Positions 1-43,538 of a DNA stretch of 43,538 nt are shown piece after piece (position 1 is the stretch's first letter; each line of letters starts with the position of its first letter). Source of the DNA: Bacteroidaceae bacterium (GTDB lineage: Bacteria; Bacteroidota; Bacteroidia; Bacteroidales; Bacteroidaceae); NCBI GenBank assembly GCA_017617235.1, contig JAFZWQ010000029.1, positions 1 to 43,538 of the forward strand, in the 5' to 3' direction. Below the pieces are notes generated by a model. That model ran no database searches, was not told the origin of the DNA, and worked only from the letters and a program-made list of their open reading frames with translations. A program made the translations under genes and the position numbers.

Positions 1-35
1 AATTGAAATTTGAACATTGAAAATTGAAAATTGCG
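1..35. repeat. Heptamer tandem repeat, 5 units
   Basis: Five consecutive 7-bp units: AATTGAA, ATTTGAA, CATTGAA, AATTGAA, AATTGCG. It lies downstream of the PD40 lipoprotein gene and belongs to the same TTCAA/TTGAA family as the array at 16199-16254. No gene is visible in 1-119. Confidence 0.8.
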
Positions 36-90
36 AGTAGCAGTGCGAGGCGTCTCATATTGCGTTGTATTTGATGTTGTGTTGTTCATG

Positions 91-116
91 CCCCCTCGGG
101 AGGGGGAAGGGGGAGG
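91..116. repeat. GC-rich dispersed repeat
   Basis: A run of C, a CGG centre and a run of G (imperfect palindrome at 91-106) followed by a purine-rich GGAAGGGGGAGG tail. Related copies lie at 15065-15097, inside the RsmI-like gene, and at 16379-16410, inside mtaB. This copy sits just beyond the stop of the PD40 gene, where its stem could help end transcription. Confidence 0.6.
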
Positions 117-119
117 CCT

Positions 120-1625
120 TTATTGGGCTTTGATGGAATCTTTACGTACGGCAGAGGCGAAATGCTGGGGACGGATGGTGACAGGCCCCTGCATGAATTC
201 GGGGATGTTGTAGGAACGTAACAGTTCGTGGTGATAAAGCGGATTGCACTGCGGCAGTTCGAAAGGTTTCGAGAACTGGCCTTTACCATCGAAGTGGGCG
301 ATGTAGGGACGGGTGAAGTTTCCATCGGTACGACGCGAACTGAAGATGACCCAGCGTCCGTTGGACGACCACGAATGGTAGCTTTCCACATTGTCGCTGT
401 TGAGGGATGCGGCAGGCTGGCATTCGCCCGTCTGGAGGTCGAGCAGGTAGAGGTCGGCATCGCGGTGCCAGATGTGGAACACCCCGTGTCCGCCCATTGT
501 AAAGAGCAGCCAGCGCCCATCCGGCGAGATGCGCGGCAGCGTGGCAGACAGGGAATCGGCAGCTGCATCGAACACCATCTCACGAGGCCCGAAGGAACGC
601 GTTTCCAAAGTGAACGGACGGCGATAAAGGCTGTACTTGACGTCCTTGTAATGCTGAATCATGTCGAATTCCTTCGTGACGTTCTCCGCTGTGTCCTGCT
701 TGACATAGTGTGCAGAGCAGTAATAAAGGTAACGACCATCGGGGCTCCAGAAGGGGAAGCAGTCGAGGTCGTTGGTGTCGCACTCCAGCGGCAGCACCTC
801 GTGACGACGCACATCGTAAAGCATAAGGTCGCTATAGTTGTCCTGCACCTCCACCTTCTGGTTGTCGTGGGTGTGGAACGACTGCCCCGTGTGGTTGGTG
901 CTGTAGGCAATCAGGGGTTCTGTGGGATGCCAGGCGGGATATACGCCAGCAGAAACGGTCTTGCCCGTCTTCATGTCGATGCGCTCGATCTGTCCGTCGT
1001 AGGCGATGATGGTTCCTCCGTGTCCCTGACGCACATGGAACTGCATGCGCTGGGGGTTGTAGGCCTGATAGCTGTGGCAGTTGATGCACTGCCCATCCGT
1101 CTCCTCGCTGTTCGACATGTTGCCGTAGATGACCCGTTCGTCGTAGTTTTCCAGACAACGTTGGTTGATGGTGAGCCCCTCGTAAGTGACATACGAAGGC
1201 GCAATGAGACGGTAGGAGATGTAGGGGTCGATGCTATCGGGGCTGACGTGGATGGCAAAGGGCATACGGCGCGTCCATTTGTCGCCTTGAGCCACGAAGA
1301 CCTCCACCATGATGCGTTCGGACTGCTTCATCTGTGCCCATTGCTTGGACGAGGGACGAACCTGAGGACCAGCATAGAGCCATTCGCCGCCAGCTGTGGT
1401 GATGCGAGTAACGAAATCCGTGCCCTCGTCCTGAATGGCGAATGTGAGCGGAGCGATGTTACAGGGAACGGTAACATCCTGGTATTCAGGGAAGATACGG
1501 GGCAGCTGCTGACTGTCGGCATACGAGGCAGGCACCTTGGGTTTGCTACAAGAGGCCAACGCTATCGCTAAAATGAAAAGTGAAAAGTGAAAAGTGAAAA
1601 ATTGAATGGTATTATGTAACTTCAT
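120..1625 (-). CDS. PD40/TolB-like beta-propeller lipoprotein with a CxxCH motif
   Basis: A 501-residue exported lipoprotein. Residues 1-26 form a signal peptide ending in the lipobox LASC (lipidated C26). The C-terminal half has TolB/PD40-type blade motifs such as FWSPDGRYLYY, PRISPDGRWLLF and SWSSNGRWVIFSS, consistent with a six-bladed propeller in the periplasm or outer membrane. C180-I-N-C183-H184 matches the CxxCH haem c attachment motif, but no other cytochrome domain is recognisable, so haem binding is inferred. The hydrophobic part of the signal peptide is encoded by 7-bp tandem repeats (1570-1604). It follows the DUF6057 gene by 44 bp on the same strand and is probably co-transcribed. 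I recall this pairing from other Bacteroidales. Substrate and partner are unknown. Confidence 0.8.
   Translation of the reverse strand: MKLHNTIQFFTFHFSLFILAIALASCSKPKVPASYADSQQLPRIFPEYQDVTVPCNIAPLTFAIQDEGTDFVTRITTAGGEWLYAGPQVRPSSKQWAQMKQSERIMVEVFVAQGDKWTRRMPFAIHVSPDSIDPYISYRLIAPSYVTYEGLTINQRCLENYDERVIYGNMSNSEETDGQCINCHSYQAYNPQRMQFHVRQGHGGTIIAYDGQIERIDMKTGKTVSAGVYPAWHPTEPLIAYSTNHTGQSFHTHDNQKVEVQDNYSDLMLYDVRRHEVLPLECDTNDLDCFPFWSPDGRYLYYCSAHYVKQDTAENVTKEFDMIQHYKDVKYSLYRRPFTLETRSFGPREMVFDAAADSLSATLPRISPDGRWLLFTMGGHGVFHIWHRDADLYLLDLQTGECQPAASLNSDNVESYHSWSSNGRWVIFSSRRTDGNFTRPYIAHFDGKGQFSKPFELPQCNPLYHHELLRSYNIPEFMQGPVTIRPQHFASAVRKDSIKAQ
1570..1604. repeat. Heptamer repeat inside a signal peptide coding region
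   Basis: Five 7-bp units: AAAATGA, three times AAAGTGA, AAAATTG. On the minus strand they read TTTTCAC repeats and encode the hydrophobic residues FFTFHFSLFI of the PD40 lipoprotein signal peptide. Confidence 0.85.
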
Positions 1626-1635
1626 AGCAGTATTA

Positions 1636-1670
1636 ATTTTTAACTTTTAATTTTTAATTTTTCACTTCTT
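1636..1670. repeat. Heptamer repeat between two genes
   Basis: Five 7-bp units: ATTTTTA, ACTTTTA, ATTTTTA, ATTTTTC, ACTTCTT. They fill the gap between the DUF6057 stop codon and the start of the PD40 lipoprotein gene. Confidence 0.8.
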
Positions 1671-3553
1671 TAGTTGGTCTTTTGGTTGCGACGGAGGAAA
1701 TAGAAGTAATAGAACGTGTCGCCAAACTGAGGCAGGAAGGCAGTCATTTTTTGGGCTTCAGTCATCGAGCCGCATTGGGTATTGAAGTCCATGAAGCGCT
1801 GGTAGTTCTGCTTGATTTGGTCGTCGAATGGCAACTTTGGCAGCACCTGCGCGTTGGTGAGGCTGGGCCACAAGGCACTCTCGCGATTGGGCTCCAGCAT
1901 CGAGTACAGGTAGGCAGCCTCCTGATAGTAGCGAGGCACACGGAAGCCGGGTTCCTGCTGGTGCATGTCAAGATAGAGGCGGAAACGGGGCCAGAAGAGG
2001 TCGATATCCTTCATGATGAGCGAACAGAGCAACGTCATTTCCTGATAGCCAGGGTCGGATCCCATACCACCAGAGAAGGTCTTCAGCAGATACATCTCGA
2101 CCAACGTGTTGTCGCCATCCAGACGGTCAGGGAACTCAGCCATCGGAATGATGGGCTTCATCTCCTCGTCCTCAGCCATCAGTTCTGGGTGACGGACGTA
2201 GGCCTGGTATTTCTCAGCCCACTCCTTGTGGTAGCGGGTTTGTCGGAGCATATCGATGTATTTCTGCGCCACCTCCCAGTCGTGGGTAATGAGGCTGCAT
2301 TTGGTCATGTACTTCAGCACATCCACACTCCAGCCAAACTCGACGCCGTCCTCCATGCACCAACGATAGCAGAAGCCCTCCTTTCCGTAGTGGTAGTACA
2401 GCAGTTTGCCACCCACCTGAGTCATGCGGACGGTCCAGGGTGCGTGTTGCTGTTCAGCACCTTCGGGATAGAGGAACATCTCGTCGCCCGCCCTTCCCAA
2501 ACGGAAGAGGGCCAGGTTCTTCATCATCACCATTGCCCGTGTGGGGGGCATGGGGTCTCCCATCTCCTGACTGAGCATGATGCGCAGCACTTCCTCCCAA
2601 TCCAGTCGCTCGATGGCGTTGTTCATCGCCACTTCCTTGTGGAAATTGGTATCGCGCTCCCAACGTTTCGATACGCCAAAGAAGGCGAGAGCGATGAGAG
2701 CAAGGCTGAGGAACCAAGAGAGGCGCAGTTCCTTATAGGTAGCCGTACTGTTGCGATAGATGAGTCCAGGCAAGGCGCAGAGGGCCATGGAAAGGGCTAA
2801 CGCATAGTAGGGATAGCGATAAACCGGACAATCGACCTTCCCATACTGGAAACAGGGCATGGCGGCCAGATAAGACTGGTCTATCTGCACCTGTCCGTAG
2901 AAGCGCTGCACGAGGATGAGGGGAACGAGCACGACGAGGGCGATGCCCAGCACCACGTTGATGGCCTCCGACTTGTCCATACGCAAGTGGCGAGGCACCA
3001 TCATCAGGGCCAGAGCCAGAATCCACCAGGCTCCCATGAGGGGATATCCGAAGATGCCAACAATGAGGAACCAAACGAGCTTGAGCCAGCGACGGGGCAA
3101 CAGCAAGTGTACGATGGCCAGCAGCGAGGAGAAGAGCACGCCAAGGGTGGGCACCCAGGGATAGCCCTGCAACTTCTGGTAGTAAACCCAGTAACCTGTC
3201 TGCACGAGGCACGCCAGCAGACAAAGGGGGATGAGAAGCGTCATCAGTCGCCACGGGCCACGCAGATGGAACTGGTAGCAAAGAAGGGCCATCGTGGCTC
3301 CCCAGCACAGCAGCATGAGGCTGATGCCAAGCCAGGGATGGAAGAAATACTGCGTCATGTAGGCCGCTGCCCAAGTGAGGGGTCCGCCTGGGTATATGAC
3401 AGAGGTTTTGAAGAAAGTGGCTGTGGGGAGCCACAGCGAATGAGCCTGCATGCGGTAGAGCACGTCACCCTCCGTCCTGAGCACCCACATTCCCATAGCC
3501 GCCAAGGCCAGAACCATGAGGAAGGGAACGAGTATTTTGTGTACGTATTTCAT
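1670..3553 (-). CDS. DUF6057 family polytopic membrane protein
   Basis: A 627-residue protein. The first ~320 residues hold about ten hydrophobic helices (for example LVPFLMVLALAAMGMWVL and LMTLLIPLCLLACLVQTGYW). The rest is soluble and helical, rich in aromatic and acidic residues. This matches DUF6057, a Bacteroidales membrane family of unknown function. The reading frame stays open to 3658, but a TATCTTTG -7 element at 3576-3583 lies inside that extension, so I place the start at the ATG at 3553 (MKYVHKILVPF). The PD40 lipoprotein gene follows on the same strand after 44 bp that consist of heptamer repeats. The pair probably forms one envelope operon. Confidence 0.75.
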   Translation of the reverse strand: MKYVHKILVPFLMVLALAAMGMWVLRTEGDVLYRMQAHSLWLPTATFFKTSVIYPGGPLTWAAAYMTQYFFHPWLGISLMLLCWGATMALLCYQFHLRGPWRLMTLLIPLCLLACLVQTGYWVYYQKLQGYPWVPTLGVLFSSLLAIVHLLLPRRWLKLVWFLIVGIFGYPLMGAWWILALALMMVPRHLRMDKSEAINVVLGIALVVLVPLILVQRFYGQVQIDQSYLAAMPCFQYGKVDCPVYRYPYYALALSMALCALPGLIYRNSTATYKELRLSWFLSLALIALAFFGVSKRWERDTNFHKEVAMNNAIERLDWEEVLRIMLSQEMGDPMPPTRAMVMMKNLALFRLGRAGDEMFLYPEGAEQQHAPWTVRMTQVGGKLLYYHYGKEGFCYRWCMEDGVEFGWSVDVLKYMTKCSLITHDWEVAQKYIDMLRQTRYHKEWAEKYQAYVRHPELMAEDEEMKPIIPMAEFPDRLDGDNTLVEMYLLKTFSGGMGSDPGYQEMTLLCSLIMKDIDLFWPRFRLYLDMHQQEPGFRVPRYYQEAAYLYSMLEPNRESALWPSLTNAQVLPKLPFDDQIKQNYQRFMDFNTQCGSMTEAQKMTAFLPQFGDTFYYFYFLRRNQKTN

Positions 3554-3575
3554 TGTTTTTCCGTTATAGTCACGC

Positions 3576-3583
3576 CAAAGATA
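3576..3583 (-). promoter_or_regulatory. -7 element upstream of DUF6057 gene
   Basis: TATCTTTG on the minus strand fits TAnnTTTG and lies 22 nt upstream of the chosen ATG. No clear TTTG -33 element is visible 19-21 bp away, so the call is moderate. Confidence 0.5.
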
Positions 3584-3626
3584 CAAAATAATATTGATAT
3601 GCGCACGATATCGTGTAGATAATTCG

Positions 3627-3800
3627 CTTGCCAAACGTTGCTCGAGGACTTGCGACACGTTGCTCGGGCGACAACGACCTGTTGCCTACTCGATAAGACG
3701 CGCGTCTTTTCGTTGTAAGACGCGCGTCTTACAGCTGAAAGATGTGCGTCTTGTTGCATAAAGACGTGCGTCTTACATCACATGCGACACGTTGCTCCTG
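3627..3800. repeat. Phased 22-bp degenerate tandem repeat array
   Basis: This is the main content of the 369-bp gene-free stretch 3554-3922. Four 14-bp palindromes start at 3695, 3717, 3739 and 3761, exactly 22 bp apart: AAGACGCGCGTCTT twice, then AAGATGTGCGTCTT and AAGACGTGCGTCTT. They are flanked by TGCGACACGTTGCTC at 3651 and 3783 (132 bp apart, six times 22). CGTTGCTC recurs at 3636, 3658 and 3790, with a diverged TGTTGC at 3680, all on the same 22-bp grid. The array ends about 50 bp before the lacZ -33 element. Confidence 0.85.
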
Positions 3801-3850
3801 TCGAAACAATGCATTGTAAGTGCTCTCGCAACACTTTATTCCGCCAAAGG

Positions 3851-3882
3851 TTTGCAAACGTGGAGGGAAATGATTATCTTTG
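3851..3882 (+). promoter_or_regulatory. Bacteroidota promoter of the beta-galactosidase gene
   Basis: TTTG at 3851-3854, a 20-bp spacer, then TATCTTTG at 3875-3882. This is a full match to the TTTG/TAnnTTTG consensus. The ATG follows 40 nt later. Confidence 0.8.
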
Positions 3883-3889
3883 TCCGTGA

Positions 3890-7060
<3,171 letters not shown>

Positions 7061-7077
7061 TCCCCTATCAACATAAC

Positions 7078-7109
7078 AAGAGAGCGTCCCCAACCGAGGA
7101 CGCTCTCTT
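7078..7109. terminator. Bidirectional hairpin terminator
   Basis: A 12-bp perfect stem (AAGAGAGCGTCC at 7078-7089 with its complement at 7098-7109) and an 8-nt loop. It lies between the convergent beta-galactosidase and murF-alr genes and is flanked by A/T-rich sequence, so it may serve both. Confidence 0.85.
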
Positions 7110-7127
7110 ACTTTATTCCGCTATACC

Positions 7128-9503
7128 TTATTTCTTAAAGTAAACACGTTTCACGCGATTCGAAACAGAGGTAAGAATCTCGTAAGGAATGGTTTCTACC
7201 ACCTCTGCCAACGTGGTGGGCGAAAGGCCTGGACCAAAGATAACGGCAGTATCGCCTTCGCGACAAGGAATGTCAGTAACGTCTATCATGCAGACATCCA
7301 TACAGATATTGCCCACATAGGGAGCACGTTGCCCGTTGACGAGACAGTAGGCGTGTCCGTTGCCCAAATGGCGATCCAGACCATCGGCATATCCAATAGG
7401 CAGTACGGCAATACGACTGTCGCGCGTAAGATGTCCCCTGCGGCTGTAACCCACGGTTTCCTCCTTGGGCACATCATGTATCTGCAGGATGGTGGTCTTC
7501 AAGGTGGACACATTATTAATGATGGCATTGTTTCGAGAATTTATGCCGTAGAGACCAAGTCCCAGACGAACCATATCCATCTGGCGCTCTGGGAAATGCT
7601 CGATGCCTGCCGAGTTGCAGATATGGCGCAGGATATGGTGTTTCGGATAAGCCTCCTGCAAGGTTTCGGCACCTTTTTGGAACAAGTCATACTGATGGGC
7701 TGAGAACTGGTCGAATCCATCGCTGTCGCTACCCACGAAATGGGAGAATACGCTACGCGGCAACACAGCGGACTGACTTTGCAGCCGCTCTACCAATCGA
7801 GGCATATCGGCAACGGGGTCGAAGCCCAAACGATGCATTCCCGTATCGAGTTTGATGTGAACAGGGAAGCCCTTGATACCCTCGCGCTCAGCAGCATGAA
7901 TGAGGGCTTCGAGCAAGCGGAAGGAGTAAACCTCGGGCTCGAGGTTGTAGTGGAACAACGTTCGGAACGAGGTCATTTCGGGATTCATAATCATGATACC
8001 CGTAGAGATACCTGCCTGACGCAGTTCCACACCTTCGTCGGCTACGGCAACAGCCAGATAGTCGACACCATGGTCCTGCAATAGGCGACCCACCTCGACG
8101 CTACCAGCTCCATAGGCATCGGCCTTCACCATACAGACAATGCGGGTGTCGGGACGCAACATAGAACGGTAGTAGTTAAGGTTTGCCACGATAGCATTGA
8201 GATCTACCTCGAGTATGGTCTCATGAACACGTTCCTCAAGTCGGGATACCAAGTCCTCGAAGTGGAAAGAACGGGCTCCTTTGATAAGCAGCACCTGATC
8301 GTGAAGGTCGGCAAAGACTTGACTAGACATCAAATCTGCCGTATCAGGATAGAAGTAACAAGTAGCACCTGAATTCTTGATGAGGGAGATAGCCTGAGAA
8401 CATATACCCGCACCCACACCAATGAATGTATTAACGCCAAACTGGCGCAGCTGATCGGCAATCTGACGACACAGCGCATCATCGGTCTGACCCGTCTGCT
8501 CCATATCGCTAAGGATAAGGGCCCGACTGCGACCTTCCTCGTTCGGACGACGCGCCATGAAGTCGAGGGCAATGCGCAAGGAATCAGGGTCGTTATTATA
8601 GGAATCGTTGATAAGGGTACAACCGTTGCGACCCGCCATCACTTCCAAACGCATGGGTACAGGTTCCAGTTCCACAATACGCTGGGAAATGACATCCTCG
8701 GATATGCCCAAATAGCGGCATGCAGCAGCACAAAGCTGTTTATCGAGATCCCAAGGAGAAGTGTCATCGGGAAGACTCACAGGAATAAGTTCACCACGGA
8801 AATCGATTTCGCGGATGCAGATGTCCACTACCCTATTCCCAGCAGGATAGACCAAAGCCTCTGAGTCGCGGAAAAGAGTCAGTTTCTCCATACATTTCTG
8901 TTTGTAGGAACTGAAGTTTTCCTGGTGCGCATCACCCAAACCCGTAAACAAGCCAATCGTGGGACGAATGATGGCAGCCAGCGAGGACATTTCACCCGGT
9001 TGGGAGATGGCTGCCTCGAAGATGCCTATCTGGGTTTTGTCGTTGAGATTCCACACACTCAGGGGCACACCAATCTGACTGTTGTAGCTGCGTGGCGAAC
9101 GGGTGACAATGTATTCAGGAGAAAGCATCTGCGAGAGCCACTCCTTCACCATCGTCTTACCGTTGGAACCTGTAATACCCACAATGGGAATATGGAAATG
9201 ACTGCGATGTGTGGCAGCCACCAGTTGCAGGGCCTTCAGCGTATCGGGCACCATCAGGAATATTGCTTCGGAGAAGTCTCCATCAGGTTCCTGCGATACT
9301 ACAAAGGAACGTACCCCACGCTGATAAAGTTGAGGAATATAACGATGTCCGTCGCCCTTGTCCGTGCTGAGGGCGAAGAAAAGGGAATCCTCGGGTGAGG
9401 ACAGAGAGCGACTGTCGGTGAGCAGCCAATTGACGGGATGCTCGCCTTTGCCCACACATTGTGCGCCAAGCAATTTGGCTATGTTTTTAGTGGAATATTG
9501 CAT
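7128..9503 (-). CDS. murF-alr: Fused MurF ligase / alanine racemase
   Basis: A 791-residue two-enzyme fusion for peptidoglycan precursor synthesis in the cytoplasm. Residues 1 to ~430 are MurF, which adds D-Ala-D-Ala to the UDP-MurNAc-tripeptide: the ATP-binding loop GITGSNGKT lies near residue 112 and NDSYNNDPDS matches the Mur ligase centre. Residues ~431-791 are a PLP alanine racemase: VDLNAIVANLNYY opens the barrel, K460 in MVKADAYGAG binds PLP, and GYSRRG and PIGYADG lie in the C-terminal part. The fusion couples D-Ala supply to its use and is a known Bacteroidota arrangement. The gene follows the GSCFA gene by 8 bp and shares its promoter at 10489-10520. The ATG at 9503 gives the usual MurF N-terminus. 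Confidence 0.94.
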   Translation of the reverse strand: MQYSTKNIAKLLGAQCVGKGEHPVNWLLTDSRSLSSPEDSLFFALSTDKGDGHRYIPQLYQRGVRSFVVSQEPDGDFSEAIFLMVPDTLKALQLVAATHRSHFHIPIVGITGSNGKTMVKEWLSQMLSPEYIVTRSPRSYNSQIGVPLSVWNLNDKTQIGIFEAAISQPGEMSSLAAIIRPTIGLFTGLGDAHQENFSSYKQKCMEKLTLFRDSEALVYPAGNRVVDICIREIDFRGELIPVSLPDDTSPWDLDKQLCAAACRYLGISEDVISQRIVELEPVPMRLEVMAGRNGCTLINDSYNNDPDSLRIALDFMARRPNEEGRSRALILSDMEQTGQTDDALCRQIADQLRQFGVNTFIGVGAGICSQAISLIKNSGATCYFYPDTADLMSSQVFADLHDQVLLIKGARSFHFEDLVSRLEERVHETILEVDLNAIVANLNYYRSMLRPDTRIVCMVKADAYGAGSVEVGRLLQDHGVDYLAVAVADEGVELRQAGISTGIMIMNPEMTSFRTLFHYNLEPEVYSFRLLEALIHAAEREGIKGFPVHIKLDTGMHRLGFDPVADMPRLVERLQSQSAVLPRSVFSHFVGSDSDGFDQFSAHQYDLFQKGAETLQEAYPKHHILRHICNSAGIEHFPERQMDMVRLGLGLYGINSRNNAIINNVSTLKTTILQIHDVPKEETVGYSRRGHLTRDSRIAVLPIGYADGLDRHLGNGHAYCLVNGQRAPYVGNICMDVCMIDVTDIPCREGDTAVIFGPGLSPTTLAEVVETIPYEILTSVSNRVKRVYFKK

Positions 9504-9511
9504 AATGGAAA

Positions 9512-10468
9512 TTATATCGGTAAAAAAGGATAATCTTTTCGCAGAGCTGCCAACTGGACTTCCGTCCGCTGACGAAACACCTCATAGGCAGGGTCTGAAG
9601 CATTGAGCGGACGGTGTTCGAGCGCCTGATGAATGGGTTTCCATCGTTCCAGATAATCGAGTACAGACTGGTCCATCCACGATTCCGCAAGCCGTTGCCA
9701 AATATATTGAACGGCCTGAGACGAAGGATGCAGCATATCTTCGGCATAGAAACGATAGTCGCGCAACTCGTCGAGCACAATCTCATAGGCAGGGAAGTAA
9801 GTCACCTTATCAGGATGACGATGGCAAAGTTCGTCCACAGCCAACAAGAGGCGAGCCTTACTCAACTGACTTTCGTGGAACCCGTATTTGGCATAACGAT
9901 AAGGACTGACGGTGAAAACAACCTTCAGATGAGGATTCTTACTCATCCAGGAAACAAGTGCATGGTCCATAGCCGTCACCATCTCCCCCACTTCCATTTC
10001 AGCCTCCTCGAAATCGGCAGCTGGGAAACGGTGACAATTGGCCACTACCTCACCTTTATAGGAATAGTAATGTGTGGTGCCCAACGTAAGGAAGAGATAA
10101 TCGGCGGAAAGCAAAGCATCGTGCAGGCTCTTTAGTGCCACACATGTAGCCTGTTCGCAATCGGCAAACGAGGGACGCGATAATGAGGAGTCGCCTAACC
10201 AGGTATGCCACATTCCTTCGCGATTGGCAAAATCACGCTCGGATTCTGTTGCATGGATTTCCAACAGTCGAACGATGCTCATGGGATTGTAAACCACCCC
10301 CAGAGGATTCACTATTGTCTGCAAACAGTTCTCAAGGAAACGTGCCCCAATATGCTCGGCAAAACATGAACCCAGGAACACGAACCTGTCCTCGACACCC
10401 ATTCTACAAAGGGGTGCAGCAATTTTTACAGGTGTGCGAAACAACTGTTCCGTGGTTCTCTGAGTCAT
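9512..10468 (-). CDS. GSCFA domain protein
   Basis: A 318-residue protein named for the motif GSCFA, seen at residues 33-37 in FLGSCFAEHIG. Other family blocks are NPLGVVYNPMSI, LFLTLGTTHYY, VFTVSPYRY and DMLHPSSQAVQYIW. The GSCFA fold is SGNH-hydrolase-like; the GSC serine and the late D-x-x-H (DMLHP) would fit a serine esterase-type centre, but no substrate is known. The start is the ATG at 10468, because a promoter at 10489-10520 excludes the longer frame. It is the first gene of an operon with murF-alr, so a role linked to the cell wall is inferred only from context. Confidence 0.85.
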   Translation of the reverse strand: MTQRTTEQLFRTPVKIAAPLCRMGVEDRFVFLGSCFAEHIGARFLENCLQTIVNPLGVVYNPMSIVRLLEIHATESERDFANREGMWHTWLGDSSLSRPSFADCEQATCVALKSLHDALLSADYLFLTLGTTHYYSYKGEVVANCHRFPAADFEEAEMEVGEMVTAMDHALVSWMSKNPHLKVVFTVSPYRYAKYGFHESQLSKARLLLAVDELCHRHPDKVTYFPAYEIVLDELRDYRFYAEDMLHPSSQAVQYIWQRLAESWMDQSVLDYLERWKPIHQALEHRPLNASDPAYEVFRQRTEVQLAALRKDYPFLPI

Positions 10469-10488
10469 TTTTCTTTCAAATATGCCTG

Positions 10489-10520
10489 CAAAGTTAATAA
10501 ATAAAGGACGAAAGGGCAAA
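10489..10520 (-). promoter_or_regulatory. Promoter of GSCFA-murF-alr
   Basis: On the minus strand: TTTG (complement of 10517-10520), a 20-bp spacer, then TAACTTTG (complement of 10489-10496). It is divergent from the dxs promoter; the two -33 boxes are 24 bp apart. Confidence 0.8.
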
Positions 10521-10544
10521 TTAATGCATAGAACTTTCATAAAA

Positions 10545-10576
10545 TTTGGTATTTCGCTCGGCTTTCACTATCTTTG
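10545..10576 (+). promoter_or_regulatory. dxs promoter, directly abutting the start codon
   Basis: TTTG at 10545-10548, a 20-bp spacer, TATCTTTG at 10569-10576. The GTG start codon is at 10582, only 5 nt after the -7 element, so transcription should begin at or next to the start codon. Confidence 0.8.
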
Positions 10577-10581
10577 TCCCC

Positions 10582-12459
10582 GTGAATTTACTAGACACCA
10601 TACAATATCCGGCAGACCTGAGGAAATTGCCTCTGGAACAACTGCCCCAAGTGTGCGACGAATTGCGCACTTTTCTTATCCACGAACTGGCTCACAATCC
10701 AGGTCATTTTGCCTCCAGTCTGGGTACGGTGGAACTCACCGTTGCCCTGCACTATGTATTCGATACGCCAGAGGACCGCATCGTTTGGGATGTAGGACAT
10801 CAGGCCTATTCCCACAAGATACTGACGGGTCGCAGGGAATGTTTCTCGTCGAACCGCAAATTGGGAGGTCTGAAGCCCTTCCCTTCGCCCGAGGAAAGCG
10901 AATACGACACCTGTACTTGCGGACATGCCTCGAATTCCATCTCCATTGCCCTGGGAATGGCTGTGGCAGCTGAGAAACAAGGTTCGAAACGCCATGTAGT
11001 AGCCGTCATCGGCGATGGCAGCATGACTGGCGGTCTGGCTTTCGAAGGACTGAACAACGCTTCATCCACCCCCAACAACATGCTCATCATCCTAAACGAC
11101 AATGACATGTCCATCGACCGCAGCGTAGGGGGTATGGGTGAGTACCTGCACAAATTGCATACCAGTTCTGCATACAACAAGTTCCGGGACAGAACGGCAC
11201 GCATGCTATACCGTTGGCACGTCCTTAACGACGACCGCAAGGGACGTGTGCTTCGCTTCAACAACGCTATCAAATCACTGCTCACCAACCAACGTAATAT
11301 GTTCGAGGGTCTGAATATCCGCTATTTCGGTCCCGAAGACGGTCATAATGTCGTGGAACTGGTACGCACGCTACAACGCATCAAGGACATGAAAGGTCCC
11401 AAGATGCTACACATCCATACAATCAAGGGCAAGGGATTTGAACCCGCCGAACGCGATGCAACATTGTGGCACGCTCCTGGCAAATTCGACCCTGAGACGG
11501 GAGAACGTCTCGAAACCGAAAGCGACAAGCCCCAGCCCCCTCGTTTCCAGGATGTATTTGGCGAGACGCTGCTGGAACTGGCACGCCAGAATCCGAACAT
11601 TGTGGGCGTCACACCCGCTATGCCCACGGGGTGCAGCCTCAGCATCATGATGAACGAGATGCCCGAACGCACCTACGATGTAGGTATTGCCGAGGGACAT
11701 GCCGTCACCTTCTCTGCCGGACTGGCACGCGAGGGTATGCAACCTTTCTGTAACATCTATTCCTCTTTCTCGCAACGCGCCTACGACAACATTATCCATG
11801 ATGTGGCAATCAGTCATTTAAACGTGGTGCTGTGTCTGGATCGTGCAGGTCTGGTGGGCGAAGACGGACCCACACACCACGGAGCCTTCGACCTGGCGTT
11901 CCTGCGACCCATTCCGGGTCTCACCATCGCCTCCCCAATGGACGAAGCCGAATTGCGCCGCCTCATGTTTACGGCCCAACTGCCCCAGAAGGGTCCCTTC
12001 ATCATACGCTATCCCCGTGGACGTGGGGTGCTCACCGACTGGCGCTGTCCGTTGGAAGAAATACCTGTGGGACGTGGACGAAAACTGCTTGAGGGAAATG
12101 GCACTACCGCCATTCTCTCCTTAGGTCCCATCGGCAACGTTGCCGCACAAGCCATCCAGGAATCGGGAGCCGACGTGGCACACTACGACATGCGTTTTCT
12201 GAAGCCTATCGACGAGGAAATCCTGCAGGAAGTGGCCACACGCTACCAGCACATCATCACCATCGAGGATGGCACTGTTTCAGGTGGACTGGGCTCTGCC
12301 GTATTGGAATGGATAGCAGCCCACAACTACCAGCCCGAAGTTATCCGACTGGGACTACCCGACCGTTTCGTCGAACACGGAAGTCCCGCCGAGCTTTACC
12401 ATATTGTAGGAATCGACAAGGCAGGCATCTGCCGCACCATTGAGAACTGTAAACCGTAA
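10582..12459 (+). CDS. dxs: 1-deoxy-D-xylulose-5-phosphate synthase
   Basis: A 625-residue thiamine-diphosphate enzyme that joins pyruvate and glyceraldehyde 3-phosphate in the first step of the MEP isoprenoid pathway. Visible family blocks: [41 protein letters not shown], then [31 protein letters not shown] and NDNDMSI (ThDP/Mg binding), the transketolase middle domain ([18 protein letters not shown], with the catalytic Glu in AEGHA), and the C-terminal domain. The frame could open at a TTG (10546), but this overlaps the promoter. GTG at 10582 gives [16 protein letters not shown], which fits family N-termini, and implies a leaderless or nearly leaderless mRNA. trkA follows after 7 bp. Confidence 0.94.
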
Positions 12460-12466
12460 ATGCCCT

Positions 12467-13849
12467 ATGAAGATAATCATTGCCGGTGCAGGAGCTGTAG
12501 GCACACACTTGGCCCAACTCCTTTCGAAAGACGACCAAGACATTGTGGTGATTGACGAAAGTCAGGAAAAGACCGACGCCCTCACCGATTCGGGTAACTA
12601 CGACCTCATGACTATCAACTCGTCGCCCAGCAGCATTGCTGCCATGAAAGGTGCCGGCGTCCAGCATGCCGACCTGTTCATTGCCGTAACCCCCGACGAG
12701 GCCCGCAACCTCACCTGTTGCATGTTGGCCCATACGTTGGGCGCCAAGAAGACGGTGGCTCGTGTCGACAATGCCGAATATGTCCAGCCCCAATATGTCG
12801 ACATCTTCCACAGCATGGGCATCGACTCACTTATCTATCCCGAGGTGCTGGCAGCCCAGGAAATCCTGGAAGGTCTCATGCACTCGTGGGTACGTCAGTA
12901 TTGGGAGATTCACGATGGAGCCCTCATCATGATGGGTATCAAGTTGCGCGAGGGAGCTCGCATTTTCGATGTGCCCCTGCGCGAGCTCTGTCCCCCCGAT
13001 GCCCCCTACCACATCGTTACCATCAAACGCGACGACCAAACCATCATCCCAGGAGGTAACGACGAGCTGCGACTGGGCGACATCGCCTACTTTATCACCA
13101 CCCGTAAACACACTGCCCTCATCCGCGAACTGGTGGGCAAGGAAAAATATCCCGATGTAAAACGCGTTATGATTATGGGCGGTGGACGCATCTCCGTGCA
13201 GTTGGCCCGTAAAAAGCCCGACTGGTTGGGAATGAAGATTGTGGAACGCAGCGAAGACCGCTGTTACCAACTCAACGATTTGTTGGAGAACGACGATATT
13301 GTTGTTATTCACGGCGATGGGCGCGACACGGGAACGTTGGTCGACGAGGGTATCCGCAAGTTCGAAGCCTTTGCCGCCCTTACGCCCGAAACCGAGACTA
13401 ATATCCTGGCCTGTCTGGCAGCCAAACGGCTGGGTGTTCGCAAGACCGTAGCCCTGGTCGAGAATATGGACTATGTGAATATGGCCGAAAAGCTCGACAT
13501 AGGCACCATCATCAACAAAAAAGCCATTGCCGCCAGTCACATCCACCAGCTCATGCTCGATGCCGACGTCACCACCATGAAGAGTCTCACCATTGCCAAT
13601 GCCGATGTGGCGGAATTCGTGGCACTCGAAGGTTCACTCATCACCGAACGCCCCATCCGCCAGCAACACTTCCCACAGGGTGTTTCACTGGGTGGTCTCA
13701 TCCGTCGCGGCATCGGTATGCCCATCAACGGTAATACGCAGATTCAGGCAGGCGACAGCGTAGTAGTCTTTGCCACCGGTGGCATCATCAAGAAGATGGA
13801 TCGCTTCTTCCGCCAGCCCAATGGGAACCCGCTTTCACGCCTTTTTTAA
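12467..13849 (+). CDS. trkA: Trk system potassium uptake regulatory protein TrkA
   Basis: A 460-residue cytoplasmic peripheral protein that gates the TrkH/TrkG potassium channel in response to bound nucleotide. Length matches E. coli TrkA (458). It is an internal duplication: RCK/TrkA-N domain 1 opens with MKIIIAGAGAVGTHLAQLL (dinucleotide fold GxGxxG) and includes VIDE; TrkA-C 1 follows; the second RCK starts at VMIMGGGRISVQLA; and TrkA-C 2 ends the protein. The start ATG at 12467 is 7 bp after the dxs stop, which implies co-transcription. In Bacteroides I expect trkH next, but a nitroreductase gene follows and no trkH is in this window. Confidence 0.93.
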   Translation: MKIIIAGAGAVGTHLAQLLSKDDQDIVVIDESQEKTDALTDSGNYDLMTINSSPSSIAAMKGAGVQHADLFIAVTPDEARNLTCCMLAHTLGAKKTVARVDNAEYVQPQYVDIFHSMGIDSLIYPEVLAAQEILEGLMHSWVRQYWEIHDGALIMMGIKLREGARIFDVPLRELCPPDAPYHIVTIKRDDQTIIPGGNDELRLGDIAYFITTRKHTALIRELVGKEKYPDVKRVMIMGGGRISVQLARKKPDWLGMKIVERSEDRCYQLNDLLENDDIVVIHGDGRDTGTLVDEGIRKFEAFAALTPETETNILACLAAKRLGVRKTVALVENMDYVNMAEKLDIGTIINKKAIAASHIHQLMLDADVTTMKSLTIANADVAEFVALEGSLITERPIRQQHFPQGVSLGGLIRRGIGMPINGNTQIQAGDSVVVFATGGIIKKMDRFFRQPNGNPLSRLF

Positions 13850-13858
13850 TATGACACT

Positions 13859-14359
13859 ATGACTTTCAAGGAACTATGCGAGGCACGATACAGTTGCCGC
13901 AATTACAAGAGTGAACCGATAGCAAGCGAGAAACTCGAATATATAAAGGAGTGTGTGCGATTGGCACCTTCTGCCGTAAACCTGCAACCTTGGCGATTTC
14001 TGTTTATCGACGACAAGGAGGGGCTGCAGAAGATATGCAGTTGTTACAAACGGGAATGGATACAGACGGCACCCGCCATTGTCATCTGTCTGAAGCGCGA
14101 GGACGAGGCATGGACACGTCGTTGCGACGGACACAACCACGCCGACATTGACATCGCCATTGCCACCGAGCATCTGTGTCTGGCCGCTACGGAACAGGGG
14201 CTGGGTAACTGTTGGGTATGCAATTTCGATGTAGAGGCACTGATGGCAACCGGACTGATTCCCCAGGGATATACCCCAGCCGTGCTGGTACCCTTAGGTG
14301 TACCTGCCGACGAACCCAAGGAAAAGACAAGAAAGCCCCTCGACGAAGTCTGGGGCTAA
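13859..14359 (+). CDS. Nitroreductase family protein
   Basis: A 166-residue small nitroreductase-fold flavoprotein (FMN, NAD(P)H-dependent). The N-terminal FMN phosphate-binding motif is EARYSCRNYKSEPI (residues 8-21). VRLAPSAVNLQPWRFLFI is the conserved SAxNxQPW block, and EQGLGNCWVCNFD is the ExGLGxxW block. Proteins of this size in anaerobes reduce nitroaromatics, quinones or unknown substrates; none is indicated here. The gene starts 9 bp after trkA and is probably the third gene of the dxs operon. An AGCCCC/GGGGCT inverted repeat overlaps its 3' end (14334-14357) and may help terminate transcription. Confidence 0.88.
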   Translation: MTFKELCEARYSCRNYKSEPIASEKLEYIKECVRLAPSAVNLQPWRFLFIDDKEGLQKICSCYKREWIQTAPAIVICLKREDEAWTRRCDGHNHADIDIAIATEHLCLAATEQGLGNCWVCNFDVEALMATGLIPQGYTPAVLVPLGVPADEPKEKTRKPLDEVWG

Positions 14360-14360
14360 G

Positions 14361-14381
14361 GGCGAAAGGCTAAAGCATAAG
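14361..14381. repeat. Heptamer repeat between convergent stops
   Basis: GGCGAAA, GGCTAAA, GCATAAG. The array starts one base after the nitroreductase stop and encodes the last codons and stop of the convergent RsmI-like gene. It is related to the TTTAGCC-type arrays at 22975-23002 and 33643-33677. Confidence 0.6.
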
Positions 14382-15116
14382 GAAGATTGCCGGAACCTTG
14401 CTCAGTTCGGGCAACGTCTGCTTGCGCCATTCTGCAATAGTGTGGGTACGAATCCACTCGTCTGCCGTAGTGATGCCTGCCGCGATGCACATGCGAGTTT
14501 TGGGCGATAGGGTTCGCAGCAGCGTGTCGAACATCTTGCGGTTTCGATAGGGAGTCTCTATGAACAGCTGCGTCTGCCGTTCACGCTGGGCACGCTGTTC
14601 CAACTGCTTCAGTCGCTGGGCACGTTCCCCGTCGTCGATGGGCAGATATCCATTGAAGGCAAAGCTCTGTCCGTTCAGTCCGCTGGCCATCACTGCCATA
14701 ATCATGCTGTTCGGCCCCACCAGGGGAACAACGCGGATGCCCATACGCTGGGCAATGGAAACGATGTCGGCACCCGGATCGGCAACAGCCGGACAACCCG
14801 CCTCGCTGATAACGCCCATAGGCAATCCCTCGGCAATGGGTTTCAGGTAGGAAGCAAAACGCTGTTCGTCGGCATGTTTCCCCATCTCGTAGAACGTGCT
14901 GTCATCGATGGGGAACTCGCGGTCCACACGGCGCAGGAATCGACGGGCCGTGCGTATCTCCTCGACAATAAAATGCCGAATCTGTCGCACCACCTCCGTA
15001 TTATAGGCAGGCAGCACCTGTTCGATGGGGGTATCTCCCAACGTGCAAGGAATCAGATATAAGACCCCTTCCCCTTTCCCTTCCCGAGGGGAGGGAGTAT
15101 TTACGTCCGTTTTCAT
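14370..15116 (-). CDS. RsmI-like SAM-dependent methyltransferase (tetrapyrrole methylase fold)
   Basis: A 248-residue protein of the tetrapyrrole/rRNA methylase superfamily, near RsmI, which 2'-O-methylates C1402 of 16S rRNA. Visible: YLIPCTLGDTPIEQVLP at the N-terminus, ISEAGCPAVADPG (the family (S/T)DAGxPxxxDPG loop), VVPLVGPNSMIMAVMASG, FNGYLP and IETPYRNRKMFDTLL. Bacteroidota carry this short RsmI-like form as well as, or in place of, canonical RsmI, so the exact target is uncertain. The start is the ATG at 15116; a TTG six codons upstream is less likely. Residues ~6-17 (TPSPREGKGEG) are encoded by a GC-rich dispersed repeat, so the N-terminus has been rebuilt by repeat DNA. It is the last gene after mtaB and the glycosyltransferase. 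Confidence 0.8.
   Translation of the reverse strand: MKTDVNTPSPREGKGEGVLYLIPCTLGDTPIEQVLPAYNTEVVRQIRHFIVEEIRTARRFLRRVDREFPIDDSTFYEMGKHADEQRFASYLKPIAEGLPMGVISEAGCPAVADPGADIVSIAQRMGIRVVPLVGPNSMIMAVMASGLNGQSFAFNGYLPIDDGERAQRLKQLEQRAQRERQTQLFIETPYRNRKMFDTLLRTLSPKTRMCIAAGITTADEWIRTHTIAEWRKQTLPELSKVPAIFLML
15065..15097. repeat. GC-rich dispersed repeat inside a coding region
   Basis: A pyrimidine-rich run followed by CCCGAGGGGAGGGAG. It resembles 91-116 and 16379-16410 (minus-strand core CCCTCCCCTCGGGAAGGG). It is read in frame as TPSPREGKGEG at the start of the RsmI-like protein. Confidence 0.65.
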
Positions 15117-15120
15117 CTCA

Positions 15121-15141
15121 CCTTCAACTTTCAATTATGAA
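15121..15141. repeat. Short heptamer repeat upstream of RsmI-like gene
   Basis: CCTTCAA, CTTTCAA, TTATGAA. It sits directly 5' of the RsmI-like ATG, so the ribosome-binding region of that gene is repeat DNA. Confidence 0.5.
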
Positions 15142-15157
15142 TTCTTGCTCCTCTGCG

Positions 15158-16189
15158 CTACGCAAGCGCTTCGCGATTAGTCAATTGGGAAAAAGTTTTC
15201 TTTTTCCTTATATAGTATTGCCACAGCAGGGAGAACTGCGATTGCTCGGGCACAGGCGATAGAACGGTTCGACGCAGATTCTCCGCACGGTCCTCGCGGA
15301 ACTGCGAACGCAGTCGAAGGAAATCGCGACGTGCACGCCAAACGGCCAGGAACGAACCCCACTGTCCCTTCAGCAGGAACTGCACAGAGGCCAGCGCATC
15401 CAACCAGAAACGCCAACGCATAACGGGACGCAAACGGTCCTCGGGCAGGTTCTTGTACAGCAGCAGCATGTTGTTGCGGAAATTCAGATAGTCCTTTCTG
15501 GGATTACCCTTCGGCAGGGTTCCGCCTCCCAGGTGGTAGGCCACGCTCTGGGGCACCACCACTACCCCACGCCCACGACTGCGCAGTCGCCAGCACAGGT
15601 CTATCTCCTCCTGATGGGCAAAGAAACGTCCGTCCAATCCGCCCACCTCCCAATAGTCGGCACTGCGAATCATCAACGCTGCTCCCGTTGCCCACAGCAC
15701 GGGCACCACATCGTCGTATTGTCCTTCGTCCTTCTCCACCGTTGCGAACACGCGTCCGCGACAATAGGGGTAACCCAGGGCATCGATGTATCCACCCGAT
15801 GCACCAGCATATTCGAACATCTCCGGAGCCCACTGGCACAGCAGTTTGGGCTGACAGGCAGCCACCTCGGGATGTGCGTCCATATACGTCAGCATGGGCT
15901 GAAGCCATCCTTCGCGCACCTCCACATCGCTGTTCAGCAGCAGGTAGTACTCTGCCTCCACCTCTTTCAGTCCGCGATGGTATCCGTCGGCAAATCCATA
16001 GTTCTGGTCCAAAACGACGCGCCGCACCTGCGGCATCTCGTGTTCCAGCCACTGCAGGCTGTCGTCCGTACTGCCGTTGTCCACCACCACGATGTCCGCC
16101 TCCGGCGAATGTTGCACCACCGAAGGCAGGAAGCGACGCATCATGTCCGCTCCGTTCCAGTTCAATATAACTATCGCGACCCTATTCAC
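15158..16189 (-). CDS. Family 2 glycosyltransferase
   Basis: A 343-residue inverting GT-A transferase. The N-terminus VAIVILNWNGADMMRRFLPSV, IVVVDNGSTDDS and LLLNSDVEV (the metal-binding DxD equivalent is NSDVE) are GT2 signatures. FFAHQEEIDLCWRLRSRG holds the EDxD/ExxD-type catalytic region, and the protein resembles rhamnosyl- or WcaA-like enzymes. A C-terminal amphipathic segment follows. Donor and acceptor cannot be told; a role in surface polysaccharide or lipid-linked glycan synthesis is inferred. I chose the GTG at 16189 (MNRVAIVILNWNG) over a TTG three codons upstream, because it aligns with usual N-termini. The 5' flank (16199-16254) is entirely heptamer repeat. It lies between mtaB and the RsmI-like gene on the same strand. 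Confidence 0.85.
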   Translation of the reverse strand: MNRVAIVILNWNGADMMRRFLPSVVQHSPEADIVVVDNGSTDDSLQWLEHEMPQVRRVVLDQNYGFADGYHRGLKEVEAEYYLLLNSDVEVREGWLQPMLTYMDAHPEVAACQPKLLCQWAPEMFEYAGASGGYIDALGYPYCRGRVFATVEKDEGQYDDVVPVLWATGAALMIRSADYWEVGGLDGRFFAHQEEIDLCWRLRSRGRGVVVVPQSVAYHLGGGTLPKGNPRKDYLNFRNNMLLLYKNLPEDRLRPVMRWRFWLDALASVQFLLKGQWGSFLAVWRARRDFLRLRSQFREDRAENLRRTVLSPVPEQSQFSLLWQYYIRKKKTFSQLTNREALA

Positions 16190-16198
16190 TCTTCTCAA

Positions 16199-16254
16199 TT
16201 TTCAATATTCAATATTCAATCTTCAATATTCAATTTTCAATATTCAATGTTCTA
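16199..16254. repeat. Heptamer tandem repeat, 8 units
   Basis: Eight contiguous 7-bp units: TTTTCAA, TATTCAA twice, TCTTCAA, TATTCAA, TTTTCAA, TATTCAA, TGTTCTA. They fill most of the spacer between mtaB and the glycosyltransferase gene. Confidence 0.9.
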
Positions 16255-16276
16255 ATCGACGTAGTCGCTTCGCTCG

Positions 16277-17677
16277 TTAGGGCAGAAGAATGTTCAACTC
16301 CCCCATTAGGGCATCGCCCTTCTCGTTCCAGCCAGTCAACCGCACATTCACAATCTCGTTATCCTGAAGGAAGTTCTTCCCTCTCTTTGGGAGAGGGGTT
16401 GGGGATGAGGCCTCCACCCTGATATAGTTATCCGTGAAGCCGCCAAACACGCCCTTCTTCTTACCGTGTTCCAACAGCACGGGTCGCACCGTTCCTATAT
16501 ATTTATTATAGAACGCGCGCGTATGGGCCTCGCTCACCTTCAGCACCTGCTGACTGCGGCAGTGCTTCTCCTCGGGTCGCACGCTGTGGGGGATGTTCAG
16601 GGCCTTGGTACCTGGTCGTTCGCTGTAACTGAACACATGATACTGACTCACGGGCAGTCGGTCCATGAATTCCAGCGCCTGGCGGAACAGTTCTTCCGTC
16701 TCGCCCCTCATGCCCACAATCACGTCCACACCGATGAAGGCATCGGGCATCAGTTCCCGTATGCGCATCATCTTCTTTTCGAACAGGGCCGTATCGTAAC
16801 GGCGATGCATCAATCGCAACACCTCGTCGCTGCCCGATTGCAGAGGCACGTGGAAATGCGGCATAAAGGCGCGGCTCTGGGCACAGAACTCCAGCACCTC
16901 GTCGGTCAGCAGGTTAGGTTCTATGCTGCTGATGCGGTAACGCTCTATTCCCTCTACCCGGTCCAGTGCACGAACCAGATCGATGAACGTCTCACCCGTC
17001 GTTTTGCCGAAGTCACCGATGTTCACACCCGTCAGCACAATCTCCCGTCCACCCTTTCGGGCCACCTCCTCGGCTTGCGCCACCATCGAGGCTATGGAAC
17101 CGTTGCGACTGCGTCCGCGGGCAAAGGGAATGGTGCAGTAGGTACAGAAATAGTCGCACCCGTCCTGCACCTTCAGGAAATATCGCGTTCTGTCGCCACA
17201 GGCACACGAAGGAGAAAACACAGAGGGCGCAGAGGAGACTGAGGGCACAGAGAGTTTTTGAGACTTTGCTTCCAACATATTCTCTGTGCTCTCTGTCTTC
17301 TCTGCGGCCTCTGTGAAATGATTCACAATCATTTCCACAGCCCTGCCCTTCTCTGCCGTACCCAGCACCAGGTCAACACCCGGTATCTGGCGCACCACAT
17401 CGGGCTTCAGCTGGGCATAGCAGCCCGTCACCACCACAAAGGCATCGGGATTCTCCTTCACCAGTTTATGGATAGCCTGTCGGCATTTGTGGTCAGCCAC
17501 CTCGGTAACGCTGCAGGTATTCACGTAACAGATGTCGGCACGTTCGCCCTTACAGGCACGTTCCACACCCATTTCCTGCAGTCGCTGGGCCACAGTCGAT
17601 GTCTCTGCAAAGTTCAGTTTGCAGCCCAGCGTAAAGTACACCGCCTTCTTCCCGTGCAAAGGTGTCATGCAATTCAT
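16277..17677 (-). CDS. mtaB: tRNA (t6A37) methylthiotransferase MtaB
   Basis: A 466-residue radical-SAM enzyme that inserts sulfur and a methyl group into t6A37 to give ms2t6A in ANN-decoding tRNAs. The N-terminal MTTase domain has FTLGCKLNFAET, NTCSVTE and VVTGCYAQLKP (three cluster cysteines). The radical SAM core has DGCDYFCTYCTIPFARGRSRN (CxxxCxxC). A C-terminal TRAM domain ends the protein. Two stretches look inserted: residues ~121-154, in the linker before the SAM core, are encoded by two 9-bp repeat arrays, and residues ~423-433 (SSPTPLPKRGK) in TRAM are encoded by a GC-rich repeat. The start at 17677 lies 4 nt after a perfect -7 element, so the mRNA should be leaderless; M4 at 17668 is the alternative. 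It is the first gene before the glycosyltransferase and RsmI-like genes. Confidence 0.92.
   Translation of the reverse strand: MNCMTPLHGKKAVYFTLGCKLNFAETSTVAQRLQEMGVERACKGERADICYVNTCSVTEVADHKCRQAIHKLVKENPDAFVVVTGCYAQLKPDVVRQIPGVDLVLGTAEKGRAVEMIVNHFTEAAEKTESTENMLEAKSQKLSVPSVSSAPSVFSPSCACGDRTRYFLKVQDGCDYFCTYCTIPFARGRSRNGSIASMVAQAEEVARKGGREIVLTGVNIGDFGKTTGETFIDLVRALDRVEGIERYRISSIEPNLLTDEVLEFCAQSRAFMPHFHVPLQSGSDEVLRLMHRRYDTALFEKKMMRIRELMPDAFIGVDVIVGMRGETEELFRQALEFMDRLPVSQYHVFSYSERPGTKALNIPHSVRPEEKHCRSQQVLKVSEAHTRAFYNKYIGTVRPVLLEHGKKKGVFGGFTDNYIRVEASSPTPLPKRGKNFLQDNEIVNVRLTGWNEKGDALMGELNILLP
16379..16410. repeat. GC-rich dispersed repeat in the mtaB TRAM region
   Basis: CCCTCTCTTTGGGAGAGGGG (a palindromic core at 16379-16398) followed by TTGGGGATGAGG. 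It is read in frame in mtaB as SSPTPLPKRGK. It is the same family as 91-116 and 15065-15097. Confidence 0.7.
17217..17317. repeat. Two inverted 9-bp tandem repeat arrays within mtaB
   Basis: 17217-17252: AACACAGAG, GGCGCAGAG, GAGACTGAG, GGCACAGAG. 17282-17317: CTCTGTGCT, CTCTGTCTT, CTCTGCGGC, CTCTGTGAA. The two four-unit arrays are inverted relative to each other across 29 bp. Both preserve the mtaB frame because the unit is three codons long. The same nonamer family encodes a signal peptide at 32399-32434. Confidence 0.85.
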
Positions 17678-17681
17678 GGTA

Positions 17682-17713
17682 CAAAGGTACGATTAAGTGA
17701 GCGAAATGCCAAA
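17682..17713 (-). promoter_or_regulatory. mtaB promoter, abutting the start codon
   Basis: On the minus strand: TTTG (complement of 17710-17713), a 20-bp spacer, TACCTTTG (complement of 17682-17689), then 4 nt and ATG. A full consensus match. Confidence 0.8.
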
Positions 17714-17871
17714 TAATAGAGCAGCAAATGTGAACGACAAGGGGAAAGAGATGCTTGTAAATAGCTACACAAAAGGCGGGGGCATGTGCATTTTATTGAT
17801 ATAAATCATGAATATTGCAGAAAAATGAAAAAAAGTTTGCCTTTGGTGATACAACGTATTGAAAAATGTCG

Positions 17872-17879
17872 TACCTTTG
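17872..17879 (+). promoter_or_regulatory. -7 element of the 54-aa lipoprotein gene
   Basis: TACCTTTG lies 52 nt upstream of the ATG. A TTTG at 17842-17845 is 26 bp away, longer than the usual 19-21 bp spacer, so the -33 box is unclear. Confidence 0.5.
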
Positions 17880-17931
17880 CATCGGTTTTAAAAAAGCAAT
17901 TGATTGTTTTACTAATTTAACTAAAAGAAAA

Positions 17932-18096
17932 ATGAAAAAGTTAGCATTCATGTTCGTAGCTGTTGCAGCTATTTCTTTCGCTTCTTGCGGAAACGGTACA
18001 AAGCAGGCTGAGGCCGAGGACACCACTGCAGTTGACACTGTTGAGGTTGTTGACACCGTAGCTGCTGACACTGTTGCAGCTGATTCTGTTGCCTAA
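17932..18096 (+). CDS. Tiny lipoprotein with an acidic DTV repeat tail
   Basis: A 54-residue protein. MKKLAFMFVAVAAISFASC is a lipoprotein signal peptide with lipidation at C19, leaving a mature peptide of only 36 residues. The tail repeats DTVEVVDTVAADTVAADSVA with a D-T/S-V period, which gives an acidic, extended chain. It is a single-gene unit with a -7 element upstream and a strong terminator at 18121-18157. I know of similar short Val/Asp/Thr-rich lipoproteins in Prevotella and Bacteroides but no function. It is probably abundant at the envelope, given the strong terminator and tight architecture (inference). Confidence 0.75.
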   Translation: MKKLAFMFVAVAAISFASCGNGTKQAEAEDTTAVDTVEVVDTVAADTVAADSVA

Positions 18097-18120
18097 GTAT
18101 CAAACTACGGACAATAGGTC

Positions 18121-18157
18121 TTGAGGGATTGCACCAAGTGCAGTCCCTCAATTTTTT
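18121..18157 (+). terminator. Rho-independent terminator of the 54-aa lipoprotein gene
   Basis: TTGAGGGA at 18121 pairs with TCCCTCAA at 18144-18151, and TGCAC with GTGCA inside, around a CAA loop, followed by six T. Its 3' arm and T-tract are duplicated at 18843-18865. Confidence 0.9.
18135..18157. repeat. Left copy of 23-bp direct repeat
   Basis: Identical over 23 bp to 18843-18865 (core AAGTGCAGTCCCTCAA, then T6). The two copies are 708 bp apart and bracket the nuclease gene. This copy is part of an intact hairpin; the right copy lacks the 5' arm, so the DNA between them looks like an insertion into the terminator. Confidence 0.85.
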
Positions 18158-18166
18158 GTTAAATAA

Positions 18167-18198
18167 TTTGGCAGTATAAAAAAAAGTCCATACATTTG
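18167..18198 (+). promoter_or_regulatory. Consensus promoter inside the repeat-bounded cassette
   Basis: TTTG at 18167-18170, a 20-bp spacer, TACATTTG at 18191-18198. A full match, pointing toward the nuclease gene from its 3' side. Confidence 0.7.
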
Positions 18199-18202
18199 CA
18201 GT

Positions 18203-18310
18203 GTCAGAATGCCGTCAGAGGGCGCGAACGATTTGCTTTCGGAGCAAAATTCAAGCTGGACCTTTCTGACTACCATACGAGGACATAGCCCACAAGGTTA
18301 TGTCCTCAGA
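18203..18310 (+). ncRNA. Candidate ~100-nt transcript convergent with the nuclease gene
   Basis: The promoter at 18167-18198 predicts a start near 18203. A hairpin at 18279-18307 (GAGGACATA/TATGTCCTC) followed by AGATTTTC could end the RNA. The segment could instead encode a short protein: an ATG at 18209 opens 64 codons (MPSEGANDLLSEQNSSWTFL) that run through the hairpin into the antisense of the nuclease gene. That protein looks like nothing I know. I favour a small RNA, at low confidence. Confidence 0.35.
18279..18307. terminator. Hairpin at the 3' end of the nuclease gene
   Basis: A 9-bp perfect stem GAGGACATA/TATGTCCTC with an 11-nt loop. It overlaps the nuclease stop codon (18298-18300). 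A short T-run follows on the plus strand only, so it suits the convergent transcript best. Confidence 0.6.
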
Positions 18311-18810
18311 TTTTCTATCACGTTGTTTATCAGCTGCTTAATGGTCTCTTTGTCAGGTGCATCAAAATCCGTAGACCTTACAACTACGGCCTTACTGTTA
18401 TGAACAACGTAACACTCATCAAGATCGCCATGACTGAAATCCTCGTGGCGACCGAATAGTCCAGAAACTATCTTTTTGGTCTTCAGAATACTTTCGGACA
18501 TGTGCATATCGAAGTCCAAAACTACAATCTTACAGCCTTGTTGCTTTGCCTTACGAAATGCTGATTTGATACCATTCTCACTTTCAACACCTTTCCTGTC
18601 ACCCAGCTTACCGTTGATGGTATATTCGGGATTCTTGTGGCCGATTGTCAGCAAGTGCTCGTTAATAATGATGTACATATCCCCGAAACAACTAAGTAGG
18701 ACTCTAGCAACACGGATATTATCATTCAGTTCCGTTTGGTCGGCCTGTATGCTAATAAGCAAACGTTCGCCGTATAATTCGTCTATTAGGAATTTGCTGT
18801 TGTCAATCAT
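18298..18810 (-). CDS. Orphan nuclease-like protein resembling CdiA C-terminal tRNase domains
   Basis: A 170-residue protein without signal peptide or membrane segment. Residues ~58-105 (HKNPEYTINGKLGDRKG, GIKSAFRKAKQQGCKIVVLDFDMHM) match the pattern of CdiA_C-type toxins of the BECR nuclease fold: NPD-x-x-I-x-GK-x-x-x-x-K, a helix with K/R residues, then a hydrophobic strand ending in D. In known cases this domain is the C-terminal warhead of a large toxin or phage/ICE protein; here it stands alone with no delivery module and no obvious immunity gene. It sits within a segment bounded by 23-bp direct repeats. Its start codon lies 4 nt after a -7 element. The assignment rests on motif pattern only; a different endonuclease fold is possible. 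Confidence 0.5.
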   Translation of the reverse strand: MIDNSKFLIDELYGERLLISIQADQTELNDNIRVARVLLSCFGDMYIIINEHLLTIGHKNPEYTINGKLGDRKGVESENGIKSAFRKAKQQGCKIVVLDFDMHMSESILKTKKIVSGLFGRHEDFSHGDLDECYVVHNSKAVVVRSTDFDAPDKETIKQLINNVIENLRT

Positions 18811-18814
18811 ACTG

Positions 18815-18846
18815 CAAAGTTAGCGATAAACGACGAACGATGCAAG
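18815..18846 (-). promoter_or_regulatory. Nuclease gene promoter, abutting the start codon
   Basis: On the minus strand: CTTG (complement of 18843-18846), a 20-bp spacer, TAACTTTG (complement of 18815-18822), then 4 nt and ATG. The -33 box is the first four bases of the right direct repeat, so the repeat supplies part of the promoter. Confidence 0.7.
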
Positions 18847-18865
18847 TGCAGTCCCTCAATTTTTT
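18843..18865. repeat. Right copy of 23-bp direct repeat
   Basis: Identical to 18135-18157, with one extra T in the tract. It lacks the 5' arm of the terminator hairpin. Confidence 0.85.
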
Positions 18866-18898
18866 TCTCGCGTTCCTCACTTGGAACAGGAAAACAAC

Positions 18899-18924
18899 AA
18901 GGCCTGCGGGTAGCCGCAGGCCTT
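18899..18924 (-). terminator. Hairpin terminator of the surface protein/peptide operon
   Basis: An 11-bp perfect stem AAGGCCTGCGG/CCGCAGGCCTT with a 4-nt loop, 36 bp downstream of the 60-aa peptide gene, followed on the minus strand by TTGTTTTCC. Confidence 0.85.
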
Positions 18925-18959
18925 GATGTTTATGTATGGTGGGAATATGTACCTATTCC

Positions 18960-19142
18960 CTACTCGTCCCTAAAATCATCTTCATCCCACACGTCCCAGC
19001 CGTTGTCCTCTTTGGACCATGCATTGCCTTTAGAAACAGGGCCACCACCGTTTACATTAAGACTATTGAGACTATCTGCAATAAGGGATTTGATAACTAC
19101 GGTCTCAACACGAAGTTCAGGTGTAATATATGTCTTTTTCAT
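18960..19142 (-). CDS. 60-aa peptide of the MKKTYITPEL type with acidic Trp-rich tail
   Basis: A 60-residue protein: a conserved-looking head MKKTYITPELRVETVVIKSL, a Gly/Asn-rich middle (SLNVNGGGPVSKGNAWS) and an acidic tail (DNGWDVWDEDDF). I know many Prevotella and Bacteroides peptides with this head and a variable tail, but no function. No signal peptide is evident. The ATG at 19142 is preceded by AAAGGAGGG at a 6-nt spacing, a strong Shine-Dalgarno sequence that is unusual in Bacteroidota. An in-frame ATG at 19160 overlaps the upstream stop (TAATG) but would put that sequence inside the coding region. It follows the 831-aa surface protein gene by 17 bp and ends before a strong terminator. 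Secreted peptide, RiPP-like precursor or cytoplasmic factor are all open. Confidence 0.65.
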   Translation of the reverse strand: MKKTYITPELRVETVVIKSLIADSLNSLNVNGGGPVSKGNAWSKEDNGWDVWDEDDFRDE

Positions 19143-19145
19143 GAT

Positions 19146-19157
19146 ACGCCCTCCTTT
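19146..19157 (-). promoter_or_regulatory. Strong Shine-Dalgarno sequence of the 60-aa peptide gene
   Basis: TGAAAGGAGGGC on the minus strand contains AAAGGAGG, nearly fully complementary to the 16S rRNA tail, about 6 nt before the ATG. Most other starts in the window lack such a sequence. Confidence 0.7.
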
Positions 19158-19159
19158 CA

Positions 19160-21655
19160 TTATTTAATCATTAATTTCTTTCCATTTACAATATACAAAC
19201 CACGAGTGGGCTTCGAAACACGCTGACCAGCTAGATTATAAATCTTGGCATTTTCAATATTCAATTTTCCATCTTCAATATGAGAAATGCCATCTACATC
19301 ATCCTCAAAGTTGAAACTGAAGGATTTCACACCAACTCCAAGTGCATCATAATATGCCTTACAGATAGGAGCCGTTGTGCCGTCAAGGGGATAAAAGCCT
19401 GCGCCAGAAGAATTTCCAGAAAGCACATATGTAGTTGCACTTACGGTAGTATTATCGGCAAGAGTTCCGTGAAGAACATTATCATTAGGAGCTGAAAGAT
19501 CAGAACTTACAATAGACAATGTGGTATTGCCTTTCACTGTTGCGCCTTCACTCCATAGGATTGCAGCAGTCTTAGCAGGCAGTACGTTATTTTCGACATC
19601 AGTTCCATCAGCCACCTTCGAAAGTGTCAAGACATCACCAGAAACAGATGCTTTGTATGCTTTTATATTATCCGGAAGTTCAACAGCGAAGGGCAAGTAA
19701 GTAGTCGCATAAGAATCATCGCCTGCTTGACGAAGATTTACAGTATTGTAATAGGTTTCAGTAGCATGTGCACCTTCAACAATGTAAAATGCTGAAGTAT
19801 AATCATTTTTCCAATAAGGTGCTGTAGATGCTTTCTGGAAATTGCCATCTTTTGTAACTATGATATTCCCATTCGTCGTACCATCTGTCCTAGTCCCTTC
19901 AAGATAGAAGCCACCGAAGAGGTCTGCACTTGTGGGCGAACCTTCATAATTACTACTTGTTGATGGAAGCTTCTTTACACGGATAGGAGAATAGGTTGCA
20001 TTGAAACCGTTTGTCATATGTTTACCATTGCTGGCTGCAATGACAGCATGATAATTTGTGACGTCACCGTTAGACGCATCTCTTGCTACAAAGAAATACT
20101 CATTGGTTCCTGGCAGTTTGTGAGCGACGAAGAAATCTCCATAGTATGTAGCTCCTTCATACTCTGCAAGTGCAAATTCTCCACCACCATAATGATATAA
20201 GGTATAAATCTTATCGGTACTCTTTTGGAAATTTCTAAAGGTATAGCTTTTTCCTTCTACTGGGTAATTAATATCCTCGCATGCCAAATATGCATCAAAA
20301 GCTGCCGTCAAAGTTGGATAATCGGTCTCGCCATTGGTTGCATAATCATATGCAGGATCCGTTACAGTATTATAAATTGTTTGCAAATCTGTACGAGCTG
20401 TAGCAGTTGACTTCGGATAGCCAACACCTGTTTTACCTAACATTGTGCTTACATGGTTCTCTGACAGATAACTTGTAATCATATCTTCCCATTTGCCAGT
20501 GTAGGTTATTGTAATTGTCTTTGTACTAGAATTCACGCTGACAGCACTCACATTGTAATTCTCACCTGCGTCATAAGCTGTAAAATCACTAGCTGATACA
20601 GATGTTCCTGTTGCAACGACAAGTTTGCCTCCATTATAAATGTTAGGATTTACGTAACCTTCACCAGAATAGGTGATATAAGGCGTAATGCTTGAAGGAG
20701 AGTTAACAATAACTGAATAAATGTCGTAAGAAGAGGTGCTTACGGCAGTAAAACCATAATCATTACTAAAATCTGTATTTGCCCTATTATATTGGACATA
20801 AGCATTATTCAATGAATTATCCTTCTTTACCAACATGAAAGCACTTTGGTCACTTGAAATCATGGGGGCATAGCCATCATTAATAGCATATAAAGTGTTC
20901 AAACTCCATTTATACGCATCGTTCGTAACACCTTTCCATCCTAAATATTTTTGTCCATTTACATTGCGGAATGTATAATATCCATCGTCCGTGAGTTCAG
21001 CTATCCACATGTATCGAGAACTTGATTCGCTATTGGAAGTGGCAACTCCCAGACTTGAATCATTGTTATACAAGTACTGTTGAACATCTATATCAGAAGC
21101 ATTCTTATTCTTACAATAGACATAATATACTGTTCCGTCAGTTACTAATGAAGAGGGAATATATTCTTCAAAAAGATAATCAGAGCACCATGTGCCATCG
21201 TTAATAGCTACAGTATATTGGTCAAAAGTGTTGTCTGCTGTCATCTTTGTCACCATCCATCGAAGATCACTCCCTGTAGAACTGTTGCACAGTGAAACAC
21301 AAGATCCGTCTATAACATCATTGCCGAGTACAAATTCAGTCATATACCGAATATCTGTTTGTGAACCCATGGCCTTCCATCCTAATCCCTTCTTGGTATC
21401 TACATTTGAGATACGATAGTAGCCACCATAGTACTGAACAAACCAAAGATATTTTGTATCACCGGCAGAAGGGGCTGTAGTTGTAGATTTAAGAGTTCCT
21501 CCATCATTATAAATATAACGCTTCGTGGCATCCTTGCTTACAGTCAAGTAATACGTTCTACCAATTTTAGGATACGCAGAAGCATTAGGAGAAACTGCCC
21601 ACGCCCCACTGAGAGACGTAAATAACGTGAAAAGAAGTAAAAGTAGTTTCTTCAT
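19160..21655 (-). CDS. Large secreted surface protein with C-terminal sorting-type module
   Basis: An 831-residue exported protein. Residues 1-20 (MKKLLLLLFTLFTSLSGAWA) are a signal peptide. The body has two similar blocks near residues 60-100 and 215-245: YYRISNVDTKKGLGWKAMG and YYTFRNVNGQKYLGWKGV, each Y-Y-x-x-RN-V-x-x-x-K-x-LGWK, as in ricin/beta-trefoil-like or adhesin repeats. The end (IYNLAGQRVSKPTRGLYIVNGKKLMIK) is the typical Prevotella C-terminal module linked to type 9 secretion. The hinge before it (residues ~793-802) is encoded by heptamers at 19251-19278. The gene is visibly more AT-rich than its neighbours and rich in Ser/Thr/Tyr/Asn. It shares an operon with the 60-aa peptide. 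Function unknown; adhesion or carbohydrate binding is a guess. Confidence 0.75.
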   Translation of the reverse strand: MKKLLLLLFTLFTSLSGAWAVSPNASAYPKIGRTYYLTVSKDATKRYIYNDGGTLKSTTTAPSAGDTKYLWFVQYYGGYYRISNVDTKKGLGWKAMGSQTDIRYMTEFVLGNDVIDGSCVSLCNSSTGSDLRWMVTKMTADNTFDQYTVAINDGTWCSDYLFEEYIPSSLVTDGTVYYVYCKNKNASDIDVQQYLYNNDSSLGVATSNSESSSRYMWIAELTDDGYYTFRNVNGQKYLGWKGVTNDAYKWSLNTLYAINDGYAPMISSDQSAFMLVKKDNSLNNAYVQYNRANTDFSNDYGFTAVSTSSYDIYSVIVNSPSSITPYITYSGEGYVNPNIYNGGKLVVATGTSVSASDFTAYDAGENYNVSAVSVNSSTKTITITYTGKWEDMITSYLSENHVSTMLGKTGVGYPKSTATARTDLQTIYNTVTDPAYDYATNGETDYPTLTAAFDAYLACEDINYPVEGKSYTFRNFQKSTDKIYTLYHYGGGEFALAEYEGATYYGDFFVAHKLPGTNEYFFVARDASNGDVTNYHAVIAASNGKHMTNGFNATYSPIRVKKLPSTSSNYEGSPTSADLFGGFYLEGTRTDGTTNGNIIVTKDGNFQKASTAPYWKNDYTSAFYIVEGAHATETYYNTVNLRQAGDDSYATTYLPFAVELPDNIKAYKASVSGDVLTLSKVADGTDVENNVLPAKTAAILWSEGATVKGNTTLSIVSSDLSAPNDNVLHGTLADNTTVSATTYVLSGNSSGAGFYPLDGTTAPICKAYYDALGVGVKSFSFNFEDDVDGISHIEDGKLNIENAKIYNLAGQRVSKPTRGLYIVNGKKLMIK
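19251..19278. repeat. Heptamer repeat encoding a hinge
   Basis: TTTTCAA, TATTCAA, TTTTCCA, TCTTCAA. Read on the minus strand within the 831-aa gene as IEDGKLNIEN, immediately before the C-terminal module. Confidence 0.75.
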
Positions 21656-21745
21656 AGTATAATTTAGTTAGTTATTAGTTAGCTTTTTGTTAGCGCCAAG
21701 CCGCTGCCTGGCAGAAAATGGTACATAAGTACACATTCACCGCGA

Positions 21746-21776
21746 CAAAAATAGTGAAAGTCGAGCACAATACAAA
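21746..21776 (-). promoter_or_regulatory. Promoter of the 831-aa surface protein gene
   Basis: On the minus strand: TTTG (complement of 21773-21776), a 19-bp spacer, TATTTTTG (complement of 21746-21753). It leaves a leader of about 85 nt that contains a GCCAAGCC/GGC-type inverted repeat near 21700 and CTAACTAA repeats near the start. Confidence 0.75.
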
Positions 21777-21838
21777 ATAAATGGAGCAAAAATTACGTTT
21801 TTGTGAAAGATTATGGTCTTTAATGATTTTGTATTGGA

Positions 21839-22255
21839 CTAACGGTCCATAAAAGAGAATGTTCCTTTATTAATATGGTTGTCGTTCCAGATATGAAGGT
21901 CTCCCATCTTTATAACATCCATGCCTATGATGACAGCTTCGGACTTGGGACTGGGAACGCCATAGACCTCCAATGGGAGAAAATGACCAGGACATAGAGA
22001 CAACAGCAGTTTATATACGCCAACTTCCTCGTTTTCCTGTGTTACCGTATCTACACATTCCGTACGCACTGGTGACAATCCCAGTTTTTCAACGACATCC
22101 AAACCTATACAGGTTTTTGTAGCACCCGTATCAATAAGAGCATTGACAACATCTGCTAATGCCGTCATTTCCATATTAAACAAAAATGGGTCGACAACCA
22201 TCTCAAAAGAGTCGCCCAAATCCCGTTTACGCAAGTCCACCTTGAAACTCCGCAT
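21839..22255 (-). CDS. Retropepsin-like aspartyl protease (clan AA)
   Basis: A 138-residue single-domain protein. The active-site motif is ALIDTGATKTCI with D42-T43-G44, followed by the hydrophobic flap region and late IIGMDVIKMGD, the second half of the retropepsin signature (hydrophobic-hydrophobic-G-x-D). At this size the enzyme would need to dimerise, like retroviral proteases. No signal peptide is visible. The first codons overlap the 3' end of the preceding small gene by 29 bp, which implies translational coupling. Small clan AA proteases paired with a short upstream gene occur in cyanobacteria and Bacteroidota, function unknown. Substrate unknown. Confidence 0.75.
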   Translation of the reverse strand: MRSFKVDLRKRDLGDSFEMVVDPFLFNMEMTALADVVNALIDTGATKTCIGLDVVEKLGLSPVRTECVDTVTQENEEVGVYKLLLSLCPGHFLPLEVYGVPSPKSEAVIIGMDVIKMGDLHIWNDNHINKGTFSFMDR

Positions 22256-22451
22256 AAGCTTGTCTTGCTTTTCTCAACAACTCTGCCTCCTCTTCGGGAG
22301 AATGCCAACGTATGTGCGAACGAACCCCACGCCCTATCACAGAAAGGGGGTTACCTATGCGATTGGGGGACTTTACAGCAGGTGCTATATCAACAACCGG
22401 CTCATTCAGTTGCTGGATGCTTTCCTCGTCGATGTGATATTCAGTTGCCAT
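22227..22451 (-). CDS. Small protein upstream of the retropepsin gene
   Basis: A 74-residue cytoplasmic protein, mixed charge, with a helical C-terminus (SPEEEAELLRKARQAYAEFQGGLA) and a proline-rich middle. I do not recognise the family. It overlaps the retropepsin gene by 29 bp and has a consensus promoter (22489-22521), so the two form a bicistronic unit. It could be a partner, inhibitor or substrate of the protease; nothing in the sequence decides which. Confidence 0.6.
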   Translation of the reverse strand: MATEYHIDEESIQQLNEPVVDIAPAVKSPNRIGNPLSVIGRGVRSHIRWHSPEEEAELLRKARQAYAEFQGGLA

Positions 22452-22488
22452 ACCTCTAATTATTTCGAATTATTCGTTAAAGAACGAC

Positions 22489-22521
22489 ACAAAATTACGA
22501 TTAAGTAAATAAAGAACCAAA
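22489..22521 (-). promoter_or_regulatory. Promoter of the 74-aa/retropepsin pair
   Basis: On the minus strand: TTTG (complement of 22518-22521), a 21-bp spacer, TAATTTTG (complement of 22489-22496). A perfect 12-bp palindrome, CCAAATATTTGG at 22517-22528, overlaps the -33 box and could be an operator. Confidence 0.7.
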
Positions 22522-22585
22522 TATTTGGAGAAGAATTTTGGCAATAGTTCTGTCGCACGATGAAAAAAAGAGTTTTGTAAAAGAT

Positions 22586-22842
22586 GCTAACATACTAACA
22601 TCGGGAGGAGGGAATGCCGATAAATAAAGGGATGGAGGTCTGTTGCCCCTCACTTAGATACTAACATAGAAACTAACATGATGTTAACATGACACTAACA
22701 TAAAAGTAACATCGATGTTTATCCCTGATAGAAGTTGACTCAATGAAAAATGTTAGTATCGTGTTAGTATCTCGAAATAGAAACTAACATCAACGAGGCC
22801 TGTATTTATCGGGCTTCGAGGGCCGTATGTTAGTATGTTAGT
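22586..22842. repeat. Array of about a dozen ACTAACAT motifs with outer inverted pair
   Basis: Part of the gene-free stretch 22452-23170. ACTAACAT or one-mismatch variants occur in plus orientation at 22586, 22594, 22660, 22672, 22683, 22694, 22705 and 22783, and as ATGTTAGT in minus orientation at 22750, 22761, 22827 and 22835. Inner copies are 11-12 bp apart. The outermost double copies, at 22586-22601 and 22827-22842, are 8 bp apart internally and form a 15/16-match inverted repeat over 225 bp. No gene is visible within it. Confidence 0.85.
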
Positions 22843-22974
22843 TTCTTTTTTGAAAAAGACAAAATTCCTATCTTTTACTTTAGATATGTCGGGCACAAGC
22901 GCCTCTCCATCAAAGTTTTGGCATGGCTTACACAGCCTTTGCCCTTCGGGTAAGCCAAAGTTTTTGTTTTTCGC

Positions 22975-23002
22975 CGTTAGTCTTTAGCCGTTTGCCGTTT
23001 GC
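22975..23002. repeat. Heptamer tandem repeat, 4 units
   Basis: CGTTAGT, CTTTAGC, CGTTTGC, CGTTTGC. It is intergenic, downstream of rplI. A GGCTTAC/GTAAGCC inverted repeat precedes it (22924-22957), and two GGAGCG/CGCTCC-type palindromic stretches follow (23016-23060). Confidence 0.7.
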
Positions 23003-23133
23003 CAACGCTGGGCGGGGAGCGTTGTGACGCTAGAGGCGGAGCGTTGCGTCGCTCCGTCGGTAGGGATAGTAACGCTTGGCTTGTCACACAGCTGTGTGTC
23101 AAGAGGAGGGACGTGTGGCTATGGGGATAAGAA

Positions 23134-23159
23134 AAGCCCGGCTCGTGGGAGTCGGGCTT
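23134..23159 (-). terminator. Terminator of rpsF-rpsR-rplI
   Basis: A 10-bp stem AAGCCCGGCT/AGTCGGGCTT (one G-T pair) with a 6-nt loop, followed on the minus strand by TTCTTATCC, 22 bp downstream of the rplI stop. Confidence 0.85.
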
Positions 23160-23181
23160 ATCTTGTATCGAGTGGATTGAA

Positions 23182-23718
23182 TTACTCGGCAGCTTCTTCA
23201 GCAACCTCCTCAGCGGCGGGAGCCTCGACAGCAGCGGGAGCTTCCTCTGCGGCAGGAGCCTCTTCGACAACGGGAGCACCTTCGGCGATAACCTTGAAGG
23301 GAATCTCGGCAGTTACCTCCTTGTGGAGCTTAACAACGGCTACGAAGTCGCCAACGGTCTTTACGTCCTTAACGACGATCTTCTTGCGGTCGATGTCGAA
23401 GCCCAGAGCCTTGAGCTCGTCGGCAATCTGCAGAGAGTTGACAGAGCCGTAGATGACACCGCTGTTGCTGACCTTGGTAGCGATGGTGAGGCTGACGCCT
23501 GCCAGCTTGTCTGCAACGGCCTGAGCCTCGGCCTTGATCTTGGCCAGCTTCACGGCCTGCTGACGCAGGTTCTCGGCGAGCACCTTCTTGGCGCTGTCGG
23601 AAGCAATCACAGCCTTGCCAGTAGGAATAAGGAAGTTACGTCCGTAACCAGACTTTACATTCACGATATCGTTCTTGTAACCCAAGCCGATAACATCTTC
23701 TTTCAGAATAATTTCCAT
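23182..23718 (-). CDS. rplI: 50S ribosomal protein L9 with an extended acidic tail
   Basis: A 178-residue protein against ~149 in E. coli. The N-terminal domain MEIILKEDVIGLGYKNDIVNVKSGYGRNFLIPTGKA is typical L9, followed by the long central helix and the C-terminal rRNA-binding domain ending PFKVIAEG. The extra ~30 residues are Ala/Glu/Pro repeats (VVEEAPAAEEAPAAVEAPAAEE), probably a disordered acidic tail. The gene is third in rpsF-rpsR-rplI, 20 bp after rpsR. Its ATG is preceded by a full AGGAGG Shine-Dalgarno sequence in non-coding DNA, unusual for this phylum. Confidence 0.95.
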   Translation of the reverse strand: MEIILKEDVIGLGYKNDIVNVKSGYGRNFLIPTGKAVIASDSAKKVLAENLRQQAVKLAKIKAEAQAVADKLAGVSLTIATKVSNSGVIYGSVNSLQIADELKALGFDIDRKKIVVKDVKTVGDFVAVVKLHKEVTAEIPFKVIAEGAPVVEEAPAAEEAPAAVEAPAAEEVAEEAAE

Positions 23719-23725
23719 AAACTTA

Positions 23726-23733
23726 CCTCCTAC
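23726..23733 (-). promoter_or_regulatory. Strong Shine-Dalgarno sequence of rplI
   Basis: On the minus strand, TAGGAGGT lies 7 nt before the rplI ATG (rpsR stop, then TTAAAGTAGGAGGTAAGTTT). This is an exact match to the core anti-Shine-Dalgarno complement. Confidence 0.75.
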
Positions 23734-23738
23734 TTTAA

Positions 23739-24008
23739 TTATTTCATCATATCGGTTACGAAGGGCAGCAATGCCAGGTGACGGGCACGCTTAACAGCCT
23801 GAGCCACACGACGCTGATACTTCAGAGAAGTACCGGTGATGCGACGGGGAAGAATCTTACCCTGCTCGTTCAGGAACTTCTTCAGGAATTCGGGATCCTT
23901 GTAGTCGATATACTTGATACCGCTCTTCTTGAAACGGCAATACTTCTTACGCTTCGTGTCGATAGCGGGAGCGTTAAGATAACGGATTTCAGATGTTTGC
24001 TGTGCCAT
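23739..24008 (-). CDS. rpsR: 30S ribosomal protein S18
   Basis: An 89-residue protein, the normal length for bacterial S18. The conserved blocks [18 protein letters not shown] and [32 protein letters not shown] are all present. S18 pairs with S6 on the 30S platform near the 3' end of 16S rRNA. It starts 3 bp after the rpsF stop. AAGGAGGAGG lies in the last codons of rpsF, about 9 nt before the rpsR ATG, and acts as a strong Shine-Dalgarno sequence if the rRNA tail is free. Confidence 0.96.
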
Positions 24009-24011
24009 GAA

Positions 24012-24356
24012 TTAAGCCTCCTCCTTGTTAGATTGTTTGTTACGTCTCTTCTCAGCGTACTCGGCGGCATACTTCTCGTTCTTGATGGTGAGGAAGCGGA
24101 TGACGCGCTCGTCGCGGCGGAAGTTTACTTCCAACTTCTTGATGAGTTCGGGCTGAGCCTTGAACTCGAACATTACATAGAAACCCGTAGACTTCTTCTG
24201 GATAGGATAAGCCAACTTCTTCAGGCCCCAGAGCTCTTCGTTGAGCATCTCTGCACCGTTGTCGGTGAGCAGACCCTTGAACTTGTTTACCGTTTCCTTC
24301 ATCTGATCATCAGACAAAACGGGAGTTAAAATGAAAACGGTTTCGTACTGGTTCAT
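24012..24356 (-). CDS. rpsF: 30S ribosomal protein S6
   Basis: A 114-residue ferredoxin-like-fold protein. N-terminus [45 protein letters not shown] and [15 protein letters not shown] are conserved S18/rRNA-contact regions. It is the first gene of the classic rpsF-rpsR-rplI operon and has a perfect promoter at 24405-24436. The C-terminal residues NKEEA are encoded by AACAAGGAGGAGGCT, which doubles as the rpsR ribosome-binding site. Its own leader, by contrast, is A/T-rich with no Shine-Dalgarno sequence. Confidence 0.96.
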
Positions 24357-24404
24357 AATACGTTTTTAAATGATTAAAAATTAGTTTTTTTGCTAAAAGC
24401 GGCA

Positions 24405-24436
24405 CAAAGATACGGCAAATCGGGCGAATAACCAAA
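24405..24436 (-). promoter_or_regulatory. rpsF-rpsR-rplI promoter
   Basis: On the minus strand: TTTG (complement of 24433-24436), a 20-bp spacer, TATCTTTG (complement of 24405-24412). Full consensus; leader about 45 nt. Confidence 0.85.
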
Positions 24437-24483
24437 TTTTATTCGAGTTTTTCCGAGATTAGGCCTATTTTAGAGGGTAAAAG

Positions 24484-24515
24484 TTTCGCAGTATCAAAAT
24501 TTTTATGTTACTTTG
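24484..24515 (+). promoter_or_regulatory. Promoter of the 54-aa membrane protein gene
   Basis: TTTC at 24484-24487, a 20-bp spacer, TTACTTTG at 24508-24515: one mismatch in each element. It is divergent from the rpsF promoter. Confidence 0.6.
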
Positions 24516-24557
24516 TAGCGATAATGTGCTAAAAAGAACAAAAAACACATATAAACT

Positions 24558-24722
24558 ATGAAGAAGTATTTAGGTATTTTATTGATTGTGCTCGGAGCCA
24601 TCGTACTCTTGATTAGCTATTTCGCACAGTTGGTAGACTTCAACCCCGTACAGTTCACGGGTTTGTTCCTGATTGTTGCAGGTTTGATTGCTCACATCTA
24701 TATTACGAAGAAGTCGAAGTAA
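24558..24722 (+). CDS. 54-aa two-helix membrane protein
   Basis: A short gene of 54 codons plus stop. The translation begins MKKYLGILLIVLGAIVLLIS and ends HIYITKKSK. Two hydrophobic helices (about residues 4-21 and 33-47) are joined by a short polar loop (QLVDFNPVQFT), with a Lys-rich C-terminus. The codon use is like that of neighbours, a near-consensus promoter lies 43 nt upstream, and a perfect-stem terminator follows 27 bp after the stop, so I regard it as a real single-gene unit. Similar small proteins occur in other Bacteroidales, with unknown function. Confidence 0.75.
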   Translation: MKKYLGILLIVLGAIVLLISYFAQLVDFNPVQFTGLFLIVAGLIAHIYITKKSK

Positions 24723-24749
24723 TCGCATCCGAGTAATCAACACACACGA

Positions 24750-24784
24750 AAGCGGGACAGTAACGTAAAGTTGCCGTCCCGCTT
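24750..24784. terminator. Terminator between the 54-aa gene and rprY
   Basis: AAGCGGGAC at 24750 pairs with GTCCCGCTT at 24776-24784, extended by GTAAC/GTTGC inside. A pyrimidine-rich TCTCTCTTATTTT follows. It lies between convergent genes and may act in both directions. Confidence 0.85.
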
Positions 24785-24801
24785 CTCTCTTATTTTATGT
24801 T

Positions 24802-25521
24802 TCACTTGGTCTCTTCGATAGCCGTGATGCCATCGGGCACGATGAGTTTATAGCCCTTGCCGTGCACGTTGTTGATTTCGATGCTGGGGTCGGCCCGGAG
24901 ATGCTTGCGCAACTTGGTGATGTAAACATCCATCGAGCGGGCATTGAAGTAGTTGTCGTCGATCCAGATGCTCTTCAGCGCCAGTTCGCGCAACAGCACA
25001 TCGTTGGCATGGGCGCACAGCAGGCCCAGCAGTTCGCTCTCCTTGGTGGTGAGCTTAACCTGTTCGCTGCCGCATGACAGGATTTGGCGCTGTGTGTCGA
25101 AATCGAACTTACCCAGTTTGTACATGGATACGGCAGGAGCCTTGTTGCTCTTTACACGACGCAGGATGGCCTCCATGCGGTACACCAGCTCGTCCATCGA
25201 GAAGGGCTTGGTCAGATAATCGTCGGCACCGATTTTGAAGCCCTCGAAAATGTCCTCCTTCAGGTTCTTGGCCGTTAGGAAGATGATGGGTACCTCGTCA
25301 TTCACCTGTCGTATTTCCTGGGCCAGCGTAAAGCCGTCCTTCTTTGGCATCATAACGTCGAGTACACACATGTCGAAGTGGCCCTTCATAAAGGCTCTGG
25401 AACCGGCCTCGCCGTCCAGATACAATTCGGCATTGTACCCTTTGGCCTGCAAATAATCTCTCAGCAACATGCCCAGACTTTCATCGTCCTCGCATAGCAG
25501 AATGTTTTGTTTAGTTTCCAT
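24802..25521 (-). CDS. rprY: OmpR-family response regulator, RprY
   Basis: A 239-residue two-domain regulator. Receiver domain 1-120: acidic pocket in LLCEDDES, phosphoacceptor D55 in CVLDVMMPKKDG, T in FLTAKN and K in LTKPFSMDEL. The DNA-binding winged helix spans ~135-235 (LTTKESELLGLLCAHANDVLLRELALKSIW and RSMDVYITKLRKHLRADPSIEINNVHGKGYKLIV). It closely fits RprY of Bacteroides fragilis, partner of the kinase RprX, a pair tied to envelope and antibiotic phenotypes. It is translated 9 bp after the kinase gene. Confidence 0.88.
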   Translation of the reverse strand: METKQNILLCEDDESLGMLLRDYLQAKGYNAELYLDGEAGSRAFMKGHFDMCVLDVMMPKKDGFTLAQEIRQVNDEVPIIFLTAKNLKEDIFEGFKIGADDYLTKPFSMDELVYRMEAILRRVKSNKAPAVSMYKLGKFDFDTQRQILSCGSEQVKLTTKESELLGLLCAHANDVLLRELALKSIWIDDNYFNARSMDVYITKLRKHLRADPSIEINNVHGKGYKLIVPDGITAIEETK

Positions 25522-25530
25522 AGTGTGTCC

Positions 25531-27048
25531 TTATGATTTAAGTATTGGTAATGTTATCGTAAATGTAGTTCCCTGTCCCCATTCGCTTTCCACCTTGATG
25601 GAGCCCTTGTGCTGGCGAATCATGTTCTTCACATAGGCCAGACCCAGGCCAAAGCCCTTCACGTTGTGCTGGTTGCCCGTATGCACGCGGTAGAACTTGA
25701 CGAAGATGCGCTTCAGGTCCTCGCGCTTGATGCCGATACCATTGTCCTGGATGCTGAGGTGGTACTTGCCGGAATGGTTCCAGCTGTGCAGCAAAACATG
25801 GATGGGCTCGGATTCGCGACGATACTTCACGGCATTGTCCAGCAGCGTGGAGATGACGTTGGTGAAATGCAACTCGTCGAAATAGATGTTGGGGTTCTCG
25901 GCTTCCAGCTGGGCATCTATCATGCCGCCCAAGCGCTCGACCTTCAGGGCGAACGAGGTGCCTACGATGTTCTCGATGAGTTCGTCGGCATTCAGCTCGA
26001 CGGGCTTCAGGGCGATATTGTCGTGGTCGTAGAGCGACATCTGCAGCACCTTTTCCACCTGATAGCGCAGACGCTTGGTCTCGGTATCTATCACCTTTCC
26101 CAGATTGTCGTACATGGCAGGCGTTTTCTTCACGCTGTCGTCAGCCAGCATCTGTGCCGCCAGCGACAAACTGGCGATGGGGGTCTTGAACTCGTGGGTC
26201 ATGTTGTTCACGAAGTCGTTCTTCATCTCATTAATCTTGCGCTGGCGAACGAACAGGTAAATGGTGAACATGAATGTGACGAACAGCACCAAGGTGAACA
26301 CCATAGCGGGAGCCATGAGACGGGCCACACCCAGCACGTATTTGTTACGACCAGGGAAGTGTACCTTCACCACACCCATATTGTTGGCAGGGTCGTTGCG
26401 GAAAAGGGTCTGCGTATAGGAGTATTCCGAACCTTTCTCGTCGTAGTCGGTACAACGGTACACCTCGCGCCCGTCGCTGGTAGTGATAACGAAATGGAAA
26501 GGCAGCGTTATGCCGTTCTGCTCCAACGCCTGACGCATGCAGGCATCCAGCAGTTTGGGATTCACGCGTTCCTCGAACGAATTCTCGCTGGCACTATAGA
26601 GTATGGAGTAGATAACCTCGTCGAGGATGTTCTTCTGATAGAGGTAGGCATTGCGCACAGCCATCTGGAACTGCTGGGTGCTGACGGCAAACGAAGACCG
26701 CTGGTTGAGTCCCAGCGAGAGACGAGGCATGGTGCTGATGGAGTCGAAATGCTGCACACCCAGCAAGGTGGGATTACCCAGCACCTTCGTGGTGTGGGCG
26801 TTGTGGTTGTCGTCGTCGATTTCCACCAGGGCCTCGACGTAATTCGATACGATGCCTTCCAGATAGTTGAATGTCTCGTTCCGCTCCAAGTCGTGCGAGG
26901 CCTGGTCCAGACTGCGCTTGACGCTTTCGTCGAACTGGTCCTTGCGCATCTTCACCATCATGCCAGTATACTGACTCTGCAGAAGCAACAGAACCACGAA
27001 GCTGACACCGATGCCGATGCTGATGATTAATAATACGGAACGTTTCAT
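25531..27048 (-). CDS. rprX: Sensor histidine kinase, RprX
   Basis: A 505-residue inner-membrane kinase. TM1 is residues ~4-24 (VLLIISIGIGVSFVVLLLL). A ~220-residue periplasmic sensor follows (SLDQASHDLERNETFNYLEG onward), then TM2 near residues 248-268 (PAMVFTLVLFVTFMFTIYLF). The HisKA H-box is NNMTHEFKTPIASL with H285, followed by HATPase blocks LLDNAVKYRRES (N), IQDNGIGIKREDL (G1) and GFGLGLAYVKNMI (G2). It is the first gene of the rprX-rprY operon, with a promoter at 27071-27100. Signal unknown. Confidence 0.88.
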   Translation of the reverse strand: MKRSVLLIISIGIGVSFVVLLLLQSQYTGMMVKMRKDQFDESVKRSLDQASHDLERNETFNYLEGIVSNYVEALVEIDDDNHNAHTTKVLGNPTLLGVQHFDSISTMPRLSLGLNQRSSFAVSTQQFQMAVRNAYLYQKNILDEVIYSILYSASENSFEERVNPKLLDACMRQALEQNGITLPFHFVITTSDGREVYRCTDYDEKGSEYSYTQTLFRNDPANNMGVVKVHFPGRNKYVLGVARLMAPAMVFTLVLFVTFMFTIYLFVRQRKINEMKNDFVNNMTHEFKTPIASLSLAAQMLADDSVKKTPAMYDNLGKVIDTETKRLRYQVEKVLQMSLYDHDNIALKPVELNADELIENIVGTSFALKVERLGGMIDAQLEAENPNIYFDELHFTNVISTLLDNAVKYRRESEPIHVLLHSWNHSGKYHLSIQDNGIGIKREDLKRIFVKFYRVHTGNQHNVKGFGLGLAYVKNMIRQHKGSIKVESEWGQGTTFTITLPILKS

Positions 27049-27070
27049 TCTTTTTCGTCGTTTGATACTG

Positions 27071-27100
27071 CGAAGTTAATGAAAAATGTTAAAACGCAAA
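27071..27100 (-). promoter_or_regulatory. Probable rprXY promoter
   Basis: On the minus strand: TTTG (complement of 27097-27100), an 18-bp spacer, TAACTTCG (complement of 27071-27078), one mismatch to TAnnTTTG. The -33 box overlaps the EF-G2 terminator arm. Confidence 0.5.
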
Positions 27101-27132
27101 AAAGGGAGCACGAAAAACGCACTCCCTTTTTA
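27099..27132 (-). terminator. Terminator of the EF-G paralogue gene
   Basis: AAAAGGGAG and CTCCCTTTT form the stem around an A-rich loop. The outer AATGTTAAAA/TTTTAACATT (27084-27137) can extend it. It lies about 55 bp after the EF-G2 stop. Confidence 0.75.
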
Positions 27133-27188
27133 ACATTCTTAACGTTTAAGCCCCTATTTATGCACTTTTTGGCATTTGGGGAACGGGA

Positions 27189-29342
27189 TTATTCAGCTTG
27201 CTCGGCCTCGTGATCCTTAATCAGTTTCTGCTGAACATCGGCAGGAACGAGCTCGTAGCTGGCGAAACTCATGATGAAGCTGGCACGACCACCCGTCAGG
27301 CTGCTCAGAGCGGTGCTGTACGATGACATCTCCTTCAGAGGAGCCTTTGCAGTCAACTTCTCGTAGCCGGCCTCGCTGGTCATACCCATAATCATGGCAC
27401 GACGGCCCTGCAGGTCGCTCATCACATCACCCAACTTGTCGCTCGGCACGAACACCTCAACGTCGTAGATGGGCTCCAGAATCTTCGGACCTGCCTCGCG
27501 GAAGGCCTGTGCGAAGGCCTGACGACCAGCCAGCATGAAGGACAGTTCGTTACTGTCAACCGGGTGCATCTTACCATCGTAAACAATGACACGCACGTCG
27601 CGAGCATAGCAACCCGTCAACGGGCCCTGCTCCATACGCTGCATGACACCCTTCAGGATGGCGGGCATGAAGCGTGCATCGATGGCACCACCCACAACAG
27701 AGTTGATGAAGACAAGCTTACCACCCCACTCCAGGTCGATGGTTTCCTCGCTCTTGGCATTGATGCGGAACTCCTGACCACCGAAACGGTAAACATCGGG
27801 AGCAGGCATACCCTCGTAGTAAGGCTCGACAATCAGGTGCACCTCGCCGAACTGACCAGCACCACCCGACTGCTTCTTGTGACGATAATCGGCACGTGCG
27901 GCCTTGGTGATGGTCTCGCGATAAGGCACCTTGGGCTCGTCGAAGACAATCTGTATCTTCTCGTTGTTCTCCATACGCCACTTCAGAGTGCGCAGGTGGA
28001 ACTCGCCCTGTCCGTGAACCAGAATCTGCTTCAGTTCCTTAGACTGCTCGATAACCCATGTGGGATCTTCCTCGCGCATCTTCTGCAGAGCATTCATCAT
28101 CTTCTCGGTCTCGCTCTCGTTCACGGCACGGATGGCACGCGAATACTTCGAGTTGGGATATTTGATGAAGTTGAAGCGGTTCTCGGCATTCTTGTCGTTC
28201 AGGGTGTTACCCGTCTTCACGTCCTTCAGCTTCACGGTGCAACCGATATCACCGGCTACCAGTTCCTCGACCTTGATACGGTTCTGACCTGCACAGCAGA
28301 ACAGCTGGGCCATACGTTCCTTGGAACCACGGTCGGCATTCGTCAGATCGTCGCCTTCGTGAACCTTACCGCTCATTACCTTGAAGTACTGAACCTCACC
28401 GATATGGGGCTCCATAGAGGTCTTGAAGAAGAACAGGCTGGTAGGACCATTGGGATCGGGATTCACCTCTACGCCACGGGTGTTGAACACCTTGGGCATC
28501 TCGTCAACGAAGGGAACTACATTACCCAGGAACTCCATCAGACGGCGAACACCCATATCCTTGCCTGCACATACGCAGAATACGGGGAACATGCCACGCA
28601 TGGCCAGTCCCTTGCGGATACCTTCGCGCATTTCGTCCTCGGTCAGGGTATCGCTCTCGAAGAACTTCTCCATCAGGCCTTCGTCGTTCTCGGCAGCAGC
28701 CTCAACCAGAGCCTTGTGCATCTCGGTGGCCTTCTCCAGCTGGTCGGCAGGAATGTCCTCGATAGTGGGAGCACCACCTTCTGGGCCCCAAGAATACTTC
28801 TTCATCAACAGCACGTCGATGAGGGCATTGAAATCGGGACCAGTCTTAATGGGATACTGCACGGGAACCACCTTCGGACCATAGATGTCGGTCAGCTGTT
28901 CCAAGATGCGGTCGTAGTCAGTATTCTCGTCGTCGAGCTGGTTAACGAGGAAAATGACGGGCTTGCCCAACTTCTCGGTATAGCGGAAGTGGTTCTGTGT
29001 GCCCACCTCGACACCATTGGCACCCTTCAGCAACAGGACTGCCGTATCGGTAACATTCAGGGCTGTCATAGCGGCACCAACGAAGTCGTCGGAACCCGGA
29101 CAGTCGATGATGTTCAGCTTCTTGTTGTTCCACTCTACATGGAATACTGTGCTGAATACGCTGTAACCATATTCCTGCTCAACGGGGAAATAGTCACTTA
29201 CCGTGTTGTGCTGTGTAATGCGTCCGCGACGCTTGATGATGCCTGCTTCGTAAAGCAGGCTTTCTGTCAGGGTTGTTTTACCCGCACCGTCATTGCCCAG
29301 CAAGGCAATGTTCTTGATCTCATGAGTCTGATAAACTTTCAT
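27189..29342 (-). CDS. fusA2: EF-G2, elongation factor G paralogue lacking the catalytic histidine
   Basis: A 717-residue translation GTPase-like protein with EF-G domain order: G domain 1 to ~285, beta-barrel domain II, then III-V. Canonical motifs are altered: G1 is GNDGAGKTTL (EF-G: HIDAGKTT), G3 is DCPGSDDF instead of DTPGHVDF with S84 in place of the catalytic His, and G4 is NQLD instead of NKxD. These changes fit the Bacteroides EF-G2 paralogue reported to support translocation without GTP hydrolysis during starvation and gut colonisation. Domain IV (QSGGAGQFGEVHLIVEP, then GGAIDARFMPAILKGV) is intact. It is a single gene with a terminator at 27099-27132. No TAnnTTTG promoter is visible close upstream, so expression may need an activator. 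Confidence 0.9.
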   Translation of the reverse strand: MKVYQTHEIKNIALLGNDGAGKTTLTESLLYEAGIIKRRGRITQHNTVSDYFPVEQEYGYSVFSTVFHVEWNNKKLNIIDCPGSDDFVGAAMTALNVTDTAVLLLKGANGVEVGTQNHFRYTEKLGKPVIFLVNQLDDENTDYDRILEQLTDIYGPKVVPVQYPIKTGPDFNALIDVLLMKKYSWGPEGGAPTIEDIPADQLEKATEMHKALVEAAAENDEGLMEKFFESDTLTEDEMREGIRKGLAMRGMFPVFCVCAGKDMGVRRLMEFLGNVVPFVDEMPKVFNTRGVEVNPDPNGPTSLFFFKTSMEPHIGEVQYFKVMSGKVHEGDDLTNADRGSKERMAQLFCCAGQNRIKVEELVAGDIGCTVKLKDVKTGNTLNDKNAENRFNFIKYPNSKYSRAIRAVNESETEKMMNALQKMREEDPTWVIEQSKELKQILVHGQGEFHLRTLKWRMENNEKIQIVFDEPKVPYRETITKAARADYRHKKQSGGAGQFGEVHLIVEPYYEGMPAPDVYRFGGQEFRINAKSEETIDLEWGGKLVFINSVVGGAIDARFMPAILKGVMQRMEQGPLTGCYARDVRVIVYDGKMHPVDSNELSFMLAGRQAFAQAFREAGPKILEPIYDVEVFVPSDKLGDVMSDLQGRRAMIMGMTSEAGYEKLTAKAPLKEMSSYSTALSSLTGGRASFIMSFASYELVPADVQQKLIKDHEAEQAE

Positions 29343-29462
29343 CGTGTTTAGTATTTAAGATTATTTTTGGTCGTTTTAGCCCCATTTTGGGCGATTCGGT
29401 TTGCAATTTAGCGAAAACCTGCGACTTGACCAAATGTTTCCTGCGGTTTTTTCCAAGATAGT

Positions 29463-29493
29463 TTTGTACATATACATATTTTCGTTACCTTTG
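29463..29493 (+). promoter_or_regulatory. Promoter of the YiiX-like/DUF4878/hemW operon
   Basis: TTTG at 29463-29466, a 19-bp spacer, TACCTTTG at 29486-29493. It supports the GTG start at 29521, 27 nt downstream, over longer frames. Confidence 0.8.
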
Positions 29494-29520
29494 CCTTACA
29501 TACCTTTAATATATACGCGC

Positions 29521-30141
29521 GTGAACACCTCAGCAGCCACATTTGCCATACTATTCGCCGCCATCGTGCCGACGGGGTGCCACAAGTCCGTAACAGACGC
29601 CACTTTACTGCCCGATACACTACAGTTGGAGGTGGGTGATGTGGTCTTCCGACGCTGTACAGGACTGGCCAGCCGCATGGTGATTTGGAGCGATGCCGAC
29701 GGAATGTTCTCGCATACAGGTATCGTGGTGGATTCCGCTGGAAAGAAAATGGTGATACATGCCGTTCCAGGCGAACCCGATTTCCCTGGCGACCCCGACC
29801 GCGTGAAGATGGAACCCGTGGAACGTTTCTTCTCGACAGCCCACGCCATTTCAGCAGGCGCATGCCGACCCGTCAATGCCGAAGCCGGACAGCAGGCAGC
29901 ACGGGTAGCTTGGGAAAAGTACAAAGAAGGAATACTTTTCGACCATGCTTTCGACGACAACGACACGTCCCAGCTGTACTGCACGGAACTAATCACCCAC
30001 GCCTATCATCGGGCCGGTGTGGAACTGGTGGGCAACGAACGCGATACGATAGACCTGCCGGGAATGCATTTCCGCTGCATCATGCCATCGCATCTATTCC
30101 ATTCGACACAACTATACCCAATTTTTATGTCTAACTCTTAA
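29521..30141 (+). CDS. YiiX-like permuted papain-fold amidase, predicted lipoprotein
   Basis: A 206-residue protein. GTG at 29521 gives MNTSAATFAILFAAIVPTGC, a signal peptide with possible lipidation at C20. The rest matches the YiiX/YebB group of circularly permuted NlpC/P60 (papain-like) enzymes: LEVGDVVFRR opens the domain, FSHTGIVV carries the catalytic His, and LYCTELITHAYHRAG carries the catalytic Cys. Family members act as amidases or peptidases on wall or lipid substrates; the target here is not known. It is the first gene of a three-gene run: DUF4878 follows after 12 bp, then hemW after 6 bp. Confidence 0.82.
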   Translation: MNTSAATFAILFAAIVPTGCHKSVTDATLLPDTLQLEVGDVVFRRCTGLASRMVIWSDADGMFSHTGIVVDSAGKKMVIHAVPGEPDFPGDPDRVKMEPVERFFSTAHAISAGACRPVNAEAGQQAARVAWEKYKEGILFDHAFDDNDTSQLYCTELITHAYHRAGVELVGNERDTIDLPGMHFRCIMPSHLFHSTQLYPIFMSNS

Positions 30142-30153
30142 AACTTGAGAATC

Positions 30154-30558
30154 ATGAAAAAGATTTTAGCAGCACTTTGTGTTTGCGCAGTGGCCCTGAT
30201 TCTGGGAGCCTGCGGCAGTAAGAACACCCCATCGGCAACAGCCGAAGCGTATGCCGACTACATCATCAAGGGCGACTACAAATCCGCCATCGAACTCATC
30301 CAGTTCAAAGGTTCGGAAGAGCAGGTCGAGAAACAAAAGGAATTCTATCTGCAGATGCTGGAGAACAAGGTTAAGGACGGTCTGCCCGACGATAAGAAGA
30401 TGACCAAGTTCGAAGTCATCAACGAGGAGATTGACGAGGAGAACGGAAAGGCAACCGTTACAGCCAACGTCACCTATGCCAACGACACCACGAAGGAAGA
30501 AACAACCAAGTTGGTGAAGACCGAAGACGGCAAGTGGATGATTGACGGCGAGAAGTAA
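30154..30558 (+). CDS. DUF4878-type lipoprotein
   Basis: A 134-residue lipoprotein with signal peptide MKKILAALCVCAVALILGAC (lipidated C20). The mature part, beginning ATAEAYADYIIKGDYKSAIELI and ending VKTEDGKWMIDGEK, has the NTF2-like cystatin-type pattern of DUF4878 (helices, then beta strands, final G-x-W-x-I/V motif). These lipoproteins are common in Bacteroidota; the fold suggests small-ligand or protein binding. It is co-transcribed between the YiiX-like gene and hemW. Confidence 0.8.
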   Translation: MKKILAALCVCAVALILGACGSKNTPSATAEAYADYIIKGDYKSAIELIQFKGSEEQVEKQKEFYLQMLENKVKDGLPDDKKMTKFEVINEEIDEENGKATVTANVTYANDTTKEETTKLVKTEDGKWMIDGEK

Positions 30559-30564
30559 AGACAC

Positions 30565-31731
30565 GTGGCCGGACTCTACATCCACATTCCCTTCTGCCAA
30601 AGTCGCTGCATTTATTGCGACTTCTACTCCACCACCCTGCCCGCTTCGTGGCAGATGCCATACATCGAGGCCCTGGGGCGGGAGCTTGAGTTACGAGTTA
30701 CAAATTACGAAATTCGAAACTATAACTCAGAACTCGGAACTCAGAACTCAGAACTGGACACACTTTACATTGGCGGCGGAACACCTTCGCAACTAACCAG
30801 CGAGGCGCTCCGTCGCCTGTTTCATATTATCGACCAGCACATTACGCTGGCCCCTGATGCTGAGGTAACCATCGAGGCCAACCCCGACGACGTCTGCCCC
30901 CAGTGGATTTCGCTGCTCAAGGACACCCCAGTGAACCGCATTAGCATGGGAGTACAGAGTCTCGACGACGGAATCCTGCGCACCCTGCACCGTCGTCATA
31001 CTGCTCGACAGGCCAAAGAGGCCATCAAATGGTTACAAGAAGCAGGATACCAGAACCTGAGCATCGACCTTATCTACGGACTGCCCGGACAATCCCTTTC
31101 GCAATTCGAAAGCGATGTCCGCGAGGTACTGGCAATGGGCATTCCACATCTGTCTGCCTATGCCCTGCAATTCGAGGAAGGCACACCGCTGATGCAAATG
31201 AAGGCGAAAGGCGAAGTTACCGAAGCCGATGAAGAGCTGAGTCTGGCCTGCTACAACAAACTTATCGACCTGACGCACAATGCAGGGTTGGAACATTACG
31301 AAATATCGAACTTTGCCCGACCAGGCTGGCGTTCGCGCCACAATTCGTCGTACTGGACGGGAACACCTTATCTGGGGTTGGGAGCAGGTGCCCACAGTTA
31401 CGATGGCAAACGACAGCGCAGCTACAATTGCGAGGACCTGAAGCGATACATCCAGGAAATCGAACAGGGGCAACTGCCCATGCAAATCGAAGAGTTGGAT
31501 GAGGATGCACGGTACAACGAACGGGTAATGCTTTCCCTGCGTACCTGCGAAGGCCTTTCGCTGTCGGCATTGGAACAGGATTTCGGACGCGAGCGGTTGA
31601 ACTATTGTCTGCGAATGGTAAAACCGCACATCGAGGGCGGACGACTGCAAGAAAAAGCGGATAAGAGTCTGTGTCTTACCCGCCTTGGTTTATTCGTCAG
31701 CGACGATCTCATCAGCGACCTGATGGTCTAA
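30565..31731 (+). CDS. hemW: Radical SAM haem chaperone HemW with an inserted repeat-encoded loop
   Basis: A 388-residue cytoplasmic protein formerly annotated as oxygen-independent coproporphyrinogen oxidase-like; HemW delivers haem to respiratory enzymes. The GTG at 30565 gives MAGLYIHIPFCQSRCIYCDF with the cluster cysteines C11, C15 and C18 (CxxxCxxC). LYIGGGTPSQL, EANPDDV, RISMGVQSLDDG and IDLIYGLPGQ are conserved SAM-core blocks. The C-terminal HemN_C domain follows. Residues 42-65 (rich in TNYE and NSEL motifs) have no counterpart in E. coli HemW and are encoded by ten contiguous 7-bp repeats. The loop is in frame, so the protein may still be active. Haem in the window otherwise appears only as the CxxCH motif of the PD40 lipoprotein. 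Confidence 0.9.
   Translation: MAGLYIHIPFCQSRCIYCDFYSTTLPASWQMPYIEALGRELELRVTNYEIRNYNSELGTQNSELDTLYIGGGTPSQLTSEALRRLFHIIDQHITLAPDAEVTIEANPDDVCPQWISLLKDTPVNRISMGVQSLDDGILRTLHRRHTARQAKEAIKWLQEAGYQNLSIDLIYGLPGQSLSQFESDVREVLAMGIPHLSAYALQFEEGTPLMQMKAKGEVTEADEELSLACYNKLIDLTHNAGLEHYEISNFARPGWRSRHNSSYWTGTPYLGLGAGAHSYDGKRQRSYNCEDLKRYIQEIEQGQLPMQIEELDEDARYNERVMLSLRTCEGLSLSALEQDFGRERLNYCLRMVKPHIEGGRLQEKADKSLCLTRLGLFVSDDLISDLMV
30688..30757. repeat. Heptamer tandem repeat, 10 units, inside hemW
   Basis: Ten contiguous 7-bp units: GAGTTAC twice, AAATTAC, GAAATTC, GAAACTA, TAACTCA, GAACTCG, GAACTCA twice, GAACTGG. It is the longest array in the window and translates through without a stop. Confidence 0.92.
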
Positions 31732-31747
31732 TTCCGCTTTTGCTCGC

Positions 31748-32443
31748 TTAATTGCGCTTTTCCTGATAACTTATTTCATAGAAATACGGCAACACGCTGC
31801 TGGTGGCTGCTGCTGTGCCCTGACTGTGGGGTACGATAACACGCACCAGGGCAATACCCTCGTCGTCGCTCTTCTGCCTACCCAGATTGATGTAGGACAT
31901 CGGCACAATCCATCCCGTAGGAACCGTTGTGGAATTGGAGGTAGTGCCGTAGATGACATTCATGGCTCCATTTGCGTCGGAATCAAAACTGGCCGAAATG
32001 GTGCCGGAATTATTGCTCACATTCAATATCTCGGGACTGGGTGCCCAATACGATGTCCGATCGGTGCTGTGCAGGCTATCGCCCATAATGCTGTATTCGT
32101 AATAGCGGCATATAATCTGCTTGTTCTCGCCATGTTTCAGTTTCTCACCCGGCCCCTTACGCACAATCTGCATATAGATACCGGTCTGCTTGAACAGCAC
32201 ATATTCGTTTTTCGATACATCGGTCATGGAATCCTGTGCCTCGAACTGCTCCTGCGAGATGGGATTAATCTTGCCCGTATGTAACAGGGTATCACCCTCA
32301 GCATCCAACAGAATGAGCGGGTCGCGTTCCAAGAATGCCGCTATGGCCTTGCGCTCCTTCTTCTTCTGGTCGGCATAGGATTCGTCGTCCTTACATGACA
32401 CGCAAAGTACACCGAGGATACAGAGAGCACAGAGATATTTCAT
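31748..32443 (-). CDS. DUF4827 lipoprotein
   Basis: A 231-residue exported protein. MKYLCALCILGVLCVSC is a lipoprotein signal peptide with lipidation at C17; its core is encoded by four 9-bp repeats (32399-32434). The mature part starts KDDESYADQKKKERKAIAAFLERD and has KTGIYMQIVRKG, GDSLHSTDRTSYWAPSPEIL and VPTGWIVPMSYINLGR, which fit DUF4827, a Bacteroidales family that looks related to FKBP-type folds. An in-frame ATG at 32455 is an alternative start. It is the last gene of the nhaD-endonuclease-nrnA run. Function unknown. Confidence 0.78.
   Translation of the reverse strand: MKYLCALCILGVLCVSCKDDESYADQKKKERKAIAAFLERDPLILLDAEGDTLLHTGKINPISQEQFEAQDSMTDVSKNEYVLFKQTGIYMQIVRKGPGEKLKHGENKQIICRYYEYSIMGDSLHSTDRTSYWAPSPEILNVSNNSGTISASFDSDANGAMNVIYGTTSNSTTVPTGWIVPMSYINLGRQKSDDEGIALVRVIVPHSQGTAAATSSVLPYFYEISYQEKRN
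32399..32434. repeat. 9-bp tandem repeat encoding a signal peptide
   Basis: CACGCAAAG, TACACCGAG, GATACAGAG, AGCACAGAG. Read on the minus strand in three-codon steps as LCA-LCI-LGV-LCV, ending one codon before the lipidated Cys of the DUF4827 lipoprotein. It is the same family as the arrays in mtaB. Confidence 0.88.
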
Positions 32444-32480
32444 TGTCTTTATCATAGTTCCATTATCTATTATCATTCTA

Positions 32481-32510
32481 CTTTTCAGCTTTTCAATCTT
32501 TCAACTTTTC
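32481..32510. repeat. 7/8-bp repeat at the nrnA stop
   Basis: CTTTTCA, GCTTTTCA, ATCTTTCA, ACTTTTC. On the minus strand it encodes the last residues (KEKLKD) and the stop codon of nrnA. Confidence 0.65.
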
Positions 32511-33539
32511 CTTATATGCCATCACGGCCCGATGAACGACCTCGATAGCCTCGTCCATCGTCATGTGCAACGAACCGCCCGATGCATTCTTGTGACCGCC
32601 TCCGTTAAAGAACTCGGCACAGAGCTCATTGCAGGGGAAATCGTCGAGACTGCGCGTCGAGACCCTGATGAGACCCTTTTCCTCGGTATCTTCGCGTAGA
32701 AAGATGGACAGTCGCATGCCCTCCATCTCCAGTGGCATATTCACGAAGCCCTCCGTAGCACCGTTCTTAACCTTGAAACGCGACCGTTCCTCGTTGGTCA
32801 GCGTAATGAGTGCCGTATGCAGTTCGTTCATGATTTCCATCTTTACGTAAAGCAGATAGCCCAACAAACGGAAGCGTCCTTCGTTGTGTGTATAAAAGAC
32901 GTTGCGATAGATGCGGTCCTTGTCGATACCCGTCTGTAGGAGGATGCTGATGGCGACGTATATTTCGGGTCGGTTCGAAGCATAGGCAAAATTGCCAGTA
33001 TCCGTCATCATGCCGGTGTAGATGGCAGTTGCCTCAGGGGCCGTCAGGCCTTCGGTCCATCCCATATCTGACATCACACGCAACAGTACTTCGCACGTGC
33101 TGCACATTTCGGGATGGGAAATGGTGAGCTGACAGTCGGCATCGGGCGACAGATGGTGATCTATCAGTACACGCGGTGCTGTACATCCGGACACTTTGCC
33201 GCATAGGGGCTGTGCCATCCGACTGAGGGTATTGAAGTCGAGCAGGAACACCAAGTCGGCTTCTGCCAGAGCCTTGTTCACCTGTTCTTCCTGACTGTCG
33301 GCAGCAAGCATTTCGTCAGCCATGGGAATCCAAGCAAGGAAGTCGGGATAGCGGTTGGGCATGATGGCTGTTGCCTTTTTTCCCAACCGGCGCATGAGCA
33401 GTGTCGCTGCAGCCATACTGCCAATGGCATCGCCATCGGGGTTCTGGTGACAGCACACCACAACATTGCGGGCCTCGTCGACCAGCTGTTGCAGCGTCTG
33501 CTGTTGAACATCGGAAAGGATATGTGCCAGTGTCGTCAT
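32493..33539 (-). CDS. nrnA: DHH-family bifunctional oligoribonuclease / pAp phosphatase NrnA
   Basis: A 348-residue cytoplasmic phosphoesterase that degrades nano-RNAs to mononucleotides and dephosphorylates 3'-phosphoadenosine 5'-phosphate. N-terminal DHH domain: VVVCCHQNPDGDAIGS (metal site), LVFLLDFNTLSRM and the signature VLIDHHLSPD. DHHA1 domain: GGGHKNASGGSL near the C-terminus. The length fits NrnA (~310-350). Its ATG overlaps the stop of the endonuclease gene (ATGA). The C-terminal codons lie in a repeat array. Confidence 0.9.
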   Translation of the reverse strand: MTTLAHILSDVQQQTLQQLVDEARNVVVCCHQNPDGDAIGSMAAATLLMRRLGKKATAIMPNRYPDFLAWIPMADEMLAADSQEEQVNKALAEADLVFLLDFNTLSRMAQPLCGKVSGCTAPRVLIDHHLSPDADCQLTISHPEMCSTCEVLLRVMSDMGWTEGLTAPEATAIYTGMMTDTGNFAYASNRPEIYVAISILLQTGIDKDRIYRNVFYTHNEGRFRLLGYLLYVKMEIMNELHTALITLTNEERSRFKVKNGATEGFVNMPLEMEGMRLSIFLREDTEEKGLIRVSTRSLDDFPCNELCAEFFNGGGHKNASGGSLHMTMDEAIEVVHRAVMAYKEKLKD

Positions 33540-35251
33540 TTTATATAGACCTTCTTACCATCCACGATATATACACCCTTGTTTAATTTACGATTTAACG
33601 ATTTACCATTTACGATTTTGCGTCCTGCAAGGTCATAAATTTCCCTTTGCCCTTCGCCTTTAGTCTTTAGCCCTTCTATACCATTGGCAGACGTACGGCG
33701 ATACAGGGCAACGGGTTCCTGTCCCGTCTTGTAGAAACGGAAACGCTTCTGCCCGTTCTGTGTATTGTACCGCAGTCCGTATCCGCTATTGCTGACAATG
33801 TTGGCTTCGCCACTGACGATACTCAGGGCGTTCGCAATGGGACTGTCGCTAGTAGCAATGGAATTTTTGCTATCATGTCCCATGTACTTGCCACTGGCGC
33901 CGCGGAAACTATACTTGTCATCCGTCATCGCAGCAACTACAAACTCAGCTGCCACCGTCTCAGGTGTCACTGCAATCTGCTGCTGGAAGATATCTACGGA
34001 TATAATGTTGTTTGCCACATCGTATTCCTCCAATCCGCCATTCAGGGCAACACCCTCGCCTTCATACACAATCAAGTAGGTTCCTGGCCAATCCACAGGT
34101 CTTTCCGTTAGACGTTCATAGATGTCTCCGTCAGCGGGATATGGGTCATCACCGTTTCCCGTTACCCGAACCGTGTAGGAAGCACTCGTCGACCGATAGG
34201 TTTCCGTGGCTGCGACGAATGCCGTTATCGTGGTTCTTCCCACAGCCTTTGCCGTTACCTCTCCCGTCGTTGCATTCACCTCGGCCACAGCTGCATCCGA
34301 CGACTGGTAGGTTACCTGTCCGTTGCTGTTAGTAATCACTTGTTGCCAACAGGTGTCGCCCACAATCAGATACCTGGTATCCTGGGCAAAGCGGGCTGTG
34401 GCATCAATCTGTGTTTCTCCCCCGTCGGGTGACACGTAGTTCACCAAGTCAACGGGCTGAGTCTTATGGTCTCCCCAAATGTATCGCTCCAGTCCTGGGA
34501 AGTCGATAAAGGGGTTTCGGTTTCCCTGAATGCCATATACCGTTTCGTTGCGCTGGCGTTCCAAATCGTCCACTGGGTCTTCGCGACTCCACTTGATGTA
34601 GAGTTCATAGGCCCATTGTTGCAACTTTGGATATGTGTTGTTCATCATGCTGTTGGCACCTTGCTGCTGTACGAGCGATTTCTCCTCGTAGGCCGTCACG
34701 ATATAGAAGTAGATGCGTGCGAAGTCGCCTTTCCAGTTGTCGGCGGGTTCCCACAGTTGCACAGTGCCGTTGTTTCCGGCTGTACCCTTACCCACTTTTA
34801 TACATCCGTTCGATGTCTTTGGGTTTACGTCGGTCACAACGCCCATGCCATAGTTGCTCTTGTTGCTGTTAGCCGTTGCGTCGCTGGGCATCACATGGTG
34901 CAGGTCGGCACCAATACCCGTAGTACCACCACCCCACCACGACTGGGGGATGCCGTGTTCCTTGTTCATGCCGGATATGGCTGCGCCCCGACTGGTAAAG
35001 TATCGTTCGATGTTGCTGTAGCGATCCACAACCTTGTTGTCGCTCATACGGTCGGTATCGTAATACCAATCCCACAGCGAACTGTAACTCTTGACGGCGG
35101 GATTACCCATAATATGATAAAGGGCAGTCTTCAGTTCAGCTCCATTCTTTCCATTGGCATTTGAATAGTATGTAGCAAGGTTGACAGCGTGCAACGACAC
35201 AGCCAACAACATAATCAGGCATGACGCAAATAGTTTCTGTTTGCTCAACAT
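33536..35251 (-). CDS. Secreted endonuclease I family protein with Ig-like and C-terminal sorting-type domains
   Basis: A 571-residue exported nuclease. The ATG at 35251 gives a signal peptide (MLSKQKLFASCLIMLLAVSLHA); a longer frame to 35380 would hide it. Residues ~25-260 match endonuclease I/EndA: NKEHGIPQSWW with H99 and GADLHHVMPSD with H118-H119, the beta-beta-alpha-metal-like nuclease centre. A bacterial Ig-like (Big_2) domain follows (ITNSNGQVTYQSSDAAVAEVNATTGEVTAKAVG), then a domain of unknown role, then the C-terminal module IYDLAGRKI to KGVYIVDGKKVYIK, typical of type 9-secreted Prevotella proteins. Two heptamer arrays (33587-33615, 33643-33677) encode the hinge parts of that module. 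It overlaps nrnA by 4 bp. A role in degrading extracellular DNA is likely. Confidence 0.87.
   Translation of the reverse strand: MLSKQKLFASCLIMLLAVSLHAVNLATYYSNANGKNGAELKTALYHIMGNPAVKSYSSLWDWYYDTDRMSDNKVVDRYSNIERYFTSRGAAISGMNKEHGIPQSWWGGGTTGIGADLHHVMPSDATANSNKSNYGMGVVTDVNPKTSNGCIKVGKGTAGNNGTVQLWEPADNWKGDFARIYFYIVTAYEEKSLVQQQGANSMMNNTYPKLQQWAYELYIKWSREDPVDDLERQRNETVYGIQGNRNPFIDFPGLERYIWGDHKTQPVDLVNYVSPDGGETQIDATARFAQDTRYLIVGDTCWQQVITNSNGQVTYQSSDAAVAEVNATTGEVTAKAVGRTTITAFVAATETYRSTSASYTVRVTGNGDDPYPADGDIYERLTERPVDWPGTYLIVYEGEGVALNGGLEEYDVANNIISVDIFQQQIAVTPETVAAEFVVAAMTDDKYSFRGASGKYMGHDSKNSIATSDSPIANALSIVSGEANIVSNSGYGLRYNTQNGQKRFRFYKTGQEPVALYRRTSANGIEGLKTKGEGQREIYDLAGRKIVNGKSLNRKLNKGVYIVDGKKVYIK
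33587..33615. repeat. Heptamer repeat in the endonuclease C-terminal module
   Basis: TTTACGA, TTTAACGA, TTTACCA, TTTACGA. It encodes the VNGKSLNRKL loop between IYDLAGRKI and KGVYIVDGKK. Confidence 0.75.
33643..33677. repeat. Heptamer repeat before the endonuclease C-terminal module
   Basis: CCCTTTG, CCCTTCG, CCTTTAG, TCTTTAG, CCCTTCT. It encodes the EGLKTKGEGQRE linker. It is the same family as 14361-14381 and 22975-23002. Confidence 0.8.
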
Positions 35252-35270
35252 GGTAGGTATGTGTTTAGAT

Positions 35271-36596
35271 TTAACGCAAGAAATAGTCGACTGCGAAATA
35301 GGTGATGAGTGCGCCAATCCACCCCATGAGAACCTTACCCGAAATGTGACGGAAATACCACCACATACTGGAATCTTCACTCTTCATCAGAGCATAGCCT
35401 GCCGTGCTGCCAATAGGCAACAGACAGCCTCCGACACAGGCGGACAACACGATAAGGTGCCAATATTGTCCGTTCTGGGTAAAGAATTGCTGGTAAGCAT
35501 TCTGCGCTTCGGGCAGCACATCGTAGATACTGACAGCAGAAAGCACAAGAGCAATATTATCGAGAACTGCACTCAAAGCGCCCATGCAGATACTGATGAC
35601 GTAGATGTCATGTACAGTATGGTCGAGCCAATTTCCCACACTCTGCATGGCTCCAACCTCGACCAACGCACTTACGGCCAGCGCCACGCCAATAAAGAAC
35701 ATGATGACCTGAAGAACTTCGTACTGAAGTCGACGGTCGCTACCTGGCAGCAATGTAGGTTGTTCCGTACGCAGTCCGTGACGATTGAATACCTCGTCCA
35801 ACACCCAAACAACGCCCAGCACACAAAGTGACCCCAGGAAAGGAGGCAACAAAGTAAGGCGATGGAAAGTCGGCACGAACCACAGGCCGACAATGCCGAT
35901 AAAGAGCATAACAACACGCTGCCACAGGGGAATAACGGAATCGTCGCCACGATAGATAATGTGCGGACGATTGATGTCGAGCGTATCGGGCAGGTCGAAA
36001 CTAATAAGTAACGTGGGGATGAAAACCGCTACAAGCGCAGCAGGCAACATAGCAAAGGCAAAGGCGGTAGGCGTAACTGCCCCACGCGTCCATATCATCA
36101 GCGAAGTAACGTCACCGATAACCGTAAAACAGCCACCGGCACACGCTGCAATCACAATAGCCGCTCCCACATAAAGGCGCTGTCGGCGGTTGGTCAACAG
36201 ACGACGCATAATCACCAGCATCAACACCACCGTCGTAAGGTTATCCAAATTGGCAGACAAGAAGAAAGTGATGGCTACAACACCCCATAAGAAACGTCGC
36301 ATCGAGCGCGTTCGCAATAGTTCAGAGATAAAATCGAAACAACCATTGTTACTGAGCACTTCCACGATAGCCATTGTACTCAGCAGATACAGCACAATGC
36401 TGCAGAAATAGGCTGAATGTTGTGGGAACACGCTGTCGGCAATCAGTGTCTTGTCGTCGCCCACATAGATAATGTACAGAATCCACCCTACCACTCCGGC
36501 AAACATCGCCGTTGTGGCCTTGTTAATGTGTGTCAGATGCTCGCTGGCAATCAGCAGGTATGCAAGCAGCATCAGTACAATAATGGCAATGGTCAT
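35271..36596 (-). CDS. nhaD: NhaD-type Na+/H+ antiporter
   Basis: A 441-residue polytopic inner-membrane protein with about 11-13 helices. Characteristic blocks: ASEHLTHINKATTAMFAGVVGW near the N-terminus, FLSANLDNLTTVVLMLVIMRRLL, CAGGCFTVIGDVTSLMIWTRG, LSAVLDNIALVLSAVSIYD and ACVGGCLLPIGSTAGYALM, the ion-transporter (IT) superfamily hairpin repeats of NhaD. It exports Na+ (or Li+) in exchange for H+. It is first in a run with the secreted endonuclease (19 bp gap), nrnA and DUF4827, though the functions look unrelated. Confidence 0.88.
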   Translation of the reverse strand: MTIAIIVLMLLAYLLIASEHLTHINKATTAMFAGVVGWILYIIYVGDDKTLIADSVFPQHSAYFCSIVLYLLSTMAIVEVLSNNGCFDFISELLRTRSMRRFLWGVVAITFFLSANLDNLTTVVLMLVIMRRLLTNRRQRLYVGAAIVIAACAGGCFTVIGDVTSLMIWTRGAVTPTAFAFAMLPAALVAVFIPTLLISFDLPDTLDINRPHIIYRGDDSVIPLWQRVVMLFIGIVGLWFVPTFHRLTLLPPFLGSLCVLGVVWVLDEVFNRHGLRTEQPTLLPGSDRRLQYEVLQVIMFFIGVALAVSALVEVGAMQSVGNWLDHTVHDIYVISICMGALSAVLDNIALVLSAVSIYDVLPEAQNAYQQFFTQNGQYWHLIVLSACVGGCLLPIGSTAGYALMKSEDSSMWWYFRHISGKVLMGWIGALITYFAVDYFLR

Positions 36597-36620
36597 CGTG
36601 TATAATCGCTAATTAACCTG

Positions 36621-36651
36621 CAAAGTAAACAAATTTATTTCACTTTTCAAA
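36621..36651 (-). promoter_or_regulatory. nhaD promoter
   Basis: On the minus strand: TTTG (complement of 36648-36651), a 19-bp spacer, TTACTTTG (complement of 36621-36628), one mismatch in the -7 box. It lies 24 nt before the ATG. Confidence 0.65.
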
Positions 36652-36692
36652 ACGAATGGCAAAAAAAGCCTTTTGTTTTACAAAAAGATGCC

Positions 36693-37997
36693 TTATTCCT
36701 TGCCGACGATGACCTTGATGCGGACGATGCGACGGTTGTCCATTTCCATAACTTCGAAGGTAAGGTGGCGATAGGACATACGTTCATGGAGTTTGGGGAA
36801 CTCGCCCTTGATTTCCAACAAGAGACCAGCCAATGAATCGGCCTCACCTTCCACCTCTTCAAAGAACTCATCATCGAGCCGAAGGGTACGCAGGAAATCA
36901 GGTAACGGACACTTGGCCTCGAAGACATAGGTGTTTTGGTTCAAACGTACGTAGGGACGTTCCGTATCGTCGTACTCATCGTCTATCTCACCCACGATTT
37001 CCTCCAGGATATCTTCCATTGTCACCAAACCCGATGTACCACCGAACTCGTCGACCACAATAGCAATATGTACCTTATTTTGCTGGAAATCGCGTAACAG
37101 GTCATCTATCATTTTTGTTTCGGGCACGAAGTAAGGCGGACGAATAAGGCTCTGCCAACGGAACGAGGCAGGTTTGCGCAGATGAGGAAGCAAGTCCTTG
37201 ATATAGAGGACACCCTTGATGTTATCCTCCGTCTCACTATATACGGGGATACGGGAATAGTTGTTCTCGACGATACATTGCAGCACATCGCGGAAAGAGG
37301 TACGCATCTCCAGGTCCACCATATCGACACGGGGAGTCATTACCTCGCGCACAGTTTCGCCTCCAAAGCGGATAATACCCTGCAGCATATTGCTCTCCTC
37401 AGCAATTTCGCGCTGGTCGGTTAGTTCCAACGCTTGCTCCAAATCATCGACAGTCAGAGCCTCGGCCTCGTGGGCCATAATGCGTTCCGTCAGCACCTTG
37501 GAACGTACGAGCAACGAAGCCACAGGCCAACAGAGTTTGTTAAGCACCAGATAAACAGGGGCGGCTTTTCGACAGAAAGAGAGACGATGCTGGGCAGAAT
37601 AAATCTTTGGCATAACCTCGCCGAAAAGCAGCAAGAGGAAGGTAAGAACAACCGTCATCAATACAAACTCGACCCATGGTGCCCCAAAGTGGAAAATGTG
37701 CATAAGGGCATAGTTGAGTAGCATGATGATGGCCACATTCACCAAATTGTTGGAAATGAGGATGGTCGCCAGCAGACGCTCGCTATCGGAACGCAAGCGT
37801 TGGATTTTTGTATCGCTGCTATGACGCTCCTCCTCAATCTCGTTCAATTCGGCTGGTGAGAGGGAAAAGAATGCAATCTCGGAAGCTGACACGAAGCCCG
37901 AGCACAACAACAGCAACAAGGCCAGCGACAAGGCTATCCAGCATCCCATATCGGGACGCTCAATCACAAGACTCTGAAAAACAGCTGCCAAATCCAT
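36693..37997 (-). CDS. gldE: GldE-like CNNM/CBS transporter-associated protein
   Basis: A 434-residue membrane protein of the HlyC/CorC (CNNM, DUF21) group. Three to four N-terminal helices (LSLALLLLLCSGFVSASEIAFFSL to ~residue 140, with the SASEIAFFSL DUF21 motif) precede a CBS pair (~200-330; TPRVDMVDLEMRT and VVDEFGGTSGLVTMEDILEEIVGEI) and a CorC_HlyC C-terminal domain. In Bacteroidota the gene directly after ssb is gldE, first named for gliding in Flavobacterium; here it overlaps ssb by one base (TGATG), matching that order. Prevotella do not glide, so a Mg2+/Co2+-related or type 9 secretion-related role is more plausible. Confidence 0.85.
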   Translation of the reverse strand: MDLAAVFQSLVIERPDMGCWIALSLALLLLLCSGFVSASEIAFFSLSPAELNEIEEERHSSDTKIQRLRSDSERLLATILISNNLVNVAIIMLLNYALMHIFHFGAPWVEFVLMTVVLTFLLLLFGEVMPKIYSAQHRLSFCRKAAPVYLVLNKLCWPVASLLVRSKVLTERIMAHEAEALTVDDLEQALELTDQREIAEESNMLQGIIRFGGETVREVMTPRVDMVDLEMRTSFRDVLQCIVENNYSRIPVYSETEDNIKGVLYIKDLLPHLRKPASFRWQSLIRPPYFVPETKMIDDLLRDFQQNKVHIAIVVDEFGGTSGLVTMEDILEEIVGEIDDEYDDTERPYVRLNQNTYVFEAKCPLPDFLRTLRLDDEFFEEVEGEADSLAGLLLEIKGEFPKLHERMSYRHLTFEVMEMDNRRIVRIKVIVGKE

Positions 37998-38404
37998 CAG
38001 AAGGGTGCATCAGTAGAGGCAGGAGCGTCCTGAACAGAGGGTGCAGGAGCAACAGAAGGCTGAGCACCACGGGGAGCAGAAAGCATTTCCATATTATCGG
38101 CCCAAACCTCTGTGGTGTAACGTTTCACCCCGTTGCGATCGTCCCATGTGCGAGTACGCAACTGGCCCTCGATATAAAGCTTATCGCCTTTATGGACATA
38201 TTTCTCCACGGTTTCGGCCAATTTACGCCAAACCACCACATTGTGCCATTCTGTACGTTCAGGCACCTGGGTTCCATTCTGCATCGTATAGGCTCGGTCA
38301 GTGGTTGCCAAACGGAAACTACCTACAGCTACACCCTGTTCAACATATCTTACTTCGGGCTCATTGCCCACGTTACCAATCAGCATTACTTTGTTCAAAG
38401 ACAT
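37997..38404 (-). CDS. ssb: Single-stranded DNA-binding protein
   Basis: A 135-residue OB-fold protein. N-terminus MSLNKVMLIGNVGNEPEVRY; VGSFRLATTDRAYTMQNGTQVPERTEWHNVVVW and VHKGDKLYIEGQLRTRTWDDRNGVKRYTTEVWADNMEML are conserved. The C-terminal tail is Pro/Ala-rich and ends DAPF, the acidic tip that recruits replication and repair proteins. It is second in yhcH-ssb-gldE. Confidence 0.95.
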   Translation of the reverse strand: MSLNKVMLIGNVGNEPEVRYVEQGVAVGSFRLATTDRAYTMQNGTQVPERTEWHNVVVWRKLAETVEKYVHKGDKLYIEGQLRTRTWDDRNGVKRYTTEVWADNMEMLSAPRGAQPSVAPAPSVQDAPASTDAPF

Positions 38405-38422
38405 AATATTCGGTTTTTAAGG

Positions 38423-38926
38423 TTATACAAAAGGAACTTTTACACAAATCTTGCGCACAGGTGCCGGTTTCCCATCGACAGCCATACATGGCATGTGGGC
38501 ATCGGTGGGGAAGAACAACTGATAGCTCGTAGGACTTACCCGTACGCAACGGGCATTATCGGCTTCGGCATAGAGAATAAAATCGCTTTCAACGTTAAAA
38601 TCGCCCTGCGGCTCACGAGCCTTTTCCTTGTCAGCCACAAACACCATTTCCTCACCACGAGCCAACAACTGGACATCAATGTAGCGGCGATGAAGTTCGT
38701 ATACATTCTGGAGCTTAGTTTCGTACTCTGCTACATTCGCAAAGGCACCCTCACCTATCTCGTTACGTCCCAGGGGGAGTTGGCCAAAATCCGTCTGCTG
38801 CAGCCACATTCCCACTTTTTCCCAAGCCTGGGGACAGTGTTCTATCTGTTCATCGAGTTGCTGTAAATTGTTGTCTGCGGCCAAAGGCAGCGAGCGCCAA
38901 AGAGCCTTGATGTCTGCTGTTGTCAT
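38423..38926 (-). CDS. YhcH/YjgK/YiaL family protein
   Basis: A 167-residue cupin-like protein of the YhcH/YjgK/YiaL (DUF386) family. Visible blocks: the E-x-K-L-x-N-x-Y-E-L-H-x-x-Y-I-D-x-Q segment (AEYETKLQNVYELHRRYIDVQLL), FVADKEK and FFPTDAHMPCM, with His residues that bind a metal in family structures. Members are linked to sialic acid or sugar metabolism and biofilm control. Here it precedes ssb by 18 bp, where I expect mutY in many Bacteroidota, so the operon has been rearranged. A near-consensus promoter lies at 38952-38982. Confidence 0.85.
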   Translation of the reverse strand: MTTADIKALWRSLPLAADNNLQQLDEQIEHCPQAWEKVGMWLQQTDFGQLPLGRNEIGEGAFANVAEYETKLQNVYELHRRYIDVQLLARGEEMVFVADKEKAREPQGDFNVESDFILYAEADNARCVRVSPTSYQLFFPTDAHMPCMAVDGKPAPVRKICVKVPFV

Positions 38927-38951
38927 ATCAGTTTTGTTTTAAACGTCGGTG

Positions 38952-38982
38952 CGAAGATACAAAAAATCCCCCGTAGCGCAAT
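38952..38982 (-). promoter_or_regulatory. Probable yhcH-ssb-gldE promoter
   Basis: On the minus strand: ATTG (complement of 38979-38982), a 19-bp spacer, TATCTTCG (complement of 38952-38959). One mismatch in each box. It overlaps the nrdG terminator. Confidence 0.5.
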
Positions 38983-38992
38983 ACTACGGGGG
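38968..38992 (-). terminator. Terminator of nrdD-nrdG
   Basis: A 9-bp perfect stem CCCCCGTAG/CTACGGGGG with a 7-nt loop, 15 bp beyond the nrdG stop, with T-runs on both sides (TTTTTT within 38961-38966 read on the minus strand). Confidence 0.88.
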
Positions 38993-39007
38993 GACTTTTT
39001 TACAGAT

Positions 39008-39472
39008 TTATTTCCAGAAACGGGCTGTAATATCTTCCAAGCGGTTGCCCTCGTCCTCGTGCAATACCCGCCAAAGGCGCTGGTTGGTGGTCCGCAGGTT
39101 CAAGGGGCCCTGCCCCTCATCGTATCGTCCGAGTTTGATATAGTCAAAGTTTGACACATCTATTGCTTCAGGCAATTCATCTCGCCCACTGTACCAGGCA
39201 ACCCGCACATCATCTTGCGCCTTTACCCACTGGGCCAGACGATTAATTTCCGCAGGGTCCTGATCGCCACCCATGAAACAGAGACAAGTGATACCGACGT
39301 GCTCTGCCAACATGGTGGAAAGCGCGTCGGTAGTCAATTCTTCACCCACATCGGCCCACAGATACTTGCTGTGACAACCACTGCAATGTACAGGGCATCC
39401 GCTAATGCTGATGGCCAGGGTGATTTCGTCGGGAATCTCTGCAAAGACCTCCTTTACGTCTACAAATTTCAT
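39008..39472 (-). CDS. nrdG: Anaerobic ribonucleotide reductase activating protein
   Basis: A 154-residue radical-SAM activase that installs the glycyl radical on NrdD. The 4Fe-4S cysteines are C26, C30 and C33 in ISGCPVHCSGCHSKYLW (CxxxCxxC). CFMGGDQDP is the GGE/D-type SAM-binding motif. Its ATG overlaps the nrdD stop (ATGA), so synthesis is coupled, as usual for this pair. Confidence 0.92.
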   Translation of the reverse strand: MKFVDVKEVFAEIPDEITLAISISGCPVHCSGCHSKYLWADVGEELTTDALSTMLAEHVGITCLCFMGGDQDPAEINRLAQWVKAQDDVRVAWYSGRDELPEAIDVSNFDYIKLGRYDEGQGPLNLRTTNQRLWRVLHEDEGNRLEDITARFWK

Positions 39473-41628
39473 CCCAGATTGCAGCTGTAGGTACGCTTTG
39501 CAGCCTCGATCTGACGGTCCTTGCCAAAGGCTGGTATGGGACGCAGATAACCGATAATGCGGGTGTACTGGGTGATGTTAGTAGAACCACAGCATGGACA
39601 TACATCAATAGGCTTCTTGATGATATGACCGCAATCCTCACACTTCGAGTTGGGGATGTTGTAGGTGAAGTAAGAAGTGCCGTTCTTGATAGCGAAATCG
39701 ATGAGTTTCAAATACTGCTCCTTCGAGAGGTGATCCTGCAGATTGCAATGGAGGGCCGAACCACCATCGGTATACTGATAGGTCTGACGGCCGTGCAGGA
39801 TGAACTTGTCCAACACGCGTGTATCGTCGTGAGCATCGTAGAAATAGGAATTGTACAGATTCTCGTCCTCGGGAACCCAATAACCGTCTTCCTTATCCCA
39901 ACGATAGTTCTTGCCACCCAGTCCTTCTGCAGGCACTACTTCGCTGTTGAACAGGAAAGGTTTCTTCTTATCGCCAATTGAATGACGCTTGTTCTCTTCC
40001 TTGATAGTGCCCAGAATCAACTGCAGGAAACGGATATATTCGGGGTTGTTGCCCACTTCGAGTCCCAAGAAACGGGCTGCCTCATTCAAACCATTGATAC
40101 CGATTGTAGAATAGAGTTTGCTGATGTATATGTATCCTCCGTTCGAAGCGGCGAACATTCCACGATCCTCCATTTCATACAGCATGGTCTTATAGGCAAT
40201 GTGATACTTGTACACACGCTCCAGAATATTCGTCAGGTACAGGCGAAGGAAAGCATAAAAATCATGGTCTCCCTCTGTGCCCTTTACCGTACGCTTGGCA
40301 TCCTGCACGATGCGATTGATGTTCAGCGTAATAACGTTACACGAACCCGTCATCACGCCAGTCAGTCCACTAGTAGGATTGAAGGTATTCTCTGTCAACT
40401 CATTCTTCAGTCGGCAGCAAGAGGCCAAAGAGTCGGCACTATCACTGATGTAAGTAAAGAACGAATGTCCTTCGGCATACATTTCGGCTGTAAAATCCTT
40501 GTAGTCCTTGTCGATGATGTCGCCCGTTTCAGGGTCGTACACCATAGCCATTGTCTCTACAGGGAAGGTGAGCACCTGCTTCAGGCGCAACTGGTTGAAC
40601 CACTTCATGAACATGCGCTGCAGGATATCCACAGCCTTCCATTCGGGCTTGGTGCCGTCGGGATAGCAGAAGTCGGCAAACAGGCTCTCGAAATAAGTAT
40701 GGTCGTAGTACGATACATTAGTAAAAGGCGACTGGTACGAGCGGTTACCGGCAGGCTGGTTGATGCCCCATACAAACTGCTTGAAAGCCTTGATGATATG
40801 GTCGCGGATGGTGCGCTGTTGTACACAACAACTGGATGTGGCTACCAGGTCCAAATGATCGTACCAATCGGGACCAAATTCGGCAATAATGTAGTAGTTA
40901 AGTACTACGAAATACTCGCCAAAAGCCACAGCACCTTTACACTGCGAGGATAGCAGGAAAGTCAGGTTCGTAATCTGACCCGAGAACGACTGCAAATCAT
41001 TTGGCGGACCAGGTGTAACGCCGTCGATGTTGCCCACGCCCTCTGTCATCAGGGGATACAGGCTAACGGCCATGCAGTACTGCTTCAGCACTGGTGTCGA
41101 GGCCTCATCATGTGTATATATAGTATGATGATTCAGGTCTGCCTCGTACTGCTTGGCCACTTCGGGGAACATCTGATTCAGTTTGTCCTTCATACGCTGA
41201 CGCTGAATCACACGGTTCGTGGTCTTGTACACCTCACCCTCCAGATTGGCAACGTTCTTCATAGTGACGTTGGCATTGGCATCGGTTTCACTGGCCGTGG
41301 CAGCATTGTCTGCAGTCTGGCTGTACTCGTTCATGTAGTCAATACGTTCCTTGATGAAACGAGCTTCGGCATGTTGCTGACGATAGAGAATGTAACTCTT
41401 AGCCTCTGCATAATAGCCATTCTGCATCAAGGCCATCTCCACACGGTTCTGGATTTCCTCCACCGTAAAGCCATCGCGCACCGATATGCTCTCGCTCAAA
41501 TCGGTGGCAACACTCTTAATTTTGTCCTCATCCAAGTCGGACACAGACTGGAACGCCCCCACTATGGCGTTCTTGATTTTGGCTCTGTTGAACTCCTCTT
41601 GGGAGCCATCTCTTTTGATTACAATCAT
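39469..41628 (-). CDS. nrdD: Anaerobic ribonucleoside-triphosphate reductase
   Basis: A 719-residue class III reductase that makes dNTPs without oxygen. Residues ~1-95 are an ATP cone (MIVIKRDGSQEEFNRAKIKNAI), the allosteric site. The catalytic barrel follows. Near the C-terminus, CEDCGHIIKKPIDVCPCCGS is the Zn-binding four-Cys site, and TRIIGYLRP carries the glycyl radical Gly. The ATG at 41628 starts exactly at the ATP cone; the frame is open to 41697, but the promoter (41695-41726) lies there. No clear NrdR box pair is visible upstream. Confidence 0.94.
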   Translation of the reverse strand: MIVIKRDGSQEEFNRAKIKNAIVGAFQSVSDLDEDKIKSVATDLSESISVRDGFTVEEIQNRVEMALMQNGYYAEAKSYILYRQQHAEARFIKERIDYMNEYSQTADNAATASETDANANVTMKNVANLEGEVYKTTNRVIQRQRMKDKLNQMFPEVAKQYEADLNHHTIYTHDEASTPVLKQYCMAVSLYPLMTEGVGNIDGVTPGPPNDLQSFSGQITNLTFLLSSQCKGAVAFGEYFVVLNYYIIAEFGPDWYDHLDLVATSSCCVQQRTIRDHIIKAFKQFVWGINQPAGNRSYQSPFTNVSYYDHTYFESLFADFCYPDGTKPEWKAVDILQRMFMKWFNQLRLKQVLTFPVETMAMVYDPETGDIIDKDYKDFTAEMYAEGHSFFTYISDSADSLASCCRLKNELTENTFNPTSGLTGVMTGSCNVITLNINRIVQDAKRTVKGTEGDHDFYAFLRLYLTNILERVYKYHIAYKTMLYEMEDRGMFAASNGGYIYISKLYSTIGINGLNEAARFLGLEVGNNPEYIRFLQLILGTIKEENKRHSIGDKKKPFLFNSEVVPAEGLGGKNYRWDKEDGYWVPEDENLYNSYFYDAHDDTRVLDKFILHGRQTYQYTDGGSALHCNLQDHLSKEQYLKLIDFAIKNGTSYFTYNIPNSKCEDCGHIIKKPIDVCPCCGSTNITQYTRIIGYLRPIPAFGKDRQIEAAKRTYSCNLG

Positions 41629-41694
41629 GGTATATTTTATGTATAAATTTATCTTTTTACCAATCACGCTAGAACGAACTGCGCGAATCGATTG

Positions 41695-41726
41695 CAAATT
41701 TAAAACACTTCTTTGAATTGACCAAA
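41695..41726 (-). promoter_or_regulatory. nrdDG promoter
   Basis: On the minus strand: TTTG (complement of 41723-41726), a 20-bp spacer, TAAATTTG (complement of 41695-41702). Full consensus; leader about 60 nt. Confidence 0.8.
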
Positions 41727-41757
41727 ATAAAACACAAAAATTATTTATAAAAAATAA

Positions 41758-41838
41758 AAGTTTTCCAAAACAAAATGCTAACTGCTTAGTTATTAATGTT
41801 CTAAGTGGTTAGCATTAAACCAAAAGTTTTCCAAAAAG
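41758..41838 (-). terminator. Long inverted repeat flanked by direct repeats, probable terminator
   Basis: AATGCTAACTGCTTAG at 41772-41787 pairs (14/16) with CTAAGTGGTTAGCATT near 41801-41816. On the minus strand it is followed by TTGTTTTGG, as in a terminator for the Arc-like gene. A 14-bp direct repeat, AAAGTTTTCCAAAA, sits on each side (near 41758 and 41825), which is odd for a simple terminator. Confidence 0.6.
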
Positions 41839-41854
41839 TTCTTTCTGCCTGAAA

Positions 41855-42064
41855 CTATGTTGTTTTTGTTGGCAAACTTTTCTTCGGAAGACGCCCCGCT
41901 TTGCGTAAGGCTTCAGTGATTATCCACTGCAGCTGTCCGTTTGTGCTGCGGAACTCGTCGGCAGCCCATGCTTCGATGGCAGACATCGTTGCCTGGTCGA
42001 CACGCAGAATGAAATTCTTGGTCGCACCGTCCTTCTTGACCTTCGACTGAGTATCCCTTACCAT
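41855..42064 (-). CDS. Small Arc-like ribbon-helix-helix protein
   Basis: A 69-residue basic protein. ATKNFILRVDQATMSAIEAWAADEFRSTNGQLQWIITEALRKAGRLPKK fits the Arc/MetJ ribbon-helix-helix pattern: a beta strand with alternating polar residues (NFILRVD), then two helices. I know Arc-family small proteins in Bacteroidales next to SPFH genes. It starts at TAATG, one base overlapping the stop of the 45-aa gene upstream, so the two are translationally coupled. It may autoregulate the SPFH operon (inference). Confidence 0.72.
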   Translation of the reverse strand: MVRDTQSKVKKDGATKNFILRVDQATMSAIEAWAADEFRSTNGQLQWIITEALRKAGRLPKKSLPTKTT

Positions 42065-42201
42065 TAATCGGTGTATTCGCGTTTAAGTACGAAAGCACTA
42101 CCCGTGCTAGCTACAACCTCCCAACCATCATAGCCCAACTGATTCAGTTTTCGCTCTGTACGGAACATGGGGTATATTAACTTATATTCGAATCGTTTCA
42201 T
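42064..42201 (-). CDS. 45-aa DUF4177-like protein
   Basis: A short gene of 45 codons plus stop. It begins MKRFEYKLIYPMFRTERKLN and continues QLGYDGWEVVASTGSAFVLK to a final KREYTD-type end. The pattern (F/W)EYK, then LNxLGxxGWExV, then LKR is the DUF4177 signature, a ~50-residue ferredoxin-like domain of unknown role. The ATG at 42201 is 18 bp after the SPFH stop, and the stop overlaps the next start (TAATG). The conserved pattern and the coupled layout make it a real gene. Confidence 0.78.
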   Translation of the reverse strand: MKRFEYKLIYPMFRTERKLNQLGYDGWEVVASTGSAFVLKREYTD

Positions 42202-42219
42202 AACACAGTAAATTTTGAA

Positions 42220-43185
42220 TTAATGATTAAGTGTTCCCGTATTTACAACTGGCTGAGCTGAATCATCACCACAAAGTACCACAAGAAGATTGCTCACCAT
42301 TGCAGCTTTCTTGTCATCGTCCAACTCGACGACCTCCTCCTTCGACAGTTTATCGAGAGCCATCTTCACCATAGAAACGGCACCTTCCACAATCTTCTCG
42401 CGAGCAGTAATGATTGCAGATGCCTGCTGGCGGCGCAACATTACTGCAGCAATCTCAGGTGCATAGGCCAGATAATTGATGCGAGCTTCCACAACTTCTA
42501 TACCAGCCAACGCCAAGCGGTCGTCAAGTTTCTGCTCCAGCAACTGGTTAATCTCCTCGCTACCCGAGCGCAAGGTCAACTCGCCACGACTGCCATCCTC
42601 ATCATCGTAGGCATACTGACCTGCCACCTGACGCAAGGCTGCATCACTCTGTACGCGAACGAACTTCTCCAGGGCGTTCATGATACTCTTCACATCCGTT
42701 CCCAGCTGCCCCTGAGCACTGGTGGCCATCGTCTGTGTATCCACCTCGAAGAGAGCTTTGTAGGTATCTTTCAGTTTCCACACCAGCACCAGACCAATCA
42801 TCACGGGATTACCTACCTTGTCGTTTACTTTGATGGGCTCAGCATCCAGGTTGCGAGCACGCAGAGAGAGTTTCTTCTTCCCGTAGAATGGGTTAATCCA
42901 GAAGTAACCGGCCTTGGCAAACGTTCCTGCATACTTACCGAACCACGTGCATACACGCGCCTCGTTGGGCTCCAGCATCATAAAGCCTGCCCACAGGAAG
43001 AATGACACTACAAGAACCAAGGCCGCCAAAGCCATCAGGCAACCACCTAGACAACCTTCAACATCCAGTTGTACTGCACCATAAAAGAAAGCCGCAATAC
43101 TGCCCAGTGTGAGAGCGATGTTTACAAACAACATGAGGAAGCCGTTAAGCACGCATCCATCGAATTTCATTTCCCTTGTTTCCAT
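42220..43185 (-). CDS. SPFH/band 7 domain membrane protein
   Basis: A 321-residue protein. Two N-terminal membrane segments (about residues 12-38 and 46-70: [20 protein letters not shown] and [20 protein letters not shown]) are followed by an SPFH domain ([46 protein letters not shown]) and a coiled-coil helix ([29 protein letters not shown]). It resembles slipin/prohibitin-like scaffold proteins that organise membrane microdomains or guard proteases. No NfeD-type protease gene is adjacent; instead the 45-aa DUF4177-like and Arc-like genes follow. Promoter at 43232-43262. Confidence 0.85.
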
Positions 43186-43231
43186 AATCTATTTATTAAA
43201 CGATTAACAATATGATATCATTTTGATATCG

Positions 43232-43262
43232 CAAAGTTACACTTTTTTTATATACCAGCAAA
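43232..43262 (-). promoter_or_regulatory. Promoter of the SPFH operon
   Basis: On the minus strand: TTTG (complement of 43259-43262), a 19-bp spacer, TAACTTTG (complement of 43232-43239). The leader contains two TGATATC motifs (43214-43230). Confidence 0.78.
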
Positions 43263-43304
43263 CTTTTTCACAAGTTTTTCATACAAAAAAGCACAAAAAA
43301 CAAA

Positions 43305-43330
43305 AAAAGCCACCCGAACGGATGGCTTTT
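43305..43330 (-). terminator. Terminator of the tRNA-Asp pair
   Basis: AAAAGCCAcCC pairs with GGaTGGCTTTT around a GAAC loop, followed on the minus strand by a T-rich tract. It lies just beyond the second tRNA in transcription order. Confidence 0.8.
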
Positions 43331-43333
43331 CTG

Positions 43334-43408
43334 CGGTGCGTACGGGACTCGAACCCGTGACCCCATGCGTGACAGGCATGTATTCTAACCAAGCTGAACT
43401 AACGCACC
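43334..43408 (-). tRNA. tRNA-Asp (GTC), second copy in transcription order
   Basis: On the minus strand, a full cloverleaf: acceptor GGTGCGT paired with ACGCACC, D-arm GTTCAGCTTGGTTAGAAT, anticodon arm with GTC (43371-43373), T-arm ACGGGTTCGAGTCCCGT, discriminator G at 43334. CCA is not encoded. The sequence is identical to the copy at 43452-43526. Confidence 0.96.
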
Positions 43409-43451
43409 ATAAAAAATTAAAATCCACTTCCCGAAGGACTGTGGATGGTTG

Positions 43452-43526
43452 CGGTGCGTACGGGACTCGAACCCGTGACCCCATGCGTGACAGGCATGTA
43501 TTCTAACCAAGCTGAACTAACGCACC
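43452..43526 (-). tRNA. tRNA-Asp (GTC), first copy in transcription order
   Basis: A 75-nt copy identical to 43334-43408, anticodon GTC at 43489-43491. The 43-bp spacer between the copies holds an ATCCAC/GTGGAT inverted repeat. The tandem pair is probably one transcript starting beyond the window end. Confidence 0.96.
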
Positions 43527-43538
43527 GTTTTCAAGAAG

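Follow-up and report, generated by a model that had tools for sequence, protein, structure and literature searches.

A putative two-gene module of a CdiA_C nuclease and a convergent structured small RNA in gut and rumen bacteria and phages

The insert and its site

Downstream of a lipoprotein gene of a Bacteroidaceae bacterium, a nuclease gene lies between two copies of one half of a terminator, which raises the question of what this insert encodes and how it came to lie there. In the window, by which we mean the whole analysed stretch of 43,538 nucleotides (contig JAFZWQ010000029.1, assembly GCA_017617235.1), the initial annotation had described a 708-bp unit bounded by 23-bp direct repeats. 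Coordinates and exact identity were verified: the repeat CAAGTGCAGTCCCTCAATTTTTT is present at 18135-18157 and at 18843-18865, with a start-to-start spacing of 708 bp. The left copy represents the 3' arm and the T-tract of a 14-pair terminator at 18121-18151, which bears out the claim that the right copy duplicates these parts. Since the 23-mer is exact and recurs 708 bp away, a chance similarity of terminators, considered at the outset, was ruled out. The lipoprotein encoded 5' of the cassette matches NF050142 (60.3 bits, cut-off 50). The following features were assigned:

17932..18096, plus strand: PG1828-family lipoprotein gene, which hosts the terminator (ORF list and family profile)
18121..18151, plus strand: lipoprotein terminator stem-loop, then T-tract (hairpin search; single copy in relatives L016-L025)
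18135..18157, plus strand: left 23-bp direct repeat (exact repeat search)
18167..18198, plus strand: putative small RNA promoter TTTG-N20-TACATTTG (read from the sequence; related RNAs share the box)
18203..~18316, plus strand: predicted small RNA gene, from the start of P1 to the end of the T-rich tail (R1 match, fold and homologues)
18221..18257, plus strand: conserved RNA core GGC-GC-GAA ... TTC-AA-GCT (P3, GC/AA internal loop, P4)
18279..18307, no strand assigned: RNA terminator hairpin, overlapping the last codons and the stop of the nuclease gene (hairpin search)
18298..18810, minus strand: CdiA_C nuclease gene, 170 aa, NPEY...DRK motif (ORF list and profile search)
18815..18846, minus strand: nuclease promoter CTTG-N20-TAACTTTG, with the -33 box inside the right repeat (read from the sequence)
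18843..18865, plus strand: right 23-bp direct repeat, a copy of the 3' arm and T-tract of the terminator (exact repeat search)

In the vicinity, positions 18892-18931 form a near-perfect hairpin with a 12-pair terminator-like stem on both strands, and the same search brought up a 40-bp stretch of 90% identity at G000:C12. Positions 18960-19160 comprise an ORF of 66 aa (MKGGRIMKKTYITPEL...), the start region of which is recurrent in the same genome and in the genus. A low-complexity inverted-repeat stretch (CACAGAGG...) at 17219-17315 lies in frame within the mtaB-like radical SAM gene.

We compared 29 other loci from the same genus, all of them with the mtaB neighbor and 26 with the lipoprotein gene (tblastn). 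None of the 29 contained the cassette in the available sequence, which for L042 and L043 extends past the match by just 224 and 325 bases. In ten relatives (L016-L025), one terminator could be read directly. Empty sites in relatives, proposed earlier as a check of the insertion, do exist. Three genomes with close relatives of the nuclease (G091, G050, and G039) had an empty site at the window position and the unit at another place. A comparison of the window flanks to the 77 nuclease loci described below resulted in two short weak matches, neither adjoining the unit, and the units ceased to be homologous roughly at the two promoters. An empty site flanked on both sides as in the window did not turn up, and a search of 81 genomes with the right flank gave short matches only.

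With 708 bp the unit is too short for any recombinase, in agreement with the initial annotation. Exact flank-to-flank repeats of at least 14 bp were present in 4 of 64 other units compared to 8 of 4032 in the cross-locus control. Because of this low number, target duplication is not a defining feature, and while a transposable element would have repeats at most insertions and conserved ends, homology ends here at about the promoters. The view of a small mobile unit inserted into a terminator was thus partly supported by these sequence comparisons: empty sites and units elsewhere without shared flanks speak for mobility, while repeats are rare around other units. The simplest reading is one insertion into the lipoprotein terminator, by which its 3' arm would have been duplicated. 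We see an even chance that the 23-bp repeats stem instead from a duplication in place or from terminators of similar sequence having recombined. Such an event is consistent with the rarity of flanking repeats elsewhere, with unit ends that are not conserved, and with the lack of a recombinase; the repeats around other units nevertheless exceed the cross-locus control, the unit in the window is delimited precisely by its repeat, and a single terminator is present in relatives.

The nuclease gene and the facing small RNA gene

The nuclease matches PF18451 (CdiA_C) with 31.6 bits (curated cut-off 26.6). It has a PD-(D/E)XK fold of the CdiA-CT type, which is nearest to CdiA-CT tRNases, and Foldseek alone gave no match at E 0.001. 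The protein would be a PD-(D/E)XK enzyme of the CdiA_C family and is probably a tRNase. A profile search revealed no N-terminal MuF domain. In contact-dependent inhibition (CDI) the toxin ends a large CdiA protein with a CdiB partner, while the window ORF has 170 aa and its own promoter. This promoter is of the Bacteroidales type, with CTTG at 18846-18843, a spacer of 20 nt, and TAACTTTG at 18822-18815, and the location of its -33 box within the right repeat was confirmed. Searches with the nuclease in PADLOC, PHROGs, and NCBIfam and by tblastn in plasmids did not result in matches. The PDB sequence search returned two weak, unrelated rows only, and a phage collection yielded one weak match (MT835523).

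The gene had been considered an orphan. Its assignment to CdiA_C held, but a small RNA gene facing it had been overlooked. The convergent consensus promoter that had been noticed between the repeats fully matches TTTG-N20-TACATTTG (18167-18170 and 18191-18198). The covariance model R1, built from 21 sequences, matched the window at 18203-18269, and the RNA folds better than shuffled sequences (z -3.9; 1 of 200 as good). A P1 stem (GTCAGAA/TTCTGAC) is followed by the core and then by the terminator hairpin. In Rfam, no match with E up to 10 overlapped the RNA of the window, and eight related loci had no match at E up to 1. The 708-base insert thus appears to be a two-gene module of a CdiA_C nuclease and a convergent structured small RNA. 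Since the RNA terminator overlaps the last codons of the nuclease gene, both genes end on one hairpin, which is probably shared.

Two genes that lie tail to tail and overlap at a terminator hairpin would also suit a type I-like action, with the RNA being antisense to the nuclease mRNA and pairing via the common 3' overlap or elsewhere. In the window, the duplex of the RNA with the toxin 5' region reached -35.2 kcal/mol, whereas other pairs averaged -23.5 (sd 8.8). Over 29 loci, however, the core had a mean of -23.7 with the 5' mRNA of its own toxin, and the values for other loci and for shuffled sequences were both -23.5. Moreover, the conserved part of the RNA lies beyond the toxin stop and is conserved as structure, and RNAs persist without a toxin gene. 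We regard antisense action as unlikely.

Recurrence and structure of the RNA in bacteria and phages

Among the first 101 genomes of the same genus, G091, G050, and G039 were the three others with close nuclease relatives (83-86% identity), each together with an RNA of the window type, which in G039 is cut by the contig end. Homology of these units to the window spans both genes and extends little past the promoters. More distant nucleases (45-50% identity; G085, G080, G089, and G030) are accompanied by a second RNA version, type B, and in G030 the nuclease is frame-broken while the RNA is intact. In 139 genomes of the genus, including that of the window, the nuclease was found in 15, the RNA in 19, and both in 14. 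The genomes with RNA only were G090, G111, G100, G046, and G126. Next to the RNA, tblastn detected a remaining nuclease tail in G111 (E 3e-9) and, in the wider family, in G158 (9e-12) and G354 (9e-11); the tail in G126 was missed by tblastn and seen by eye. A family-wide RNA search, in which few candidates were scored per genome, found the RNA in 17 of 399 genomes. Just six of these were among the 14 genomes with the nuclease in this set and 11 were RNA-only. Two of the latter, G424 and G343, had low scores, and the match in G424 is probably spurious. In L228 of G343, two tandem type-1 RNA motifs with unlike P1 stems were seen by eye (model E 0.005 for one).

Scanning GTDB 220 with one genome per species yielded 77 nuclease loci, 75 from Bacteroidales and 2 from Flavobacteriales according to the record titles. 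R1 matched 67 of the 77, and all 69 matches were antisense to the nuclease, although not all are independent, since the training sequences of R1 come partly from the scanned genomes. The P1 end of the RNA was located 24-54 nt past the nuclease stop in 64 of 67 loci, and a hairpin with a T-run followed 3' of the RNA in 62 of 67. A TAnnTTTG box was present at most 30 nt upstream of the RNA in 57 of 66 cases compared to 1.3% of 20,000 control windows. Ten loci were negative for R1: four are affected by contig ends (L162, L173, L182, L185), three contain nuclease fragments (L181, L183, L184), and two have a divergent RNA seen by eye and by the core script (L186, L187). At the tenth, L129, the nuclease is open and the RNA truncated, lacking its 5' half. 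Shortened RNAs lacking UCAA occur at L165, L172, and L174 among the 77 loci and in G224. L175 harbors two RNA copies about 1 kb apart (2450-2498 and 3465-3513), one of them beside the nuclease.

An almost invariant core, RGC-GC-GA...UC-AA-GCU, is surrounded by stems that covary. Alignment A4 contains 69 matches in 53 distinct rows; it was fitted to the R1 model and is hence biased to it, and P1 of types A and B is not aligned column by column. In A4, 81.5% of the cells were paired compared to a maximum of 53.4% with the partners slid. Cells changed on both sides numbered 66 versus a shuffle mean of 31.6 (0 of 500), and pairs with double-sided change numbered 6 versus 4.1 (6 of 500). The count of pair types in A4 (9 versus 9.7 in shuffles) did not support covariation. 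Among 34 distinct type-B RNAs, one P1 pair was G-C in 20, A-U in 13, and G-U in 1, and the observed number of double changes was reached in 1 of 1000 shuffles; P2 and P4 gave no covariation signal within this set. By eye, P1 is unlike between types: GTCAGA/TCTGAC, GAGGAT/ATCCTC, ATCAAGA/TCTTGAT, CACAAAGTC/GACTTTGTG, and GTTGC/GCAAC, the last being P2 of type B. The strand of the RNA is fixed by G-U pairs. Alignment A3 comprised 21 rows, with G224, the partial G039, and the duplicate G136 excluded, and its core invariance is partly by choice, since some rows were picked with core-containing patterns.

As the predicted RNA lies directly behind the nuclease stop, it might be part of the nuclease gene, either a terminator element or a structure conserved at its 3' end, or else a small RNA that is unrelated and hitchhikes. 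This is highly improbable in view of the promoter boxes on the RNA strand, the strand-fixing G-U pairs, the solitary RNA copies, and a covariation that goes far beyond that of a terminator.

The CdiA_C domain ends a MuF head protein at five loci. The fusions of L105 and L106 belong to the same nuclease family as the window, L186 and L187 are from Flavobacteriales, and L215 is a faecal phage with a Mu portal. The MuF score was above the cut-off for L105, L186, L187, and L215, and the MuF score of L106 and the CdiA_C score of L215 were just below theirs. An RNA core was found 3' of the stop at all five loci. IMG/VR contained 17 loci with the CdiA_C domain, of which L263 was dropped because its frame breaks early. 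Of the 16 with unbroken frames, 13 had a fully paired antisense core at most 170 nt past the stop, compared to 405 of 18,761 random windows (2%) from the same loci, true sites included. L266, L270, and L278 lack a strict core, and L266 and L270 look similar by eye. P3 of the phage cores showed nine pairings, including TTC/GAA, CAC/GTG, GGG/CCC, GAC/GTC, and AAC/GTT; P4 was GA/TC or GG/CC, and GC/AA was held fixed by the search pattern. Since this pattern required pairing, the phage evidence consists in the rate versus the control and in the variety of pairings. Searches of IMG/VR with the nuclease alone and with the exact type-A and type-B RNA patterns gave no matches. A MuF-type protein of the Winogradskyella phage Peternella_1 was rejected as a candidate, as the NPEY/DRK motif is missing from its end and the sequence behind it has no RNA core. 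On the IMG/VR contig L267, the RNA behind the MuF toxin is followed about 200 nt further on by another core-like RNA, seen by eye, that has a promoter to itself.

A structured RNA that is tightly paired with a small nuclease at unrelated loci could also be a cofactor that guides or activates the enzyme, similar to HEARO/OMEGA, with the pair serving as a defence or homing device. The 28 distinct type-A RNAs, however, vary mainly in one hairpin loop and have no variable guide segment. The RNA is retained where the nuclease is missing, after phage MuF toxins the same RNA occupies the place expected for an immunity gene, and PADLOC gave no match, which makes a cofactor role very unlikely.

A second CdiA_C-like nuclease family, first met in G090, had 23 matches in 18 of the 139 genomes; five of seven tested members match PF18451, one of them above the cut-off. 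At all 16 of the 23 places that were examined (L229-L242, L247, L248), a promoter and a putative conserved convergent RNA, unrelated to the first, were seen by eye past the stop, and a script found them at 14 of the 16. Rfam returned three weak unrelated rows only for this RNA. By contrast, four PF18451 loci from other families (L208, L210-L212) have a conserved ORF of 77-79 aa directly after the toxin on the same strand, an arrangement that immunity proteins would be expected to have. At L226 (G373), three units of promoter and RNA stand in a row behind a MuF protein and by eye look like an array of immunity RNAs.

Judged by these comparisons, the pairing of nuclease and RNA recurs in gut and rumen bacteria and phages.

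Proposed function and relation to known systems

We consider it likely that the cassette is a self-contained toxin-antitoxin module with an RNA antitoxin (immunity RNA) against a tRNase-like toxin. The minus-strand gene would give rise to the CdiA_C nuclease and the plus-strand promoter to a short, strongly structured RNA by which the nuclease is neutralised. In view of AbiF and of type III systems, we favour a mechanism in which the folded RNA binds directly to the protein, and the conserved internal loop (5'-GC/3'-AA between two short stems) may be the recognition site. The common terminator hairpin could keep toxin and RNA together when they move. In phages, a related RNA takes the immunity position behind MuF-CdiA_C toxins, and the window pair would be the toxin domain with its RNA but without the carrier, a direction of descent that we infer. 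An RNA that outlives the toxin, and toxins that nearly always come with the RNA, fit an antidote. The exceptions (L129 and the shortened RNAs of L165, L172, L174, and G224) may, for instance, be due to a toxin without activity or to another RNA encoded at a different place.

The RNA may also act as a decoy of the tRNA T-loop via its UUCAAGC stretch, which we take to resemble the T-loop consensus. Cleavage within the T-loop is described for the CdiA-CT of E479, which is related (PMC9086364). The shortened RNAs without UCAA count against the decoy idea.

We lean slightly towards a wider view, in which the phage MuF-CdiA_C class and its standalone bacterial relatives are guarded by immunity RNAs and not by proteins. 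At least two unrelated RNA families would each serve a nuclease subfamily, and RNAs that stand alone, in tandem, or in arrays would act as orphan immunity. If this holds, an RNA of about 100 nt, unseen by gene callers, can confer immunity to a toxin carried by a phage, which would account for CdiA_C and MuF toxins that apparently have no immunity gene. The pairs would also provide a new RNA-nuclease recognition motif, and orphan RNAs of gut and rumen bacteria could be read as immunity genes. A search of the literature, for the most part openly accessible papers, revealed none that describes the nuclease-RNA pairing in its title or the opening of its abstract.

MuF polymorphic toxins of temperate phages resemble the present fusions in that the toxin domain ends the MuF head protein (L105, L106, L186, L187, L215), while the accessible part of PMC5576092 does not mention RNA immunity. 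For Bxa, a toxin of a Bacteroides prophage, two immunity proteins are described (PMC11699363). The CdiA-CT toxins of B. pseudomallei 1026b and E479 are part of CdiA and have protein immunity (CdiI), whereas the nucleases described here are standalone or fused to MuF and have an RNA in the immunity position. In the AbiF/RCd22 system of a Clostridioides difficile prophage, a structured RNA neutralises the toxin in cis and in trans with RNA-protein contact (PMC12373285). The likeness lies at the level of the system, a phage-borne toxin with an associated structured RNA, while the protein family (Abi_2/AbiD/F) is unrelated. Type III systems (ToxIN, CptIN, TenpIN) also combine a toxic protein and a short structured RNA at one locus, and neutralisation of the protein by the RNA is what we propose here. 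In type III systems, one promoter drives an operon in which RNA repeats precede the toxin gene, with a terminator between the two (PMC5086642). The window RNA, in contrast, is convergent, has its own promoter, and is normally a single copy, two tandem motifs being present just in L228, and the toxin is a CdiA_C nuclease. By this analogy, the best explanation is a system that would work like type III toxin-antitoxin modules but with another toxin and gene order, which suggests that some bacterial toxins are kept in check by RNA and not by protein.
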